NCBI RefSeq assembly: GCF_014204415.1
Contig: NZ_JACHLE010000001.1
Coordinates: forward strand, 558,001 to 622,000
DNA from: Chryseobacterium defluvii
GTDB taxonomy: Bacteria; Bacteroidota; Bacteroidia; Flavobacteriales; Weeksellaceae
DNA length: 64,000 bases
Direction: 5' to 3'
Positions 1 through 64,000 of the stretch are shown here, piece by piece. The position numbers and the translations under genes are program-made. How positions within the stretch are numbered: the first letter of the stretch is position 1; each line of letters begins with the position of its first letter. Under the pieces are notes generated by a model. The model was not told the origin of the DNA. It was given only the letters and a program-made list of their open reading frames with translations, and did not search any database.

Positions 1-1
1 G

Positions 2-439
2 GTTAATAATTTATCCAAAATCATAGGTTTTGTTTCTTTTCCTTTGTTCTATTTTATCCTCCTGGCCTTATTTTACTGGCTGGGAACCGTTAAGATCACA
101 AGATTCAGGCAGGCTGTTCCCGGAGCTATTTTAACGACCGTTCTGTTTGTGGTTACCACTTATATTTTTGCCATCTATGTGAAAGATATTGCAAGATATA
201 ATGTTCTTTACGGATCTATCGGAAGTATGATCCTGCTGATGGTCTGGGTAAATATCAATGTGTATCTGCTTTTATTCGGGAATGAACTTAATATGGCGAT
301 CAGAAAACTGAGAATAGAAAAACTATTGTCGGATGAGCTTAAAAAAGAGACGTCCCATTTTCATACGGAAATTACAGAACCTGACTTGGAAGGAGATGAA
401 GACCATATTCTGAAACTTAATGATAAAAATAAATCATGA
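2..439 (+). CDS. YihY/BrkB-family membrane protein, C-terminal part
   Basis: The reading frame is open from the first bases of the window, so the gene begins upstream and only about the last 145 residues are seen. Three hydrophobic segments are visible (starting near the window edge, around IFAIYVKDI, and around ILLMVWVNINVYLLLFGNELN). The final segment, with its Gly-Asn-Glu-Leu-Asn ending, is the signature of the YihY/BrkB integral membrane family. The tail after it is charged and probably cytoplasmic. The family was once called ribonuclease BN, but that activity is not supported. Its stop overlaps the start of the next gene (ATGA), so the two are probably co-transcribed. The role is unknown. 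Confidence 0.8.
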   Translation, partial: VNNLSKIIGFVSFPLFYFILLALFYWLGTVKITRFRQAVPGAILTTVLFVVTTYIFAIYVKDIARYNVLYGSIGSMILLMVWVNINVYLLLFGNELNMAIRKLRIEKLLSDELKKETSHFHTEITEPDLEGDEDHILKLNDKNKS

Positions 440-819
440 TTAAATCTGTCAAAAGCTTAATTATTCTTGCATCCTTTACTTTGTTTTCCTGTGATCATAT
501 CATTGATGAAATAGATCGTGAAAGAGAAGAGGAAAGCTATACTACGCCCTATATGGGAAAATGGACGGGAAATTTTAATGGAGATCAAAGCGGAACTTTA
601 GTTTTGAATGTAGGTAAGAGCGGAACCATAGAAGGAGTAAGAGTGTCGGGTAGTTTTCAGGAAACCTTTTATACTTCACTTCTGGGAGGCGGAAGCGGAG
701 CTATTAATGGTATTACAACTTCGGGTTCGGGATTTGTTCTGCATGGAAGCCTCGAATCCAAATCCGGAACCTGGACTATAGGAAATCTGAACGGAACATG
801 GTCTGTAATAAAAAATTAA
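436..819 (+). CDS. Small predicted lipoprotein
   Basis: 127 residues with a short N-terminal hydrophobic segment and a lipobox-like LFSC at residues 16-19, so Cys19 is the probable lipidation site. The mature part starts with an acidic, charged stretch and then becomes a Gly/Ser/Thr-rich beta-type region with GTW and NGTW repeats near the end. This resembles small lipocalin-like or membrane-anchored beta domains in Bacteroidota, but I do not recognise a named family. The start overlaps the stop of the YihY-like gene by 4 bases (ATGA), which suggests translational coupling. It ends 8 bp from the convergent nhaA gene with no clear terminator between them. Confidence 0.7.
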   Translation: MIKSVKSLIILASFTLFSCDHIIDEIDREREEESYTTPYMGKWTGNFNGDQSGTLVLNVGKSGTIEGVRVSGSFQETFYTSLLGGGSGAINGITTSGSGFVLHGSLESKSGTWTIGNLNGTWSVIKN

Positions 820-827
820 TAAGGAGA

Positions 828-2009
828 TTATTCTTCTGTTATAGTCCCGTTATTCTTCTTTGCCTCCATACTTAATGTGATAAATCCTAAAATTGCGGCT
901 AAAAAAGAAGCTACTAAAATGGCAAATTTTGCCTCATTCTGTAGGGTAATCTGACCTTTAAATGAGAGCAATGCAATAAAAATAGACATTGTAAAGCCAA
1001 TTCCGGCTAAAAAACCAACCCCCAGCATTTGCATCCATGAACTGTCCTGAGGCAGAGAACTCAGTTTAAGCCTGATAGCAATAAACGAGAAAAGATTGAT
1101 GCCGATAAGTTTTCCCAGAACCAACCCGCCAATAACTCCTATTCCCAAGGTGCTGGTCAATCCCCCAAGCATCTCATTGCTGAATGTAATATTGGTATTG
1201 GCTAAGGCAAAGACGGGCATGATAAGGAAATTGACCGGAAAATGGAGCTTGTGTTCCAGCTTTTCCAAAGGTGATGGTTCCACATCGGAAGTATTGGTAG
1301 GAATGGAAAAAGCCAGCAATACCCCGGCAATAGTGGCATGCACCCCTGAATGATGCAGGAAGTACCATAAGAATGCTCCGGGGATTAAATAGAAGATCAT
1401 TTTTTTAACCTTTAAAAAATTCAAAAGGAATAATAAAGCAGTTATCCCGAAAGATAACAACAGGTAGGTCCAGTGTATCTGTTCGGTATAAAAAACGGCA
1501 ATGACCAATATGGCCCCCAAGTCATCTACGATGGCCAAAGCAGCGAGGAAGATCTTTATGGAATTAGGAACCCTGTTTCCCAGCATGGAAACGATAGCCA
1601 GAGAGAACGCAATATCTGTTGCCATGGGAATTCCCCAACCGTTACCGTATTGAGTCCCAAAGTTAAAAATACTGAAAATAAGGGCAGGAATCAGCATTCC
1701 ACCTATAGCGGCTACTATGGGGAGTGAGGCATTTTTAAAAGAAGAAAGTTCGCCTTCTACAAGTTCCCGCTTGATCTCCAGGCCTACCAGAAGGAAGAAT
1801 ATGGCCATCAAACCATCATTGATCCATATGCTGACAGGATAACTCAGATGAAAAAGGTTAATTCCTGCCTCCTTATCCAGAAACTTCTGAAAGCTTCCCG
1901 CTGAAGCTGAATTAGCAATGAAAAGCGATATTAATACACATACAATAAGTATGATCCCTGAAGACTGGCTGCTGTTAAAAAACTTTTTAAAATAAAGCGA
2001 TAAATTCAT
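828..2009 (-). CDS. nhaA: Na+/H+ antiporter NhaA
   Basis: 393 residues, the usual NhaA length, with about 12 hydrophobic helices. NhaA expels Na+ (or Li+) in exchange for H+ at the inner membrane and supports pH and salt homeostasis. The ion-binding motif is visible as AIVDDLGAI with Asp162-Asp163, and Asp132 lies in the preceding ATDIAF motif, matching the paired aspartates of the Escherichia coli enzyme. The N-terminal LVGLEIKRE stretch is also characteristic. The gene lies 8 bp downstream of the (p)ppGpp synthetase gene on the same strand, so the two may share a transcript. It converges with the small lipoprotein gene. Confidence 0.96.
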   Translation of the reverse strand: MNLSLYFKKFFNSSQSSGIILIVCVLISLFIANSASAGSFQKFLDKEAGINLFHLSYPVSIWINDGLMAIFFLLVGLEIKRELVEGELSSFKNASLPIVAAIGGMLIPALIFSIFNFGTQYGNGWGIPMATDIAFSLAIVSMLGNRVPNSIKIFLAALAIVDDLGAILVIAVFYTEQIHWTYLLLSFGITALLFLLNFLKVKKMIFYLIPGAFLWYFLHHSGVHATIAGVLLAFSIPTNTSDVEPSPLEKLEHKLHFPVNFLIMPVFALANTNITFSNEMLGGLTSTLGIGVIGGLVLGKLIGINLFSFIAIRLKLSSLPQDSSWMQMLGVGFLAGIGFTMSIFIALLSFKGQITLQNEAKFAILVASFLAAILGFITLSMEAKKNNGTITEE

Positions 2010-2017
2010 TGATAAGG

Positions 2018-4222
2018 TTATACCCGCCTCACCCTCGAGACTCCGTTAATGGTTTTAAGTTTCTTGAATGATTCTTCCAGCTGGCTCTTATTCTTTACCT
2101 CAAGAGTAATATTTCCGGTAAATATTCCGTCATTGGATTCAATGGACATACTTTTCATATCCATTCCCATAGAGTTGCTAATGACTGCTGTAATATCATT
2201 GATCATTCCCATTCTGTCAAGCCCTTCGATCTCAATTTTCACACGGTTTTTAAAGCTCTCGGCATTCACCCATTTTGCAGGGATCACCCTGTAATCATAC
2301 TGGGCTCTGAGGTTGATCGCATTAGGGCAGTTGTCATTATGAACCTTTATCCCGTCTGAAATTGTAATGAAACCGAAAATTTTATCCCCAGGAATAACCG
2401 TACAACATTTCGCATAGCTATAGTTCAGCTTTTCCTCGTCTTTTCCAAAGACGATCATGTCCAGATTGGTCTCTTTCGGTTCTTCAAATTCCTGGTTTTT
2501 AGCAGGTGATTTCCTGAATCGGGAAAGTAAATTGTTGAATACGTTCTTACTTTCAATATATTTTCTTAAACTGCTTGCGTCCAGATCATTACTCTGGAAT
2601 TTCAGGTATAATTCCTGTGATGTTTTCAGATTGAAGAATTTCTGAAGTTTATTGACTTCTTCATCATTAAAATTGATCTTGGCATGACGAAGCTTTCTCT
2701 GCAGAATCTCTTTTCCTTCATCTACCAATTGGTTTTTTTGGGAGTTCAGGAAGCCTTTGATTTTTGATTTGGCCTTGGAAGTCACTACAAATTCCAGCCA
2801 GTCGGTTTTTGGCTTTTGATTCTGGGATGAAAGAATGTCTATCTGATCACCATTCTGAAGAACATAAGAAATAGGAACCAGCTTTCCGTTGATTTTAGCG
2901 CCTAAACATTTCATTCCCAGATCAGAGTGAACGGCAAAAGCAAAATCAAGGGCTGTGGCATTGGTAGGCAGGATCTTGATTTCTCCTTTCGGGGTAAATA
3001 CGAAAACCTCTTTTGAGTATAAATTAAGCTTGATATTATCTAAAAGCTCGGAAGTTGAAAGATTCTGCTGCTGTTCGAGGACTTCACGGATCTCGGTGAC
3101 CCATTTTTCAAAATTCCGGTCATCTGAACTTTGTTTATATCCTTCTTTGTATTTATAGTGGGCTGCAACTCCTTTCTCGGCAATTTCATCCATCCTTTCG
3201 GAGCGGATCTGCACTTCGATCCATTTTCTGTCAGGGCCCAGAACCGTTAAATGTAAGCTTTCATATCCTGTGGAACGGGGCTGGGTGATCCAGTCACGCA
3301 TTCTGGAAGGATTGGTATGGTAAACATCAGTAACGATAGAGTAGATCTTCCAGGCCAGGAACTTTTCATTTTTAGCATCGGATCTGTAAATAATCCTGAT
3401 GGCATAATTATCAAATACTTCTTCAAAAGGTACTCCCTGTTTCAGCATTTTCCTGTAAATGGAAGAAATGGCTTTGGCGCGGCCTTTTATTTTAAAATTC
3501 AATCCTTCTTCATTGAGCCTTTCGGAAACTTCTTTCTTGAATTCTTCAATATACCTTTCACGGCTTTCTTTGGCTAATTCAAGCTTTTCTGTGATCTCAT
3601 TATAAATTTCGGGATTATTATATTTTAAAGAAAGGTCTTCTAGTTCTGATTTAATATTATACAGGCCTAAACGGTGAGCCAACGGAGCATAAATATACAC
3701 CGTTTCAGAAGCGATCTTCTTCTGCTTATCCGGTGCCATGCTCTCCAGGGTACGCATATTATGAAGGCGGTCTGCAATTTTGATCAGGATCACCCTGAAA
3801 TCTTCAGACAATGTCAGCAGAAGCTTCCGGTAGTTTTCTGACTGTACGGAAATATTCTGGTGATTCATAATGGATATCTTGGTCAACCCATTTACGATAT
3901 TGGCAATTTTTGCCCCGAAAATTTTCTTAAGGTCTTCGTAAGTGTAATCGGAGTCCTCTATAACATCATGCAGTAATGCACAGGCAATAGAAGTGGCTCC
4001 CAATCCTATTTCCGTAGCAACAATTTTAGCAACGGCGATTGGGTGATAGATATAAGGTTCCCCTGTTTTTCTCCTCTGGTCTTTATGGGCATCCAGCGCA
4101 ATATCGAAAGCCTTTCGGATCAGTTTGTTATTTTCTTCATCCAGACCTCTGTAAGTGTTAGAAATCAGGTCCTTATATCTTGCAAGTATCTCTTTATTCT
4201 CTAATTCTAAATCGTAACTCAT
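2018..4222 (-). CDS. Bifunctional (p)ppGpp synthetase/hydrolase (RelA/SpoT family)
   Basis: 734 residues with the full long-RSH domain order. An HD hydrolase domain comes first (H46, H85-D86 in LLHDVIED, and the ADRLHNMRTL motif near 150). A synthetase domain follows (about 235-355, with GYESLH). Then come a TGS domain (about 395-455, starting EVFVFTPKG) and a C-terminal ACT domain (about 660-734). Both catalytic centres look intact, so it should make and degrade the stringent-response alarmone, as the single long RSH of Bacteroidota does. It is followed at 8 bp by nhaA. The ATG at 4222 matches the usual N-terminus of the family. The intergenic region upstream holds the terminator of the preceding gene. 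Confidence 0.96.
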   Translation of the reverse strand: MSYDLELENKEILARYKDLISNTYRGLDEENNKLIRKAFDIALDAHKDQRRKTGEPYIYHPIAVAKIVATEIGLGATSIACALLHDVIEDSDYTYEDLKKIFGAKIANIVNGLTKISIMNHQNISVQSENYRKLLLTLSEDFRVILIKIADRLHNMRTLESMAPDKQKKIASETVYIYAPLAHRLGLYNIKSELEDLSLKYNNPEIYNEITEKLELAKESRERYIEEFKKEVSERLNEEGLNFKIKGRAKAISSIYRKMLKQGVPFEEVFDNYAIRIIYRSDAKNEKFLAWKIYSIVTDVYHTNPSRMRDWITQPRSTGYESLHLTVLGPDRKWIEVQIRSERMDEIAEKGVAAHYKYKEGYKQSSDDRNFEKWVTEIREVLEQQQNLSTSELLDNIKLNLYSKEVFVFTPKGEIKILPTNATALDFAFAVHSDLGMKCLGAKINGKLVPISYVLQNGDQIDILSSQNQKPKTDWLEFVVTSKAKSKIKGFLNSQKNQLVDEGKEILQRKLRHAKINFNDEEVNKLQKFFNLKTSQELYLKFQSNDLDASSLRKYIESKNVFNNLLSRFRKSPAKNQEFEEPKETNLDMIVFGKDEEKLNYSYAKCCTVIPGDKIFGFITISDGIKVHNDNCPNAINLRAQYDYRVIPAKWVNAESFKNRVKIEIEGLDRMGMINDITAVISNSMGMDMKSMSIESNDGIFTGNITLEVKNKSQLEESFKKLKTINGVSRVRRV

Positions 4223-4281
4223 TTGTGTGAAAAGCCTATATTTAGACGAAAATACGAAATTTTTTCTATTTTTCCAACCAT

Positions 4282-4310
4282 AAAAAATCCGAAGAGGATT
4301 CTACGGATTT
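4282..4310 (-). terminator. Intrinsic terminator of the 4335-4700 gene
   Basis: On the minus strand AAATCCG and CGGATTT form a stem closed by a 12-base internal region, followed by a run of T. It lies just after the stop of the small gene at 4335 and before the start of the (p)ppGpp enzyme gene. Confidence 0.65.
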
Positions 4311-4334
4311 CGGTTATTAGAATTTATGTTATTG

Positions 4335-4700
4335 TCAGAACTTCACTTCGGAGTCGATGCCGTTGCTTGAAGCTTTTATCTTTACTTCGGGGCTGTCATG
4401 AATTTCAGCTTTGCTTCTGGCATCAATGAATTTTTTAACGTTATGGTAATGAGCCTGCTCAATACTCATGTTTTCAATGAAATAGGTCTTCAGGACAGAG
4501 TTGAGACCGAAAACGCTCCGGGCATTATCCGCCTGGCTTTGATCTTTAACTGCCACACTCGCCAGGTACTGGGAGTTATGATGGTTGTCATCAAGATATA
4601 CAATGTAATCTGAATTTTCGAAACCAGAACTTTCTAAATCGGTTTCAAGTTTTTTGTAGTCGCTGTGATGCCCAAATAATCCAGCTAATATATTTGACAT
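4335..4700 (-). CDS. Small soluble protein, possibly stress-related
   Basis: 121 residues with no signal peptide or membrane segment. The first half alternates beta and alpha stretches (HSDYKKLETDLESSGF, then DYIVYLDD). A segment reading ASVAVKDQSQADNARSVFG then looks like the turn-helix repeat of small alpha/beta proteins related to general stress protein 17M/YflT. The C-terminal 25 residues are charged and low in complexity. I do not recognise a precise family, and the stress link is only an inference from fold-like pattern. It is a single gene with its own terminator, next to the stringent-response gene. Confidence 0.6.
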   Translation of the reverse strand: MSNILAGLFGHHSDYKKLETDLESSGFENSDYIVYLDDNHHNSQYLASVAVKDQSQADNARSVFGLNSVLKTYFIENMSIEQAHYHNVKKFIDARSKAEIHDSPEVKIKASSNGIDSEVKF

Positions 4701-4858
4701 AGCACTAGTTTTAAAATTTGTACTTAAAGATAATAAATAATTTTCAATTATGTTGAAAATATTTTAATAAAATTAGTTATTTTTTATTTCATCTATAATG
4801 TTATAGGGTGTGTTCGAAATTATCTATTAATTACTTTTTAGCATTGAATAATTTATAT

Positions 4859-5087
4859 TCTCGCAGATTTGGCAGATGACACAAATGATGATATTAATAA
4901 AAAGTCTGTTTAAATGCGACTTAAGGCGCTGGAATTTTTTTACCATTAAGGAATTAAGCTTACTAATCTGCTTATGAATTGTTTAAGAAATCAATATATG
5001 GATTTCAAAAACATTTAAAATATCTTAATTCCTTAATAGTATATAAATTTTTCAAAAAGATCTGCGTAATCTGCTAAATCTGAGAGA
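4859..5087. repeat. Long imperfect inverted-repeat element in a gene-free gap
   Basis: The 405-bp gap 4701-5105 holds no gene. Within it, an outer pair of arms (4859-4886 beginning TCTCGCAGATTTGGCAGAT; 5059-5087 ending GCTAAATCTGAGAGA) and an inner pair (ATTAAGGAATTAAG near 4945-4958; CTTAATTCCTTAAT near 5023-5037) are reverse complements with few mismatches. The arrangement is a nested palindrome of about 230 bp, of the kind found as dispersed noncoding elements in Chryseobacterium-type genomes. It lies just after the 3' end of acs and could fold into a long hairpin there. Confidence 0.6.
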
Positions 5088-5105
5088 AATTAAAAAGAAC
5101 AAAGC

Positions 5106-7016
5106 TTAGCTCAGTCTTTCGTTTTTAATTTCCTCCACAATTTCCGGATTCAATAAAGTAGAAATATCCCCGAAATTACTGAAATCCCCTTCCGCGATCT
5201 TTCTCAGGATCCTGCGCATGATCTTTCCGGAACGGGTCTTCGGAAGCCCTGATACAAACTGTATCTTATCGAGCTTGGCAATAGGCCCGATCTGTTCAGA
5301 GATCAGCTGATTGATTTCTTTTCTCAGATTCTCCTTATCACGGCCTTCTCCGGTTTCTTTTAAAATGACAAAACCATATAATGCATTCCCTTTGATATCA
5401 TGAGGGTAGCCTACAATGGCAGATTCCGCAACGGCCGGATGCTCATTGATGCTGTCTTCAATAGGGGCAGTCCCCAGATTATGACCGGAAACAATGATCA
5501 CATCATCTACACGGCCTGTAATTCTGTAATAGCCCACTTCATCTCTTAAAGCACCGTCACCCGTAAAGTATTTTCCCGGAAAGGCTGTAAAATAGGTCTC
5601 TTTATATCTTTGATGATCGCCCCAGATCGTCCTTGCGATTCCCGGCCATGGAAAGCGGATGCATAGATTGCCTGTAACCTGGTTTCCTGTGATCTCGTTA
5701 CGTTTGTCATCCATCAGGACAGGCTGTATTCCAGGTAATGGCAGTGTGGCATAGGTGGGTTTTGTAGGAGTGACGAATGGGATAGGAGAGATCATGATCC
5801 CGCCGGTCTCAGTTTGCCACCAGGTATCTACGATCGGGCATTTTTTTCCTCCTACATGATCATTGAACCAATGCCAGGCTTCATCATTAATAGGTTCTCC
5901 AACGGATCCTATTACTTTTAATGTGCTCAGATCATGTTTGTCCACCCATTCTGCACTTTCTTTGGCTAAAGAACGGATGGCTGTAGGTGCTGTATAGAAT
6001 TGGGTGACTTTATGCTTCTCAATCACTTCCCAAAAACGATCCGGCTTGGGGTATGTGGGGATTCCTTCGAAAATGATGGTTGTAGCTCCGTTGCATAAAG
6101 GCCCGTAAAGAATATAGGAATGTCCTGTGATCCAGCCAATATCGGCAGTACACCAGTAAATATCATTTTCCTGATAATTGAAAATATTTTTAAAGGTATA
6201 CGCAGTATATACCATATATCCGGCGCAGGTATGGAGCATTCCTTTAGGTTTACCCGTAGAGCCGGAAGTATAAAGGATGAAAAGGGGATCTTCCGCATCC
6301 ATAATCACGGTAACAAAATCTGCAGAAGCTTTTTCATACAGATCTGCCATCCAGGAGTCCCGGCCTTCTTTCATCCTGATCTCGTTATGAGTTCTTTTCA
6401 CCACCAGGACTTTCTCTACGCTAGGGGTCTTTTCTAAAGCCTCGTCTACAATGCTTTTCAGGTCAAGGACTTTGTTTCCTCTATAGCTTCCGTCCGAAGT
6501 AATGACCATTTTGGCTTCACAGTCATTGATCCTTGAAGCTACTGCCGAAGCGGAGAAGCCTGCAAAAATTACAGAGTGTACCGCACCCAGCTTTGCACAG
6601 GCCAGCATGGCAACTGCCAGTTCAGGGATCATCGGAAGGTAAATGCAGACACGGTCTCCCTTCTGAATTCCCATGTCTCTTAGCACGTTGGCTGTTTTAT
6701 TGACCCGGGTGTATAATTCATTATAAGTAATATGCTGGGCTGCTTCTTTTGGATCATTAGGTTCCCATATGATGGCTGCTTTGTCGCCTCTTTCTGCCAG
6801 ATGCCTGTCCAGGCAGTTTTTGGTAATATTCAGCTTGGCATTCTTGAACCATGAGATTTTGGCCTCATGCATATCATAATCAACGACTTTACTCCAGCGC
6901 TGGTACCAGACAAAGTTTTTATCAGCAATATTATCCCAGAATTTCTTGGGGTTTTTAATAGACTTTTTATATTGTTTAAAATAATCAGGCAGGTCTTCGA
7001 TCTGGTAATTTCTCAT
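5106..7016 (-). CDS. acs: Acetyl-CoA synthetase (acetate--CoA ligase)
   Basis: 636 residues, the usual length. The enzyme activates acetate with ATP and CoA to acetyl-CoA. An N-terminal ACAS segment with NIADKNFVWYQRW is present. The adenylate-forming signature YTSGSTGKPKG lies in the middle, DTWWQTETGG follows, and the C-terminal PKTRSGKIMRRIL motif carries the lysine that is catalytic and typically controlled by acetylation. The gene follows the propionyl-CoA synthetase gene by 50 bp and probably forms an operon with it. A histidine-kinase/symporter fusion and a receiver protein lie directly upstream, so acetate or propionate supply may be sensed at this locus. Confidence 0.96.
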   Translation of the reverse strand: MRNYQIEDLPDYFKQYKKSIKNPKKFWDNIADKNFVWYQRWSKVVDYDMHEAKISWFKNAKLNITKNCLDRHLAERGDKAAIIWEPNDPKEAAQHITYNELYTRVNKTANVLRDMGIQKGDRVCIYLPMIPELAVAMLACAKLGAVHSVIFAGFSASAVASRINDCEAKMVITSDGSYRGNKVLDLKSIVDEALEKTPSVEKVLVVKRTHNEIRMKEGRDSWMADLYEKASADFVTVIMDAEDPLFILYTSGSTGKPKGMLHTCAGYMVYTAYTFKNIFNYQENDIYWCTADIGWITGHSYILYGPLCNGATTIIFEGIPTYPKPDRFWEVIEKHKVTQFYTAPTAIRSLAKESAEWVDKHDLSTLKVIGSVGEPINDEAWHWFNDHVGGKKCPIVDTWWQTETGGIMISPIPFVTPTKPTYATLPLPGIQPVLMDDKRNEITGNQVTGNLCIRFPWPGIARTIWGDHQRYKETYFTAFPGKYFTGDGALRDEVGYYRITGRVDDVIIVSGHNLGTAPIEDSINEHPAVAESAIVGYPHDIKGNALYGFVILKETGEGRDKENLRKEINQLISEQIGPIAKLDKIQFVSGLPKTRSGKIMRRILRKIAEGDFSNFGDISTLLNPEIVEEIKNERLS

Positions 7017-7066
7017 ATCCTTTTGTTTGAATTTAGATTGTATGTTATAGTTGGTATTTTTAGCCT

Positions 7067-8953
7067 TTAAGCTCTGTATTCTTTGATTTTTTCCCGGATC
7101 TCATCAATGATCTTTTCATCATCAATAGTTGACGGGATCTGGAAGTCTTTTCCGTCCAGTAATGTTCTGATCAATTTTCTTAAGATCTTCCCGGAGCGTG
7201 TCTTTGGCAGGCGTTTAACAGTCATTACATTTTTCAGGCATGCGACGGCTCCTATTTTTTCACGAACGGCCTGTACGATTTCTTTTTCCACCTTATCTTC
7301 TGAAATGCCTGAACCGTTTTTTAAGACAACGGCCGCAAACGGGATCTGACCTTTTAATTCATCATCAATTCCCACTACGGCACATTCGGCAACTTCAGGA
7401 TGGGAGGAAACGATTTCTTCCATTTCCGAGGTAGAAAGCCTGTGTCCGGCAACATTGATCACATCATCCACTCTCCCCGTGATGAAAATATAGCCGTCTT
7501 CATCTTTGATGGCGCCATCTCCGGAGAAATAATATCCTTTATATTGTGACAGATAGCTGTTCTGAAAACGTTCCTGATCTTTCCATATTCCCAGAAGGGC
7601 ACCCGGCGGAAGCGGAAGCCTGATGACAAGGTAGCCTTCATGATGCGGGGCCAGTTCGTATCCGTTTTCATCAAAGATTTTAATATCATATCCCGGAACA
7701 GGTTTTCCGGCAGAAGCCCGTTTAATGGTATAGGTATTATCAAAAGTGAGCAATCCGAGCATGGGCCAGCCGGATTCTGTCTGCCACCAATGATCTATCG
7801 CGGGGACTCCTATGTGCTCGGCAAACCAGTCTAGGGTAGCTACATCACAGCGTTCCCCGGCCAGAAACTGTTTCCTGAAATGGGAAAGGTCATATTTTTT
7901 GACCAACTCTCCATTGGGATCTTCTTTTTTAATAGCTCTTATAGCAGTAGGAGCGGTAAACATCACAGAAACTTTATATTCCGAAATGATCCGCCAGAAA
8001 GTTCCTGCATCAGGGGTCATGATAGGTTTTCCCTCAAAAATTATGGTTGTATTTCTGTTGATCAGGGGACCGTATACCGTATAGCTGTGGCCAACAGCCC
8101 AGCCAAAATCCGAAGCGGCCCAGTACGTTTCTCCCGGCTCAATGCCATAGATGTATTTCATGGAAAATTTCAGAGCTGTGGCATAACCTCCTGTATCACG
8201 GGCAATTCCTTTTGGCTTCCCTGTAGTTCCGGAAGTGTAAAGCAAATAAAGTGGGTGTGTGGATTCTACGGAAACGCAGTCAGCAGGTTCTGATTTTTCA
8301 GTTAATTCTTCATAATCTATCAGATCCTCAAACATCTCGTGCTGGTTATCTACCAGTTTGCGGTTGTAAACAATAATATGATCCACTTTGTCCTGAGCCA
8401 GTTCAATGGCTTTTTCAACTAATGGAAGGTAGGGGATTCTTTTGGCAATTTCCATCCCTGCAGTTGCGGTGATGAGAGCTTTTGGTTTGCAGTCATCAAT
8501 TCTCACTACAAGCTCATGCGGTGCAAAACCTCCGAAAACCACATTGTGGATCACCCCGATCCTTGCGCAGGCCAGCATGGCAAACAACGTCTGAGGGATC
8601 ATAGGCATATAAATAATGGCTGTATCACCTTTTGTTAAGCCTAGGGAAGTAAGTCCGCCGGCGAATTTTGAAATTTCTTCTTTGGCCTGATTGAAGGTAT
8701 AGGTTTTCTTCTTGCCGGTAACAGGGGAATCATAAATAATGGCAACCTGTTCTCCAAAACTGTCTTCAATATGCTTGTCTATACATAAATAGCACATATT
8801 AAGCTTCCCGTCTGCAAACCATTGGGTATAACGGGCCTCATCCTGCGAAAGGATTTGTATCGGAAACTCAAACCATTGGATCTCCCGGGCCTGTTCTTTC
8901 CAGAAACTTTCTTTGTCTTCTATACTTTTTTTAAATAGATCATCTGCATTCAT
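7067..8953 (-). CDS. prpE: Propionyl-CoA synthetase-type acyl-CoA ligase
   Basis: 628 residues and homologous to the adjacent acs product, but with features of the propionate branch. These are the phrase KGIARDTGGYATAL after the ATP-binding motif YTSGTTGKPKG, DHWWQTESGWP in place of the acs version, and GRVDDVINVAGHRLST. The C-terminal PKTRSGKILRKLI lysine motif is present. It should activate propionate (and acetate less well) for the methylmalonyl or methylcitrate routes. The specificity is inferred from these motifs only. It lies 219 bp downstream of a receiver-only response regulator and 50 bp upstream of acs, all on the minus strand. Confidence 0.88.
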   Translation of the reverse strand: MNADDLFKKSIEDKESFWKEQAREIQWFEFPIQILSQDEARYTQWFADGKLNMCYLCIDKHIEDSFGEQVAIIYDSPVTGKKKTYTFNQAKEEISKFAGGLTSLGLTKGDTAIIYMPMIPQTLFAMLACARIGVIHNVVFGGFAPHELVVRIDDCKPKALITATAGMEIAKRIPYLPLVEKAIELAQDKVDHIIVYNRKLVDNQHEMFEDLIDYEELTEKSEPADCVSVESTHPLYLLYTSGTTGKPKGIARDTGGYATALKFSMKYIYGIEPGETYWAASDFGWAVGHSYTVYGPLINRNTTIIFEGKPIMTPDAGTFWRIISEYKVSVMFTAPTAIRAIKKEDPNGELVKKYDLSHFRKQFLAGERCDVATLDWFAEHIGVPAIDHWWQTESGWPMLGLLTFDNTYTIKRASAGKPVPGYDIKIFDENGYELAPHHEGYLVIRLPLPPGALLGIWKDQERFQNSYLSQYKGYYFSGDGAIKDEDGYIFITGRVDDVINVAGHRLSTSEMEEIVSSHPEVAECAVVGIDDELKGQIPFAAVVLKNGSGISEDKVEKEIVQAVREKIGAVACLKNVMTVKRLPKTRSGKILRKLIRTLLDGKDFQIPSTIDDEKIIDEIREKIKEYRA

Positions 8954-9092
8954 ATCAATAAAGTGTTTTTATGCTCATTATGTTGATCAAATATTGTTTT
9001 GTGAACAGAAATTTATCTGTTTTAATAGTCTTTATTTCTAAACCATTAAGATTGGATTAAGCTTTTAAGAATATTAAGCATTACTTAAAGTT

Positions 9093-9130
9093 GAGATTCT
9101 TCATTCCGCTTTCGCTTCATTCAGAATGAC
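9093..9130 (-). repeat. Dispersed GTCATTCTGA-type element
   Basis: Read on the minus strand this stretch opens GTCATTCTGAATGAAGCG and closes GAATGAAGAATCTC. Related pieces opening GTCATTCTG occur at 30788, 31625 and 32580 in other intergenic gaps. It lies between the receiver gene and prpE. No reading frame is present. It seems to be a copy of a small noncoding genomic repeat. Confidence 0.5.
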
Positions 9131-9172
9131 AAAATGGGTTTAAGTCCATTGTCTTTATTCTTTTCTCCTTAC

Positions 9173-9535
9173 CTACTCAAACATTTCCTCAATCTGCTGG
9201 ATCAGTTTTTTGATGGAATAAGGTTTTGTTACATAGGCATCTGCTCCCATTTCAAGACCTCTTTCAATATCTTTAGGATTGTTTTTGGCACTCAGAAAAA
9301 TAACTTTGGTATCCTTTAATTTTTCATCCTGCTTAATGATCTCTAAAGTGCTGTATCCGTCAAGGTTGGGCATCATGATATCGAGGAGGATCACATCCGG
9401 AATCATTGTTTTCAGGAAGTCCAGCACTTCGGTACCATCCCTTGCAATGTAGACGTCATAACCGTTTTTCTTAAAGCTGTATTCCAGCGACATTAATATT
9501 TTATGCTCATCATCCGCAATGATTATCTTTTTCAT
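9173..9535 (-). CDS. Single-domain response regulator (CheY-like receiver)
   Basis: 120 residues consisting only of a receiver domain. The acidic pocket (ADDE, residues 7-10), the phosphorylated Asp52 in LLDIMMP, the Ser of FLSAKN and the Lys of the VTKPYS motif are all visible. There is no DNA-binding output domain. It starts 11 bp after the stop of the symporter/histidine kinase gene, so it is its evident partner. The output must come from protein-protein contact or phosphotransfer to another regulator. It lies directly upstream of prpE-acs. Confidence 0.92.
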   Translation of the reverse strand: MKKIIIADDEHKILMSLEYSFKKNGYDVYIARDGTEVLDFLKTMIPDVILLDIMMPNLDGYSTLEIIKQDEKLKDTKVIFLSAKNNPKDIERGLEMGADAYVTKPYSIKKLIQQIEEMFE

Positions 9536-9546
9536 AAATTTTGGTT

Positions 9547-12246
9547 TTATTCAACATCATTTTTAGTCTCTTTTGTTGTTTTCTGAGGAAGGCTGATCGT
9601 GAAAGTCACTCCCAATCCGCTGTTTTCAGCTTTTATTGCACCGTGGTGGGCTTCTGTGATCTTTTTTGAGATGGCTAAACCAAGACCGCTTCCCGTAGGT
9701 TTTAAAATATTCTGATTTCTGGACTGGTAGAATTTATCAAAGATCATTTCCAAATCTTCTTCAGGGATGTGTTTGCCCGTATTGAAAAGGGTGATGATCA
9801 GGTAGTCTTCTTTCTGAAAGAGTTTAGTCTGTATTGTTCCCTGCTCATCCGTAAACTTTAAAGCATTTCCCAGAATATTCTGGAAGAGCTGGATCATCCT
9901 TGCCTCATCATATTCAAATATATATTGATTTAAAAGATTGACCTCGCTTAAGTGAATATTTTTCTGCTGCATGAGGTGAAGCAGCGGATTGACTGCTTTT
10001 TTATAGGTTTCAATGATGTTGTTCTGCTGAATGTGCAGGGCAATTTCGCCATGCTCTAATTTATCCAGATAAAGGATGTCATTGATGATCTCGCTTAACC
10101 TGTCAGATTCCGTAATGATATTGTTTAAAAACTCTTTTTTGATGTCTAAAGGAATATCGTCATCATCCGCCAAAATCTCCCCTGCGGAACGAATGGCTGT
10201 AATAGGGGTTCTCAGTTCATGGGCAACGGAATCCAGAAAATCGTCTTTTTGACGGTCTTTGATAATCAGGCTTTCATTGGCTGTCCTTAGTTCATCGGAA
10301 AGCTGTTTCAGTTCTTCCGACTGCTCCGTAAGTTTTTTATTGAGGGTGATGTTTTCTTTGGATTCTTCTAAAATATTCAGGACTTCCTTTAGAGATATTT
10401 TATCTTCTTTGGTAACGCCTTCGATCAGGATCTTTGCGGAAGCAGTTCCTATTCTTCCTGCCAAAAGGTTTTCGGAGAATTTGATGAATCTTGAATCGGC
10501 GGTTTCCATTTGAGAATCGATATTATATTTCAGATTGAAGATCCGTAAAGCCTGCTCTGTTTTATTCTTGCCTAAAAAGCGTTCCAGAATATTTTTAATA
10601 TCCGAAACATAGGCAGTGCCGCGCCAGATAAAAGCATTTTCATGATTCAGGATGTATTTGTCGATATCTACATACAGCTCTGCAAAATTCCTCTCGCGGT
10701 AATTTCCTTTTGTACTTACTGAAATGATGGTAAATAAGCCTGTATTGATAAGCAGAGACCAAAAGAATACTTGTGGTATCCTGTTTAAATAGGGAATGCT
10801 GAAAAAATCAAAAACATCATACATATCCCTCAGGATCCCTTTGATTTCCTGATTATAGGAGAAATAGTACTGGGGAATGATCAGCCCGAAATAGCAGATG
10901 GCCAATCCGGCAATAAGCCCGGCAACAGCCCCTTTATAACTTCCTCTTCTCCAGAATAACGCCCCGAAAAATGCAGGTGCCAGCTGGGAAATGATGACAA
11001 ATGAAATGAGTCCCACCGAATCCAAGGAGGTTTTCAGAATGAAGTACTTATAAAAGACAAAAGCCATGATGATCAGGGCAAAAATGCTTATTTTCCTGAT
11101 ATTCGTAATATTGCGGGTATTTTGAACCTCGTTTTCAGATTTGAATTTCCCCAGCAATCCGTAAGGAATGATGAGGTTATTGGAAAGCATGATGGATAAA
11201 GTGATCGCTGAAATAATGATCATTGAAATGCATGAGCTCAATCCGCCTAAGAAAACCAGAACGGTGATCAGGGTATTATCAAAATGCTGTGGGATCAGGA
11301 TAGAATAGAACTCAGGATTTACATTCTGCCCGTCGAAGATCAGTCTTCCGCCCCATGCGATCGGAAAAATAAAAATGGTAAAGATCAGGAGATACATTGG
11401 GAAAAACCAGATCGCTGTTTTGATGTGTTTTTCCTGCCTGTTTTCAATAATAGCGGTGTGAAACTGCCTCGGAAGGATACAGATTGCTGTGGCGGAGATC
11501 ATACAAAGGATCATCCAGTTGAGAGCGCCTTCGATCCCGTTGAATGTGTTTTTTTCCTTGAAATCCTCAAATTTGCTGGCCTTTTCATAAATATCGGAAA
11601 ATCCGTCAAAAGCAAAATAAATGACAAATAACCCTAAAATAATGATAAAGAAAAGTTTTAAGAAACTTTCCAGTGCAATGGCGGAAATAATCCCGAGACG
11701 CTTCTCTGAGGCATCTACATACCTTGTTCCGTAATACGAGGAAAACAGAGCGATGAGAACGACAACAAAAGTAGCATTATCCGTAAGAATATTTTTCGAC
11801 ATTGATGTTTCCGTCACCAAATGAAAGGTTTCGGAAATAGCTTTGATCTGCAGCCCGATATAAGGAACAATGGCAAGGAGACATACTACCGTAATGATCG
11901 CACTGAAACTCCTGCTGTTTCCATATCGTAAGGAAATAAAATCAGCAAGGCTGCTGATCTTGTTGACCCGTGAAATTCTTACGATCCGGGTATTGATATA
12001 GATCCATGCAGGGATGATCATTACCGGCCCGATATAGATCGGGAGATAATTCAGCCCGCTTGTGGCAGCGACACCAATGCTTCCATAGTAGGTCCAGGCC
12101 GTACAATATACTGCCAGAGATAATGCGTAGATATAAGGATTATTGATCCAGCGTTTACCTTTTTTCTTCTCTGCCAAATGAGCAACCAAGAACAAAAGCG
12201 CCAGATAGATCAATACAACAATAAATAACGCAATACTACTCATCAT
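9547..12246 (-). CDS. Na+/solute symporter-histidine kinase fusion (CbrA/CrbS type)
   Basis: 899 residues. Residues about 1-520 are a sodium:solute symporter (SSS/SLC5) module with 13 or so hydrophobic helices (IGPVMIIPAWIYINTRIVR, GLSSCISMIIISA). Residues about 590-640 (NLLAGRIGTASAKILIEG...LKEVLNILEES) match the STAC-type linker. A coiled coil follows (NKKLTEQSEELKQLSDELR), then a HisKA domain with phospho-acceptor His676 in AHELRTP, and a HATPase domain (NALKF, GSGLGLAIS). Proteins of this architecture sense or transport a small nutrient such as a carboxylate or amino acid and signal to a regulator. In Vibrio the CrbS version controls acs. Here the partner is the receiver at 9173 and the neighbours are acs and prpE. 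Confidence 0.93.
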   Translation of the reverse strand: MMSSIALFIVVLIYLALLFLVAHLAEKKKGKRWINNPYIYALSLAVYCTAWTYYGSIGVAATSGLNYLPIYIGPVMIIPAWIYINTRIVRISRVNKISSLADFISLRYGNSRSFSAIITVVCLLAIVPYIGLQIKAISETFHLVTETSMSKNILTDNATFVVVLIALFSSYYGTRYVDASEKRLGIISAIALESFLKLFFIIILGLFVIYFAFDGFSDIYEKASKFEDFKEKNTFNGIEGALNWMILCMISATAICILPRQFHTAIIENRQEKHIKTAIWFFPMYLLIFTIFIFPIAWGGRLIFDGQNVNPEFYSILIPQHFDNTLITVLVFLGGLSSCISMIIISAITLSIMLSNNLIIPYGLLGKFKSENEVQNTRNITNIRKISIFALIIMAFVFYKYFILKTSLDSVGLISFVIISQLAPAFFGALFWRRGSYKGAVAGLIAGLAICYFGLIIPQYYFSYNQEIKGILRDMYDVFDFFSIPYLNRIPQVFFWSLLINTGLFTIISVSTKGNYRERNFAELYVDIDKYILNHENAFIWRGTAYVSDIKNILERFLGKNKTEQALRIFNLKYNIDSQMETADSRFIKFSENLLAGRIGTASAKILIEGVTKEDKISLKEVLNILEESKENITLNKKLTEQSEELKQLSDELRTANESLIIKDRQKDDFLDSVAHELRTPITAIRSAGEILADDDDIPLDIKKEFLNNIITESDRLSEIINDILYLDKLEHGEIALHIQQNNIIETYKKAVNPLLHLMQQKNIHLSEVNLLNQYIFEYDEARMIQLFQNILGNALKFTDEQGTIQTKLFQKEDYLIITLFNTGKHIPEEDLEMIFDKFYQSRNQNILKPTGSGLGLAISKKITEAHHGAIKAENSGLGVTFTISLPQKTTKETKNDVE

Positions 12247-12430
12247 ATTTTTTTACGATTACAAAAGAGACAATGATAGAAACCATCCATACTGCGAAGA
12301 GATAAATCAGGATCAAAGGATAGCCAAAAACCTCCCTTTCGCTGTTAAAAAGCAGGGAAATAGGAATACTGAAAGCAATCATCAGTGCGATGCTCAGGAT
12401 CACCAGTTTTTGTTCGTGTCTCTTTTTCAT
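12236..12430 (-). CDS. Small two-helix membrane protein
   Basis: 64 residues, with a basic N-terminus (KKRHEQK) and two hydrophobic helices (about residues 9-28 and 38-57). The 3' end overlaps the start of the symporter-kinase gene by 11 bp, so the two are probably translationally coupled. Small two-helix proteins often accompany SSS symporters as accessory subunits. That role is inferred here from position and size only. A start at 12430 (ATG) follows a short AT-rich gap. Confidence 0.65.
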   Translation of the reverse strand: MKKRHEQKLVILSIALMIAFSIPISLLFNSEREVFGYPLILIYLFAVWMVSIIVSFVIVKKYDE

Positions 12431-12513
12431 AAATGATAGATTATAAAAAGATAATTGATGAACAGATGATGTGATTATCAGTTATTCATCAATTATCATT
12501 CATCTTTTATGGT

Positions 12514-12741
12514 TTAAACTTTATCGTCAGAATACTCTCCAGTTAAAGAATAGTAGCCGAAAACAGCCATTCCGCCGGAGATGATCGGCATCAGTACAAA
12601 CAGGATGATGATCCCGAATACAAGGTCTTCCTGCTTTCCGGAAGAGATCTTTGGAATTCCCAGTACGGTTATCCCAAAATATCCCACCACCAATGCAATC
12701 AAAATCCAGAGAATGCCTAATATTTTTTTTAGTCCGTTCAT
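12514..12741 (-). CDS. Small membrane protein (DUF6814-like)
   Basis: 75 residues with two hydrophobic helices (about 5-27 and 41-66) joined by a short polar loop (KISSGKQEDL). I associate this short protein with DUF6814, which in Flavobacteriia tends to sit beside an MFS carboxylate transporter, as it does here (44 bp after the transporter gene stop). The family has no assigned function. The assignment to that DUF is from memory of the pattern and is not certain. Confidence 0.6.
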   Translation of the reverse strand: MNGLKKILGILWILIALVVGYFGITVLGIPKISSGKQEDLVFGIIILFVLMPIISGGMAVFGYYSLTGEYSDDKV

Positions 12742-12785
12742 TTTAGTAGTTTTAAAATTAATAAAAAATTAAGTGACAGGTGTGT

Positions 12786-14366
12786 TTAATCGTGAATATT
12801 ATTGTTCTTATTCTTAAGATATACCAATCCGATGATGAGACATATTCCCGCAACTCCTATCGGGTACCAGAGCCCTTCAAGATACCATGTGGCATGTCCG
12901 GCGTCTTTTGCTGTAGTTACCAGATAAGTGGCAACAGCCGGGAGAAGCCCGCCAAACACTCCGTTCCCGATATGATAAGGTAAAGACATCGATGTATAAC
13001 GGATCCTTACCGGGAACATTTCAACAAGGAAGGCTGCAATAGGGCCGTAGACCATAGTTACGAAGATCACCTGAATGAACACTAAAAAGATCAGATACCA
13101 CTTTGTATTATCACTTAGCTTAACGCTTTGAGATATTTTTGCCTCTTCGGGTTTGCCATCTTTTATAACCGGGCCTTTGGCAGACCAGTGTACTGTACTG
13201 TCCTTTTTGACCAGAGTGCCGTCTGTGAACAGGGTCTCTTTGTGAAAGGTAACCAAACTGTCTGCTGCAGTTTCAGGATGGATTTTTGCTGTTCTTTTTT
13301 CTGTGATTCCATTAGAAGCAACTGTTTTGCTTTCGAGGTTTACACTTTTATACATGCTGTCATAGATCGGCCGGTACGCTAAAATGGCAATCAGCATCCC
13401 GGTCATCATGATCGCTTTTCTTCCTATCTTGTCAGAAAGCCATCCGAATACCACGAAAAATGGGGTTCCCAGGAATAGAGCGGTGGCCATCAGTGAGTCT
13501 ACCTGAGCAGATTCTATATTCATTACCTTTTGAAGAAAGCTCATGGCATAGAATTGTCCCGTGTACCAGATTACTCCCTGTCCCATAGCCGCTCCGAATA
13601 ATGCCAGCAGAACAAATTTAAAATTATATTTATTTCCAAAGCTCTCTTTCAAAGGGTTCTTAGAAGTTTTCCCTTCACTTTTGGCCTTTGAGAATAAAGG
13701 AGATTCCTTCATATTCTTTCGGATGATATAGGAAACCCCTACCATCAATATGGAGATCCAGAAAGGAACCCTCCATCCCCAGCCATCAAATTCCTCTGCC
13801 GAAAGAGTGGTTTTGGTCACTAAAATAACGATCAGTGAAATGAAAAGCCCTGCAGTTGCTGTGGTCTGTATCCATGAGGTCCAGTATCCTCTCCGGTGAG
13901 GCTGGGCATATTCAGCCACATAAGTGGCAGCGCCGCCGTATTCCCCTCCTAAAGCCAATCCCTGCAATAATCTTAAGATTAAAACTAAGACAGGAGCCAG
14001 AAACCCGATGGTTTCATAGCTTGGGATACATCCGATAAGGAATGTTGAAAACCCCATGATCAGCAAGGTAACCAAAAAAGTATATTTTCTTCCTATAAGG
14101 TCTCCCAGCCTCCCGAAGAATAAAGCTCCGAAAGGCCTTACTACAAACCCTGCAGCAAAAGTAGCCAGCGTAGATAAAAAGGCTGCAGTGGGATTATCGG
14201 AAGGGAAAAATTTTGTAGATAAGACGATGGCTAAGCTTCCGAAAATATAGAAGTCATACCATTCTATCAATGTGCCGAGTGATGAGGCGGTGATAACGCT
14301 CCAGATGGTGCGGTTTTTCTGCCTTTCGGTCATATTCTCGTAGTTTTCGTGGTGATGTTCGCTCAT
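12786..14366 (-). CDS. MFS metabolite:H+ symporter (MHS/ProP-like)
   Basis: 526 residues. The N-terminus carries the MHS-family signatures: GTLIEWYDFYIFG, GRLGDLIGRK between helices 2 and 3, and GLALGGEYGGAATYVAEY. Such proteins import carboxylates, osmolytes or aromatic acids with protons. A hydrophilic insertion of about 90 residues (roughly 330-420) lies between helices of the second half, rich in Lys, Thr and Ser, which makes the protein longer than the usual 430-450. With the porin upstream and acs/prpE downstream, a short-chain carboxylate is the most likely substrate. That is an inference from context. Confidence 0.88.
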   Translation of the reverse strand: MSEHHHENYENMTERQKNRTIWSVITASSLGTLIEWYDFYIFGSLAIVLSTKFFPSDNPTAAFLSTLATFAAGFVVRPFGALFFGRLGDLIGRKYTFLVTLLIMGFSTFLIGCIPSYETIGFLAPVLVLILRLLQGLALGGEYGGAATYVAEYAQPHRRGYWTSWIQTTATAGLFISLIVILVTKTTLSAEEFDGWGWRVPFWISILMVGVSYIIRKNMKESPLFSKAKSEGKTSKNPLKESFGNKYNFKFVLLALFGAAMGQGVIWYTGQFYAMSFLQKVMNIESAQVDSLMATALFLGTPFFVVFGWLSDKIGRKAIMMTGMLIAILAYRPIYDSMYKSVNLESKTVASNGITEKRTAKIHPETAADSLVTFHKETLFTDGTLVKKDSTVHWSAKGPVIKDGKPEEAKISQSVKLSDNTKWYLIFLVFIQVIFVTMVYGPIAAFLVEMFPVRIRYTSMSLPYHIGNGVFGGLLPAVATYLVTTAKDAGHATWYLEGLWYPIGVAGICLIIGLVYLKNKNNNIHD

Positions 14367-14421
14367 ATTGCTGGTTTTTTGATGTTAATGAAATGAGTAG
14401 AAGGGATAGAGCATCCTGATT

Positions 14422-15801
14422 TTACAGATAAATTTGGAACTGAACAATAAATTCTCCTTTAGATTTTGGGCTTTCCGTCGGGATAGTATATACCGGCCTT
14501 GTGGAATATTGAGTGGTTATTTTGGCATGATGCCCGTCTATGAACCAATTGGCTCCAATATCAAACTGTGAGGAAGACTTATCAAAAGCCTCGAAGTTTT
14601 TATGGGTATAGGCTGCAAAAGGCTGGATCCTGATCTTTGGTTTTTCAGCCTGGCTTGGCAGCAGTAAACCGGCCTGTGCATAAATAATATTACCGGTTCC
14701 GATAGTTGGTTGCAGGTTTCCCGCACCGGCTATGGCTCTTTCTCCGGTAAAATTAGTGTCATTGGCGGCAATATTCATAATTCCCAGATTCCTTACATAA
14801 TTAGGCCCGAACTGATAGTTATAATAGCCTGCATAGGCAGAAACAGCCATCTTGTTTTTAGCATTTCCGAGAGGAATATCGGCAAAAGCATCTATTGCAA
14901 AAAGTGTGATGTCATGCTTTTCTATGTTGGAATTTACGGAAGTTCTGGTTCCGTCTGCCTGATGATAAAATCCGGCGCCCACATTGAAAACCTTTTTCGT
15001 TCCAAGATAAGATCCGACTTTAAAAGGCAGTGTATTGGATTCTTCTTCAAGGAACTGGTATTCCACATATCCGGCTTTTGAAAAGTTCGGATTTCCGTTA
15101 TTGTCAACTGCTACGGCTTTTGCAGGGTCTGTTACGTTAGCCGGAGCCAAATCAGTGGCAAAAGGCTTATTTAAGCTTAGGCGGTATTCCAGTTTCCCGT
15201 ATTTACCTTTAGCGAACATTCCCAGCTGTCTTGCAAACTGGTCTGAATTGTCGATCAGTGGCCATGTGAAAATAGGGGAGTCTACCGTAAGGAAATTCAG
15301 TGTAGAGGCCATTGTCATACGGGAAAGTCCCATATAATAATGAAGCCCGGCTCCCAAAGATAAGCTGAATTTTCCTGCTTCTCCGGGTAAGATTACTGCA
15401 TACTCATTCCAGGCATCATGGAAAAACATCTGAGGCTTTTTACCGTTTCCATAGCCACCCGTTCCTGAGGTCCCGGATCCTCCGCCATTGATGAAGGTCT
15501 GATTGTTGATCCCGAAATGAGCCAGGATCATATATCTTTTAGAGACCTGTGCATAAGCCAAAGCACGTAACCTTCGGTTTCCGACGTTCCATGAATTGTC
15601 CGCAGGTTCTCCGCCTACCATGCTTCCCGGGTTCATTTGTGTATTTCTGAGCCAGAACTGGTCCCATAGGATAAACCTAACATATTTATCACCCTGCTGA
15701 TTCAGGTTTACCTTCAACCCGCTTCCATAATCAGGAGATCCTTGTGAGTATAAAGAACTGCTGATTAAGGTTAATCCAATAAATGTGAATATTTTCTTCA
15801 T
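14422..15801 (-). CDS. Outer-membrane porin-like beta-barrel protein
   Basis: 459 residues. A cleavable signal peptide (about 19 residues, ending LYSQG) is followed by alternating amphipathic beta strands and a C-terminal strand ending in FIVQFQIYL, with a hydrophobic/aromatic terminus typical of outer-membrane barrels. Sections such as YIQ/YVRFILWDQFWLR resemble phosphate-selective-porin or OprO/P-like proteins of Bacteroidota. The gene is 55 bp upstream of the MFS transporter gene in the same direction, so the two likely provide outer and inner membrane passage for the same compound. Confidence 0.75.
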   Translation of the reverse strand: MKKIFTFIGLTLISSSLYSQGSPDYGSGLKVNLNQQGDKYVRFILWDQFWLRNTQMNPGSMVGGEPADNSWNVGNRRLRALAYAQVSKRYMILAHFGINNQTFINGGGSGTSGTGGYGNGKKPQMFFHDAWNEYAVILPGEAGKFSLSLGAGLHYYMGLSRMTMASTLNFLTVDSPIFTWPLIDNSDQFARQLGMFAKGKYGKLEYRLSLNKPFATDLAPANVTDPAKAVAVDNNGNPNFSKAGYVEYQFLEEESNTLPFKVGSYLGTKKVFNVGAGFYHQADGTRTSVNSNIEKHDITLFAIDAFADIPLGNAKNKMAVSAYAGYYNYQFGPNYVRNLGIMNIAANDTNFTGERAIAGAGNLQPTIGTGNIIYAQAGLLLPSQAEKPKIRIQPFAAYTHKNFEAFDKSSSQFDIGANWFIDGHHAKITTQYSTRPVYTIPTESPKSKGEFIVQFQIYL

Positions 15802-15922
15802 AAATTATCAATTTTTTGGCGTTAATTTTGTGAAAGCCAAATTGGAATTAATAATTTAATTATAAAAATTTAATATATATATATGGTAAGTATATAGTTG
15901 CTAGTTATCAGTTAAAAGTTAT

Positions 15923-16009
15923 GAGTTATAAATTATGAGTTGGGCAATGTGGAGTATACTTATCAAAACCTTTATAAAATTCTACTAACTAACTCATAAC
16001 TTATAACTC
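15923..16009. repeat. Inverted repeat between porin and IS1-like genes
   Basis: The 19-bp arm at 15923-15941 and the arm at 15991-16009 are reverse complements apart from one base (GAGTTATAAATTATGAGTT against AACTCATAACTTATAACTC), with about 50 bp between. It lies at the 3' end of the IS1-like gene and upstream of the porin gene. It may serve as a transcript boundary. No T-run follows it closely. Confidence 0.55.
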
Positions 16010-16016
16010 CCAAAGC

Positions 16017-16433
16017 CTATTTTTTGAACCTTTCCCATTTAATCAGCATATACTTATCTGCGAACTGGGTGATGATGATCCCGGAGTTTTTGATGTTTTC
16101 TTCCTGGGCGATATATTCTATAAGCTCATTCTGTTTTAAAATTTTATATACAGGATGGAATTCGGAATGGGGTGGCCTTGTAATATTATACTTCTTGATC
16201 CATGAGCTGATCGTTACATGAGAGACCCCTATGATCCTTTCTATCTCACGATAGCTTAAGCCTTCAAGGTAAAGCTGAAGGGCTTTGGTGACATAGTAAT
16301 CATCTATCTGCTTACCCAGTTTTTTTACAGTGAAATAATAGTTACAGTCCTTGCAGAGGAATCTCTGTTTTTCGTTGATGATTCCGCTTTTTACAATTTT
16401 AATACTATTGCATTTGGGACATATATTCTCCAT
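16017..16433 (-). CDS. IS1/InsA-like zinc-ribbon and helix-turn-helix protein
   Basis: About 138 residues if started at the ATG at 16433 (MENICPKC). An upstream ATG at 16511 would add 26 residues of unlikely sequence that run through the promoter region. The N-terminus is a zinc ribbon (CPKC...CKDC) like InsA of IS1. A helix-turn-helix follows (GLSYREIERIIGVSHVTISSWIKKY). No DDE catalytic domain follows and no terminal inverted repeats frame it, so this is more likely a stand-alone DNA-binding regulator derived from a transposase than an active element. Upstream, TTAGCAAA occurs twice about 20 bp apart, which could be its own operator. Confidence 0.7.
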   Translation of the reverse strand: MENICPKCNSIKIVKSGIINEKQRFLCKDCNYYFTVKKLGKQIDDYYVTKALQLYLEGLSYREIERIIGVSHVTISSWIKKYNITRPPHSEFHPVYKILKQNELIEYIAQEENIKNSGIIITQFADKYMLIKWERFKK

Positions 16434-16600
16434 ATATATTATTTTAGCAAATATATAATAACTTAGCAAAATAATATTTTTATTAATAGATAAATTTGCT
16501 TTTGAAATCAAAGAATTAAACCATACTCATCAGGAAGTATGGAAAATCTTTGTCTGGATAAAATAGAATAGTTCAGTAAACTGAAAAGTAAATTGTTAAA

Positions 16601-17062
16601 TTAGCCCAAATCAATTTTGAATTTAGTGGTTTTTTTAACCTCATGCAGCACAATAGAACTATGATACTGCCCTATATTAGGAATATTTGAAATTACATTT
16701 ACGGTGAAGTCATTATAAGAATTAATATCTTTTGCGATAATTTTCAGCATATAATCATATTCACCGGAAAGACTGATCACTTCCTGCACTTCATCATACT
16801 TGGTAATGTGCTTTTCAAAAGAGGCTAGTACTTTTTGAGACTGTTCTTTCAAACGTACATTACAGTATACCACAATATTCAATCCGAGTTTTTCGCGATT
16901 CAGAAGACCTACATATTTCTCAATGACCCCTTGTTTTTCCAAATGCTTGATGCGCTCATAGGTTGGAGTAAAGGTAAGACCAATCCTTTCTGAAATTTCC
17001 TTAACAGACAAATTAGAGTCTTCCTGAATGATATTAAGAATCATTAAGTCTTTTGCATCCAT
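16601..17062 (-). CDS. Lrp/AsnC-family transcriptional regulator
   Basis: 153 residues. An N-terminal winged helix-turn-helix (residues about 4-60: LMILNIIQEDSNLSVKEIS, ERIGLTFTPTYERIKHLE) is followed by the RAM/AsnC ligand-binding domain (about 65-150), including the SGEYDYMLKI motif. Members respond to amino acids and form octamers. The target is unknown. It is transcribed away from pyrB, with the 120 bp between them containing a strong pyrB promoter, so the Lrp protein could bind there, but no site is evident. Confidence 0.92.
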   Translation of the reverse strand: MDAKDLMILNIIQEDSNLSVKEISERIGLTFTPTYERIKHLEKQGVIEKYVGLLNREKLGLNIVVYCNVRLKEQSQKVLASFEKHITKYDEVQEVISLSGEYDYMLKIIAKDINSYNDFTVNVISNIPNIGQYHSSIVLHEVKKTTKFKIDLG

Positions 17063-17149
17063 AGAATAATTTGAGTTTTTAACAAAAATATTAAGAAAAA
17101 ATGAAAATATAAGACATTCATAATTTTAAAATTTATTTGAAACTTTGGT

Positions 17150-17180
17150 TTTGCTATCTGGGTGAAAATTTGTATCTTTG
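17150..17180 (+). promoter_or_regulatory. pyrB leader promoter (TTTG-N19-TATCTTTG)
   Basis: A perfect Bacteroidota sigma-A promoter: TTTG at 17150-17153, a 19-bp spacer, and TATCTTTG at 17173-17180 matching TAnnTTTG. The expected transcription start is around 17185-17188, which falls on the ATG of the leader reading frame. Confidence 0.85.
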
Positions 17181-17186
17181 CACCTA

Positions 17187-17255
17187 ATGAATAAAAGAGT
17201 ATTTATATCATTAAATTTACCAGGCGAGAGCGCCCTTTACGATATTTATTATTAG
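17187..17255 (+). CDS. Candidate pyrB leader peptide (22 aa)
   Basis: A short open frame, ATG at 17187 to TAG at 17253-17255, coding for a 22-residue peptide that begins MNKRVFISLN and ends YDIYY. It starts 6 bp after the promoter -7 box, so the mRNA is leaderless or nearly so. The stop codon lies 1 bp before the 5' arm of a terminator hairpin. This is the arrangement needed for a translating ribosome to cover that arm. Support is by position and comparison with the pyrBI leader of enteric bacteria. No translation evidence is available. Confidence 0.5.
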   Translation: MNKRVFISLNLPGESALYDIYY

Positions 17256-17285
17256 TAAGCGAAGATTTGGTCTTCGCTTTTTTTT
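17223..17285 (+). promoter_or_regulatory. Candidate pyrB attenuator: pause hairpin, U-rich tract and terminator
   Basis: Three parts occur in order. A small hairpin GGCG-AGAG-CGCC at 17223-17234 could pause RNA polymerase. A U-rich tract (17235-17255) follows, where low UTP would slow transcription. Then comes a 9-bp stem (17257-17265 with 17271-17279, loop TTTGG) ending in a run of eight or nine T, a textbook intrinsic terminator placed 20 bp before the pyrB start. Transcripts reaching pyrB must read through it. The order is that of the UTP-sensing pyrBI leader of Escherichia coli. Confidence 0.7.
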
Positions 17286-17304
17286 ATATAAAAATTGAGA
17301 TATT

Positions 17305-18195
17305 ATGTTTACGATTGCAGAATTAAGCACTGAGAAAATCAACACTATATTGAAAGAAGCACTCGCTTTTGCCGAAGGTAAAACCGCTAAAATTGAAGGT
17401 GAGGTTTTTTGTTCCAACCTTTTCTTTGAAGACAGTACAAGAACCAAAACAAGTTTTGATATCGCCGAAAGAAAATTAGGATTACAGGTAGTTCCTTTCG
17501 ATGCATCCCATAGTTCTGTAAACAAAGGAGAAAGCTTATATGATACCGTAAAAACTATAGAGAGTTTAGGAGTGAACTTAGTTGTTATAAGAGATAAAAA
17601 AGACCGTTATTATGAAGATCTGAAGAATATACATATTCCGGTTATCAATGGTGGGGACGGAACAGGAAATCACCCTTCGCAGTGTATGCTGGATTTGATG
17701 ACGATCTATCAGGAATTTGGAAAATTTGAAGGGCTGAAGATAGGGATTATAGGCGATGTAAAGCACAGCCGTGTTGCCAATTCAAATGCAGAAGCATTAA
17801 GGCGGTTGGGAGCCAGAGTCTATTTCTCGGGACCGGAGCAGTGGTTTGATGAAGGAGCCCTGATCAACGGAACTTACTTAGCCGTTGACGAATTAATTGC
17901 AGAAGTGGATGTATTAATGCTATTAAGGATCCAGCACGAAAGACATGATTCCAAAATGAACTTCTCAGCTTCGGAATACCACAGGAAATATGGTTTGACC
18001 AAAGAGAGAGAGAGAGCAATGAAAAAAGATGCCGTGATCATGCATCCGGCACCCATCAACAGAGGAGTTGAGATAGATACAGACCTGGTGGAATGTGAAC
18101 GTTCAAGGATCTTTAAACAAATGCAGAACGGAGTGTTTGCCAGAATGGCTATCATTAAAAACGCCCTGGAAGAAAAAGGATTTACATTTAAATAA
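17305..18195 (+). CDS. pyrB: Aspartate carbamoyltransferase, catalytic subunit
   Basis: 296 residues, close to the usual 300-310. It condenses carbamoyl phosphate and aspartate to carbamoyl aspartate, the committed step of pyrimidine synthesis. The phosphate-binding Ser44-Thr-Arg-Thr ([13 protein letters not shown]) is visible, as is [14 protein letters not shown] and the C-terminal [12 protein letters not shown]. No pyrI regulatory subunit gene follows. Expression probably passes through the attenuator just upstream. carA starts 94 bp downstream. Confidence 0.96.
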
Positions 18196-18206
18196 CAAAG
18201 AAAATT

Positions 18207-18256
18207 CCCCTCCAATGGAGGGGTGGCAAAAATAGAATATTTTTGACGGGGTGGTT
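18207..18256. repeat. CCCCTCC/GGAGGGG hairpin element in the pyrB-carA gap
   Basis: CCCCTCC-AAT-GGAGGGG at 18207-18223 forms a perfect 7-bp hairpin. It is followed by GGCAAAAATAG and, after AATATTTTTGA, a second CGGGGTGGTTA block. I recall this two-part arrangement as a frequent dispersed repeat in Flavobacteriia. It may act as a weak terminator or mRNA stabiliser between pyrB and carA. Confidence 0.5.
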
Positions 18257-18289
18257 AAAAAAATAAAAATCTAATATTTAATTATAAAA

Positions 18290-19363
18290 ATGAAGAAAAA
18301 ATTAATACTGGAGTCCGGTGAAGTATTTCATGGAGAAGGTTTCGGGACAGAATTGGAAACGGCGGGAGAAGTGGTTTTCAATACCGGAATGACCGGATAT
18401 CAGGAGTTGATTTCCGACCCGTCTTATTGTGGTCAGATTGTTTGTATGACTTACCCGCTTATCGGGAATTATGGGATCAATCGGGATGATTATGAGAGCA
18501 TTGAACCGGCGATCAAAGGTCTTATTGTAAAAGAGCTTTGCGATTTCCCCTCAAACTTCCGTACACAGATTACCTTAGATGAGCTGTTCAAAAAGAAAAA
18601 CCTTTCAGGAATTTCAGGAATTGATACAAGGAAACTGACGAGGATTCTTCGTAATCATGGAGTAGTGAAAGGAAAAATTGTAAACGAAGATGCAGATGAA
18701 AATGCAATAATTGCAGAACTGAAATCCACCGATTTTCCAACCAATCAGGTAGAAACCGTTTCTACAAAAACTTCCTATGCAAACCCCGGGAGAGGATTTA
18801 AAGTGGTACTTGTAGATTTTGGTTCCAAATTGGGAATTATCAGGGAATTATCTCAGAGAAACTGTGACATTATAGTTGTTTCACAGAATACCACGGCAGA
18901 AGAGATCTTGCTCATGAATCCGGATGGGATCATGCTTTCAAATGGTCCCGGCGACCCGGAAGACAACCCGCATGCATTGGAAATGATCCGTGGTCTATTA
19001 GGCAAAGTTCCGATTTTCGGGATCTGTTTAGGACACCAGTTGATCGGTTTGGCTTGTGGAGCTAAAACATTTAAATTAAAATTCGGGCACAGGGGAGGAA
19101 ACCATCCTGTATTGGATTTAGAGAAAAATAGAGTAGCCATTACTTCTCAAAATCACGGCTATGCAGTAGATCAGGAAAGCCTTAAAGGAACAGATTTGAT
19201 TGAAACCCATATTGCATTGAATGACAGGACAAATGAAGGACTAAGGCATAAGGTGCATCCGTGCTTCTCCGTACAATATCACCCTGAAGCGAGTCCGGGT
19301 CCTGAGGATGCAAACTACCTGTTTGATGATTTTATCCACTTAATGGAAGACTTTAAAAAATAA
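18290..19363 (+). CDS. carA: Carbamoyl-phosphate synthase, small (glutaminase) subunit
   Basis: 357 residues, typical of the family. It hydrolyses glutamine and passes ammonia to CarB. The N-terminal CPSase small-chain domain (1-155) and the class I glutamine amidotransferase domain (about 170-355) are complete. Cys246 lies in FGICLGHQ, and His331-Glu333 in QYHPEASPGP complete the triad. Unusually, carB does not follow directly but starts 975 bp downstream, after a four-helix-bundle gene and a DinB-like gene bordered by short related repeats. Confidence 0.96.
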   Translation: MKKKLILESGEVFHGEGFGTELETAGEVVFNTGMTGYQELISDPSYCGQIVCMTYPLIGNYGINRDDYESIEPAIKGLIVKELCDFPSNFRTQITLDELFKKKNLSGISGIDTRKLTRILRNHGVVKGKIVNEDADENAIIAELKSTDFPTNQVETVSTKTSYANPGRGFKVVLVDFGSKLGIIRELSQRNCDIIVVSQNTTAEEILLMNPDGIMLSNGPGDPEDNPHALEMIRGLLGKVPIFGICLGHQLIGLACGAKTFKLKFGHRGGNHPVLDLEKNRVAITSQNHGYAVDQESLKGTDLIETHIALNDRTNEGLRHKVHPCFSVQYHPEASPGPEDANYLFDDFIHLMEDFKK

Positions 19364-19399
19364 TTTAGATTTCAGATATTAGACATCAGATAAAAGACA
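19364..19399 (+). repeat. AT-rich border repeat 1 of the carA-carB insert
   Basis: The stretch TTTAGATTTCAGATATTAG with ACATCAGATAAAAGAC after it is an imperfect reverse complement of the stretch at 19771-19807. The two form an inverted repeat enclosing the four-helix-bundle gene. Confidence 0.5.
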
Positions 19400-19404
19400 A
19401 TAGT

Positions 19405-19785
19405 ATGCATAATTTTGAGAAATTGATTTTCTGGAAAAAATCCATAGAGCTTGCAAAAGATATGTACATTCTTTGTGCAGAATTGCCGAAAGATGAAAAA
19501 TTTGGTTTGATTTCTCAGATAAAAAGATCAGTGATTTCAATTCCCTCTAATATTGCAGAAGGAGCAGGAAGAAATAATGATGGAGAATTCTATCATTTTC
19601 TTGGAATTGCCAATGCTTCGTCTTTTGAGTTGCAGACACAACTCATATTGATAAAAGAATTGGGTTTAGTTAATATAGAAAAAATTGATACTCTAATATC
19701 AGCACTGAATGAAATACAACGGATGATTTATACATTCAAAAACAATTTGAAATTAAAACAGAATATTGAAAAGTCTGATATCTGA
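19405..19785 (+). CDS. Four-helix-bundle protein (S23/23S rRNA intervening-sequence family)
   Basis: 126 residues. The sequence has the family hallmarks: LIFWKKSIELAKDMY at the N-terminus, GLISQIKRSVISIPSNIAEGAGR in the middle (IPSNIAEG is the signature), and FYHFLGIANASSFELQTQL. Proteins of this family were first found encoded in 23S rRNA intervening sequences and also occur as free-standing genes, and their function is unknown. It lies between carA and carB, and imperfect inverted repeats border it, the downstream one overlapping its last codons. Position and borders suggest an inserted cassette. Confidence 0.85.
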   Translation: MHNFEKLIFWKKSIELAKDMYILCAELPKDEKFGLISQIKRSVISIPSNIAEGAGRNNDGEFYHFLGIANASSFELQTQLILIKELGLVNIEKIDTLISALNEIQRMIYTFKNNLKLKQNIEKSDI

Positions 19786-19807
19786 TATCTTGAATCTAAA
19801 ATCTGAA
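19771..19807 (+). repeat. AT-rich border repeat 2 of the carA-carB insert
   Basis: AAGTCTGATATCTGATATC followed by TTGAATCTAAAATCTGAA overlaps the end of the four-helix-bundle gene. It is an imperfect reverse complement of repeat 1 (19364) and a near-direct copy of repeat 3 (20295). Confidence 0.5.
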
Positions 19808-19811
19808 TAAA

Positions 19812-20282
19812 ATGGAAACTTCTTTACAGCTAGCCAATCGTTTTCGTGAAATTTTTTTGAATGGAGAATGGGTTGTATGTACGAACTTTAAAGCCCAGCT
19901 TTCAGAAATCCGCAGGGAAATTTTAATAAAGAAAGTTGAAGACTTGAATACAATCGAAGCCATAGCTTTTCATATCCATTACTATATACACGGAGTTCTG
20001 AATGTGTTCGAAGGCGGAACCCTGAATATCAGTGATAAATACAGCTTTGATTTTCCTCCGACGAAATCAGAAGAAGAGTGGAAGAGTTTCCTGACAAAAT
20101 TCGTCAATGACTGCGAAAAGTTTGCAAATATTATTGAAAAAATGTCAGATGAAGAGCTGGATGGAGATTTTTCTGAGAATAAATACGGAAGTAAAAGAAA
20201 AAATATAAATGCCCTGATCGAACATGGATACTACCACTTGGGGCAGATCATTTTAATTAAAAACCTGGTAAATAAAAAATAG
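19812..20282 (+). CDS. DinB-like (YfiT/DUF1572-type) protein
   Basis: 156 residues, predicted to be a helical bundle. Histidines expected to bind a metal are visible in AIAFHIHYYIHGVL (about residue 55) and EHGYYHLGQIILIK (about 140), a pattern of the DinB/DUF664-type four-helix superfamily. Members include thiol-dependent metalloenzymes, and most have no known substrate. It is inserted between carA and carB and probably carried on the same transcript. It is not related to pyrimidine synthesis as far as can be seen. Confidence 0.7.
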   Translation: METSLQLANRFREIFLNGEWVVCTNFKAQLSEIRREILIKKVEDLNTIEAIAFHIHYYIHGVLNVFEGGTLNISDKYSFDFPPTKSEEEWKSFLTKFVNDCEKFANIIEKMSDEELDGDFSENKYGSKRKNINALIEHGYYHLGQIILIKNLVNKK

Positions 20283-20294
20283 TTAGAAGAATAA

Positions 20295-20329
20295 ACTAAA
20301 ATCTGATATCTAACTTCTAACCTCTAATA
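20295..20329 (+). repeat. AT-rich border repeat 3 of the carA-carB insert
   Basis: ACTAAAATCTGATATCTAAC followed by TTCTAACCTCTAATA is a near-direct copy of repeat 2 (19771) and lies just before carB. It closes the inserted segment. Confidence 0.45.
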
Positions 20330-20337
20330 AAAAGAAA

Positions 20338-23300
20338 ATGGCAAAACGTACAGATATAAAAACAATTTTAGTGATCGGAAGCGGTCCTATCATCATCGGG
20401 CAGGCAGCAGAATTCGATTACGCAGGAACACAGGCCTGCTTATCCTTAAAAGAAGAGGGATACAGGGTTATTCTGATCAACTCCAATCCTGCAACCATCA
20501 TGACGGATGTTGAGATTGCAGATAAAGTATATATAGAACCTATTTCCCTTCAGTTTGTAAGTCATATCATCAGAAAAGAACGTCCGGATGCACTTTTACC
20601 TACCCTTGGAGGCCAGACAGGTCTGAATATGGCTGTAGAATTGGAAAAATCGGGAATCCTGGATGAATGTAAAGTGGAAGTACTGGGAACAAAGCTTTCA
20701 GCGATCAACAGGGCGGAAGACAGAGATCTTTTCCGTGAACTGATGCGCGAACTGAACGAGCCGGTTCCGGAGTCCGATATTGTAAACACTGTAGCAGGAG
20801 CCCTTGCTTTTGCAGATAGGATCGGTTATCCTGTAATTGTACGTCCTGCCTTTACGATGGGTGGCACGGGAGGTGGTATTGCTTCTAACGAAACAGAATT
20901 AAAAGAGATCGCCGAATTGGGACTGAAACACAGTCCGGTTACCCAATGCCTGATTGAAAAGTCAATTGCCGGTTTCAAAGAAATAGAATACGAAGTAATG
21001 CGTGATGCCAACGACAACGCGATTGTGGTTTGTAACATGGAGAATATAGACCCTGTGGGAGTTCATACCGGTGACTCTATCGTAGTTGCGCCTTCCCAGA
21101 CGCTTTCAGACAGAGAATACCAATTATTGAGAAATGCTTCCCTAAAAATTATCAGAGCATTGGGAATCGAAGGAGGCTGTAACGTGCAGCTGGCTTTAGA
21201 CCCACACTCATTCAATTACTATGTGATCGAGGTAAACCCTAGGGTTTCCCGTTCATCAGCACTGGCCAGTAAGGCAACCGGATATCCGATCGCGAAAATT
21301 GCTGCTAAAATTGCCGTAGGACTAACGTTGGATGAGATCATGAATCCGGTGACAGGTAAAACCTATGCCTGCTTTGAGCCCGCGTTAGATTATGTAGTAA
21401 CTAAATTTCCGAGATTCCCGTTTGATAAATTCGAAACAGCAGACAGAAGGCTTTCCACCCAAATGAAAGCAACGGGAGAAGTAATGGCGATCGGAAGAAG
21501 CTTCGAGGAATCTTTACAGAAAGCGATCAGGTCTTTAGAGACCGGGATCAGGCATTTGGGATTAAAAACCAAACAGGCCTTAGCACTCACAGATGAAGAA
21601 ATAGAAAGAAGGATCAGGATTTGCGATGATGAAAGACTATTCATCATAGGCGATGCTTTAAGAAGAGGATATGATTGGGAACAAATCGTAGAATGGAGTA
21701 CAATTGATAAATTCTTTATCTGGAAGCTGAAGAAATTAATTGATTTCGAAAAAACTATTACTGAAAATAAATTCGATAAAGGAACTTTGATCCAGGCTAA
21801 AAAATTAGGATTTGGAGATATCAATATTGCAGTTCTGTGGGAAGTAACTGAGCGGGAAGTTTTCAATTTCAGAAAAGAAAACGGAATAATGCCGGTTTAT
21901 AAAATGGTAGACACTTGTGCGGCAGAATTTGAAAGTGAAACTCCATATTTTTACGGAACCTATGAAGAAGAAAATGAAAGCATGGTTTCAGACAAGGAAA
22001 AGATCATCGTTTTAGGCTCCGGGCCCATCAGGATCGGGCAGGGAGTTGAATTCGACTATGCCACGGTTCATTCGGTTTGGGCGATCAAAGAAATGGGTTA
22101 TGAAGCAATCATTATCAACAATAACCCCGAAACTGTTTCCACAGACTTCTCGATCTCTGATAAATTATACTTCGAACCATTGACGGAGGAAGATGTAATG
22201 AACATTATCGAGCTTGAAAAGCCGAAAGGAGTAGTTGTTCAGTTCGGAGGACAGACGGCTATCAACTTAGCAGATAAATTAGCATCCCATGGTGTTCAGA
22301 TCTTAGGGACTTCACTGGAAGACCTGGACAGGGCTGAGAACAGGGATAAATTTGAAAAAGCCCTTCAGGAACTTGGAATTCCTCAACCGAAAGGAAAAAC
22401 ATCCACCTCCAAAGAGGAAGCGATAAAAATTGCCAATGAGATCGGGTATCCGGTTTTGGTACGTCCGAGCTACGTTTTAGGAGGAAGAGCCATGGAAATT
22501 GTCTACACGGAAACAGAACTGGCCCACTACATGGAAAATGCAGTGGAAGCAAGCCCGGAACATCCTGTACTGGTGGATAAATATATGGTGGGAAAAGAAG
22601 TGGAGATCGACGCCATCTGTGACGGGGAAACAGTAGTGATTCCGGGAATTATGGAGCACATCGAAAGAGCAGGGGTTCACTCCGGAGACTCTATTGCCGT
22701 ATATCCGCCACAGAATATCTCACAAAAAGAGATCGAAACATTAGTTGAATATACCAAAAGACTGGCACAAGGCCTGAAAGTGATCGGGTTGATGAATATC
22801 CAATACGTCCTTTTTGAAGGCAATGTGTATGTGATCGAAGTCAATCCGCGTTCATCGAGAACCGTACCTTTCTTATCCAAAATTACAAATGTCCCGATGG
22901 CCAATCTGGCAACAAAAGCCATTCTGGGACAAAAACTGAAAGATCTGGGCTATGAGAACGGATTGGTACCTAATAAAGAAGGTGTATTTGTAAAAGTTCC
23001 AGTATTCTCATTCTCAAAACTTACGAAGGTTGATATCTCTCTGGGGCCTGAAATGAAATCTACAGGTGAGGTAATGGGGAAAGATACCACTCTGGAAAAA
23101 GCATTATATAAAGGGCTGATAGCAGCAGGAAGAAAAGTTCCGATGCACGGTTCTATTTTGTTTACGGTTGCCGATAAACATAAGCAGGAAGCGGCTGATC
23201 TGGCATCAAGATTTCATGAAGTAGGCTTCAGGATCTGGGCAACGGAAGGAACAGCCAAATTCTTTGAAAGTAAAGGAATTCCCTGTAAAATAGGATATAA

Positions 23301-23520
23301 GATCGGAGAGGAGGATGTAAACCTGATCGATCTTATCCAGAAAGGAAAAGTTCAGTATGTAGTTAATACGACTACAAAAGGAAAGCAGGCGGAAAGAGAC
23401 GGTTTCCAGATTAGAAGGATGAGTGTGGAGAACGGAGTTCCTTGTTTAACGTCAATGGATACGGTGGAAGCGATCCTGAAAGTGATTGAAAGCATGAGCT
23501 TTAAAATGGAAACGATGTAA
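20338..23520 (+). CDS. carB: Carbamoyl-phosphate synthase, large subunit
   Basis: 1060 residues, full length. The two ATP-grasp halves each begin with a nucleotide-binding motif ([17 protein letters not shown] near 14 and [16 protein letters not shown] near 560) and each has EVNPR/SR(S) motifs ([16 protein letters not shown] and [14 protein letters not shown]). The C-terminal MGS-type allosteric domain (about 930-1050) is present, ending in a short tail after [12 protein letters not shown]. It joins ammonia, bicarbonate and ATP into carbamoyl phosphate for PyrB and arginine synthesis. It is followed by an intrinsic terminator, so it ends the transcription unit. The preceding insert separates it from carA. 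Confidence 0.97.
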
Positions 23521-23541
23521 ATTACATAATGTATATGATTT

Positions 23542-23573
23542 AAACCCTCGTAAGACAGCTTGCGGGGTTTTTT
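23542..23573 (+). terminator. Intrinsic terminator after carB
   Basis: AAACCCTCGTAAG and CTTGCGGGGTTT form a stem with two mismatched or wobble positions and an ACAG loop, followed by TTTT. A near copy of this hairpin ends the VOC gene at 26348. Confidence 0.8.
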
Positions 23574-23734
23574 ATTTATACTGCTTTTTAGTTTGTGTAA
23601 AATTGTATAAATTAGAATGAACTTTTGTACACTGTTGTAAAAATGTCTTATGATTAGATATGTTGTCATTTTGATTTACGATAAAGTTGATGACAAATGA
23701 GAAAAGAAAATTATTCCCCGAAATAAAACACTAA

Positions 23735-24235
23735 ATGAAAATAAAAATTATCAACAAATTTCTTTCTTTTCTTGTAATAGTTCTTTCATTAAGTTTTTGT
23801 ACAAGATTAACATCCCAGAGTATTGATTTTGATAGTGTAGAGTTTTATAAAGTTAAAGCTCACAAACCAAAATATAATTCTGCCAATACATTTAAGTTAA
23901 AAACAATCTTCGGACAGACTTCTCAGGGAGACCTTAATGATGACTTTCCAAAAAGAATAAGAAAAATTGGCTATAAAAGGCGAGTTTTGGATTCTGAAAC
24001 TTCAGATCAGATTTTAAAAATCATAGAAAGGACACAGCCGGGTAAATACTATACTACTGTCTGCAGACAGATATACAGAGATATACTGATATATAGAAAA
24101 AACGGAAAAGTTGTTAAGATTCTTAAAATATGCACCAGCTGTTTTGCCAATCAACTGATAACGGTAAATGATGACACAGAATTACTGTTAATAATTTCTG
24201 AATATGAAAATCTCCGCAAATTATTGGAAAATTAA
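23735..24235 (+). CDS. Predicted exported protein of unknown function
   Basis: 166 residues. A hydrophobic N-terminus with LSLSFC (Cys22) could be a lipobox or an ordinary signal peptide. The mature part is basic and contains two Cys motifs (TTVCRQIYRD and KICTSCFAN) that may form disulfides. Segments such as DILIYRKNGKVVKILKICTSC resemble small secreted Flavobacteriia proteins found in many copies, whose function is unknown. It is a single gene with a 200-bp AT-rich upstream region and no clear promoter box. I do not recognise a domain. Confidence 0.6.
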   Translation: MKIKIINKFLSFLVIVLSLSFCTRLTSQSIDFDSVEFYKVKAHKPKYNSANTFKLKTIFGQTSQGDLNDDFPKRIRKIGYKRRVLDSETSDQILKIIERTQPGKYYTTVCRQIYRDILIYRKNGKVVKILKICTSCFANQLITVNDDTELLLIISEYENLRKLLEN

Positions 24236-24369
24236 TATCAGAACAGGATATTTAGAAAATGAGAAATAAAAAACACGATTGAACATCTTTCGACTTTTTG
24301 TTGCTTATACTTTCCAATTCCTTAAAGAATTTGTAATTTTATTTTTATTGAAAACATAAACCAGTCCAC

Positions 24370-24828
24370 ATGGCCAAAACAAATAAAACAGCATGGACAG
24401 AAGCTGACGTAAGCGGGTTCGTAAACTCATACGTAGAAAATATTGAAAAGAAAGCAGATAGCTTCCGGCTGATTGAACTGATGAGCGAATGGTCGGGATT
24501 TGAACCCAAAATGTGGGGACCAAGTATTATCGGGTTTGGAAGCTATCATTACAAATATGCAAGCGGACATGAAGGAGATGCGCCTGTTATTGGCTTTTCA
24601 CCCCGTAAAGCAGAATTTTCCCTTTATATTTATTCGCCGACTGAAGAGAGTGAACAGATATTGAGCAGTTTGGGGAAGTTCAAAATGAGTAAGGCATGTA
24701 TTTATATAAAAAAGCTTTCGGATATTGATATTCCCATTTTAGAACGCCTTTGTAGAGAATCTATTGCCTATGTGAATGAACATCATGAGTGTGCATGCCA
24801 TGATCAATCCGTTAAAGATAAACCATAA
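24370..24828 (+). CDS. DUF1801-family protein
   Basis: 152 residues with no signal peptide. The central block PKMWGPSIIGFGSYHYKYASG, followed by APVIGFSPRKAEFSLYI, and the C-terminal IYIKKLSDIDIPILERLCRESI match the DUF1801/YdhG fold, which has no established biochemical role. A Cys-His rich end (HHECACHDQ) is notable and could bind a metal. It stands alone between two hypothetical genes. The ATG at 24370 is preferred because it gives the usual family N-terminus. Confidence 0.8.
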   Translation: MAKTNKTAWTEADVSGFVNSYVENIEKKADSFRLIELMSEWSGFEPKMWGPSIIGFGSYHYKYASGHEGDAPVIGFSPRKAEFSLYIYSPTEESEQILSSLGKFKMSKACIYIKKLSDIDIPILERLCRESIAYVNEHHECACHDQSVKDKP

Positions 24829-24921
24829 TATATGTTCAGAATGTGTTTTACGGGCTGGTACAGATTACTCTAAGTCCATTCGAAACAAAGCTCTAAAATA
24901 TAAAAATAATTCATAATAACT

Positions 24922-25425
24922 ATGACAGAATATCAGGCAAAATCAGCCAATTATTTATCCTTTGAGGTAACAAAAGACGACAAACTCATTGGAAAACTCA
25001 CTTATAAAAACTGGTTTAAGCTCAATGCTTTAATAGAACTTGCTGATAACTCAGGCTACCAGATCGAGCCAAAAGGTTTTTGGGGAACAACAATTGAGCT
25101 GAAGGAGAGGGAAAAAACACTTCTTAAATTCAAAATGAACTGGAACGGAGAGATTATTGTACAGACTTTTTTCAGCGGAATTGAAAAAGACTATATTTTT
25201 AAATCCAGAGGGATTTTTAGAGACTCTTTCATCCTTACAGACGAAAAAGGCACCGAACTTTTAGCAGTGAAACCGCACCTGAAATGGAATCTGATGAATT
25301 ACGAATACCAGATCACAGCATCAGAAATTTTTGAGACTTTTTCTCATAAAGAAATTTTGCTGTTAAGCTCACTGCACTTTGCCAATTATTATATGTCTAT
25401 GATGACGGCTGCTGTGGGAGTGTAA
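24922..25425 (+). CDS. Hypothetical protein, possibly tubby/LURP-like beta fold
   Basis: 167 residues with no signal peptide. It is built of short repeated beta-hairpin-type stretches (KLIGKLTYKNWFKLNALIEL, TTIELKEREKTLLKFKMNW, GTELLAVKPHLKWNLMNYEY). The C-terminus (LLLSSLHFANYYMSMMTAAVGV) is hydrophobic. This resembles the beta-barrel plus central helix of LURP-one/tubby-like proteins, but the match is a visual impression only. Gene order offers no clue about function. Confidence 0.6.
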   Translation: MTEYQAKSANYLSFEVTKDDKLIGKLTYKNWFKLNALIELADNSGYQIEPKGFWGTTIELKEREKTLLKFKMNWNGEIIVQTFFSGIEKDYIFKSRGIFRDSFILTDEKGTELLAVKPHLKWNLMNYEYQITASEIFETFSHKEILLLSSLHFANYYMSMMTAAVGV

Positions 25426-25524
25426 AATAAGTTAATAATGAAGTATGGATGATCACACTTAAATGAACAAATTCGGCTGCATTCAGCAGGAGCAATTGTC
25501 AGGCATCAATCTGATTTTAATAAA

Positions 25525-25914
25525 TTGGAATCTTACAATAATGAAAAAACAGTTCAATACCTTATAGATTATCTGGAATATTATTTAAGAAAGCCTGAAT
25601 TATATTTTGATCAGGAACAGGTATTAGAAAGTGTCGTATTCTTGGATAAAGTAAACGGAACAAAAAATAAAGAAAAATATTTGGAGATATGGAACGAATT
25701 CCAATTAGGCAGGAAAGAAGTTTCTAAAATTAATGCTATTAATACGGCAAAACTTTTAGAAAAACAGGAAGGAAGTAAAATTGCAGATGATTATTTAAAA
25801 GCTATGGAGCTAACAACTAATAAAACTTTTGAAGAAGACATTGATACTGAATATATTGAACAACATATAAAAATCTTAAATGATTTAAAGAATTGTATTG
25901 CAGACCAAAAATAA
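25525..25914 (+). CDS. Hypothetical helical protein, start uncertain (possible broken gene)
   Basis: About 130 residues, acidic and helical, with no recognised domain. The only usable start in frame is TTG at 25525, which is rare in this group. The frame stays open upstream to 25453 without an ATG. Further up, in the same frame, ATG AAG TAT GGA is followed at once by TGA (25450-25452). The reading would be continuous from that ATG if the TGA were a sense codon, so this may be a gene broken by one nonsense change or a 5'-truncated one. It ends 23 bp before a VOC gene. Confidence 0.45.
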   Translation: MESYNNEKTVQYLIDYLEYYLRKPELYFDQEQVLESVVFLDKVNGTKNKEKYLEIWNEFQLGRKEVSKINAINTAKLLEKQEGSKIADDYLKAMELTTNKTFEEDIDTEYIEQHIKILNDLKNCIADQK

Positions 25915-25937
25915 TTTATAATACTTAAAAAGACAAT

Positions 25938-26348
25938 ATGGAAGATACAAACAAAACAGAAAATACAGACATTACCCCAAAAGTAACCGGTATCGGGGGA
26001 ATCTTCTTCTTCTCAGACAACCCGAAGGAAACAAGAGAATGGTATGCCCAAAATTTAGGGCTTGATGTCAATGAATGGGGTTCAACCTTCGAATCCAGGG
26101 ACAAAGATAACCCTGAAGAGATAACCCAGCTTCAATGGTCTCCTTTTAAGACCGGAAGCGAATATTTTGCCCCGTCTAAAAAAGAATTTATGATCAATTA
26201 CAGGGTTCAGAATATGGAAGCATTTGTAGAAAGGCTGAGAGAAAACGGAGTGACTATCGTGGATGACATTCAGACGTATGAATACGGAAAATTCATTCAT
26301 ATTATGGATGCGGACGGAAATAAAATAGAACTTTGGGAGCCGGCTTAG
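25938..26348 (+). CDS. VOC-family (glyoxalase/bleomycin-resistance) protein
   Basis: 136 residues. The pattern GIGGIFFFSDNPKETREWYAQNLGLD, then NYRVQNMEAFVERLRENGVTI, and the C-terminal GKFIHIMDADGNKIELWEP with a terminal acidic metal ligand is typical of the vicinal-oxygen-chelate superfamily. The substrate cannot be read from sequence. It is followed by a terminator 51 bp downstream and ends a small unit with the helical gene at 25525. Confidence 0.85.
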   Translation: MEDTNKTENTDITPKVTGIGGIFFFSDNPKETREWYAQNLGLDVNEWGSTFESRDKDNPEEITQLQWSPFKTGSEYFAPSKKEFMINYRVQNMEAFVERLRENGVTIVDDIQTYEYGKFIHIMDADGNKIELWEPA

Positions 26349-26398
26349 CATCTTAAAATGCTGAATAAATAAGTGTAAACTATAATTTTGTATAAATT

Positions 26399-26430
26399 TA
26401 AACCCTGCAAGGAAAACTTACGGGGTTTGT
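26399..26430 (+). terminator. Intrinsic terminator after the VOC gene
   Basis: AAACCCTGCAAG and CTTACGGGGTTT form a stem of about 12 bp with two mismatches around a GAAAA loop, close to the hairpin that ends carB. Confidence 0.7.
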
Positions 26431-26443
26431 TAGTTTTAGTGAA

Positions 26444-26977
26444 ATGAGTACAGTGAATATGATCCAAACATTGATTGATGCCGGTCTTTTTCAAACCGAA
26501 AAGACGATTCAGCGGTATCAGTTCCTGAAAGTTAAAGACGAAACACATACCGATATCTATTTTATAGAAAAGGGCAGTGTTCGAATCTTTATCATGGATC
26601 AAGATGAAGAAAGGATCATCAGGTTCGGATATACGGGGAATATCATTGTGTCCCTGGATTCATTTCTGTCAGGAAAACCTTCCGGTTTTTATATTCAGGC
26701 CATTAAAAAGACCAAAGTAAGAATAGCTTCCAAAAAAGATTTCTACTCATTTATCCAGTCAGAAGATGAAAATAGGAAACTATGGACCTTTATTCTTGAA
26801 GACCTCGTATTACAGCAGATCGAAAGAGAAAAAGATTTGCTTACCAGCTCTCCCAAAGAAAGGTTTGAGCGGGTTTTAAAGAGAAGCCCCCAACTGTTTC
26901 AGGAGATCCCGGATAAATACATCGCCAATTACCTCCGCATGAGCCCGGAAACATTATCCAGGCTTAAAAAATCTTGA
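26444..26977 (+). CDS. Crp/Fnr-family transcriptional regulator
   Basis: 177 residues. An N-terminal cyclic-nucleotide-like beta-barrel (residues about 20-110, with DIYFIEKGSVRIFI) is followed by a helical linker and a helix-turn-helix ending in YIANYLRMSPETLSRLKKS. No Cys cluster for an iron-sulfur centre is visible, so it is not an Fnr of the oxygen-sensing type. The effector is unknown. It begins a three-gene run with a DinB-like protein and an O6-alkylguanine methyltransferase, which suggests a stress or DNA-damage context. A similar regulator lies at 34162. Confidence 0.9.
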   Translation: MSTVNMIQTLIDAGLFQTEKTIQRYQFLKVKDETHTDIYFIEKGSVRIFIMDQDEERIIRFGYTGNIIVSLDSFLSGKPSGFYIQAIKKTKVRIASKKDFYSFIQSEDENRKLWTFILEDLVLQQIEREKDLLTSSPKERFERVLKRSPQLFQEIPDKYIANYLRMSPETLSRLKKS

Positions 26978-27029
26978 GCTCAGTCAAGATTTAAAAACTT
27001 TTGAATATTGAAATTTGTATAAAAAAACA

Positions 27030-27578
27030 ATGAAAATTTCTTCCCTACAACTGATTTCAGAGTTGAAAAGTACGGTTCAGGAACATATCCGGTATGCCGA
27101 AACACTGCAGCAGAAAACAGAAAGAGAACTTAATTTCAGGGTTTCAGAGGACAGCTGGAGTGTTCTGGAATGCATCGAGCATCTCAACCGCTACGGAGAA
27201 TTCTATATTCCTGAGATCAGCAGCAGGATATCGGCTTCCCAATCATCTCCGAAAGCAACATTTTCACCGGGCATTTTGGGAAATTATTTTGCGAAAAGCA
27301 TGCTTCCCAAAACAAAGCTCAATAAGATGAAAACCTTCAAAAGTATGAATCCCATTCACAGTCAATTGGATAAAAAGGTTTTAGATACATTCATTCTTCA
27401 GCAGGATCAGTTACTGGAATTATTGCAAAAAGCAGAACATATCAATATAGGTAAAACAAGAACCAGTATCAGTATTTCAAAGCTGATCAGGCTGAAATTA
27501 GGGGATACTTTCCGCTTTGTAATCTATCATAATATAAGACACCTGGAACAGGCAAAAAGAGTTTTGGCAGCAGTTTAA
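27030..27578 (+). CDS. DinB-superfamily protein
   Basis: 182 residues from the ATG at 27030. A TTG 15 bp upstream is less likely. The first half carries SVLECIEHLNRYGEFYIPEI and the end has FRFVIYHNIRHLEQAKRVL, two His-bearing helices expected of the DinB/DUF664-type metal-binding four-helix bundle. Members include damage-inducible proteins and thiol transferases. It lies between a Crp-type regulator and ogt, 52 bp from the former's stop and 43 bp from the latter's start, so the three may form a unit. Confidence 0.85.
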   Translation: MKISSLQLISELKSTVQEHIRYAETLQQKTERELNFRVSEDSWSVLECIEHLNRYGEFYIPEISSRISASQSSPKATFSPGILGNYFAKSMLPKTKLNKMKTFKSMNPIHSQLDKKVLDTFILQQDQLLELLQKAEHINIGKTRTSISISKLIRLKLGDTFRFVIYHNIRHLEQAKRVLAAV

Positions 27579-27621
27579 ATTTCATGATGCAGATCCGTTG
27601 GAAATTGTTAATTTTAAATCA

Positions 27622-28134
27622 ATGGAAACCATACACCTTAAAATACTCAAAACCCCGCTTGGAGATATGATTGCCTGCGCCGTAGATCAGGGCATCTGCC
27701 TGCTTGAGTTCACCGACCGGAAGAATAAAGAAAAGCAATTCACCTCCTTATCAAAAACTTTAAATGCAGAGATCGTTGAAAAAGAACACCCGCATTTCAA
27801 ACAGCTTGAAGAAGAACTGAATGAATATTTTGAAGGGAAAAGACATCAGTTTGAGGTCCCTTTGTTTGTTACCGGAACAGAATTTCAGAAAAAAGTCTGG
27901 CAGCTCCTGCGGGAGATCCCGATGGGAGAGACCAGATCCTATAAACAACAGTCAGAATTTTTGGGAAACCCTAAAGCTATCCGTGCAGTAGGAACGGCAA
28001 ACGGCATCAATAAAATAGCTATTCTGATCCCGTGTCACCGGGTAATTGGTTCTAACGGTGATCTGGTAGGCTATGCGGGCGGGATCTGGAGAAAACAAAA
28101 ATTATTGGAATTGGAAGGGGCTATCTTGTTTTGA
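27622..28134 (+). CDS. ogt: Methylated-DNA--protein-cysteine methyltransferase
   Basis: 170 residues from the ATG at 27622 (a TTG at 27598 would add eight unconserved residues). It removes methyl or alkyl groups from O6-guanine onto its own cysteine. The acceptor Cys138 sits in the invariant IPCHRVIG, and the DNA-binding helix (YKQQSEFLGNPKAIRAVG) and the C-terminal GYAGGIWRKQKLLELEG complete the domain. There is no Ada N-terminal domain, so it is a stand-alone suicide repair protein. Confidence 0.95.
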   Translation: METIHLKILKTPLGDMIACAVDQGICLLEFTDRKNKEKQFTSLSKTLNAEIVEKEHPHFKQLEEELNEYFEGKRHQFEVPLFVTGTEFQKKVWQLLREIPMGETRSYKQQSEFLGNPKAIRAVGTANGINKIAILIPCHRVIGSNGDLVGYAGGIWRKQKLLELEGAILF

Positions 28135-28162
28135 TTTTGTAATTTTAAACAAAAATTTACAC

Positions 28163-28768
28163 GTGAAAAAGTTAGTATTTGCACTTTGCGTATCAGCTTC
28201 AGTTTTCAGTTTTGCACAGGATTATTCAGTACCGGCATTAAGTCCGCGCCAGAAAGTAGAACAGCAGTTTTCCATGTCTAAAATCACCGTTGATTACGGA
28301 AGACCGGGAGTTAAGGGACGTAAGATCTTTGGGGAGCTCGTGCCTTATGGCCAGGTTTGGAGAGCAGGAGCCAATTCCTCTACAAAAGTGACATTCGGGC
28401 AGGCTGTGAATTTTGGCGGAAAAGTGGTTCCGGCAGGAACTTACGGTTTATTTATCGTTCCCACTGAAAAAGAATGGAAAGTGATCCTGAATAAAGATTT
28501 CCAGCAATGGGGAGCCTATACTTATGATCCGGCACAGGATATTGTGGATGTAACAGTACCTGTCAACAAACTGGCAGACAAACAGGAGTGGTTCGAGATC
28601 ACTTTGAACCCTATTGATGAAAATGCAGCCAATTTAGTATTGAAATGGGATTTTTCACAGGCAGAAGTACCTTTGAAACCTGCAAAACCAGATGCCGTGA
28701 ACAAAATTACAGACAAGCTGAAAGAAATCAAGAAAATAGAGTCTGATGCTAATAAAACCAAAAGCTGA
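28163..28768 (+). CDS. DUF2911-family exported protein
   Basis: 201 residues from a GTG at 28163. The frame is open upstream as well, but the signal peptide (VKKLVFALCVSASVFSFAQ) begins here, and an upstream start would overlap ogt. Cleavage is expected after FAQ. The mature part has the DUF2911 pattern (LSPRQKVEQQFSMSKITVDYGRPGVKGRKIFG, GQVWRAGAN, FGGKVVPAGTYGLF). The family is common in Bacteroidota and has no assigned role. It ends with a strong terminator. Confidence 0.85.
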   Translation: MKKLVFALCVSASVFSFAQDYSVPALSPRQKVEQQFSMSKITVDYGRPGVKGRKIFGELVPYGQVWRAGANSSTKVTFGQAVNFGGKVVPAGTYGLFIVPTEKEWKVILNKDFQQWGAYTYDPAQDIVDVTVPVNKLADKQEWFEITLNPIDENAANLVLKWDFSQAEVPLKPAKPDAVNKITDKLKEIKKIESDANKTKS

Positions 28769-28784
28769 TCAGCAATATGAATAC

Positions 28785-28813
28785 ATCCTCTTCACCAGAA
28801 GGGGATTTTTTTT
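28785..28813 (+). terminator. Intrinsic terminator after the DUF2911 gene
   Basis: ATCCTCTTC and GAAGGGGAT pair around an ACCA loop and are followed by eight T. Confidence 0.85.
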
Positions 28814-28844
28814 AAAGCCAGATGGATATTAGACATAATTTTAA

Positions 28845-28852
28845 TAATTTTG
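28845..28852 (+). promoter_or_regulatory. Promoter -7 box TAATTTTG of the 28870 lipoprotein gene
   Basis: TAATTTTG matches TAnnTTTG and lies 17 bp before the double ATG at 28870/28873. It falls inside the longest possible reading frame (from 28822), which argues that translation starts at 28870 or 28873. No good -33 TTTG is present at 19-21 bp. Confidence 0.5.
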
Positions 28853-28869
28853 TCACTCAATTTAATAAC

Positions 28870-29742
28870 ATGATGAAATCTAATTTAACCTTTCAAAAAT
28901 TTTTTTATTTACTATTCTTTGCTTTTTTAGTTTCCTGCTCAGGAGATGAAGAAGCTGTTGCAACAAATCCGGTACAAACAGCTCCTTCCAACAGGATCTT
29001 AAAGTTTTATGGTGCAGATCCTTCTTTAACATCCCCGATTGTTCAGAACCAGAGGTTTACCATTGCCGGCGGAAAAGTTACTCATTATGACTTTGGGGCT
29101 TGGGCGGGTCAGGGAGATATTGCCTATTCAGGGGACAAGATCGCAAAAATTACCACCAATTATCTTTCTCCGGTTTATTCAAAAGTTGAATTCTTTTTTG
29201 AGTATGACAATAACGTTCTGAAGAGTATAAAAGGAGTTTATACAGGAGGAACGGTGGGTAAAATAAATATTCTCCGGGTATTTTATGCGAATAATAAAGT
29301 AAGCAGGCTGATAGACAGTAACTATTTCGATGAAAATGATATCATCAATGATGATGGGGCTGCTTCCAGGCAGTATGCTTTTACTTATTCAGGAGAAAAT
29401 GTTACGGAAGTGGTACATAGTTTGGGTAACTATAGCGGGGCATCAGGTTTTGTGAGCAGCACTCACAATCCTACCGTACATACTTATGAAGGCTACACTG
29501 ACCAGAAAAACCCGTTCTCCACATTTCCCTTTGAATTCAGAATATTTTTATCTTCGGTTTTATCGTCAAATTATCAGCTGAATTCTAAAAACTTCCCTCA
29601 AAAAGTAATCATAAAAAATCCGAATTCTGATATTACAACTATGGAGGCTGTCTTTAAAAGTGATTCCGAAGGCTGGATCACTGCACAGCATGAGCCTAAT
29701 AATCCTGTGGCTAAAGCGGTCTGTCTTTATGAAACTTACTAA
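28870..29742 (+). CDS. Predicted lipoprotein of unknown function
   Basis: 290 residues from the ATG pair at 28870/28873. An upstream ATG at 28822 is passed over because a promoter -7 box lies between. The N-terminus is a type II signal with the lipobox LVSC followed by SGDEEA, so Cys is lipidated and the protein faces the periplasm or surface. The rest is beta-strand rich with repeating polar tracts (KITTNYLSPVYSKVEFFFEYDNN). It resembles the RHS/DUF4595-like secreted proteins in Bacteroidota, but the identity is not secure. No operon partner is visible. Confidence 0.7.
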   Translation: MMKSNLTFQKFFYLLFFAFLVSCSGDEEAVATNPVQTAPSNRILKFYGADPSLTSPIVQNQRFTIAGGKVTHYDFGAWAGQGDIAYSGDKIAKITTNYLSPVYSKVEFFFEYDNNVLKSIKGVYTGGTVGKINILRVFYANNKVSRLIDSNYFDENDIINDDGAASRQYAFTYSGENVTEVVHSLGNYSGASGFVSSTHNPTVHTYEGYTDQKNPFSTFPFEFRIFLSSVLSSNYQLNSKNFPQKVIIKNPNSDITTMEAVFKSDSEGWITAQHEPNNPVAKAVCLYETY

Positions 29743-29807
29743 CGGTAAATTTTTTGCCACACTCAGAAATTGTATTTAAATTAGGTAAATAACTATTGTG
29801 TTCTTAT

Positions 29808-30341
29808 ATGAAAACATTCTCTATACAGCCTATACTGGAAAATGAAAACCTGAAGCTCCTTCCGTTAGCAGGAGATGATTTTGAGTGCTTATATGATGTA
29901 GCCTCCGATCCCAAAGTATGGGAGCAGCACCCAAATAAAGACCGCTATAGAAAGGAAGTTTTCGAGAACTTTTTCAAAGGGGCAATGGAAAGTAAAGGAG
30001 CTTTTAAGATCATAGAAAAATCTTCGGGAGACGTATTGGGGAGCAGCCGTTACTACGATTTTGATGAAAATAGGAACAGTATTTTCGTAGGCTACACTTT
30101 TTATGGGACAAAATCCTGGGGAAAAGGAATTAACCCGCAGGTTAAGAAACTGATGCTGGATTATGTTTTCCAATATGTGGATAAAGTGTATTTCCATATC
30201 GGGAAGCAGAATCTTCGTTCCCAAATTGCATTGGAAAGATTGGGCGGGAAAAAGATTGCAGAAGAAGAGGTCGCTTATTTCGGGGAACCTGCCCGAACCA
30301 ATTTTGTATATGAAATCAAAAAAGAAAACTGGACACAATGA
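29808..30341 (+). CDS. GNAT-family N-acetyltransferase
   Basis: 177 residues from the ATG at 29808. A GTG at 29796 would add four residues. The RimJ/RimL-like pattern is clear: LLPLAGDDFECLYDVASDPKVWEQHP at the start, the acetyl-CoA region around TFYGTKSWGKGINPQVKKLML, and the C-terminal KVYFHIGKQNLRSQIALERLGGK. The substrate is unknown. Its stop overlaps the ATG of the cupin gene, so the two are coupled. Confidence 0.88.
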   Translation: MKTFSIQPILENENLKLLPLAGDDFECLYDVASDPKVWEQHPNKDRYRKEVFENFFKGAMESKGAFKIIEKSSGDVLGSSRYYDFDENRNSIFVGYTFYGTKSWGKGINPQVKKLMLDYVFQYVDKVYFHIGKQNLRSQIALERLGGKKIAEEEVAYFGEPARTNFVYEIKKENWTQ

Positions 30342-30706
30342 AAAAATATAAAATCCAAAAATCCCCTTTTGTAGTTCCGACTACAGACGGTAAACTGATT
30401 GAAGAACACTGGGGAAATTCTACACAAAACCCTAATGTTTCCATAGCTCATATGGTAGCACCTCCGGATTGGAGCGAACCGCATCAGACCCCGGAATTTG
30501 ATGAGTTTACCTATATTATTTCCGGCAAAAAACAATTTGAGATTGATGGAGAAACTGTTGTCCTTGAAAAAGGACAGAGCATTCTGGTGGAAAAAGGGGC
30601 AAGGGTACGTTATAGCAATCCGTTTTCAGAATCCTGTGAATATATAGCCATTTGTCTTCCTGCCTTTTCTATGGAGCTTGTGAACAGGGAAGAAGGAATA
30701 GATTGA
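30338..30706 (+). CDS. Small cupin-domain protein
   Basis: 122 residues, one cupin fold (about 35-115). The two motifs are recognisable as DEFTYIISGKKQFEIDGETVVLEKGQSILVEKGARVRYSNP. The His ligands of the classic G(X)5HXH motif are replaced by HMVAPPDWSEPHQTPEFDE, so metal binding is possible but not certain. It is translationally coupled to the acetyltransferase (ATGA overlap). The function is unknown. Confidence 0.8.
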   Translation: MKKYKIQKSPFVVPTTDGKLIEEHWGNSTQNPNVSIAHMVAPPDWSEPHQTPEFDEFTYIISGKKQFEIDGETVVLEKGQSILVEKGARVRYSNPFSESCEYIAICLPAFSMELVNREEGID

Positions 30707-30721
30707 AAAAGGATAAAAGGT

Positions 30722-30753
30722 AAAATCGCAGAATCGTAAAATCGTAAAATGAT
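30722..30753 (+). repeat. 8-bp tandem repeat (AAAATCGT)4
   Basis: Four consecutive 8-bp units AAAATCGC, AGAATCGT, AAAATCGT and AAAATGAT sit just after the cupin gene. Such short tandem repeats can vary in copy number, but here they lie outside any gene. Confidence 0.5.
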
Positions 30754-30787
30754 AAGTCTGGAAAAGCTGAAACTAGCCAGCCTGCCT

Positions 30788-30840
30788 GTCATTCTGAGCA
30801 CAAAACAAAGTTTTGCGAACATAGTTCACGAAGTATTCTT
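30788..30840 (+). repeat. Dispersed GTCATTCTGA-type element
   Basis: The stretch begins GTCATTCTGAGCACAAAAC and ends GAAGTATTCTT. It shares GTCATTCTGA and a closing GAA-(G)-ATTCT motif with the element at 9093, and it lies between convergent genes (cupin and dienelactone hydrolase). It is noncoding. Confidence 0.45.
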
Positions 30841-30851
30841 TAAGTATAAAA

Positions 30852-31589
30852 CTACTTAAGAAGTTCCCTTAAAAACAATAAAGTGTGGTTCCAGGCTCTT
30901 TTGGCCATAACTTCATTATAGTCTTTGGATTTGGGATCTGTAAAAGTATGTTTTGAATGGGCATAGGTAATGATCTGCCAGTCTGCATCCCCTTCATTCA
31001 TCTCTTTCACAAGATTGTCATAATCCTGTTGGGTGACACCTTTGTCATCCGCTGGATTTTCTACAAGAATTTTGGGTGTGATTATCCCGTTTTTTCTGTT
31101 TTGGTCTTTAGCAAGGCTTCCATGAATAGAAACTACTCCTTCAACGGGTAAATTTCCTCTTGCTGCCTCTAACGCTCCGGCTCCCCCGAAACAATATCCG
31201 ATCACAACGACTTTACCGGCACCATTCTTCTTTAGCTGTTCCAAAGCCAGGGAAATCCGTTTCTGATAAACATCATAATTTTGTTTGTAGTATCCGGAAC
31301 TTTTGGCTGCGGCGGTATTATCTGCCGGAATATTACCTTCGCCGTAAATATCAGCAATAAAAGCAATATATCCCTGTTTTTCCAGTTCAGCTGCTGCCGT
31401 CTTAGATTCGTCATCTATACCCTTCCATGCAGGTAAGATCAGAACTCCCGGAAGCTTTTTCCCGGCATTGGAAGTGATCATGCCATTCAGCTTCTGGTTC
31501 TCGTCCTGATAGGATACTGTCGAGAGTTTCTGACTGAATACAATTCCTGGACTCATTAAAAGTACGGTGAATAAAATTGAACGTATCAT
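30852..31589 (-). CDS. Dienelactone hydrolase-family protein, exported
   Basis: 245 residues. A signal peptide (about 20 residues, ending VFS-Q) is followed by an alpha/beta-hydrolase with the dienelactone hydrolase pattern: VLILPAWKGIDDESK, the nucleophile in GYCFGGAG (Cys, as in dienelactone hydrolases), and the histidine in YAHSKHTFTDP. It would act in the periplasm on an ester or lactone of unknown nature. It stands alone with repeat elements at both ends. Confidence 0.87.
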   Translation of the reverse strand: MIRSILFTVLLMSPGIVFSQKLSTVSYQDENQKLNGMITSNAGKKLPGVLILPAWKGIDDESKTAAAELEKQGYIAFIADIYGEGNIPADNTAAAKSSGYYKQNYDVYQKRISLALEQLKKNGAGKVVVIGYCFGGAGALEAARGNLPVEGVVSIHGSLAKDQNRKNGIITPKILVENPADDKGVTQQDYDNLVKEMNEGDADWQIITYAHSKHTFTDPKSKDYNEVMAKRAWNHTLLFLRELLK

Positions 31590-31621
31590 ATTTTGTAATT
31601 TAAATAAACATTAAACTGCCT

Positions 31622-31656
31622 GTTTGTCATTCTGGGCACAAAACGAAGAATGACAA
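31622..31656. repeat. Palindromic GTCATTCT element
   Basis: GTTTGTCATTCT at the left and AGAATGACAAAC at the right are perfect 12-bp inverted repeats around GGGCACAAAACGA. It belongs to the same GTCATTCTG family as the elements at 9093, 30788 and 32580. Confidence 0.5.
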
Positions 31657-31741
31657 ACCAATTGAAATTCATAATAAAGTCCCCATCTAAATTACTAAAT
31701 AACTTATCATGAGGATTATTAAATTGTTATAAAACTCAATT

Positions 31742-32356
31742 TTACCTGAATTCTACGCCCAGATTTACCAGCTCATATTCCAGATCTGTTTCAGGGTGAA
31801 TATGAATGGTTTTAAACCCTATAGATCGTGCAATTTCAATATTTTTAGGATTATCATCAATAAAAACAGATTCACCAGCCTGAATATTATATCTTTCCAG
31901 AAGGACATACCAGATCTTCGGATCCGGCTTGATCAGCTTTTCCGTTCCTGAAACTACAATTTTCCCGTCAAAAAGCCGGAAGAAATCATAATTTTCCAAA
32001 GCATAGGGAAAAGTTTCCGCAGACCAGTTGGTCAGACCGAAAAGCCCATACTCTGTATTCCCAAGTTTCCTTAAAATTTCTACATTCTGAGGAATATCAC
32101 TTTTCAGCATTACCGTCCAGTTGTCATAATAAGCTCTGATCTCCTTTTCCCATTCCGGGAACTTATTCACCTGAATGTTAGTGCCTTCCGAAAGGCTTCT
32201 TCCTCTGTCCTGTTCCTCGTTCCATTCCTGTTGGGCAATGTGGGTGAGGAAGTATTCCATTTTTTCATCGTCATTGAAGTAATCTTTGAAAAAATATCTT
32301 GGATTCCAGTCCATTAAAACGCCTCCGAAATCGAATACGATGTTTTTGATTTTCAT
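31742..32356 (-). CDS. HAD-family hydrolase (subfamily IA)
   Basis: 204 residues. Motif I is VFDFGGVLMD (nucleophile Asp9; the second position of the DxD is Gly, as in the YihX-type branch). Motif II is LTNWSAE, motif III the Lys in GTEKLIKPDPKIW, and motif IV FIDDNPKNIEIA. A helical cap of about 80 residues lies between motifs I and II. It should be a phosphatase for a small sugar phosphate or nucleotide. The substrate is unknown. The gene stands alone, with the DLH gene and an AT-rich spacer as neighbours. Confidence 0.9.
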   Translation of the reverse strand: MKIKNIVFDFGGVLMDWNPRYFFKDYFNDDEKMEYFLTHIAQQEWNEEQDRGRSLSEGTNIQVNKFPEWEKEIRAYYDNWTVMLKSDIPQNVEILRKLGNTEYGLFGLTNWSAETFPYALENYDFFRLFDGKIVVSGTEKLIKPDPKIWYVLLERYNIQAGESVFIDDNPKNIEIARSIGFKTIHIHPETDLEYELVNLGVEFR

Positions 32357-32670
32357 ACAATATTTTAATTTTAGTATTTTACTTTCACCACAAAAGTCAT
32401 AAAAGTTTTTTATTTAAACACGTTAGAACACGTAAGTTTTTAAAAGTTTAACATCTTTAAAATAAAACGTTCATATAAGAAAGAAAATCAAAGATTTTCT
32501 AAAAGGCTAAAGCGTTTTTCTTTGCAATAAAATTTTACTTTATATAGACTTGTGTTTAATATTTTATAGCAGCATTTTTGTCATTCTGAAAGGATCTAAA
32601 CTGTGCAATCTCTCGAATGGCAACAAGTTGCTTTAAAGGTTAAAAAACGTATAGCTTTAGTGGTTATCAA
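32357..32670. other. Gene-free AT-rich spacer with a repeat element
   Basis: No reading frame of convincing quality is visible. A GTCATTCTGA-type element begins near 32580 (GTCATTCTGAAAGGATCT) and ends near 32636 with the loosely matching reverse complement of its start (CTCGAATGGCAACA). The rest is AT-rich and probably holds the promoter of the HAD gene. Confidence 0.45.
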
Positions 32671-33102
32671 TTATTCTGACCTGTAAAACTGATATTGTCC
32701 ATCCTCAAAATATGCATGGATATGCTGTAGTCCATTAGTTAAAATAATTTCCTTTGCTCCGATGATGGAATTATACCTTGCCGTCTGCTCAAAAGTTTTT
32801 TCCGTAAGCTTCACACCGGGAGCTTTGCATTCGATCAATATTTTAGGTTGGGCTTTCTCAGTGACCAAAAGATCAATTCTCTTCGTTAAACCATTCAGAA
32901 CTATCTTTTTTTCCGTGACCAATGCAGATGTGGAGTAGGATTTCACCGTCAGGTAATAATGGATCCAGTGCTGTCTTACCCATTCTTCGGGGGTAAGCAA
33001 AAGGTAAGTTTTACGGACCAAGTCATAAATAAAAAACTTATCTTTGTCTTTCTTGAATTTAAAATCAAAAGTTTCCTGAAAATTCAGTTTTGGAAGTTCC
33101 AT
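32671..33102 (-). CDS. HsdR_N-like type I restriction nuclease-domain protein
   Basis: 143 residues. The core matches the PD-(D/E)XK domain of the type I restriction enzyme R-subunit N-terminus, with KRIDLLVTEKAQPKILIECKAP as the D...ExK catalytic pattern. Only this domain is present. The helicase and specificity parts of a type I system are missing and no hsdM or hsdS is nearby. Free-standing HsdR_N proteins are common in Bacteroidota and are not restriction systems by themselves. The gene starts 7 bp from the divergent holA gene. Confidence 0.8.
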   Translation of the reverse strand: MELPKLNFQETFDFKFKKDKDKFFIYDLVRKTYLLLTPEEWVRQHWIHYYLTVKSYSTSALVTEKKIVLNGLTKRIDLLVTEKAQPKILIECKAPGVKLTEKTFEQTARYNSIIGAKEIILTNGLQHIHAYFEDGQYQFYRSE

Positions 33103-33109
33103 TTAAAAG

Positions 33110-34147
33110 ATGAAAGAATTAGATTTAATCCTCAAAAATATTAAAAATAAAGAAGTTTTACCTATTTATTTTTTCCACGGAGAAGAACCTTACTTCATTG
33201 ATGTAGCTGTAAAAGCTCTTGAACACGATTTTCTGGAAGAGGATGAAAAGGCTTTCAACCAGACCGTAGTGTACGGAAAAGATACTTCTTACCCGGAGAT
33301 CCTTTCATTGGCAAGGCAGTTTCCGATGATGGGGGATAAGCAGGTCATTATCATAAAAGAAGCACAGGATCTGAAACTGAATGAAGAGGAAAACAGGATA
33401 CTGGAAGCATATGTAGACAATCCTGTTCCTTCTACGGTGTTGGTCTTTGCTCACAAGCACAAAAAATTAGACAGCCGGAAAAAGGCAACGAAAGCACTGG
33501 ATAAGGCGAAGGCACTTTTCCTGAGCGAAGCTGTAAAAGAAAATAACCTTCCGAAATGGATCGCTGACGAATGCGTCAGACTGAACATCAAAACAGCCCC
33601 GAATATTTCCCATCTTCTGGCAGAATATCTCGGTAATGATCTTTCGAGGATCGCCAATGAGCTGAATAAATTGAAGATCATCCTCAAAGAAGGTGAAATT
33701 CTTGACGGAAATATCATCGAAACCCATATCGGGATCAGTAAGGAATATAATGTGTTTGAGCTTCAGAAAGCTTTAGGAACCAAGAATGCCAATGTGGCTT
33801 TCAAAATTGCCCATTTTATGGGTAAGAATCCCAAGAATAATCCGTTTGTAATGATGCTGGCCAGCCTGTACAACTATTTTTCCAACGTTATCGTGTACCA
33901 GACGATGATGGGGCAGCCACCGCAAACTATTGCTTCACAGATGGGGATCAATCCTTATTTTATTAAAGATTATGCTGAAACAGCCAGATTATATCCTTTA
34001 AAGCATGCCACAAGAGTAATCTCCATCCTGAGAGAATTTGACATGAAAGGAAAAGGGCTCGGAGCAGTCAATATGAGCGAGGCGGAACTTATCAAGGAAT
34101 TGGTATATAAGATCATTAATGTGGACAAAATTAAAATGAAAGTTTAA
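33110..34147 (+). CDS. holA: DNA polymerase III delta subunit
   Basis: 345 residues, the usual length of delta subunits. The N-terminal Walker-like region has YFFHGEEPYFIDVAVKALE. Later segments (KKLDSRKKATKALDK, ISHLLAEYLGNDLSRIANELNKL) match the clamp-loader delta family. The subunit opens the sliding clamp in replication. It starts 7 bp from the divergent HsdR_N gene, so its promoter must lie inside that gene. A near-consensus CAGTTTTG box is seen at 33085-33092, 17 bp before the start codon. Confidence 0.95.
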   Translation: MKELDLILKNIKNKEVLPIYFFHGEEPYFIDVAVKALEHDFLEEDEKAFNQTVVYGKDTSYPEILSLARQFPMMGDKQVIIIKEAQDLKLNEEENRILEAYVDNPVPSTVLVFAHKHKKLDSRKKATKALDKAKALFLSEAVKENNLPKWIADECVRLNIKTAPNISHLLAEYLGNDLSRIANELNKLKIILKEGEILDGNIIETHIGISKEYNVFELQKALGTKNANVAFKIAHFMGKNPKNNPFVMMLASLYNYFSNVIVYQTMMGQPPQTIASQMGINPYFIKDYAETARLYPLKHATRVISILREFDMKGKGLGAVNMSEAELIKELVYKIINVDKIKMKV

Positions 34148-34161
34148 ATAGTTTTTCTATT

Positions 34162-34722
34162 ATGGATGTCTTTCAATATTTTAGCTCACAGGTCAGATTA
34201 TCAGATAAGGAGACTGAATTATTGTCACATTCGGTAAGGAGGAAAAAATTTCAAAAAAAAGACCTTATCCTCCCCGTTGAAAACAATTCAAAAAACATTT
34301 ACTTTATAGAGGAAGGTATTGCCCGCGTTTTCTATGCTCAAAAAGACAAAGATATTACACTCTATTTTTTAAGCGAAAATAATATAGGTTTGCCTGTAGA
34401 CAGTATTTTTTACAATCAGATCTGTAAATTCGGGATAGAATCTTTAACGGAAACAACCGTTGCTGTTATTCCGTATAGCAGCTGGGAAAAGCTGGCTGAG
34501 CATAATGCCGGATTGCAGAAATTTTCACAGAAACTGATGGTCAATTACATTAAAAACGCCACAGACCGAATTTATAACCTGAAATTCCAGACGCCAAAAG
34601 AGAGATTTGAAACATTACTCTCAGAATTTCCCTCTATTTTTCTGAAAGCACCTTTAGGGCATATTGCTTCCTATCTGGGAATTACCCAGGAAACCTTAAG
34701 CAGGCTAAGAGCTGGAAAATGA
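34162..34722 (+). CDS. Crp/Fnr-family transcriptional regulator
   Basis: 186 residues. The cyclic-nucleotide-binding-like barrel (about 20-115) has IYFIEEGIARVFYAQKDKD, and the helix-turn-helix is near the C-terminus (IASYLGITQETLSRLRAGK). It lies 14 bp after holA in the same direction, but may be read from its own start. It is 67 bp before the metallo-beta-lactamase-fold gene. The effector and targets are unknown. The other Crp-type regulator at 26444 is of similar size and build. Confidence 0.9.
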   Translation: MDVFQYFSSQVRLSDKETELLSHSVRRKKFQKKDLILPVENNSKNIYFIEEGIARVFYAQKDKDITLYFLSENNIGLPVDSIFYNQICKFGIESLTETTVAVIPYSSWEKLAEHNAGLQKFSQKLMVNYIKNATDRIYNLKFQTPKERFETLLSEFPSIFLKAPLGHIASYLGITQETLSRLRAGK

Positions 34723-34789
34723 TTTGTTTTTTTGATTTCAGTCAAAAATTTATCTTCATAATTGACAGAAATTTGCAGTACAAATTCAA

Positions 34790-35647
34790 ATGAATATGAT
34801 AAAAGTTACTGCGATCGAAACGGGAAAAGCTGTCTGTAAAACAGCACAGGTAACAGCACACGAAGGGCGTTCTGCCATCGGAAGAAAAATTGATATTTTC
34901 CGTGATCCGGATTTTGTGAAGCCATTACCCATTCTGGCTTTCCTGATCGAGCATCCGGAAGGTTTGTATCTGGTAGATACGGGAGATACGGCAAGAAATT
35001 CTGATCCGGGATATTTACCGGGCTGGAATCCGTTTTTTACCAAAATGGTCTCCATAAAAGTGGCTCCTGCAGAGGAAATTGGGTTTAAGTTGAAAGAATT
35101 GGGGGTGGATCCCGCAGATCTTGAAGCTGTCATTCTTACCCATTTTCATCATGACCACGCAGGCGGGCTCCATCATTTTCCACATACAAGGATCATCGGA
35201 AGCCGGGAGAACTGGAATGAGTGTCAGAGCATGAAAGGAAGGATTGCCGGATACCTTCCCCAAAGAATGCCGGTATGGCTGAAGCCCGAGCTGATTGATT
35301 TTACAGGCGGTCCTGTCGGGGCTTTTCCTGCTTCTTATCCTGTTACAAGGGATGGCAGAATTTTGCTGGTGCCTACGCCGGGGCACTGCACAGGGCATAT
35401 GTCTGTAGTTGTACGTGGTGAAGATATAACTTATTTTTTGGCAGGTGATGCTTCTTATAATATAGAGAATATCAGAAACGAAAAAACGGACGGGGTGACT
35501 TTTCAGCCTCAGACTGCTTTGAAGACCTTACAGAATATCAAAAACTTTGCCCTGCATGAGCCTACCGTTATTTTACCCTGTCATGACCCGAATAGTGCAT
35601 CCCGTCTTATGAATAGAGAAATTTTTGACTTGATAAAGGCTTCATGA
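34790..35647 (+). CDS. Metallo-beta-lactamase-fold hydrolase
   Basis: 285 residues. The metal ligands appear as THFHHDHAGG (about residues 122-128), the later GTPGHCTGHMS and GDASYN, and the final His in LPCHDPNS. The outline (YLVDTGDTARNSD near the start) resembles the N-acyl-homoserine lactonase/AHL-lactonase-like branch, but other MBL hydrolases share it. No signal peptide is visible, so it acts in the cytoplasm. Two in-frame ATGs (34790 and 34796) are possible starts. It follows a Crp-type regulator. Confidence 0.88.
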   Translation: MNMIKVTAIETGKAVCKTAQVTAHEGRSAIGRKIDIFRDPDFVKPLPILAFLIEHPEGLYLVDTGDTARNSDPGYLPGWNPFFTKMVSIKVAPAEEIGFKLKELGVDPADLEAVILTHFHHDHAGGLHHFPHTRIIGSRENWNECQSMKGRIAGYLPQRMPVWLKPELIDFTGGPVGAFPASYPVTRDGRILLVPTPGHCTGHMSVVVRGEDITYFLAGDASYNIENIRNEKTDGVTFQPQTALKTLQNIKNFALHEPTVILPCHDPNSASRLMNREIFDLIKAS

Positions 35648-35786
35648 CATGATTTAAAGAGAGGCTGGCCCGTTATTGTTTAAGCTAATATTTATTATTG
35701 ACAAGTATCATTAAATTCATTTCATTAAATAGCTAAAAATTACGAAATTAGCGGACTTGAATTTTAATCTTTTTTGAAAAGTAATT

Positions 35787-36728
35787 ATGGAGCAAAACAT
35801 TTTAGACTGTGTGATCATAGGTTCCGGGCCTTCCGGTTTTACAGCTGCGATTTATGCGGCAAGAGCAGACTTAAAACCTGAACTGTATACTGGTCTGGAG
35901 CCGGGCGGGCAATTAACCACTACCACGGAAGTAGATAACTTCCCGGGATATCCAGCAGGCGTTACAGGCCCTGAAATGATGATGGATCTGCAGAAACAGG
36001 CAGAAAGGTTTGATACCAAAGTTCATTATGAGATGATCACCAAAGTGGAGTTGTCTAAAGAGGTTGGAGGTGTTCATAAATTATATGCAGGAAACAAAGA
36101 TATCTTTGCTAAAACAGTGATTATTTCTACAGGAGCCACTGCGAAATATCTTGGGCTTGATGATGAGAAAAAATATGCAGGCGGAGGAGTTTCTGCATGT
36201 GCTACATGTGACGGCTTCTTTTATAAAGGGAAAGATGTAGTGGTTGTTGGGGCTGGGGATACGGCAGCAGAGGAAGCTACCTATCTTGCCAAGCTGTGTA
36301 AAAAAGTGACCATGCTGGTGAGAAAAGATGTTTTCAGGGCTTCAAAAGCGATGATCCACAGAGTGGAAAACACTCCGAATATTGAAGTGAAATTCCATCA
36401 TGAATTAATCGGAATAGAAGGGGAGAACAGCTTAGTGGAAAGGGCTGTGGTGATCAATAACCAGACTGAGGAAACTTCTACTATTGATGTTGACGGAATT
36501 TTCATTGCAATAGGCCACAAACCGAACACAGATATTTTTGCAGGGCAGATCGACCTGGATGAGAACGGATATATCCTGACTGAAAAAGGGTCTACAAGAA
36601 CCAACCTTCCGGGAGTTTTTGCGGCAGGGGATGTTCAGGACCATATCTACAGACAGGCGATTACGGCTGCGGGAAGTGGTTGCATGTCGGCAATGGATGC
36701 TGAGAAATATTTAGCGGAATTGCATTAG
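35787..36728 (+). CDS. trxB: Thioredoxin reductase
   Basis: 313 residues, full length. The FAD-binding GSGPSGFTAAIYAAR (about 12-26), the redox-active Cys138-Ala-Thr-Cys141 in SACATCDGFF, the NADP-binding GAGDTAAEEATYL and the C-terminal GVFAAGDVQDHIYRQA are all present. It uses NADPH to reduce thioredoxin. It is followed by a short terminator hairpin placed immediately before crcB. Confidence 0.97.
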   Translation: MEQNILDCVIIGSGPSGFTAAIYAARADLKPELYTGLEPGGQLTTTTEVDNFPGYPAGVTGPEMMMDLQKQAERFDTKVHYEMITKVELSKEVGGVHKLYAGNKDIFAKTVIISTGATAKYLGLDDEKKYAGGGVSACATCDGFFYKGKDVVVVGAGDTAAEEATYLAKLCKKVTMLVRKDVFRASKAMIHRVENTPNIEVKFHHELIGIEGENSLVERAVVINNQTEETSTIDVDGIFIAIGHKPNTDIFAGQIDLDENGYILTEKGSTRTNLPGVFAAGDVQDHIYRQAITAAGSGCMSAMDAEKYLAELH

Positions 36729-36746
36729 TATTCAAACTTAAAATAT

Positions 36747-36775
36747 AAAGCGCACCTTTGGGTGCGTTTGTTTTT
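36747..36775 (+). terminator. Intrinsic terminator of trxB
   Basis: CGCACC-TTTG-GGTGCG (36751-36766) forms a tight hairpin followed by TTTGTTTTT. The T run ends 4 bp before the crcB ATG. Confidence 0.7.
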
Positions 36776-36778
36776 ACC

Positions 36779-37150
36779 ATGAGAAATTTATTGTATGTAT
36801 TTATCGGAGGCGGAATTGGAAGCATTGCGAGATATCTCATTTCCAACTATACCCAGAAGCTCTGGAACATAAGTTCATTTCCGATGGGGACTTTTGTGGT
36901 GAATATAACAGGCTGTTTCCTGATCGGTTTTCTGACTTCGTATTTTATGAAGAATGATAATTCTTTGAAGTTTCTTTTAATAACCGGACTTTGTGGGGGA
37001 TATACTACTTTTTCTACCTTTTCTGCAGAAAATTATTCTTTATGGCAGAATCAGCAATATGGGATGCTATTTCTGTATATTGCTTTGAGTGTGGTTTTGG
37101 GATTGGGAGCTGTGATTGTGGGAATGAAGCTTCAAAGTGTATTATTTTGA
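36779..37150 (+). CDS. crcB: Fluoride channel Fluc/CrcB
   Basis: 123 residues from the ATG at 36779. A longer frame from 36758 would run through the trxB terminator. Four hydrophobic helices and the family motifs GGGIGSIARYLIS, MGTFVVNITGCFLIGF and GLCGGYTTFSTFS (the Thr/Phe ion-path residues) are visible. It exports fluoride as a dual-topology dimer. No fluoride riboswitch structure is seen in the short space upstream. A long perfect palindrome begins within its stop codon. Confidence 0.94.
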   Translation: MRNLLYVFIGGGIGSIARYLISNYTQKLWNISSFPMGTFVVNITGCFLIGFLTSYFMKNDNSLKFLLITGLCGGYTTFSTFSAENYSLWQNQQYGMLFLYIALSVVLGLGAVIVGMKLQSVLF

Positions 37151-37195
37151 TAAAAGGCTGCGGCGCAAACGAAGTTTGCGCCGCAGCCTTTTATC
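37149..37195. terminator. 22-bp perfect palindrome, bidirectional terminator
   Basis: The arms 37149-37170 and 37174-37195 are perfect reverse complements separated by GAA. The core of each arm is GGCTGCGGCGCAAAC and its complement, with A-rich and T-rich ends. It lies between the convergent crcB gene and the decayed XRE gene and could end transcription from both sides. The first two bases belong to the crcB stop codon. Confidence 0.85.
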
Positions 37196-37224
37196 ATTTT
37201 CTGTTTCGTTGAGATACGAGCGGG

Positions 37225-37536
37225 TTATTGCCCGGATCTTAATTTCTCGTTTTCTGCTTTTAAAATTTCTATCTCTTTTTTTAGCAGGTTGATATAATCC
37301 TGTTGGTTTTCTAATAGATAATCAGGAATGTTATAAATGTTATAGTGGTATTGATTATAATTTCCAGATTGACTATTGGAACTGTTATCATTAAATGTCA
37401 AATTCTGAACAACGCCGGTAGGTCTTTCTTCTTTAATTTCTTCTACAGGAACATCCAAAGTTGCTGCCAGTTTTTCCTATTCGTCGCCATATATCCTTAT
37501 CTCATCATTTTCTTTTCTACTATAATAATGAAATAA
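37225..37536 (-). pseudogene. Remnant of an XRE-type helix-turn-helix regulator
   Basis: On the minus strand the frame reads FHYYSRKENDEIRIYGDE, then a TAG stop, then EKLAATLDVPVEEIKEE. It continues with an Asn/Ser/Tyr-rich linker and a C-terminal leucine-zipper-like tail (YINLLKKEIEILKAENEKL). SRKENDEI...EKLAATLDV is the second half of an XRE helix-turn-helix domain. The stop sits where related proteins would be expected to carry Trp (TGG to TAG). The first half of the domain is missing: a TAA stop lies at 37537-37539 and no helix-turn-helix start follows upstream. Only the 77-residue tail could be translated, from a TTG. Confidence 0.65.
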
Positions 37537-37591
37537 TTAACCTGATTTTTAGCTCCTTATTAAGCAGTGTTAAAATTTCTTTCAGAAATGT

Positions 37592-37622
37592 TTTGCCAGA
37601 AATGAAAAACGTTCTATATTTG
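37592..37622 (+). promoter_or_regulatory. tRNA-Ser promoter (TTTG-N19-TATATTTG)
   Basis: TTTG at 37592-37595, a 19-bp spacer, and TATATTTG at 37615-37622 match the Bacteroidota consensus. The same promoter, with few base changes, precedes the second tRNA-Ser copy at 60394. Confidence 0.88.
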
Positions 37623-37655
37623 CACCACCGAAAACGACAGCAATGTTGAAGTTTA

Positions 37656-37740
37656 GGAGAGTTGGCAGAGTGGTCGATTGCGGCAGTCTTGAAAACTGTT
37701 GACTGTAACAGGTCCGGGGGTTCGAATCCCTCACTCTCCG
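37656..37740 (+). tRNA. tRNA-Ser(UGA), copy 1
   Basis: 85 nt with the long variable arm of class II tRNAs. The acceptor stem GGAGAGT pairs with ACTCTCC (37733-37739), the anticodon TGA lies in CAGTCTTGAAAACTG, and the T-loop is GGTTCGAATCC. The 3' CCA is not encoded. The gene is identical to the one at 60394. Confidence 0.97.
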
Positions 37741-37746
37741 CGAAGT

Positions 37747-37783
37747 AAAAGCCTTTAAATCTTAAGATTTAAAGGCTTTTTTT
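37747..37783 (+). terminator. Terminator after tRNA-Ser copy 1
   Basis: AAAAGCCTTTAAATCTT and AAGATTTAAAGGCTTTT are perfect reverse complements, followed by more T. Confidence 0.85.
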
Positions 37784-37876
37784 GTTATTTTGAGTTATTA
37801 AAATATAGCATATCAATATTTTGAATTTTTATCAGAAAAAATAGGGATAATGCACTATTGATTATTGGTGGGTACT

Positions 37877-38713
37877 TTATTCTGCCTTTGCAAATACCTG
37901 GGCCGTCATTGATCCGTAGCCCCAGTTAAAGTTTGGGCTGCCAATATTATCCCACATATTGAATACAATATTTGTAGAGGTGAAACCACCGCCTCCCAGT
38001 TCTATGTAACCATTCAAATCATAGGTAACCGTGGTAACTACACTCGTATTATTTGTTTCTGTTCCTATATAGGTGGCTCCTGAGCTTACCATACCTGAAG
38101 TAGCACCGGGGCCACCAGGAAGGATTGTATATTTTCGGGAACCTGCAGGATCTTCAGTGCCATTTCTTAAAAACCGTATGCCATAATACCCAAAACCACT
38201 TGCAGTAGCAGGTACCGTACTATAAGTTCCTACAGGAACAGAGTAAGTGACAATCACTCGACAAGTACTGTGAGGGGGGATATTGATAGTCAGAGACAAT
38301 CCCAAAGGTACATTATTAATAGTAGTTACAAGTCCTAGTCCGGTCCTTCTTACAGGAGCGGTAGCTACAACGCTGTAGGTATCATCCAGTACATACTGCG
38401 CAGGTGTCCATTGCTGGTAGGTTCTCCACAATGGGAGGGCAGGAGTGCCGTAATTTACATAGAAGCCATCACCTGTTGTGATGGTGCCTCCGGTGCTGTA
38501 TACCATAAGCCCTGTGGCAGGAGAGGCAATGGTAGTTCCATCTGTACTGTTTATCAGGGAAACTCTGGGGATCAATATGCCTCCCTTTTTAGTAGCATTA
38601 GATTCCACATCCAATATAGCAGAAGGGTCAGGATTAGCTGTATTGATGCCTATTTGAGCGAATACCATAGCGGACACTATGGTTGTCAAAAGTGTAAAAA
38701 GGTTTTTTTTCAT
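37877..38713 (-). CDS. Secreted protein with IGINT-type N-terminus
   Basis: 278 residues. A signal peptide (about 19 residues, ending VFAQ) is followed by IGINTANPDPSAILDVESN and KGGILIPRVSL, the opening of many Flavobacteriia exported proteins that resemble phage-tail/head-fibre repeats. The remainder is Gly/Ser/Thr-rich with beta structure and ends in a strand-like TAQVFAKAE without a T9SS sorting domain. A surface or appendage role is likely but not shown. It is transcribed toward the tRNA-Ser gene and has about 700 bp of AT-rich DNA upstream. Confidence 0.7.
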   Translation of the reverse strand: MKKNLFTLLTTIVSAMVFAQIGINTANPDPSAILDVESNATKKGGILIPRVSLINSTDGTTIASPATGLMVYSTGGTITTGDGFYVNYGTPALPLWRTYQQWTPAQYVLDDTYSVVATAPVRRTGLGLVTTINNVPLGLSLTINIPPHSTCRVIVTYSVPVGTYSTVPATASGFGYYGIRFLRNGTEDPAGSRKYTILPGGPGATSGMVSSGATYIGTETNNTSVVTTVTYDLNGYIELGGGGFTSTNIVFNMWDNIGSPNFNWGYGSMTAQVFAKAE

Positions 38714-39422
38714 TTTTCTTAGTGTTTTAAATTATTTTAAACGTAAATCTTCATCAATTTTATTTTAAGAACTAATAAGCCGTTTAAATGCTTATTTCTG
38801 CTGTACTTCAAATTAAACGATATATAAAAATCTTTCACTTCTAATAAAGATATTTTGTATGATCGGGCGACAGAATTATTTACAATAAGGTGCTTTCTGT
38901 AATTATTGTACTTATTCCTACCTGAACATTAAAAATGCAGTAAACGATGATGCTTTAAAAAAATAATGTTTTCTCCCATTAAAATATTTTTTATGTTTTT
39001 AGAAATTGAATATTTGAATACAAATTTGATGAGTAATTTGTTATCAGATTATTATGCTTAATTATATAAGTACGAGACAAAGACGTTTGTAAAAAATGAA
39101 TCTAATATTATTAAAATATTCAATTCAAAATAAATATCTGATACAATATTTTTATTTTTTAATTTTAAATAATTAATTTTTTATTTTAATTTAAACAATA
39201 AAGTGTATTCAAATTTTTACTTCAAATTTATGTTAAATAAAACAAAAATTCACACTGTATTCACACTGCAGAATATAATGTATTCATTTTCAATTATTTA
39301 AATAAATGTTGTTTAATAGGGTTCTAGTTTTTTAATCTTTAATTTTAATGATCCGATTTTATTAGTCAAAGTTGAGGATTTTAGAAAAGTTAGCTATATT
39401 TATATAGTTAACCCATCAATCA
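38714..39422. other. Long AT-rich gene-free region
   Basis: About 700 bp between divergent genes, very AT-rich, with no reading frame of note. It probably contains the promoters of the secreted protein (minus) and of the DUF2971 gene (plus). I see only the palindrome at 39389. Confidence 0.6.
39389..39412. promoter_or_regulatory. Palindromic operator candidate before the DUF2971 gene
   Basis: The 24-bp stretch has GTTA-CTATAT at its left and ATATAG-TAAC at its right, an almost perfect inverted repeat ending 10 bp before the DUF2971 start codon. It could be bound by a dimeric repressor or form a short 5' hairpin. Confidence 0.4.
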
Positions 39423-40841
39423 ATGATCTATAGATTCAGAACGGCAGAAGCTCTGCTGGACCGCTTTCATGAGCTGGATAATCAGGAAATATATTTTGCA
39501 TCTCCCAAAGAACTTAATGATCCTATGGAAGGCTTTAAAGATCTCTTCTGGAAAGGTGATGAAATTGTCTGGAAAAATTTCCTGATCAATTACGTAAAAA
39601 GCCTGGAAGCTTTCTTTTCCCTAACGGTACTTACTGCTGAAACAGTTAAGCTGAAAGATGAAGATATAAAAGTATTGTCACACAGGTCTGCCATGCATCC
39701 TCCTGAGCATAAAAAACTGATGGACGATATCATTAAAGAAATCTTTGCTTATAAATACATCAGCACAATCCCGAAATCTCTTGCGAACAGAGCTAGCCCT
39801 GTGAGGAGGGAAGAATTGCTCTCATACCTGAATTTCTTTCACCAATATGTCATTAATGCGATCAGTAAGCTGTATTTTGAAAAAGGATATACGGATCAAA
39901 AGTATTTTTATAATTCGTCTGAAGAATTTGATGAGCTTCAGAGTAGTGTAGGAAATATGGTAGAACTCATCAACGCTATTGAAAGCGAAAACGGGAAGTC
40001 AGTAGTTGATACCCTATTCACGGTTACTATTCAGATGATGACTCAAGTGAAGCTCAGAGGAAAGAAAAGTATAGGAGAAAAAGAGCTGAATACCAACAGT
40101 TTTTTACTGGTATCGGAATTTCCTGAAAAATATTTATCCCGTCTCGAAGAATCCATCTATCCTGAGTGGTATACAGCCTCATTCTTAACAGATAATACAA
40201 ACTCTGCGATCTGGGGGCATTATGGTGATAATCATAAAGGAATCTGTCTTATTTTCAAAACCCAAACAGATGAAAATAATAAAGAGTTTTTAAGTCTGGA
40301 TACAGAATCTGGATATGGTTCCGGAGGGCCGGTAAGAGCAATACGCCCCCATCGGTTCCACAAAATAGAGTACACCCGTAAGCATATAGAAATAGATTTT
40401 TTCAGGTCAATGGGAAGGCTGTCCAAAGAAGAGCTGAATGCAATGTGGTACAGTGATGAAAATGGTAATATGAGTATTTGCGGTGAGCACCTCAATAAGG
40501 TTGACGACAATAAAGAATGGAAAGATGGATATTGGGACAATTTTTATAAAAGTATTACCACAAAACTTGATGAATGGGCCTATGAGAAAGAATTCAGAAT
40601 TATCCTGAATGATGGTTTTTATCAGTATAATGACAAGAAAGACAGGAAGCTGAAATATGATTTTAATGATCTGGAAGGAATTATTTTTGGGATCAAAACG
40701 GATATTGCCGATAAGCTGAAGGCCATCAGGATCATTGAAAGGAAATGTAAAGAAAACGGCAGAAAAGATTTCAATATTTATCAGGCCTATTACTCCAAAG
40801 AAACAGGTAAAATAGAAAAATTTAAAATAGATGTGTTCTAA
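39423..40841 (+). CDS. DUF2971-family protein
   Basis: 472 residues, cytoplasmic. The start IYRFRTAEALLDRF...IYFASPKELNDPMEGF and the later NSAIWGHYGDNHKGICLIF and WAYEKEFRIILNDG match DUF2971, whose members have no proven activity. It is longer than most members, with a helical insertion of about 200 residues between the two conserved blocks. It stands alone, with a palindrome just upstream and a large AT-rich spacer, and shares no operon with its neighbours. DUF2971 genes sometimes occur in variable or defence-like regions, but nothing else here supports a defence role. Confidence 0.83.
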   Translation: MIYRFRTAEALLDRFHELDNQEIYFASPKELNDPMEGFKDLFWKGDEIVWKNFLINYVKSLEAFFSLTVLTAETVKLKDEDIKVLSHRSAMHPPEHKKLMDDIIKEIFAYKYISTIPKSLANRASPVRREELLSYLNFFHQYVINAISKLYFEKGYTDQKYFYNSSEEFDELQSSVGNMVELINAIESENGKSVVDTLFTVTIQMMTQVKLRGKKSIGEKELNTNSFLLVSEFPEKYLSRLEESIYPEWYTASFLTDNTNSAIWGHYGDNHKGICLIFKTQTDENNKEFLSLDTESGYGSGGPVRAIRPHRFHKIEYTRKHIEIDFFRSMGRLSKEELNAMWYSDENGNMSICGEHLNKVDDNKEWKDGYWDNFYKSITTKLDEWAYEKEFRIILNDGFYQYNDKKDRKLKYDFNDLEGIIFGIKTDIADKLKAIRIIERKCKENGRKDFNIYQAYYSKETGKIEKFKIDVF

Positions 40842-40914
40842 CTGTCACTAAATACCCTATAAGGTATAATCGATACGTTTTTTGTATTGATAATTTTCTA
40901 AAAAAAGAATTTTA

Positions 40915-41310
40915 TCACATTCCTACCTCTATCAAAAGGATATTGAATTGATGACCGTCGGGATCTGCAAAGGCAAAACCACAGTAATTGGTTTCTTCTC
41001 TGTTCAGTTCATTAAAAATACGTCCTCCGGCCTGTTTTACTTTATCTTTCCATTCTCTTACCTCTGCTTCTGTTTCTGCAGAAAGGGTAAATATAATTTC
41101 ACCGGTTTCCGGTCCGGGTGGTAAGTAGTCATCTATTTGGGTGCCGTGTTCAAAAAAATGAATCACAAAATCATCACCACCAAAAAGAAAACTGGCCAGC
41201 TTAGGATCTTTGTTTAGCTTCTTAGGTGTGAACCCCAGCTGTGTATAAAACTCATGGGTACGCCTTGCGTCTTTTACACTGAAATTAGCCCAGATTTTTT
41301 TTGATTTCAT
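40915..41310 (-). CDS. VOC-family (glyoxalase-like) protein
   Basis: 131 residues. WANFSVKDARRTHEFYTQLGFTP at the start and the C-terminal YCGFAFADPDGHQFNILLIEVG carry the pattern of the vicinal-oxygen-chelate superfamily with a likely metal-binding His in DGHQFN. It resembles the extradiol-dioxygenase/glyoxalase-like proteins that are often of unknown substrate. It stands alone and is convergent with the DUF2971 gene. Confidence 0.85.
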   Translation of the reverse strand: MKSKKIWANFSVKDARRTHEFYTQLGFTPKKLNKDPKLASFLFGGDDFVIHFFEHGTQIDDYLPPGPETGEIIFTLSAETEAEVREWKDKVKQAGGRIFNELNREETNYCGFAFADPDGHQFNILLIEVGM

Positions 41311-41571
41311 GTTGTTGAATTTAAAAACAATATTAGTAAAAAAAATTATGCAGCCATATAGTTATAGCAGGCTTTACTTGTTGATTAGTAGGGTTTTAAT
41401 CGTTATGTGTAATAATTAATTTGTTTTGTAGTTATAAAAACATGCATGAACAGAGTAAAATCTGGATTTACTATTATAAAAAAGACAAAAATTACTTTAA
41501 CTTTGCCAATAGAATGATATATGCTGATTGTTAAATTTTTGATAATAATAATATATTGTTGTAAAATTAAT

Positions 41572-41601
41572 ACTAAATTACTAAATTAACTGATAAATTA
41601 G
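41572..41601 (+). promoter_or_regulatory. Repeated TAAATTA block upstream of the histidine kinase
   Basis: ACTAAATTA, CTAAATTA and GATAAATTA occur in close succession 20-50 bp before the kinase start. The 309-bp spacer 41311-41619 is otherwise AT-rich and without genes. The block might be a binding region, but AT richness makes chance repetition easy. Confidence 0.25.
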
Positions 41602-41619
41602 TTTAGCGAATAAATAGAT

Positions 41620-43362
41620 ATGGAAAATAAGTTCTTAAATTTTAAGTTGAGGAAGATTGTTCATTATTCATTGATCGCTTGTATCCTGCTGATACAGGTT
41701 ATTATAGCCATATTTTTTTATAATGAATTTACCAATAAGAAGAAACTGAAGTTTATTGAGAATCAGCTGGAGGAAAGCCGGGCATTGGAAGGCCTGACCG
41801 ATAGTTCGAGGAAAGATTTTATGGATGCGCAGAATTACCTTCAAAAATACATGATAAGCCAGAATCCCAAAGATCTGGATTTATACTTTCAGTCTCTCAG
41901 GAAGCTAAATAATAATTTTGATAAAATAAATGATTATGGAGATACGGCTCCAAAACTTAAAAATAATCTGGATCGGCAAAAAAAAGATACCCTGAAGATT
42001 GTAAAATTGGAAACTATCATAGATTCTGTACATCAATACTCTCTGAACCCGCCTGCAAAAAACCAGGATCAGCATTTTGAGCTGAAAAAATACAAGAATA
42101 ATGATAATTTTGATGACCTGAATATCAATATACAAACCCAGACCTACTCTGATACGGTCAAGAAGAAAGGGCTGATGGGGCGCTTAAAAGATGCCATATC
42201 CGGAAAAGTGGAAGTACAAAAAGAAAGTACCGTTATTACGCTGACCAATAATAAAAAAGCAGAGATTTCTGAAAAGGTAAAATCAAGGATGGACAGTCTG
42301 GTAGGGCTAATGAATAAGTACTATATGACTGAAGTCAAGAAGATTCAATTATCAACAGTCAAAAATGAAAAGGACAATAAACAGTTTTACGGAAATTTCA
42401 GTAAATTGTTGATCTATAGCAACGGACTGATCAATGTATATGAAAATGCGATTAAAGACTTTAAATCAGAACTGGAAAAAGAGCACGAAAAACAAAATTC
42501 AAGAAATAACAGGATCAGGACCTGGCTGGTACTGGGGCTAATGAGCCTGATGTTTATTGTATCAATTCTCATTATGTATTTTACGAGAGTCGCATTCATC
42601 TACGAATGGAAACTTAATGCCGCAAACAAGGAGATCAAGAACAACCTTAATTTCAAAAACAGGATATTGGGAATGCTGAGCCACGAATTAAGGTCTCCCT
42701 TAAAGATCATAAATATTTTTATTGATAAGATCAGCAGAACTACCAAAGATGAAACCATAAAAGATTACCTTAAATCCATCAAGTTTACCAATAGTACCCT
42801 GCTTATACAATCTAATCAGATCTTGGAATATACGAAAAACCAGGAAGCGGATAAAAAGCTTATACCAACGGTCTTTAATCTTAAAGATGAGGTCAACGCT
42901 ATTGTGACGGCTATTACACCTTACATAGAAACCAGAAATAATAAGTTTGTGGTAAGAGACATGATTCCTGCGGATACGGTAGTGCATTCGGACAATATAA
43001 AAATGAACCAGATATTTATGAACATTCTGGGAAATGCCAATAAGTTCACGGAAAACGGGCAGATAGCCCTTACCATGACTACCGAACAAAAAGGCAAGAA
43101 TATAATTTCCCTTACCACTACAGTGGAGGACACCGGAGTGGGAATATCCGAGTCTGACCTGAAGAAAATTTTTGAGCCGTATTATCAGGGATTGGTTTCC
43201 GACGAGATTGATAACGTGGGTGCCGGTCTGGGGCTTAACTTATGTAAGGAAATTGTAGAACTTTTTGATGGCATTATATCAGTTTCGAGCAAGCTGCACA
43301 AAGGGACAAAAGTGACATTCAGTATCAATTTAAATATCAGTAATAATGGAACTACCAATTGA
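41620..43362 (+). CDS. Sensor histidine kinase
   Basis: 580 residues. A first membrane helix (about 14-34) and a second (about 302-321) enclose a 270-residue sensor region, rich in Lys and Asp and predicted helical. A HisKA domain follows with His355 in LSHELRSPLKI, and then a HATPase domain with NILGNANKF and GAGLGLNLCKEI. No PAS or HAMP domain is recognisable. The gene overlaps the following response-regulator gene by 17 bp, so they form a pair. The input signal is unknown. The tandem noncoding array starts about 50 bp after this pair. Confidence 0.93.
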   Translation: MENKFLNFKLRKIVHYSLIACILLIQVIIAIFFYNEFTNKKKLKFIENQLEESRALEGLTDSSRKDFMDAQNYLQKYMISQNPKDLDLYFQSLRKLNNNFDKINDYGDTAPKLKNNLDRQKKDTLKIVKLETIIDSVHQYSLNPPAKNQDQHFELKKYKNNDNFDDLNINIQTQTYSDTVKKKGLMGRLKDAISGKVEVQKESTVITLTNNKKAEISEKVKSRMDSLVGLMNKYYMTEVKKIQLSTVKNEKDNKQFYGNFSKLLIYSNGLINVYENAIKDFKSELEKEHEKQNSRNNRIRTWLVLGLMSLMFIVSILIMYFTRVAFIYEWKLNAANKEIKNNLNFKNRILGMLSHELRSPLKIINIFIDKISRTTKDETIKDYLKSIKFTNSTLLIQSNQILEYTKNQEADKKLIPTVFNLKDEVNAIVTAITPYIETRNNKFVVRDMIPADTVVHSDNIKMNQIFMNILGNANKFTENGQIALTMTTEQKGKNIISLTTTVEDTGVGISESDLKKIFEPYYQGLVSDEIDNVGAGLGLNLCKEIVELFDGIISVSSKLHKGTKVTFSINLNISNNGTTN

Positions 43363-43999
43363 AAATAGAGAGATTACATTTCTTTTAGCGGATGATCACA
43401 GCATGGTACGGCAGGGAATGGCGATCACTGTCAGTGAAGTCGTTCCCGATGCCAGGATCTATCATACTTCATCCTTACAGCAGGTAGTAGAGATGGTGAG
43501 GTCAAATGGAGTAGAGATCGTTATCATTGATGCGCATTTTCCGGACGGAAACAGTTTGCATATTTTACCACAGATCAAAAGTGTGAATCCCGATATTAAA
43601 ATTTTAATTTTCTCAGGACTGGAAGAGCATCTGCACGCACTCAAATATATCAATGCCGGTGCCAATGGATATCTGAGCAAGCTGAGTGAAGAAGAGGAGG
43701 TAAGGCAGGCTGTTTCAGACATCATCCATAAGGGAGAGTATATTTCTGCCGTTTCGCGGAGCTTATTGGTGCAGTTTGCCTACGATCCGAACTCAATCAA
43801 CCCTCTTAATTATTTGACCAAAAGAGAGCTGCAGATCGCGGAAATGTATGCGGAAGGATACGGGAACCTGGAAATTGCAAATCATTTGGATATAAAGCAG
43901 AATACGGTAAGTACAATCAAAAAAAACATCTTTGAAAAATTAAAGATAGAAAACCTTGTTGAGCTGATTGACCTTATCAAAACCCATCACAAAATATAG
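43346..43999 (+). CDS. LuxR/NarL-type response regulator
   Basis: 217 residues. The receiver domain (about 10-130) has ADDH at 15-18, the phospho-acceptor Asp62 in IIDAHFPDG and the Lys in GYLSKLS. The C-terminal helix-turn-helix (about 150-215) is of the LuxR/NarL type: LTKRELQIAEMYAEGYGNLEIANHL...TVSTIKKNIFEKL. It overlaps the kinase gene by 17 bp. Regulators of this class bind short sites as dimers. Two repeated 12-bp sites 22 bp apart occur upstream of each of four tandem units beginning 50 bp downstream, and are the natural candidates for its targets. Confidence 0.94.
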   Translation: MELPIENREITFLLADDHSMVRQGMAITVSEVVPDARIYHTSSLQQVVEMVRSNGVEIVIIDAHFPDGNSLHILPQIKSVNPDIKILIFSGLEEHLHALKYINAGANGYLSKLSEEEEVRQAVSDIIHKGEYISAVSRSLLVQFAYDPNSINPLNYLTKRELQIAEMYAEGYGNLEIANHLDIKQNTVSTIKKNIFEKLKIENLVELIDLIKTHHKI

Positions 44000-44045
44000 G
44001 CTTTCCGGAGCTCGTTCCTGATCTATTCATTTTCTATACTGCCGC

Positions 44046-44123
44046 ATCGATAAATATCTACGTTTTTATCGATATATATCTATGTGGATTTCTCAAAATT
44101 CTATTTCAGATGTTGTTACTTTG
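44046..44123 (+). promoter_or_regulatory. Unit 1: paired regulator sites and -7 box
   Basis: ATCGATAAATATCTA at 44046-44060 and ATCGATATATATCTA at 44068-44082 are direct repeats 22 bp apart (two helical turns). The box TTACTTTG (44116-44123), one mismatch from TAnnTTTG, begins 45 bp after the start of the second GATA core. No -33 TTTG is found at the expected spacing, which fits a promoter that needs an activator. Confidence 0.6.
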
Positions 44124-44127
44124 CACC

Positions 44128-44407
44128 AACAAAATTTACCGATAAAAAACACAAATGAATTGAAAATGCTTCTTAGCTTTTTAGTTTCCAAATAAATAAG
44201 GTAAATGATGTTTGGCTATAAATTATAGCTATTTTAAACAAGTGATGAAAATTTATATCGAGGTGTATGTAATAATCTTTAACCGGCTTCTTAAAAACTG
44301 ATTTATTAAAAAACACAAATATACATAAAGAAGTGAAATTGGTCTTTTCAGGTTATTTTAAAAACACAGAAAAAAATCCACAACTACAAAAGGTTGTGGA
44401 TTTTTAT
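44128..44407 (+). ncRNA. Candidate small RNA, unit 1
   Basis: A transcript of about 280 nt is predicted from the promoter-like box at 44116 to an intrinsic terminator at 44371-44407. The terminator stem is AAATCCACAAC paired with GTTGTGGATTT, followed by T-rich sequence. The RNA contains a small hairpin in GGCTATAAATTATAGC. A frame beginning ATG CTT CTT AGC is only nine codons long and is absent in this form from the other units, so a peptide product is not supported. Promoter and terminator positions are inferred by eye. Confidence 0.6.
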
Positions 44408-44420
44408 TTAGAAGTTTGCC

Positions 44421-44495
44421 GATAAATATCTAGGCTTCTATCGATATATATCTGTGCGGATTTCTCAAAATTCCACTTTGGATGTTGTTACTTTG
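44421..44495 (+). promoter_or_regulatory. Unit 2: paired regulator sites and -7 box
   Basis: GATAAATATCTA at 44421 and GATATATATCTG at 44443 (22 bp apart) precede TTACTTTG at 44488-44495, again 45 bp after the second core. Confidence 0.6.
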
Positions 44496-44499
44496 TACC

Positions 44500-44766
44500 A
44501 ACAAAATTTACCATTCAAAAAACACAAATGAATTGAAAATGTCTACGGCTTTTTAGTTTTATAATAAAAAAGGTAAATAATGTCAGGCTCTGCTTATAAC
44601 TGCTTTAAACAAATGATGAAAAATTTATATTAAGGTGTATGTCTAACCATTAACCTGCTTCTTGAAAGCTAAAAAAATACAAAACTGTAAAGAAGTAAAA
44701 TTGGTTTTAGGTTATTTTAAAAACACAGAAAAAAAATCCACAGCTCAAAAGGCTGTGGATTTTTAC
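44500..44766 (+). ncRNA. Candidate small RNA, unit 2
   Basis: About 267 nt from the TTACTTTGTACC box to the terminator at 44731-44766. The stem AATCCACAGC pairs with GCTGTGGATT; the C/G change relative to unit 1 (CACAAC/GTTGTG) is compensatory, which favours a functional RNA hairpin. The body is co-linear with unit 1 apart from small indels. Confidence 0.6.
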
Positions 44767-44780
44767 TTAACAGTTATCTA

Positions 44781-44855
44781 GATAAATATCTACGCTTTGA
44801 TCGATATATATCTATGCGGATTTTTCAAAATTCCACTTTGGATGTTGTTACTTTG
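44781..44855 (+). promoter_or_regulatory. Unit 3: paired regulator sites and -7 box
   Basis: GATAAATATCTA at 44781 and GATATATATCTA at 44803 (22 bp apart), then TTACTTTG at 44848-44855, 45 bp after the second core. Confidence 0.6.
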
Positions 44856-44859
44856 TACC

Positions 44860-45127
44860 AACAAAATTTACCATTCAAAAAACACGAATGAATTGAAAAT
44901 GTCTTAATGGCTTTTTAGTTTTATAAAGAAGGTAAATAGTGCTAGGCTATAATTATAGCTGCTTTAAACAAGTGATGAAAATTTATATCGAGGTGTATGT
45001 TTAACCATTAACCGGCTTCTTGAAAGCTAAAAAAACACAAAAACTATATAAAGAAGTAAAATTGGTTTTTTAGGTTATTTTAAAACACAGAAAAAAAATC
45101 CACAGCTCAAAAGGTTGTGGATTTTAC
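44860..45127 (+). ncRNA. Candidate small RNA, unit 3
   Basis: About 268 nt from the TTACTTTG box to a terminator at about 45094-45127. The stem pairs CCACAGC with GTTGTGG, using one G-U pair where unit 2 has G-C, which again keeps the hairpin. The internal hairpin GGCTATAATTATAGC is nearly perfect in this copy. The short frame after ATG TCT stops at once (TAA), so no peptide is made here. Confidence 0.6.
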
Positions 45128-45141
45128 TTAGTAGTTATATC

Positions 45142-45216
45142 GATAAATATCTACGTTTTGATCGATATATATCTATGTGGATTTCTCAAAATTCCATTTT
45201 GGATGTTGTTACTTTG
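45142..45216 (+). promoter_or_regulatory. Unit 4: paired regulator sites and -7 box
   Basis: GATAAATATCTA at 45142 and GATATATATCTA at 45164 (22 bp apart), then TTACTTTG at 45209-45216, 45 bp after the second core. Confidence 0.6.
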
Positions 45217-45220
45217 TACT

Positions 45221-45486
45221 AACAAAATTTACCATTCAAAAAACACAAATGAATTGAAAATGTCTTATGGCTTTTTAGTTTTATAAAAAAGGTAAATGAT
45301 GCCAGGCTATGATTATAGCTGCTTTAAACAAGTGATGAAAATTTATATCGAGGTGTATGTTTAACCATTAACCAGCTTCTTGAAAGCTAAAAAAACACAA
45401 AAACTATATAAAGAAGTAAAATTGGTTTTTAGGTTATTTTAAAACACAGAAAAAAATCCATAACTCAAAAGGTTATGGATTTTTAC
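45221..45486 (+). ncRNA. Candidate small RNA, unit 4
   Basis: About 266 nt from the TTACTTTG box to a terminator at 45451-45486 with the stem CCATAAC/GTTATGG. Both sides changed together compared with unit 1 (CCACAAC/GTTGTGG), a true compensatory pair. The body is closest to unit 3. It is followed by about 430 bp of AT-rich DNA before the next gene, with no fifth unit. Confidence 0.6.
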
Positions 45487-45713
45487 TTTATAATAACCCA
45501 CTAACTATATTATAAATTGTATAATTTATTTTTTTCATCTTGTAATTAATTCTGCAAGTATCACCAACATAGATATAGCTTGTTATCTTTTGACTTGTAG
45601 CGTATTATGATGCAGCTTGGTAATTCACATTATGGTAAACACATTGCTGTAATGCTCAAATAGGAATTTGTATTTTTTTTTATTCATTTTTCTATAAATG
45701 TTATATATTTGCC

Positions 45714-45721
45714 TGAAAATT
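45714..45721 (+). promoter_or_regulatory. -7 box TATATTTG upstream of the lamin-tail protein gene
   Basis: TATATTTG at 45714-45721 matches the consensus, about 190 bp before the gene at 45913, implying a long 5' leader. No TTTG at 19-20 bp is evident. The rest of the gap 45487-45912 shows no gene. Confidence 0.4.
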
Positions 45722-45912
45722 AATGAAAATACTTTCTGAAGTTAAAAAAATCAATTGAAAATAATTTTAATAAGGAATATGTTAAAATAATTATCAGACA
45801 GTATTTATTAATAAGAACACAACAGGAAAAAGCGTTTTACTAAGAAACCACATTAAATAAGGTATTCTTTGTTAATACTGCAGCAAACACTAAGAATTGA
45901 AAAACATGTATA

Positions 45913-47358
45913 ATGAAGAAATTATTTCTCACCGTATTCCTGCTTTTGCAGGCGTACATCTATGGCCAATGCGGCCCTCCATGTCAACTTAACGGTATTG
46001 GGCTTTATATGTGGTTGGGCGATGGAGATTCCCAAACCATTGGAGATTCAACTACCGATGACGAAGACAATGATGACTTTATTGCTTTTAAAAACTATGG
46101 CACGTCCCCTATAAATATTTCAGGATGGCAGCTATATGCAGATCAGAGTGGTGCGGCAACACCGGTATTTACCTTTCCTTCCGGTACTATACTACAACCT
46201 AGTCAATATGTTTTGATTGTGGCTGACTGGAATCCGGGCCCGGCACTTCCTAATTTATGGTTTGATGCCAACTTTGCTTCCGGGGAGGGAATGTTTGAAG
46301 AAACCTCTAATAATGTTTCATGGGCGATCCTTCGGAATCCTGTTTCCAACCAATATATCACTATTCACCAGCAGGGAGGGGCTTCACAGGGACAGTCGCT
46401 TTCGGCGGCATTGGGTACTAAGGTTTGCAATACCAATGTTACAAGTTTTATTCCTACAGATTTCGACGGTTGCGAATCTGTTTACTATAATCAGAATACC
46501 TGCACTTTTCAGGAGCTGACAGATTGCTCATTGCCATTGCTAAATTCCGCATGTGGGCAGTTAAGCAACATGAGTCCTTCTTTAAGTTCATCTGCTGTAA
46601 GCTTTTCCTGTCCGGCAAGAAGCTATAACCTAAATTCCCTGCATACGGGAACTGCGCCTGCTAATACTTCTTTGGTATGGTTTACCAACGCTACACACAC
46701 TGGTACTGCCTATAGTACTCCGGCAGCAGCGCAGCCAGGTACTTACTATGCCTTTTATTATAATTCCTCATCCAACTGCTACAGTGCAGCAAGTACATCT
46801 GTTACAGTTACCGAAACACTGGTGAATGCACCAACACTGAGTTCGACCGCCCTCAGGAATGTCTGTCCGGCTCTTACGGCAAATCTGAACAGCCTGCATA
46901 CGGGAACGGCTCCTCTGGGAATGATGCTGGTATGGTTTACTAATAATACCCATACGGGAACAGCTGTAGGCAACCCGGCTGCAGTAACAGCAGGAACCTA
47001 CTATGCGTTCTATTATAGCATAAGTGGGGATTGCTACAGTAATCCCGGTAATGCAGTAACCGTTACCATTATTGATGATTGTTATTGTACACAGCCTTTT
47101 GCGGCGGGTACTCCGGATAGCTTTACCTTGATTGGTATCACCTCACAGGCCAAGCAGCTAAACTGGCCTGAAACAGTTCCGAACAGTTTTATTTCCATGG
47201 AGTCCAAAAACAAAGGCTTTGTCATCACGAGAGTGGCAAGCCAGGCTTCCATCACTGATCCTAAAGAGGGAATGGTGATCTACGATATTTCTGCCGGTTG
47301 TATAAAAATATATAACGGAACGATCTGGAAATGTATTCAGAGAAGGTGTAACAATTAA
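45913..47358 (+). CDS. Secreted lamin-tail-domain protein with Ig-like repeats
   Basis: 481 residues. A signal peptide ends near residue 18 (YIYGQ). Residues about 22-160 resemble a lamin tail domain (DDFIAFKNYGTSPINISGWQLYAD, FPSGTILQPSQYVLIVADW). Two repeats of about 85 residues follow (YNLNSLHTGTAPANTSLVWF and ANLNSLHTGTAPLGMMLVWF, each with TYYAFYY and a Cys), like Ig-type surface modules. The C-terminus carries EGMVIYDISAGCIKIYNGTIW, a motif also found in the next protein. No T9SS sorting domain is seen. It is probably a surface protein co-transcribed with the gene at 47370. Confidence 0.75.
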   Translation: MKKLFLTVFLLLQAYIYGQCGPPCQLNGIGLYMWLGDGDSQTIGDSTTDDEDNDDFIAFKNYGTSPINISGWQLYADQSGAATPVFTFPSGTILQPSQYVLIVADWNPGPALPNLWFDANFASGEGMFEETSNNVSWAILRNPVSNQYITIHQQGGASQGQSLSAALGTKVCNTNVTSFIPTDFDGCESVYYNQNTCTFQELTDCSLPLLNSACGQLSNMSPSLSSSAVSFSCPARSYNLNSLHTGTAPANTSLVWFTNATHTGTAYSTPAAAQPGTYYAFYYNSSSNCYSAASTSVTVTETLVNAPTLSSTALRNVCPALTANLNSLHTGTAPLGMMLVWFTNNTHTGTAVGNPAAVTAGTYYAFYYSISGDCYSNPGNAVTVTIIDDCYCTQPFAAGTPDSFTLIGITSQAKQLNWPETVPNSFISMESKNKGFVITRVASQASITDPKEGMVIYDISAGCIKIYNGTIWKCIQRRCNN

Positions 47359-47369
47359 GATCTAAGATT

Positions 47370-47891
47370 ATGAAAAAAAATAAATTAATATACGGTGTAT
47401 TATTCTGTCTGGCTGTTTCGTTGACAAATGCCCAGATAGCAGTGGGTAAAGCCAATGTAAACGGAGTGAGTACGATACTGGATTTTGCGAATGAAGCAGG
47501 CAATACAAAAGGGATCGTGGTACCAGCAGTGGATAATTTACCGTCCGGGCCTACCGGCAGTGATAACGGGATGTTTTTATTTGACAGGTCTGACAGGAAA
47601 TTTAAAGTATTTGAGAATAACATTTGGAAAGACCTGTCTGATCCGGGCAATGCATCTTCACTGGCGGTTAACCCGACAGCTGAAACAGGACAGAAGGTAA
47701 TCATAGGAAGTGCTTCTACTTCAGCCAACGGAGTCGTGGTTTTAGAATCTGCAGATAAGGCAATGATACTTCCTTTTATTTCAAATCCTCACCAGATTGT
47801 TAAAAGTCCGTATCCGGGAATGATGTGTTATGACCCTGTAAGCAAAGCTTTAGCGGTTTTTGACGGAAATGTCTGGAGCTATTGGAAATAA
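47370..47891 (+). CDS. Small secreted protein, partner of the lamin-tail protein
   Basis: 173 residues. A signal peptide ends after TNAQ. The mature protein opens IAVGKANVNGVSTILDFAN, an IGINT-like start, and contains DNGMFLFDRSDRKFKVFENNIWKDL and PGMMCYDPVSKALAVFDGNVW, repeats of the NGTIW/NNIW type seen at the end of the upstream protein. It starts 11 bp after that gene and is likely in the same operon. A structural surface role is probable but not shown. A strong terminator lies about 95 bp downstream. Confidence 0.75.
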   Translation: MKKNKLIYGVLFCLAVSLTNAQIAVGKANVNGVSTILDFANEAGNTKGIVVPAVDNLPSGPTGSDNGMFLFDRSDRKFKVFENNIWKDLSDPGNASSLAVNPTAETGQKVIIGSASTSANGVVVLESADKAMILPFISNPHQIVKSPYPGMMCYDPVSKALAVFDGNVWSYWK

Positions 47892-47984
47892 TGCGAGGTA
47901 TCGACAGATAAAAATTTTTACAAGAGATATCCGGGCAGAAAAAAGAGTTGCAAGGAATTAGATAATTATTCTTCAGGGAAAGAA

Positions 47985-48020
47985 AATACAGAGGGCTTCA
48001 TATTGAAGCCCTCTGTATTT
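47985..48020 (+). terminator. Terminator of the surface-protein operon
   Basis: AATACAGAGGGCTTCA-TAT-TGAAGCCCTCTGTATT is a perfect 16-bp palindrome with a 3-base loop. The T-run after it is weak. Confidence 0.8.
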
Positions 48021-48291
48021 TGAAGATATGTTTTACATAGATCCAAGGTAAGATAAAACTTTGTAAAAGTACATTGTTATAACACTATTAAAAGATGTGC
48101 TATATTCGGAATTACTTATATATACTTATAGGTAAGGAAAAGAATATTGTTTTAATTTTGAACCAAATCTGATAGGGTATAATCTTTATCCACGACTATT
48201 TTCTTATTCAATAATACAATTCTCGTCTGATAAGATCTACAAAATTATATTTCAGATATTTTAACTAAATCATCTCTTAAACTTAGTCCAT
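48021..48291. other. AT-rich gap without a gene
   Basis: Nothing coding is visible. TAATTTTG at 48153-48160 is a possible promoter -7 box for the small gene at 48292, but no -33 element lies at the proper distance. Confidence 0.4.
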
Positions 48292-48615
48292 ATGAAAATG
48301 ATCCCTGACTATAAAAAGATTTATCAGGACATCATCGCAGAGAAACGTCCTGAAAAAGCGGCGTCCTGTGAGATCTTCCTGAAAAAAGAAAACCTTACCA
48401 TGCTGGATGTGATAGCCATGAATAATATTATTTTCGGTACATCTGATGAGGATGCTGCTGTTTTTAATCAGAAGCATCGTTCCTACAATGAGCAGACCAT
48501 ACTGCATATACTGAATTTTCAAAAGGAAAATAATCTGAATAATATCCAGTTAGCATCAAAGTTTAAGCTTAGCAGAAATACTGTGGCTAAATGGAAAAAA
48601 AAGTTTCTGAATTAG
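48292..48615 (+). CDS. Small helix-turn-helix (transposase-derived) protein
   Basis: 107 residues. The C-terminus (NNIQLASKFKLSRNTVAKWKKKFLN) is a helix-turn-helix of the kind found in IS3-type orfA/transposase_8 proteins. The first 65 residues are helical and have no recognised domain. No transposase partner or inverted repeats are nearby, so it is probably a stand-alone DNA-binding protein. Similar-sized proteins of this kind occur at 16017 and 58286. Confidence 0.6.
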   Translation: MKMIPDYKKIYQDIIAEKRPEKAASCEIFLKKENLTMLDVIAMNNIIFGTSDEDAAVFNQKHRSYNEQTILHILNFQKENNLNNIQLASKFKLSRNTVAKWKKKFLN

Positions 48616-48714
48616 CCTTCATGCATTCAGCTTACACTCACTGATATTTTAGGTAAAAAGAATCTGTATATTAAAAGGATAGATAGAAGAAATTCCGAAT
48701 ATAGTACAACTTCC

Positions 48715-48757
48715 GAAAAGTTCACCATGATTTGAAATCATTTAGACTTTATATTTG
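48715..48757 (+). promoter_or_regulatory. Shared 15-mer and promoter of the SDR gene run
   Basis: GAAAAGTTCACCATG (48715-48729) is identical to the 15-mer at 61198 upstream of the AraC-type gene. TATATTTG (48750-48757) is a consensus -7 box, 34 bp before the SDR start codon. The 15-mer overlaps the place where a -33 element would sit. Confidence 0.6.
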
Positions 48758-48791
48758 TGATTAGATTAAAAAACAAATAAAAAGCATTCTT

Positions 48792-49547
48792 ATGTCAAAA
48801 AATGATTTAAACGGTAAAGTAGTACTTATAGCAGGAGGAGGAAAAAACCTGGGTGGATTATTAAGCAGAGATTTTGCATCAAAAGGGGCAAAGTTGGCCA
48901 TTCATTACAACAGTGAAAGCTCAAGAGAGGAAAGTGAAAAAACACTGGCTGAGGTAAAAGCTCTGGGAGCGGAAGCATTTCTGTTCCAGGGAGACCTTAC
49001 CAAAATAGAGAACATTACCAGGCTTTTTGATGAGACGGTAAAAGCTTTCGGAGGTATTGATATTGCAATCAATACAGTAGGAATGGTACTTAAAAAACCT
49101 TTCGTAGAAACTACTGAGGCGGAATATGACACCATGTTCAATATCAACTCAAAAGTTGCTTACTTCTTTATCCAGGAAGCAGGCAAAAAACTGAATGAGC
49201 ATGGGAAGATCTGTACCATCGTGACTTCTTTGCTGGCAGCATACACGGGACTGTATTCAACATACGCAGGCGCAAAAGCACCGGTGGAACATTTCACAAG
49301 AATGGCTTCCAAAGAATTCGGAAACAGAGGCATCTCCGTAACCGCAGTAGCTCCGGGGCCTATGGATACACCATTCTTTTACGGGCAGGAAAATGCGGAT
49401 GCTGTAGCTTACCATAAATCAGCGGCAGCATTGGGCGGATTGACTGATATTAAAGATATAGCTCCTTTGGTAGAATTTTTAGTAACCGATGGTTGGTGGA
49501 TCACCGGGCAAACTATTTTTGCGAACGGAGGTTATACGACAAGATAA
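48792..49547 (+). CDS. Short-chain dehydrogenase/reductase
   Basis: 251 residues. The cofactor motif VVLIAGGGKNLGG (GxxxGxG-like), the NTVG motif, the catalytic Ser in VTSLLAAYTGLYSTYAGAKA with Tyr-x-x-x-Lys, and the C-terminal TGQTIFANGGY are present. It is an NAD(P)-dependent oxidoreductase of classical SDR type with unknown substrate. It begins a run of seven genes on the plus strand ending at 54322, with gaps of 2 to 91 bp, which is probably one operon controlled by the promoter and 15-mer just upstream. Confidence 0.92.
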   Translation: MSKNDLNGKVVLIAGGGKNLGGLLSRDFASKGAKLAIHYNSESSREESEKTLAEVKALGAEAFLFQGDLTKIENITRLFDETVKAFGGIDIAINTVGMVLKKPFVETTEAEYDTMFNINSKVAYFFIQEAGKKLNEHGKICTIVTSLLAAYTGLYSTYAGAKAPVEHFTRMASKEFGNRGISVTAVAPGPMDTPFFYGQENADAVAYHKSAAALGGLTDIKDIAPLVEFLVTDGWWITGQTIFANGGYTTR

Positions 49548-49638
49548 ATTCAATTAATTCAGAAGTACTTTAGAAAATGGGTAATTGGGATGATAAGCAC
49601 AATCCGGTTATCCATTTTCATTTTAAAAATATGACATC

Positions 49639-49989
49639 ATGATACTGCGAATAATTAATTCAATACTAATCCTCATAGCCGTATTTATGGGGCTTAAACA
49701 GGGCTATGCCATGTTTTCCGGAAAACATGAAATGACGGAAATGTTTGGCAAATGGGGATTTAACAGGGTAGCATTGGCAATAAACGGAGCTTTTACCATA
49801 GCTGCCGCTCTGCTGATCCTGTTTCCTAAAACCTTCGTTTGGGGAAACTTTTTAATGGCTGCCGGAATCCTTTTGATCATTTGCCTGCACCTTATGGATA
49901 AAGATCTTAAAGGAGTGTTGATAGAGTTGCCGTTTTTATTGCTGAATCTGATCATCATTTACCTTCAGCACCCCTTAAAAAATGTATAA
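49639..49989 (+). CDS. DoxX-like membrane protein
   Basis: 116 residues with four hydrophobic helices. The segment GLKQGYAMFSGKHEMTEMFGKWGF between helices 1 and 2 and the following INGAFTIAAALLILF resemble the DoxX/DoxD-like family of small quinone-associated inner-membrane proteins. The role is unknown. It ends 2 bp before the lipoprotein gene, so the two are tightly linked. The 91 bp before it contain a possible hairpin (GAAAATGG...CCATTTTC). Confidence 0.75.
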   Translation: MILRIINSILILIAVFMGLKQGYAMFSGKHEMTEMFGKWGFNRVALAINGAFTIAAALLILFPKTFVWGNFLMAAGILLIICLHLMDKDLKGVLIELPFLLLNLIIIYLQHPLKNV

Positions 49990-49991
49990 CC

Positions 49992-50417
49992 ATGAAAAAC
50001 ATAATCCTTACGGTGATGATAGGCTTGGCCGGCTTTACGGCCTGTGGCCAGCAGGCACCTTCTTCAAGTAACAAAACCGAACAAAAGAATAATAAAATGA
50101 ATACAGATCAATTAACAAACAGTACTGTAAAAGAAGCTTTCGAAGCATGGCAGAAAGGAGACAGCCAGACATTTTTATCTTTCTTCACAGTAGATGCGGA
50201 ATTGTATGATGACGGAAATCCGAGAAACTTTCAAAAATTTGTAAAAGAGGCATGCGGGCATGAACGCTTTACCTCCATTGATAAAGTAGAGAATAACGGA
50301 CAGAGTATTTATGGGAATTTCCATACCGAAAGCTGGGGAGATTTCAGAACCTATTTTAAGTTCTATCTTAACTCCGATGGAAAGATTACACGTCTTGACA
50401 TAGGACAGGCCAATTAA
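49992..50417 (+). CDS. Lipoprotein with an NTF2/SnoaL-like domain
   Basis: 141 residues. The signal has a lipobox-like GFTAC (Cys at residue 18) followed by GQQAPSSSNKTEQ, a disordered spacer. The rest (about 45-140: VKEAFEAWQKGDSQTFLSFFTVDAELYDDGNPRNF) resembles the NTF2-like cone fold of the SnoaL family. A hydrophobic pocket is expected, but no catalytic residues can be assigned. It starts 2 bp after the DoxX-like gene and 18 bp before the aldehyde dehydrogenase gene. Confidence 0.8.
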   Translation: MKNIILTVMIGLAGFTACGQQAPSSSNKTEQKNNKMNTDQLTNSTVKEAFEAWQKGDSQTFLSFFTVDAELYDDGNPRNFQKFVKEACGHERFTSIDKVENNGQSIYGNFHTESWGDFRTYFKFYLNSDGKITRLDIGQAN

Positions 50418-50435
50418 AACTAAAAACTGTAGATT

Positions 50436-51809
50436 ATGAATACCTATCAATCTGCTTTTGACGCACAAAAAGAATTTTTCTATACAGATGTCACCAAAAC
50501 CTATGAGTGGCGTATAGACCAGCTGAACAGGCTGGAGAAAATGCTGGTCGAAAATCAGGAAATATTCTGCCAGGCTTTAAAAACAGACTTTAATAAACCG
50601 CCTTTCGAGCAGCTTTTTGAGATCACCGTACCGTTAGGCAATATAAAATATTACAAAGAAAACCTTCAGAAACTCATGGCTCCTGAGCAGGTTGCCATAC
50701 CTAAAGGACTGGAAGAAACAGGAAATAAGGGGATCATTTATAAAGAACCTTTTGGAGTAACGCTGGTCGTAGGGCCTTTTAATGCGCCAATCTTATTGCT
50801 TTTGGATCCGGCAATTGCAGCGTTGGCCGCCGGTAACCCTGTTATTTTGAAGCCTGCCAATACAACCCCCACCGTAGCGAAGCTGTTTGAAGAGCTTATT
50901 CCTAAATATTTTGACCCGGAAGCCGTCAATGTAGTAACCGGAGGCCGGGAAGAAATTACCGAACTCCTGAAACTGCCTTTTGATTTTATATTTTTTACAG
51001 GAAGCTCTGCAGTAGGGAAGGTGATCATGCGTGCCGCAGCAGAAAATCTTACCCCGGTTATCCTGGAATTGGGGGGTCAGAATCCTACTATTGTGGATGA
51101 AACTGCCAATCTGGATATTGCTGCAGACAGAATTGCATGGGGGCACAATGCCATTTCAGGCCAGTGGTGCATTGCGCCGGGCTATGTATATGTGCATGAA
51201 AGCATAGCAGAAGTATTTATTGATAAACTAAAGAAATCAGTTATAAAAATGTATGGTGAGGACCCGCAGCAGAGCCCTGATTTTGCAAGAATGATCAGTG
51301 AGCATGATGCAGAAAGGGTAGCGTCTTATATCATCCCTGAAAAGGTTGTTTTAGGTGGAAGATATGATATAAAAAACAGATATGTGGAGCCTACCATCCT
51401 GTACCCAAGTACATGGGACGATCCCGCATTACAGCAGGAGATCTTTGGCCCGGTACTGCCTGTAATGGCCTACTCCGATTTTAAGGAAACTGTGGGTATC
51501 ATTAAAAGAAAATCGAAATCGCTTGCTGCTTACATTTTCAGTAAAAAACAGGAGAATATTGACTATTTCCTGAACTCAGTTTCATTTGGAGGCGGATGTG
51601 TCAATCAGACTAATCTTCACTGCTGGATAGACAGTCTACCGTTTGGAGGAGTGGGATATTCCGGAATGGGCAAATATTATGGAAAAGCCGGTTTTGATGC
51701 CTTAAGCAACACTAAAGCTATGCTTATCGGAAATCCTGACCTTGAGCTTGATGTTTTTCCACCTTATGCCGATAAGGATATTGCTAAAAACCTGAGTGTT
51801 TTCGGATAG
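50436..51809 (+). CDS. Aldehyde dehydrogenase (class 3-like)
   Basis: 457 residues, shorter than typical class 1/2 enzymes and similar to class 3/fatty-aldehyde types. The general base Glu211 (VILELGGQNP) and catalytic Cys245 (SGQWCIAPGY) are present, as are the NAD-binding GPFNAPILL and FTGSSAVGK motifs. It oxidises an aldehyde with NAD(P)+. It lies between the lipoprotein and the channel genes in the same operon and may detoxify an aldehyde product. The substrate is unknown. Confidence 0.93.
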   Translation: MNTYQSAFDAQKEFFYTDVTKTYEWRIDQLNRLEKMLVENQEIFCQALKTDFNKPPFEQLFEITVPLGNIKYYKENLQKLMAPEQVAIPKGLEETGNKGIIYKEPFGVTLVVGPFNAPILLLLDPAIAALAAGNPVILKPANTTPTVAKLFEELIPKYFDPEAVNVVTGGREEITELLKLPFDFIFFTGSSAVGKVIMRAAAENLTPVILELGGQNPTIVDETANLDIAADRIAWGHNAISGQWCIAPGYVYVHESIAEVFIDKLKKSVIKMYGEDPQQSPDFARMISEHDAERVASYIIPEKVVLGGRYDIKNRYVEPTILYPSTWDDPALQQEIFGPVLPVMAYSDFKETVGIIKRKSKSLAAYIFSKKQENIDYFLNSVSFGGGCVNQTNLHCWIDSLPFGGVGYSGMGKYYGKAGFDALSNTKAMLIGNPDLELDVFPPYADKDIAKNLSVFG

Positions 51810-51848
51810 TCCGGTAACCAATCTTTAAATTATAGTATTAAATAATAC

Positions 51849-52505
51849 ATGATCAGTCAGTTACAGGAAAGAAAATATGAGATCCTTTTAGTAGCTCTGT
51901 TACAGCATTTGTTTGCAGGCATATTCCTTACGGATATGGATTTCTATACCCGGGTGGTGTGGCCAGTCAATATGCTGGTATTAGGATTAGGATCTATTTT
52001 CTTGTTTACAGGAAAACACAGCTGGAGGCATTGGTTCAGGAACCTGCACTTCATGGTGGTTTTATTACTGCCCGTGGGAATTCCTTTTTTTAAAGATCTC
52101 TCATGGTATTTCACTTTTTTGAATATCAATTATGTAGTTTTTTTCTGCTTTCTTTTCATGGAAGTCCTCAGATTTCTCATAAAGCCTGGCTATATCAATA
52201 CAGATATTATTTCTGCTTCCATCTGCGGGTATATGCTGCTGATAGAGATTTCGGTTTTTGCCCTGCAGTTTTTCCAGTACCGTGATCCTGCCTCTTTTAA
52301 AGGGGTTGATATTTCATCGCCTGCACTTACGTTTATTGACTTGGTCTATTTTTGCTCCATCACTTTTACAAGCATCGGATTTGGGGATATTACGCCTAAT
52401 ACTCATGTTACAAAACTTATTACTGCTTTTGTGGGGATAGCCGGCCAGTTCTATACCGTAGTGTTGGTGGGGATCCTCATCAGTAAATTTTCCTCAAAAA
52501 ATTAA
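51849..52505 (+). CDS. Two-TM-pore K+ channel-like protein
   Basis: 218 residues. An N-terminal part with about four hydrophobic helices is followed by a pore loop with TSIGFGDITP, which is the selectivity-filter signature of ion_trans_2 K+ channels (a G-F-G variant of GYG). A final helix follows (LITAFVGIAGQFYTVVLVGILISKF). There is no RCK or cyclic-nucleotide domain. It ends 8 bp before the bestrophin gene, so the two are in one operon. Confidence 0.88.
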   Translation: MISQLQERKYEILLVALLQHLFAGIFLTDMDFYTRVVWPVNMLVLGLGSIFLFTGKHSWRHWFRNLHFMVVLLLPVGIPFFKDLSWYFTFLNINYVVFFCFLFMEVLRFLIKPGYINTDIISASICGYMLLIEISVFALQFFQYRDPASFKGVDISSPALTFIDLVYFCSITFTSIGFGDITPNTHVTKLITAFVGIAGQFYTVVLVGILISKFSSKN

Positions 52506-52513
52506 TTTAAATT

Positions 52514-53530
52514 ATGAATACAGGCTCACATTATAAGCTTTATCATTTCCTTCCATGGACGAGAAGAAAAATCTATAAAATGGTTGTTTTAAGCATTGTT
52601 CCTACAGGATTGTTCTATTTTTTAGGATGGAAATGGCTTGCGATTCCATGGGTTCCGGTAGCATTGCTCGGGACTGCTGCGGCATTCATTTCAGGATTCA
52701 AAAATACACAGACCTATAACAGAAGCTGGGAAGCCCGGCAGATCTACGGGGCGATCATTAATAACAGCCGGAGTTTTGGTATTATGGTGAAAGATTTCAT
52801 AAGAACAGACGACCATTCACAGGAAAAAGCAGTGCATCAGCAGATCATTTACCGTCATTTTGCATGGCTTACTGCCTTAAGGTTTCAGCTGAGGGAAACT
52901 AAAATCTGGGAGCATATAAAAACAAAAAGCTATAATGTAGAATATTTAAAATATTACAAAGTTCCCGAATGGGAAAGTAATATTCAAGATGAGCTCGAAG
53001 CTTTTTTAAGTGAAGAAGAGCTGGAATACGTGCTTTCTACGAAGAACAGGGCAACACAGATCATTTCTGTTCAATCATCTGAGTTGAGGAAACTGAATGA
53101 GGAAGGTAAAATTTCAGATTATAATTATACCGCTCTGGAAAATCAGCTTAAAGACTTGTATGATCAGCAGGGAAAGTGTGAACGGATCAAAAACTTTCCT
53201 TATCCGCGGCAGTTTTCAAGCATTAACCTCTATTTTACAAATGCTTTATGCATTTTACTCCCTTTAGGATTTATAGGAGAACTTTCCAAAATGATCGAAA
53301 AATCGGGAGAAAATATAGTCTGGCTTACTGTTCCGTTCAGTATCCTCTTAGGATGGGTATTCCTGGTATTAGAACAGATTGGGGAAAGTACTGAGAATCC
53401 GTTTGAAGGAAATGCCAATGATATTCCCATTACCCAGATCAGCAGGAATATAGAAATCGACCTGCGTGAAATGCTTGGCGAGAAAGAATTGCCACCTGCA
53501 ATACAGCCTGTAAATAATATTGTCATGTAA
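52514..53530 (+). CDS. Bestrophin-family anion channel
   Basis: 338 residues. The family pattern is clear: YNRSWEARQIYGAIINNSR after helix 1-2, IYRHFAWLTALRFQLRETKIWE, the two helices near 240-300, and the Ca-clasp-region-like ENPFEGNANDIPITQISRNIEIDLREML. Bacterial bestrophins are pentameric channels, reported mainly as cation-selective or anion channels. In algae and plants members carry anions including bicarbonate or chloride. The gene lies 8 bp after a K+ channel-like gene and 45 bp before an LCIB-type carbonic anhydrase gene, which suggests that bicarbonate or CO2 chemistry is the shared theme. Confidence 0.92.
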   Translation: MNTGSHYKLYHFLPWTRRKIYKMVVLSIVPTGLFYFLGWKWLAIPWVPVALLGTAAAFISGFKNTQTYNRSWEARQIYGAIINNSRSFGIMVKDFIRTDDHSQEKAVHQQIIYRHFAWLTALRFQLRETKIWEHIKTKSYNVEYLKYYKVPEWESNIQDELEAFLSEEELEYVLSTKNRATQIISVQSSELRKLNEEGKISDYNYTALENQLKDLYDQQGKCERIKNFPYPRQFSSINLYFTNALCILLPLGFIGELSKMIEKSGENIVWLTVPFSILLGWVFLVLEQIGESTENPFEGNANDIPITQISRNIEIDLREMLGEKELPPAIQPVNNIVM

Positions 53531-53575
53531 AAAACAAAGATGTATTTTTAATGCATCAGGATTAAAAAATAAGAT

Positions 53576-54322
53576 ATGAGTATAGAATCTGTAAGAAAAT
53601 GGTATCCAAAGGCTTTAACGTCTGTAGATACCGTCAATCGGTTACTGGACACAGTTGAAAAACATTTAAAACTAAAACCTAATCAGCTGATGCATGCTGA
53701 CAGTATGTGCTGTGATGATGTCAACGCCATACAATACCCGCCAAGGGCTTATGAAATGCTGGGGCCGTTTCACATGGGCGGATTGGATGGTTTTCCTTTT
53801 GCAGGGCTTACCGGAATGGGGGCTTTTGCACATCACGTTCCGGAAGACGGAGCTGTGATCATCTTTTATGCCCCGCATATCGGGATCACCAAAGATGGAC
53901 AGATAGGAGAAATAAGCAGGATAGGGCAGAGCAGCAATTCAGCCTGTTGCGGAGCTGCGAAAGGCGCCTTGGGAAAACTTGCGGCAGGGCAGATCATAGA
54001 AGGTAATATCACTTCACTGGATTTTCAGATGAATACCATTGAACAGATCTTTCTGCACAGCAAAGACAGGATCCTGAATGCGGAAAATCAGATTTTCGAG
54101 GCTACCGAGGTTATGTATGAAGCAATAGATGAACGTATTGAGGTGCTGATAAAAGGCACAGACTATCCTTGTAAATATGTGATCCTAGTAGGCGGTATTT
54201 TTATTAATGGTGATAAAGAGATGGGATCGTTCTGCCAGTATAAAAAGTTCGAATATATCAATCTGGAAACGAAGGAAAGAAAAAGCCTGATGCAAGAATA
54301 TTACGAAAACGATATATTGTAA
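53576..54322 (+). CDS. LCIB/LCIC-type beta-carbonic anhydrase-family protein
   Basis: 248 residues, cytoplasmic. The central block HMGGLDGFPFAGLTGMGAF, with AHHVPEDG, then APHIGITKDGQIGEISRIGQ, and SACCGAAKGAL matches the limiting-CO2-inducible protein B/C family. That family has a beta-carbonic anhydrase fold with a Zn site of Cys, His and Cys. Candidate ligands here are Cys45 or 46 (MCCDD), His86 or 87, and Cys124 or 125. Catalytic competence needs checking, because algal LCIB itself shows weak or no activity in isolation. The gene follows bestrophin and a K+ channel-like gene and is the last of the operon, followed by a terminator. Confidence 0.8.
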   Translation: MSIESVRKWYPKALTSVDTVNRLLDTVEKHLKLKPNQLMHADSMCCDDVNAIQYPPRAYEMLGPFHMGGLDGFPFAGLTGMGAFAHHVPEDGAVIIFYAPHIGITKDGQIGEISRIGQSSNSACCGAAKGALGKLAAGQIIEGNITSLDFQMNTIEQIFLHSKDRILNAENQIFEATEVMYEAIDERIEVLIKGTDYPCKYVILVGGIFINGDKEMGSFCQYKKFEYINLETKERKSLMQEYYENDIL

Positions 54323-54337
54323 TCATTCTCTAAAAAG

Positions 54338-54374
54338 AAAACGGCTTGCAGAATACTATTTCTGCAAACCGTTT
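54338..54374. terminator. Bidirectional terminator between the LCIB-type and T9SS genes
   Basis: AAAACGGCTTGCAGAA and TTCTGCAAACCGTTTA form a stem of about 15 bp with one G-T pair around TACTAT. It is T-rich on both strands, fitting the convergent genes on either side. Confidence 0.75.
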
Positions 54375-54394
54375 AAAAAAAGGAGAAGATTATT

Positions 54395-55696
54395 TTATTT
54401 TTTTAAGACCTTAAAGGTTTCCATATTTCCATTATCTAAGGTGATAACGGCCAGGTAATTCCCGGTTCTTAATTCGGAGAGATCAACTTTAGCTTCTTTA
54501 TTATTGATGGTTATATTATTAATGATCAGTCTTCCATCCGCAGAATATACAGATACCGACCTGATCTTTTTCTCGCTGGAAATATGAAGGAAATCATTGA
54601 CGGGATTAGGATAGATGCTTATTTTGTCATGCATTTTTATCTCGCTTGTTCCCAGCACTGTATCACCCAGCTTTACTACCCATCCTTCAGCAAAGAGAGG
54701 AGGAATGGTATTATCAAATCCGCAGATGTATTTACCGTCGGCAGATACCCCCATTCCTGTGCCTAGTTTTCCGTCGAATGTACTTACGGTAACACTTTGT
54801 GAGGCCAAAAGGCTGGTAAGAAGAACAGGAGCAGCTCCTAATGAAGGGTGGTAAATAATTACTTCCCTGTCTCCAATCATTCCGCAATATCCTACGGCAA
54901 CTCCATTTTCTGAGATAGATACGAAGACCGCATCTGTATATCCCGCGGGAGCATCAAATGACTGATACGTATTGGTGCTTATATTATGAATAAATGCTTT
55001 GCTGCCTTTATATCCGACAACCTGGCCCGCGTTATTCACATCATTAGCTTCACCATATTCAGGAATACTGAAATCAATGTAATGAAGGGTGGCATCAGAG
55101 TCAAAATAGGCAGGTACACGGAATGTCCCCATATTGAAGATATCCGTTCGGTCAACCCAGCCGGCTACAATCCCGTTATCATTTACGGCAGCACCTCGTC
55201 CATTGATATACAAAAGATCTCCCGTAAGCTTTGTGAGGGTGCCGGATACGGTATTATATATAAAAGGGTAGCTGCTTCCCGCATTGGATGAGGTCATTTG
55301 TCCAGCTACATATATACTATTTTCGGATATTCCTTTGGCATCTCCAAACCAACTGTTACCCGGTATATCTCCCGGAAAATACCCGATAGCCGTCCAAGTA
55401 CCGTTTTTTCTATAGGCAGCCTGACTAAGGTTTGAGCCGTCCGTGGCTGTAAAAGGCATGTTTCCTGCAATATTTCCTGCATTATTGAGCCTGTTGGTGG
55501 CACTGGCTACGGGCTCTATGGGAGTACTTGTACCGGTACTATGATCATAATATCCGCCTGAGTGTACACCATTGCCGGAACTGTTAATGTCATATAATCT
55601 TGTTCCCCAACCGGAAAGTAATGTAAATCCGGTCTGTGCATTTAAAACAAGGCTGCTTAAAAGCAAGCAGGCTGAAATAAGGCGATTTTTTCTCAT
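54395..55696 (-). CDS. T9SS-secreted protein with HAF-like beta repeats
   Basis: 433 residues. A signal peptide (ending VLNAQ) is followed by repeated segments with G-x-x-x-D-x-N-N-A-G-x-V-x-G themes (NRLNNAGNIAGNMPF, AAVNDNGIVAGWV, NDVNNAGQVVGYKG), like HAF repeats of extracellular proteins. The C-terminal 75 residues are a type A T9SS sorting domain (KISIYPNPVNDFLHI, DLSELRTGNYLAVI, METFKVLKK). Secretion by the type 9 system to the surface is therefore expected. The function is unknown. Confidence 0.85.
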   Translation of the reverse strand: MRKNRLISACLLLSSLVLNAQTGFTLLSGWGTRLYDINSSGNGVHSGGYYDHSTGTSTPIEPVASATNRLNNAGNIAGNMPFTATDGSNLSQAAYRKNGTWTAIGYFPGDIPGNSWFGDAKGISENSIYVAGQMTSSNAGSSYPFIYNTVSGTLTKLTGDLLYINGRGAAVNDNGIVAGWVDRTDIFNMGTFRVPAYFDSDATLHYIDFSIPEYGEANDVNNAGQVVGYKGSKAFIHNISTNTYQSFDAPAGYTDAVFVSISENGVAVGYCGMIGDREVIIYHPSLGAAPVLLTSLLASQSVTVSTFDGKLGTGMGVSADGKYICGFDNTIPPLFAEGWVVKLGDTVLGTSEIKMHDKISIYPNPVNDFLHISSEKKIRSVSVYSADGRLIINNITINNKEAKVDLSELRTGNYLAVITLDNGNMETFKVLKK

Positions 55697-55786
55697 ATAA
55701 CAAAAATTTATTGAGTGAAGTTCTTTTCTTTTCCCATAGGATACAAACTTTTATAGTGAGAATATCTGAATTAATCACATGGGATT

Positions 55787-57385
55787 TTATTCCGTATAAT
55801 CCTTTTTCAGGTTATTGATAAAGTAAGATGGGGTAACGCCTGTTTCCTTTTTAAAGATGACAGCAAAGACTTCTCTGGAAGAAAATCCGCAGTCTTCTGC
55901 CAGATAGCTGATCTTGTATTCCCTATAAACCGGGTTTTCATATAGTTTAGCTATAATATAGTTGATCCTCAGACTGTTGATGTAGTTATTGTAATTCTTT
56001 CCTTTGTGCTGTTTGATGATTTCAGAAAGATACCGGGTATTGGTATTCAGTTCATTAGCCAGAGAAGTCAGGCTCAGTTCCTTTCTCGTGAATTTTTGAG
56101 ATTTCTCGAACTTATCCAGTTTAGATATTATTAAATTGGCCGTATCATCAGTAATATTGATAGTGGCATTTTTTTCAGCCGAAAAAGTATCTGTTGCTGA
56201 CAAGGGGTCAGGAGCTATAGTTTTTTCTGCTTTTTTAAGATTTTCAATAATGGCTTCATATTTAGCATGTAGTTTTCTTTGATTTTTTTTCCAAAAAAAC
56301 CACCCGATAGCAAATAGAGCAATAGCAATAAGGCATACAGCAACTAAAATGTTCCGGATATTGCTGGTGTGTAGGGTATCTTTTTCAGACAGAATTTGCT
56401 TTACAGGAGTATTAATGGTTCTTTTTTCAGCGTTTATGATACTGTCATTTAAAGTAGAAAATAATCTCATATATGCCGAAGACTTTTCTTTCTCGCCTTT
56501 TTCTACATAACTTTTAAATAATACTTCAAATATATCCCTGCGTATATAAGGGAAGCTTATTTGTTTTTCCAGTTGTTCAGCCTGTTTTGCATAATCTATT
56601 ACTTTATCATATTCTTTCTGGTCATAGTAAAGCCAGGCAAATTCATTTAAGACGAGAATATGAGTTCTGACATTAACAAGATATCTGTCATCCCTACAGA
56701 TATTTAAAGACTGGGTAAAATATTTCTCAGCTGCTGCAGGATTGTTTTTGGCAACACTCGTCATTCCCAGGTTCATGTAATCCAGAGCAAGTACATGATA
56801 TTTCTTATTAAGGTAATGTGGGTTGTCGCTTATTTTCAAAGCACTTCCCAGGCTTTTTTTCTGGTAGTGTATGACAGAATCAATAGGAGCATTGGTATGA
56901 GCCATATAAACACCAAAGCCGGTAAATATAAGAGATTGATTATAGTGTTTTGAATCCTCAAAAGGAATATCTTTAGATATTTCAAAGGCTTTTTTAAAAT
57001 CTTTCAGGCTTTCATCATTAAATCCCAATTCGGTATAAGCAGAACCTCTTAACCTATATACATTGGATAATGCTTCAATATCCTTATTTTCGTCGGCAAG
57101 TTGTTCAGTTTCTTTACTTAGATTCAGGACTTCCCTGAAATTGCCCGTATCATAATATTGTGCCATCCGGGCCTTATTGCTTTCCAGCATTCCTTTTCTG
57201 TAGGAGAGTTGTTTGGACTGAAAATAGGTTTCTTTTAAGATTTCGAGGGATTTTTTTGGATCATTTACAGAGAATTTTCTTGCTTCATCAATTTTCTTAT
57301 CTATTACTTGTTGTGTAAGGAGGTCTTCCTGAGAAAATACAAAATTAGAAACAATACATAGAAGTAAAAGAATGATTTTTTTCAT
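55787..57385 (-). CDS. TPR-containing AraC-family membrane regulator
   Basis: 532 residues from the ATG at 57385 (an ATG 21 bp upstream is less likely). A signal/anchor sequence is followed by TPR-type helices (about 30-320: LRGSAYTELGFNDESLKDFKKAFE, FAWLYYDQKEYDKVIDYAKQAE). A membrane helix (about 340-360, ILVAVCLIAIALFAIGWFF) comes next, then a charged linker, and an AraC helix-turn-helix pair at the C-terminus (about 430-525, SLANELNTNTRYLSEIIKQHKG and YLAEDCGFSSREVFAVIFKKETG). This is a membrane-anchored regulator with a periplasmic sensor, typical of Flavobacteriia. The target is unknown. It is transcribed toward the T9SS gene and is 90 bp from it. Confidence 0.9.
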   Translation of the reverse strand: MKKIILLLLCIVSNFVFSQEDLLTQQVIDKKIDEARKFSVNDPKKSLEILKETYFQSKQLSYRKGMLESNKARMAQYYDTGNFREVLNLSKETEQLADENKDIEALSNVYRLRGSAYTELGFNDESLKDFKKAFEISKDIPFEDSKHYNQSLIFTGFGVYMAHTNAPIDSVIHYQKKSLGSALKISDNPHYLNKKYHVLALDYMNLGMTSVAKNNPAAAEKYFTQSLNICRDDRYLVNVRTHILVLNEFAWLYYDQKEYDKVIDYAKQAEQLEKQISFPYIRRDIFEVLFKSYVEKGEKEKSSAYMRLFSTLNDSIINAEKRTINTPVKQILSEKDTLHTSNIRNILVAVCLIAIALFAIGWFFWKKNQRKLHAKYEAIIENLKKAEKTIAPDPLSATDTFSAEKNATINITDDTANLIISKLDKFEKSQKFTRKELSLTSLANELNTNTRYLSEIIKQHKGKNYNNYINSLRINYIIAKLYENPVYREYKISYLAEDCGFSSREVFAVIFKKETGVTPSYFINNLKKDYTE

Positions 57386-57472
57386 AATTGTTTTTACAAT
57401 TTGCAAATTAACTGCTAATTTAGGGATTTGTACTTAAATATAATGTTATATTTTCGGAATTTATATTATTTT

Positions 57473-57724
57473 TTAATGATTAATATGCTTATAAATGGTC
57501 TTTAATAGGTATATTTTGCCTTCTTTCACCTGATCAGCAAAAAGGACTTGTTTTAGTGAATTAAGTATGCTTTTCATAAGATTATTTTCAGAAATTATTG
57601 TATGTTCTATTTTTTTATTCCGATAGTAAGTTTTAAAATTGTTAGTTAATGTTGTAAACAATTTCATTATGAAGTATAATGAAATAATGCAAATCACACT
57701 CGGTAGTTTAAAGGCTTTTTTCAA
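57473..57724 (-). CDS. Small hypothetical protein, doubtful
   Basis: 83 residues, basic, with an N-terminal hydrophobic stretch (SVICIISLYFIMKLFTTL) and a Lys/Tyr-rich helical rest. A start at an internal ATG would give 63 residues. I recognise no family, and the AT content is as high as the surrounding noncoding DNA, so it may not be a gene. It lies between the AraC-type regulator and a 560-bp gap. Confidence 0.3.
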   Translation of the reverse strand: MKKAFKLPSVICIISLYFIMKLFTTLTNNFKTYYRNKKIEHTIISENNLMKSILNSLKQVLFADQVKEGKIYLLKTIYKHINH

Positions 57725-58285
57725 ATCATAACCAGATTCAATAATTCGTCAGAAAAAGTAAGATCATTATCAGAATGGATGTAAAAATAAGCTGTAATTT
57801 ATTGATAATCATTTTTTTACTCAATATTTATTCGGAAAATATTACATATAGTATTTTTATTTATATTAATAAACTCGTTTCTTTGTAGAAGAAATATCTA
57901 GGATAGATTTAGTTCAAGTTCCCAACTAAGCAGAAATTTATCCAAAATCAGGTGGCTCATGTGCATTCTAAAAACACAAATGATGGAGAATAATATTACA
58001 GCTGAGATTTTTAATATCCCTTATCAGGGGGTAATGTCATATTTCTTTTTGTTTTCAATTATTCTTTTTTCAGAACTGAATGAAAAAGCCGGAAGGTTTT
58101 TGGCTTTCATGTAGCTGTATATCTAATAAATTTAAAGATAATGATGAAACAAATACAGACAATTCAATTGTTGGTGTCTTTGTTCAGTCCTTACTCATGT
58201 AGGCAGGTTGATAATGGGGATAATAGTTGGTAACAACTTCCTGTCAATATAAAAACCGTAGTTTTTAATACAATTTATCTAAAAA
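57725..58285. other. Mostly noncoding AT-rich gap
   Basis: Apart from the doubtful 44-codon frame at 57980, nothing coding is seen. No clear terminator or repeat element is visible. Confidence 0.4.
57980..58114 (+). CDS. Possible 44-aa hydrophobic small protein
   Basis: ATG ATG GAG AAT (57980) opens a 44-codon frame ending at TAG 58112-58114. The product would begin MMENNITAEIFNIPYQG and contain a hydrophobic segment (VMSYFFLFSIILF), followed by a charged end. Small membrane peptides of this size exist, but there is no conservation evidence and no promoter box, so this is only a candidate. Confidence 0.2.
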   Translation: MMENNITAEIFNIPYQGVMSYFFLFSIILFSELNEKAGRFLAFM

Positions 58286-58729
58286 ATGGATTTAAAAAAT
58301 ATTAACATGGGATTACTCATTGAAAAAAGCGTAACTGAAAATGAGATAGAAATGTCCCGCATATGTAACTTTTTCAATTCCAGGGAAGAAGACATCCTGC
58401 AAATGTATCAGTCTAAAGGATTGGATACAGAAGTATTGCTGAGATGGTGTAAATTACTGGAATATGATTTTTTCAGGTTGTACTCCCAGCATTTGATTCT
58501 ATATGCACCTCCTTCTTCCAGGGATTATAATCAGCAGGTTGAGGATAAGAAAAAAAAGTCAACTTTACCCCGGTTTCGTAAAAGCTTGTATACTAAGGAA
58601 ATGATAGATTTTATATTGGAAAAGATCAAAAAAGAAGAAATGACAAGAGCTCAGGTGATGGGTGAATATAACATACCTAAGACAACTCTCTACAAATGGC
58701 TTAGAAAATACGGGAATTCTAAAGTATAG
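58286..58729 (+). CDS. Transposase-like helix-turn-helix protein
   Basis: 147 residues. The first part (about 10-75) resembles the N-terminal helical region of small regulators with REEDILQMYQSKGLDTEVLLRWCKLLEYDFFRLY. The end carries a helix-turn-helix (EEMTRAQVMGEYNIPKTTLYKWLRKYG) like IS3-type/orfA transposase DNA-binding domains. No transposase catalytic part follows, and no terminal repeats are visible. It is probably a domesticated DNA-binding protein, comparable to the ones at 16017 and 48292. Confidence 0.6.
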   Translation: MDLKNINMGLLIEKSVTENEIEMSRICNFFNSREEDILQMYQSKGLDTEVLLRWCKLLEYDFFRLYSQHLILYAPPSSRDYNQQVEDKKKKSTLPRFRKSLYTKEMIDFILEKIKKEEMTRAQVMGEYNIPKTTLYKWLRKYGNSKV

Positions 58730-58813
58730 GATATTTGAAGCAATTCGGTAAAATATAAAACGCAAAATTGAATTGCCGTAAATTCATATTTTCATAAAAA
58801 TGATTGATAATGG

Positions 58814-58856
58814 AAAGCGGAAAGAAATCTAAATAGGTCTCTTTCCGCTTTTTTTG
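58814..58856 (+). terminator. Intrinsic terminator after the 58286 gene
   Basis: AAAGCGGAAAGA and TCTTTCCGCTTT form a perfect 12-bp stem around a 13-base loop, followed by TTTT. Confidence 0.8.
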
Positions 58857-58944
58857 TGAGAAGAAGCCGTAATCTGAAGATCTTATAAGCTTGATAATTA
58901 AAGCAAAATAACCTGATATTGAAGACTGTTTGATTTGTTAAATC

Positions 58945-58975
58945 TTTGTTGCGTTATATAATTATGTTAAATTTG
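58945..58975 (+). promoter_or_regulatory. Promoter of the epoxide hydrolase gene
   Basis: TTTG at 58945-58948, a 19-bp spacer and TAAATTTG at 58968-58975 match the consensus, 26 bp before the ATG at 59001. Confidence 0.8.
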
Positions 58976-59000
58976 TTTACCAAATCCAAAATATCATCAT

Positions 59001-60110
59001 ATGAAACCATTTACCGTAAACATTCCCGGGAGTGTTATTAATGACCTCAAAAACCGTATTCAGAACACCCGGTGGCCGGGAGAAGCTGAAAATGCAGGCT
59101 GGAATTTCGGAACCAGTGAAAAATACCTTAAAGAGCTTACCAGCTATTGGATGAATGAGTATGACTGGAAAAAGCATGAGGAAGAATTAAATCAGTATCC
59201 TCAGTTCATTACTGAAATAGATGAGATACAGATTCATTTCCAGCACATAAAAGGTAAAGGCAGCAACCCAAAGCCATTGGTGTTAACGCATGGCTGGCCG
59301 GACAGCTATTACCGCTTTCATAAGATCATCCCGCTTCTTACCGATGAGGAACAAAGTTTTGACCTTATTATTCCATCTATTCCCGGATTTGGCTTTTCTG
59401 ATAAGGTAGCCATAAGCAGTGAGACAGTAGCAGACCTTTGGGTAAAATTAATGACAGGAACATTGGGATACAAAAAATTTTATGCTGCAGGTGGTGATGT
59501 AGGGATGGGCGTTACCAAAGCCTTGGCTTCAAAATATGCAGACAGGGTAGAAGCGGTTCATTTTACCGATGTCGGTTATCCTATGGGACAGGAAGATCCG
59601 GGCACCATGAGTGAAGAAGAACAGCAGTTTGCACAGTTTGTACAGCAATGGTGGTATAGTGAAGGAGCTTATGCCATGCTTCATGCCACAAAGCCGCAGT
59701 CATTAGCCTATGCACTGAATGATTCACCGGTAGGATTGGCTGCCTGGATAGTAAGTTTTGGGAATGCAGGTGCTCCGCCGGAACTTATTGAAGCTGCATT
59801 TGGCGGGAAAAACGAATTGCTGACCAATATAATGATCTACTGGATTACCGGGACAATAGGTTCATCCATGAGAATGTATAAGGCGGATGCCATGGCACAA
59901 TGGGGTGGTTCACAGCCATTGCAGAAAAGTAATGTGCCTGCGGGTGTTGCCGTATTTCCGAGGGAGGTCCAGTTTCCACGTGAATGGGCGGAACGTTTCG
60001 TTAATGTTAAGCACTTTAAAAAGATGGAAGAAGGGGGGCATTTTGCAGCATTGGAGGTTCCTCAGATTTTTGCGGATGAATTAAGGGCATTCTTTTATTC
60101 TCTAGATTGA
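59001..60110 (+). CDS. Epoxide hydrolase (EHN-domain type)
   Basis: 369 residues. The N-terminal EHN domain (KPFTVNIPGSVINDLKNRIQ, NTRWPGEAENAGWNFGTS) is followed by an alpha/beta-hydrolase with the oxyanion HGWP (98-101), nucleophile Asp166 in AAGGDVGMG, and His347 near the end (EEGGHFAALEVP). This layout is that of microsomal-type and juvenile-hormone-type epoxide hydrolases. It would open an epoxide with water. It has its own promoter and precedes the second tRNA-Ser gene. Confidence 0.93.
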   Translation: MKPFTVNIPGSVINDLKNRIQNTRWPGEAENAGWNFGTSEKYLKELTSYWMNEYDWKKHEEELNQYPQFITEIDEIQIHFQHIKGKGSNPKPLVLTHGWPDSYYRFHKIIPLLTDEEQSFDLIIPSIPGFGFSDKVAISSETVADLWVKLMTGTLGYKKFYAAGGDVGMGVTKALASKYADRVEAVHFTDVGYPMGQEDPGTMSEEEQQFAQFVQQWWYSEGAYAMLHATKPQSLAYALNDSPVGLAAWIVSFGNAGAPPELIEAAFGGKNELLTNIMIYWITGTIGSSMRMYKADAMAQWGGSQPLQKSNVPAGVAVFPREVQFPREWAERFVNVKHFKKMEEGGHFAALEVPQIFADELRAFFYSLD

Positions 60111-60330
60111 TGGTAAAAATGTCCGCGCTTAAAATAAAAAAGATAAATAAAATTATGTATTATAAATAAAGCAGACCGGTTGGTTTGCTTTTCTGTTTAG
60201 CATTCGGTCTGTGTATATGGTAATCAATCTTGGAGATCCTTATTCGGCAGCTATCCTGTAAAAAAGAAAATTGCCGGTCTCTATAAGATATAGCAAGTTA
60301 TTCAGGCGGAGCATCGTAAAAACAAAATGT

Positions 60331-60361
60331 TTTGCCGGAAACAAAAAACACTTTATATTTG
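60331..60361 (+). promoter_or_regulatory. tRNA-Ser promoter, second copy
   Basis: TTTG at 60331-60334, a 19-bp spacer and TATATTTG at 60354-60361. The block GTTTTGCC...GAAA is shared with the first copy at 37592, so the duplication includes the promoter. Confidence 0.85.
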
Positions 60362-60393
60362 CACACTGAAAACGGTAATAAAGCCGAAATTCA

Positions 60394-60478
60394 GGAGAGT
60401 TGGCAGAGTGGTCGATTGCGGCAGTCTTGAAAACTGTTGACTGTAACAGGTCCGGGGGTTCGAATCCCTCACTCTCCG
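60394..60478 (+). tRNA. tRNA-Ser(UGA), copy 2
   Basis: 85 nt, identical in every base to the gene at 37656, with the same anticodon TGA, acceptor stem GGAGAGT/ACTCTCC and class II variable arm. The 3' CCA is not encoded. The downstream sequence differs from that of copy 1. Confidence 0.97.
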
Positions 60479-60483
60479 CAGAG

Positions 60484-60516
60484 CGGGGCAAATCAAACGA
60501 TTTGCCCCGTTTTTTG
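60484..60516 (+). terminator. Terminator after tRNA-Ser copy 2
   Basis: CGGGGCAAATC and GATTTGCCCCG pair around AAAC and are followed by TTTTTTG. Confidence 0.85.
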
Positions 60517-60633
60517 TTTATAAAAGATTGGCGTAAATTCTTTTTCTTAGGTTAATGACAGCATTTTTTACTATAAATGCTTTATATGAGATCTTTACTA
60601 AAGCTTCATCAAGAATAATGAATCAAAAAATAT

Positions 60634-60912
60634 ATGAAAAAGCTGTTCTTAATTTTAATATTGCTTTTATTTGCCGGAAAGACCTTTTCCCGGTCACAAG
60701 GTCAAATGAACAGAAGGCTGAAGGAAGAATCTGTTCCTAAGGATATTTTAAGTGATAATTATATACTGGTGGTGAAAATACCTTATGATAAGAAGGTCTG
60801 GATCAATAAGTATACAATAATCATGACGGAACATTATAAAGGAAAATTTGAAATTGTTCCCTTTTCAAAATCAATTGAAGGGAATTTACTCTCGCAATTG
60901 TTGATTTTTTAA
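60634..60912 (+). CDS. Small predicted exported protein
   Basis: 92 residues with a basic-hydrophobic signal sequence (KKLFLILILLLFAGKTFS). The mature part is basic and polar without known motifs. An upstream frame in another phase overlaps but has no support. It is the only gene in the stretch between the tRNA-Ser gene and the AraC-type gene. The function is unknown. Confidence 0.55.
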   Translation: MKKLFLILILLLFAGKTFSRSQGQMNRRLKEESVPKDILSDNYILVVKIPYDKKVWINKYTIIMTEHYKGKFEIVPFSKSIEGNLLSQLLIF

Positions 60913-60943
60913 TAAAAAGAATAATAAACATTTATAGGTTGAT

Positions 60944-60978
60944 GAAAAATCCACAACCTTTACGCTGTGGATTTTTAC
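60944..60978 (+). terminator. Hairpin terminator resembling the sRNA-array terminators
   Basis: AAAAATCCACAAC and GCTGTGGATTTTT pair (one mismatched or wobble position) around CTTTAC and end in TTTACTA. The stem is close to AAAAATCCACAGC/GCTGTGGATTTTTAC in the array at 44.4-45.5 kb. It ends the small exported-protein gene. Confidence 0.65.
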
Positions 60979-61197
60979 TAAATAATATATTATAATTAAG
61001 ATTCGGTTTTCGGTAATCTGTAAGAAAACGACTGTTTTTAAAGTGAGTGAATTTGGTGAAAACATTTGCAAATATTATGCCTTGTTTGGTAAACTTGTTA
61101 ATTATATACTGATTATGTTGTTTATTATTTAATAATTGGCTCATTTTCAGTGGAAATATTTTTATTTTAAATAGAATTCATAAAAATGTTTGTAACA

Positions 61198-61212
61198 GAA
61201 AAGTTCACCATG
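61198..61212 (+). promoter_or_regulatory. Shared 15-mer upstream of the AraC-type gene
   Basis: GAAAAGTTCACCATG is identical to the stretch at 48715, upstream of the SDR gene run. It lies 56 bp before the AraC-type start, with AACCTTTG (61225-61232) as a poor -7 box between. It could be an autoregulatory operator. Confidence 0.5.
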
Positions 61213-61268
61213 CAGGTTTCATTAAACCTTTGTAAATTTATATGATAATTAAATCAGGCTTATAGATC

Positions 61269-61658
61269 ATGGAAAACGAGAAATCGATATTGAAAAGAAG
61301 TGAAGAAATTACCGGCAGGTATTTCCTGTTGCTGGATCAGCATATTCAGGATGTGATCTCGGGAAATGCCTTGGAATTTATGGAACTTAATGAAATTGCA
61401 GACAAGCTTGCGGTTTCTCACAAGCATCTGACAGATACCATAAAAAAAGAAAAAGGAAACCATCCGTGTCATTTCTATGATGCCAAAATTATAGAACAGA
61501 TCGAGAAAATGCTTTCTGAATCAGATCTGTCTATTGCCGAGATTGCCAGAATCTTTACCTACGATCCCTCAAATTTTTCCAAATTTTTTAAAAAATGGAC
61601 AGGTTATACGCCCGGAATATTCAGGAAAAAGATTAAAAAGTCAAAAGACCAGGTATAG
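61269..61658 (+). CDS. Small AraC-type helix-turn-helix regulator
   Basis: 129 residues with only the AraC DNA-binding domain: two helix-turn-helix motifs (FMELNEIADKLAVSHKHLTDTIK and LSIAEIARIFTYDPSNFSKFFKKWTG) and no sensor domain. A 15-bp sequence shared with the 48.8 kb promoter lies just upstream, so it may regulate both itself and that gene run. It has its own terminator. Such short AraC proteins usually act as local activators. Confidence 0.9.
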   Translation: MENEKSILKRSEEITGRYFLLLDQHIQDVISGNALEFMELNEIADKLAVSHKHLTDTIKKEKGNHPCHFYDAKIIEQIEKMLSESDLSIAEIARIFTYDPSNFSKFFKKWTGYTPGIFRKKIKKSKDQV

Positions 61659-61686
61659 TTGCAGACTTTGAAGACGGGGAATATAT

Positions 61687-61715
61687 AAAGCGATTCTTTT
61701 AATGAATCGCTTTTT
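61687..61715 (+). terminator. Terminator after the AraC-type gene
   Basis: AAAGCGATTC-TTTTAAT-GAATCGCTTT with TTCTG after it. Confidence 0.75.
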
Positions 61716-61902
61716 CTGTTTCGATAAGTTGCTTGTATTTTTTTACAAAATTTAGTCAATAAGTGAGAGGCAGAAATTCGTAATTTTTAGTGAATGAAAG
61801 TAAAAAAATATGAAATAATCTGATATTTAATAACAAAATTGAGAAAACATCAGGAATAATAAATTTTTAGATGGAAATTGAAAGCTCGATTGTAAAATAG
61901 TC

Positions 61903-61910
61903 TATATTTG
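61903..61910 (+). promoter_or_regulatory. -7 box TATATTTG of the alpha-oxoamine synthase operon
   Basis: TATATTTG at 61903-61910 matches the consensus and lies 29 bp before the ATG at 61940. A -33 TTTG at the standard 19-bp distance is not evident. Confidence 0.5.
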
Positions 61911-61939
61911 TTTCTATAAACAGCTAAATTTGATTAAGG

Positions 61940-63196
61940 ATGAAAATAGATTTTACAACAGCTACATTTAAGGATTTTGAAAATATCCAGGGTTATGATA
62001 TGATGCAACGTGCCGATATTTATTACGACTTTTTAGATTATATGAAGTCTAACGGACATAATTACAGGTTGAGAAACAATTCAGCCTGTGGCTCTGTGAT
62101 CAATGTCAGTGCTGAAAAAGCAACCAAAGATTATATAAGCTATGTAACCAGTGATTATCTGGGCTTTACCCAGCACCCTAAGGTAAAACAGGCTGCTATA
62201 GAAGGGATAGAAAAATACGGGACGGGAACAGCAGCTACTCCGCTTATTGGGGGATATTACTTATTTCACAATGATCTGGAAAAAACAATAGCGTCTTTCT
62301 TTGGCAGAAGCCAGGAAGAAGCTGTGGTCTTTACTACAGGATATACTGCAAATAGTGCTACATTGCAGATCCTTTTGCAAAAAGAAGATATTGCGATTGT
62401 GGATATGGCAGTACACGCGAGCGTATATGAGGGATGTATTCTTACCAACAGAAAAACATTCCCACATAATAATCTGGAAGCCCTGGAAACTATTTTAAAA
62501 GCTTCGGAACATCAGTATCGTACCAAGCTTGTGATCATAGACGGGGTATATTCTCAAGATGGAGATGTTGCACCTGTAAAAGAAATTCATGATTTGGTAA
62601 GAAAATACAATGCTTACCTGATGGTGGATGATGTGCATGGAGTGGGGATTTTAGGGAAAACAGGGAGAGGAACTCTGGAAGATCCCGGACTGCTGGATAA
62701 AGTAGATATCATTACCGGGACATTCAGTAAAACTTTCGGAAATCTGGGAGGATATGTGATCACGGATAAGAAGCTGGCTACCTTTATCAGGTTTCAGTCA
62801 CGCCAGCAGATATTTTCTGCAACAGCGCCTCCTTCCTCTACAGGAATTATAAAAGCGATTGAATTAATAGACGAAGAACCCCAGTGGCGTACCAAACTGT
62901 GGGACAATATAAACTATTTCAAAAAAGGGTTGAATGATTTGGGGCTGGAAACAGGAACTAGCTGTTCTGCAGTCATTCCGGTAAAAATTGGAGATCCCCA
63001 TGTAACAGGTGATGTAGGAAAACTACTTATAGAAAAAGGGATTTATACCAACCCGATCATATATCCTGCGGTAGCAAGAAAAGATGCACGCATCAGGATG
63101 TCTATAATGGCAACCCATGAAAAAGAACATCTTGATAAAACGTTAAATGCATTTGAAGATATCAATAATAAATTGCATATTGCAAAAAAATATTAA
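61940..63196 (+). CDS. PLP-dependent alpha-oxoamine synthase family protein
   Basis: 418 residues, the length of this family (8-amino-7-oxononanoate synthase, serine palmitoyltransferase, KBL, CqsA). Lys264 in TGTFSKTFGNLGGY should bind PLP, Asp230-Asp-Val-His in MVDDVHGVG is the PLP-ring contact. The canonical glycine-rich GTG-SGGS/GSCG-R motif is replaced by KYGTGTAATPLIGGYYLFHNDLE. The substrate therefore may not be that of the textbook members. A sphingoid-base or other long-chain amino-ketone role is possible, as is an alpha-hydroxyketone signal synthase. A TetR regulator starts 2 bp downstream, so the two form an operon. Confidence 0.85.
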   Translation: MKIDFTTATFKDFENIQGYDMMQRADIYYDFLDYMKSNGHNYRLRNNSACGSVINVSAEKATKDYISYVTSDYLGFTQHPKVKQAAIEGIEKYGTGTAATPLIGGYYLFHNDLEKTIASFFGRSQEEAVVFTTGYTANSATLQILLQKEDIAIVDMAVHASVYEGCILTNRKTFPHNNLEALETILKASEHQYRTKLVIIDGVYSQDGDVAPVKEIHDLVRKYNAYLMVDDVHGVGILGKTGRGTLEDPGLLDKVDIITGTFSKTFGNLGGYVITDKKLATFIRFQSRQQIFSATAPPSSTGIIKAIELIDEEPQWRTKLWDNINYFKKGLNDLGLETGTSCSAVIPVKIGDPHVTGDVGKLLIEKGIYTNPIIYPAVARKDARIRMSIMATHEKEHLDKTLNAFEDINNKLHIAKKY

Positions 63197-63198
63197 CA

Positions 63199-63837
63199 AT
63201 GCCAAGAAAAGTTGTACAAGGTCCCATAAGGGATAAAGAAAAAACCAAGCAAAAACTGCTGGCGGCGGTTGGAAAAATTTTAAGAACAAAAGGGTATTCA
63301 GGGCTGAAGGTAAGTAAAATAGCTGCAGTAGCAGGCTTTGATAAAAAACTGATCTATGAATACTTCGGTAGTACGGAGAAGCTGATTGATGAATATATTA
63401 AATCCCAGGATTACTGGAGCAAAGTCAATCAGGATAATGTGGAAGTTGACATTTCCGACGGAGGCAAAGAACTTTCCAAAGTTGCCATTCTTAACCAATT
63501 TGATAACTTAAAGAAAAACAAGGAACTTCAGAAGATCATCCTTTGGGGGCTTTCTGAGAACAGGCCTATCCTGAAAAAGATTGCAGATGAAAGAGAGGAA
63601 ATAGGAGAGATGCTGTTCACCAATATCATTGATCCTTACTTTAAGGAAGATGCTGTAAGGTATCGTGCCATTGCAGCGCTTCTTGTTTCAGGGGCATACT
63701 ACCTGAACATGTATACAGGATACAATGCAAGCAAATTCTGCGGTATAGATCTGAAAACCGATGAAGGGCGAAAAGAGATTGAAAAAGCCATTGTGGAAAT
63801 AATTGATTTCGCTTATAGCAAGCACTCCGGTGATTAA
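63199..63837 (+). CDS. TetR-family transcriptional regulator
   Basis: 212 residues. The N-terminal helix-turn-helix (about 15-60, TKQKLLAAVGKILRTKGYSGLKVSKIAAVAGFDKKLIYEYFGSTEKL) is a textbook TetR. The C-terminal helical ligand domain is divergent. It begins 2 bp after the alpha-oxoamine synthase gene stop and probably controls that gene and its own transcript. The ligand is unknown. It may respond to a long-chain or lipid-like product of the adjacent enzyme. Confidence 0.9.
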   Translation: MPRKVVQGPIRDKEKTKQKLLAAVGKILRTKGYSGLKVSKIAAVAGFDKKLIYEYFGSTEKLIDEYIKSQDYWSKVNQDNVEVDISDGGKELSKVAILNQFDNLKKNKELQKIILWGLSENRPILKKIADEREEIGEMLFTNIIDPYFKEDAVRYRAIAALLVSGAYYLNMYTGYNASKFCGIDLKTDEGRKEIEKAIVEIIDFAYSKHSGD

Positions 63838-63913
63838 GATCATATAAAAAGAAAAATATAAAATATATAAGGTTTTTTGAAAATTAATATTTTCAGATTA
63901 AACTATAATTCCT

Positions 63914-63921
63914 TACTTTTG
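63914..63921 (+). promoter_or_regulatory. -7 box TACTTTTG of dnaX
   Basis: TACTTTTG (63914-63921) matches TAnnTTTG and lies only 4 bp before the dnaX ATG. TTTC at 63891-63894 is 19 bp upstream of it and could be a weak -33 element. The transcript would be leaderless or nearly so. Confidence 0.6.
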
Positions 63922-63925
63922 GGCA

Positions 63926-64000
63926 ATGGAAAATTTTATAGTATCTGCTAGAAAATACCGTCCACAAGAGTTTGAAACTGTTGTCGGGCAATCTCACATT
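63926..64000 (+). CDS. dnaX: DNA polymerase III gamma/tau subunit, N-terminal part
   Basis: The first 25 codons are present, running off the window. They read MENFIVSARKYRPQEF and continue with ETVVGQSHI, the conserved beginning of DnaX (SARKYRP is the family signature). DnaX is the clamp-loader ATPase scaffold of replication. The start is fixed by this conserved N-terminus even though the promoter box is only 4 bp away. Confidence 0.93.
   Translation, partial: MENFIVSARKYRPQEFETVVGQSHI

Follow-up and report, generated by a model that had tools for sequence, protein, structure and literature searches.

The stretch of DNA that follows a two-component gene pair of Chryseobacterium defluvii raises the question of what a series of similar repeats, none of which seems to encode a protein, may do for the signalling system that precedes it. 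The window, i.e. the whole stretch of 64,000 nucleotides that was analyzed, corresponds to G000:C1:558001-622000 of a 3.87-Mb genome. Between positions 44046 and 45486 it contains four direct-repeat units in tandem, of approximately 360 bp each, which lie immediately 3' of the kinase and regulator genes (Table 1). A first-pass annotation, made from the sequence alone, had described four tandem units with a promoter box, a body and a terminator, and this description was borne out: the units start 372, 360 and 361 nt apart, have a mean identity of 88% per column and share one order, i.e. an operator, the box TTACTTTG as promoter, and then approximately 270 nt of non-coding body with a terminator hairpin at its end. 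A fifth, shorter copy is located on another contig (G000:C5:53126-53213, L005).

Table 1. Features of the array and its neighbourhood, and the seed sRNA genes discussed in the text. Positions are those of the window unless a contig is named.
Feature	Position	Strand	Basis and remarks
Histidine kinase (HisKA, HATPase_c)	41620..43362	+	Pfam
Response regulator, receiver and LuxR/GerE HTH, NarL/FixJ type	43346..43999	+	Pfam; closest solved sequence NarL 1a04, E 1.2e-19
Unit 1 operator, two palindromic sites	44046..44084	+	sequence, unit alignment; genome-wide search of downstream site
Unit 1 promoter box TTACTTTG	44116..44123	+	sequence, unit alignment
Unit 1 RNA and terminator	44126..44411, ends approximate	+	best predicted decoy sites 44145-44164, 44232-44251, 44309-44328
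Unit 2 operator	44418..44456	+	sequence, unit alignment, genome-wide site search
Unit 2 promoter box	44488..44495	+	sequence
Unit 2 RNA and terminator	44498..44768, ends approximate	+	best predicted decoy sites 44518-44537, 44603-44622
Unit 3 operator	44778..44816	+	sequence, unit alignment, genome-wide site search
Unit 3 promoter box	44848..44855	+	sequence
Unit 3 RNA and terminator	44858..45128, ends approximate	+	best predicted decoy sites 44878-44897, 44962-44981
Unit 4 operator	45139..45177	+	sequence, unit alignment, genome-wide site search
Unit 4 promoter box	45209..45216	+	sequence
Unit 4 RNA and terminator	45219..45486, ends approximate	+	best predicted decoy sites 45239-45258, 45322-45341; terminator scan
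Six putative seed sRNA genes, dispersed, own genome	G000:C1:507547, C1:865384, C1:1494109, C1:1774076, C5:141649, C8:57057		loci L217, L219, L220, L221, L225, L226

Each of the four units is closed by a hairpin followed by Ts. Unit 4 was the only one listed by a strict terminator scan of the + strand; units 1, 2 and 4 were listed on the - strand as well, because the terminator stems are near-symmetric, and unit 3 was absent from the scan on either strand. The paired changes in these stems, from which selection on RNA structure had been deduced earlier, do occur as described, with the third copy as a G-U intermediate (CCACAGC/GTTGTGG). For the body, such changes in a terminator stem tell little.

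The unit bodies have no reading frame in common, which agrees with the first reading of the sequence: the indels between copies measure 1, 2, 3 and 7 nt, and the short peptides that start from ATGAAA differ between the copies. No conserved peptide was found in related copies either, as the peptides also differ across species. A Rfam search of the window at the gathering threshold gave no family besides two tRNAs, so that here too the earlier reading, which had recognized no known RNA family, was upheld; at E<=5 there were 17 sub-threshold matches. Searches of several stretches, at the gathering threshold and at relaxed ones, yielded two tRNAs per stretch of genome and, apart from these, chance-like matches only. 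The tRNA matches of the window (37656-37740 and 60394-60478) have an equal score of 56.6 bits and flank the array region, and locus L067 likewise has an equal-scoring tRNA pair. At positions 60946-60976 there is a solitary hairpin, AAAAATCCACAACCTTTACGCTGTGGATTTTT, which resembles the array terminators and has no unit attached.

A DNA search with one unit gave matches in 23 of 99 genomes, its own included, all belonging to one genus. From relatives, this search brought 28 loci (L009-L036); in 25 of them the RNA has a homolog of the regulator or the kinase as its neighbour, and L013, L017 and L019 are dispersed RNA copies without an adjoining regulator. The covariance-model search proposed in the first-pass annotation was carried out with a model of the 3' domain only (27 sequences, 12 pairs). 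Its 27-segment alignment was drawn from 35 pattern hits; one of these was spurious, inside a kinase gene, and was omitted together with L005, L028, several near-duplicates and those units that had no clear end. At E<=0.01 the model matched 97 of the 173 genomes of the genus, including the window genome, and a count from the match list gave 15 genomes with two to four tandem matches.

The helices of the body covary across species. Both sides are changed in 7 of the 12 pairs, 20 cells of the 12-pair body model show a double-sided change, compared with 5.7 in shuffles, and 96.9% of the cells are paired, compared with 31-55% when the partners are slid. This covariation of the body is real. A cross-species motif, AAAAACACAAAUGAUGAAA, is degenerate in the array of the window, whereas other genomes have as many as 8 exact cores per kb. 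Distant relatives have lost the 3' domain and kept or multiplied the motif: a different body holds copies of AAAACACAAATGATGAAA, and 8 exact [A/G]CACAAATGATGA and 11 AA[A/G]TGATGA lie within 1 kb in G300, where well under one would be expected. An assignment of UGAUGA to a box C/D (kink-turn) was considered and rejected, since inspection by eye showed no conserved CUGA partner.

The nearest named relatives of the regulator are those of C. defluvii (84%) and C. daecheongense (82%). Each operator site is, as judged by eye, a 7-2-7 inverted repeat, and such repeats would suit dimers of a NarL-type regulator. Of 79 named loci (80 were taken, and L130 ran off the contig end), 64 have the operator and promoter 3' of the regulator gene. 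With a looser pattern, the two-site operator was present in 113 of 123 loci (L067-L129 and L156-L215); 63 of these loci were named, and the other 60 were chosen as regulator-positive, from other genera or without a model match, and are thus not a random sample. In Chryseobacterium, Elizabethkingia and Epilithonimonas the order is the same, i.e. regulator gene, operator, non-coding RNA. The site starts are 21 bp apart in 111 of the 113 operator loci (the finder accepted 18-23); among the 10 loci negative by the looser pattern, L093, L095, L118 and L122 are positive by the pattern used for the 79 loci. In the whole window genome, the downstream operator site at <=1 mismatch occurs only in front of the four units and the fifth copy, and therefore the visible regulon of the regulator appears to be these RNAs. 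The array is probably transcribed under the control of the regulator bound at the predicted operator. These results support the idea that a group of regulatory RNAs, multicopy and so far undescribed, stands beside a signalling pair, and they tie it to this pair more firmly than the first-pass annotation could see.

The motif AAAAACACAAAUGAUGAAA has its reverse complement in the seed of another, putative family of multicopy sRNAs. In the window genome CACAAATGATGA has 10 exact matches, all outside the array, where each site deviates by one mismatch; when one mismatch is allowed, there are 72 sites, compared with 20 for the reversed pattern. Six of the 10 exact matches are the opposite strand of genes in which TTTTTTTTCATCATTTGTGTTTTT is immediately followed by a terminator hairpin. 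These putative seed sRNA genes are built of a short 5' part, UUUUCAUCAUUUGUGUUUUU and a terminator; TTTTTTTTCATCATTTGTGTTTTT is common to all six of them and the terminators differ. The 20-nt seed TTTTCATCATTTGTGTTTTT was found, at <=1 mismatch, in 173 of the 173 genomes of the genus, with 2-15 matches each (the reversed control gave 2 in total). Six of the 7 seed matches of the window genome are sRNA-like genes. Across the family the seed is present in 251 of 296 genomes and 24 of 33 genera. In an order-wide sample it was found in 51 of 296 genomes, with exact matches confined to the family of the window; the five matches outside this family are single and carry one mismatch, and the reversed pattern has seven there. 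All of these genome counts include some array sites and opposite-strand mRNA start regions.

A hairpin with a T-tail was found at all 51 distinct seed loci, i.e. the six own and others from relatives, and a promoter-like box, sought with a crude pattern, at 30 of the 51. The sequences upstream fall into several recurrent types, such as TTTGTGGCTCGAAATAAT and one with a hairpin. Rfam at E<=1 gave only chance-like matches for the six own loci, and a search of phage and plasmid collections with the seed sRNA gave no match. As seeds are also present in genomes of the genus without a close regulator, e.g. G124, G151 and G172, the seed family is independent of the array RNAs, which we consider below as its sponge. 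A seed match lies approximately 8-11 kb from the regulator gene in G106, G107, G028, G122, G131, G035, G203, G201 and G009; none of the six seed genes of the window genome is linked to this gene.

Distant regulator homologs (L347-L365) present other arrangements. At several of these loci (e.g. L352 of G220, L354 of G356 and L364 of G321), a similar operator stands in front of a membrane-protein-like gene in place of a decoy RNA; the gene behind the operator at L352 has a glycosyltransferase 2 domain. Five genomes of the genus g36 have a regulator homolog and lack the seed at one mismatch; here, too, there is a similar operator, but the gene behind it is another one (in G220 that with the glycosyltransferase 2 domain), and the 620 nt read show no decoy RNA. 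Other distant loci are mixed: several g52 genomes are similar to g36, G240 has a decoy-like RNA, and no operator was seen by eye at three g38 loci.

Among 113 operator-bearing transcripts, the longest exact complement of the seed reached at least 12 nt in 94, at least 14 nt in 62, at least 16 nt in 37 and at least 20 nt in 7. With the reversed seed, none of the same 113 transcripts reached 12 nt, and so none reached 14. The corresponding values were 1.6% and 0.2% (about 1) for Markov sequences (n=565), and 1.2% and 0.2% (about 1) for permuted-core seeds (n=580). By these comparisons, the predicted complementarity of the array RNA to the sRNA seed exceeds chance. The longest exact stretches in units 1-4 of the window are 14, 15, 9 and 14 nt, and that of the fifth copy is 12 nt; this degeneracy of the window's own sites counts against reading them as decoys.

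The predicted duplexes of the units with the seed have energies of -19.4 to -19.7 kcal/mol, which no more than 1 of 300 shuffles equalled, and the fifth copy is weak (-14.4; 19 of 300 shuffles as good). When co-folded with the full seed sRNA, the four units gave -14.9 to -22.1 and the fifth copy -14.2; for none of the five did any of 60 shuffles come as low. The corresponding value is at most -11.8 for 60 sampled A-rich segments of the window outside the array. By plain duplex energy, the segments 57861-58190, 62811-63140, 4731-5060 and 22441-22770, some of which may be among the 60 sampled ones, equal or beat the array. The best-scoring duplex segment of the window contains AAAAACACAAATGATGGAG (57970-57990), a near-perfect seed complement upstream of a 44-aa frame, which is possibly an mRNA target or a remnant. 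Lenient sites (16 of 20 with wobble) number 3.76 per transcript, compared with 1.31 in Markov sequences and 1.24 with the reversed seed; at least one was found in 112 of the 113 transcripts and none in the remaining one, a count that does not discriminate, because the reversed seed reaches 74 of 113. The predicted openness of the sites is only marginally higher (0.57 versus 0.49, 33 transcripts). Substitutions within the motif do not clearly preserve wobble pairing, as A to G is common and G to A is too. In G106 and G107 the decoy has drifted and the seed is unchanged, so no compensatory change was found in these two genomes.

Based on these observations, we suggest that the array RNAs are a target-mimic sponge for the seed sRNA family and serve as output of the two-component system next to them, a reading to which we give a probability of about 0.7. 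As the body carries a motif complementary to the seed of a second sRNA family, the array RNAs would be decoy-like rather than sRNAs acting on mRNAs. The elements of such a circuit can be read from the DNA, i.e. the kinase-regulator pair, an operator and box per unit, the partly structured non-coding body with its terminator, the conserved order and the complementarity to the seed; transcription, binding of the regulator and pairing of the array RNA with the seed sRNA are predicted from them. A signal would cause the kinase to phosphorylate the regulator, which would then bind the two palindromes and switch on the four units and the dispersed fifth copy. The resulting RNAs would bear several mimics of the start region AAAAACACAAAUGAUGAAA, the putative pairing site of the seed sRNAs on mRNAs. 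The seed sRNAs themselves would pair at A-rich AUGAUGAAA start regions and block initiation, and mRNAs beginning ACAAAUGAUGAAA are their predicted targets. By titrating the sibling sRNAs, perhaps with degradation, the decoys would derepress these mRNAs. With decoys for a whole small-RNA family, the bacterium could probably shut that family off by decoy synthesis.

The surroundings of 70 of the 72 one-mismatch motif sites of the window genome were inspected, and candidate targets with the motif at the start codon were noted at L224, L233, L240, L245, L312, L320 and L342. The predicted duplexes at L224, L240, L245, L312 and L320 range from -15.9 to -25.8 kcal/mol, compared with -29.1 for a perfect target. 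An A-rich, motif-like context is also a normal start context in this phylum, and the listed genes are therefore candidates only.

The repeats could instead titrate a protein. The repeated ACACAAAUGAUGA, located partly in hairpin loops, would in that case bind an RNA-binding protein, e.g. an RRM protein. A short motif whose copy number varies within the transcript, gene copies that are both tandem and dispersed, two-component control and an RRM protein encoded in the genome would all suit such a function. However, the motif matches, as its reverse complement, the seed of an independent and family-wide set of sRNAs, far above controls, and the GGA signature is missing: each of the four units has one GGA, and since this sole GGA sits in the terminator stem, the Rsm/Csr signature is absent. 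We regard a protein sponge as unlikely. In its CsrB-like form it had served as the working model and was given up when 6 of the 10 exact motif matches turned out to be seed sRNA genes read from the other strand. A single protein may also bind both the array RNA and the seed sRNA. The only RRM_1 match in the genome is a 121-aa frame at G000:C1:712357-712560 (L216), whose product might be the protein partner if the case is analogous to that of RbpB, discussed below.

A 3' domain that is structured and conserved in 97 of the 173 genomes of the genus exceeds the needs of a bare decoy, and would be expected if the array RNAs were ordinary sRNAs or seed targets, kept low by the seed sRNAs and acting by way of a different element, e.g. 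the conserved AAAAAACACAAA loop in this domain. Nevertheless, the distant relatives without the 3' domain have retained or multiplied the motif, which makes this reading distinctly improbable. That the units are an mRNA array for small peptides is hardly credible: short ATG-ATG-AAA frames are present in them, but the peptides are unlike between copies and between species, the gaps between copies are not multiples of three, and the helices covary.

Two-component systems with a titrating RNA as output are represented by GacS/GacA with RsmX/Y/Z and by CbrA/CbrB with CrcZ. RsmY/Z titrate CsrA and CrcZ titrates Hfq; GacA is a NarL/FixJ-type regulator, and crcZ lies directly behind its regulator gene. 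The array resembles these systems in that its RNA is a predicted titrating output, its regulator is of the same type as GacA and its genes stand behind the regulator gene, as in the case of crcZ. It differs from them in the predicted titrated partner, an sRNA family rather than CsrA or Hfq. Unlike RsmX/Y/Z and CsrB, the array has no GGA repeats, and its regulator scores 97.8 bits with the UvrY/SirA/GacA model, below the cut-off of 280 bits. The kinship to Rsm- or Qrr-type RNAs that the first-pass annotation had entertained is not supported.

Closer parallels are found among sRNA sponges. CrfA of Caulobacter is reported to be a sponge of the sibling sRNAs SisA-D (PMC12559287), QrrX, as cited in the same report, is a sponge of the Qrr sRNAs, and others have been reviewed (PMC8383071). 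Like CrfA and QrrX, the array RNA is a separate transcript complementary to a common seed, which would inactivate sibling sRNAs by what is here predicted pairing. CrfA is Hfq-linked, and PMC12559287 describes its transcriptional control as undetermined, whereas the array has a linked two-component system and an operator in front. As far as these sources describe CrfA and QrrX, the array also differs from them in its tandem genes, in its repeated decoy sites per transcript and in the phylum. New with respect to these sponges are thus a putative two-component control that is both linked and dedicated, genes in tandem, amplified decoy sites and the phylum.

The seed sRNAs, in turn, resemble the FopS sRNAs of Bacteroides thetaiotaomicron, which are described as acting at start codons and as being antagonized by the protein RbpB (PMC11697453): they are multicopy, with a single-stranded seed ahead of the terminator and complementarity to start-codon regions. 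FopS is antagonized by a protein, whereas the seed sRNAs here are apparently antagonized by RNA, and the array RNA itself is not FopS-like. No FopS-family match was found in the six own seed loci with Rfam at E<=1, in a copy of Rfam that possibly contains no FopS model. Rfp18 of Flavobacterium psychrophilum, described as a conserved regulatory RNA (PMC9723704), comes from the same order; it can be likened to the array by its description only, and exact seed matches occur only in the family of the window. A full-text search of open-licence PMC found no paper on an sRNA sponge in Bacteroidota, no paper on a Riemerella anatipestifer sRNA with a Northern blot, and, among the matches listed, nothing on the present array or seed family.

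Taken more broadly, we consider it somewhat probable that the array belongs to a family-wide circuit of the Weeksellaceae, in which a two-component system has a repeat-amplified target mimic as its dedicated output and titrates a near-invariant, start-codon-targeting sRNA family, i.e. the logic of Gac-Rsm with an RNA in place of the protein. If this is true, both halves of a post-transcriptional switch would be named in Chryseobacterium, Elizabethkingia and Epilithonimonas, and the presence of the 20-nt seed in every one of the 173 genomes of the genus predicts a directly testable regulon. Taken with FopS, it would also point to families of seed sRNAs, each with an antagonist, as a more general theme of the phylum.
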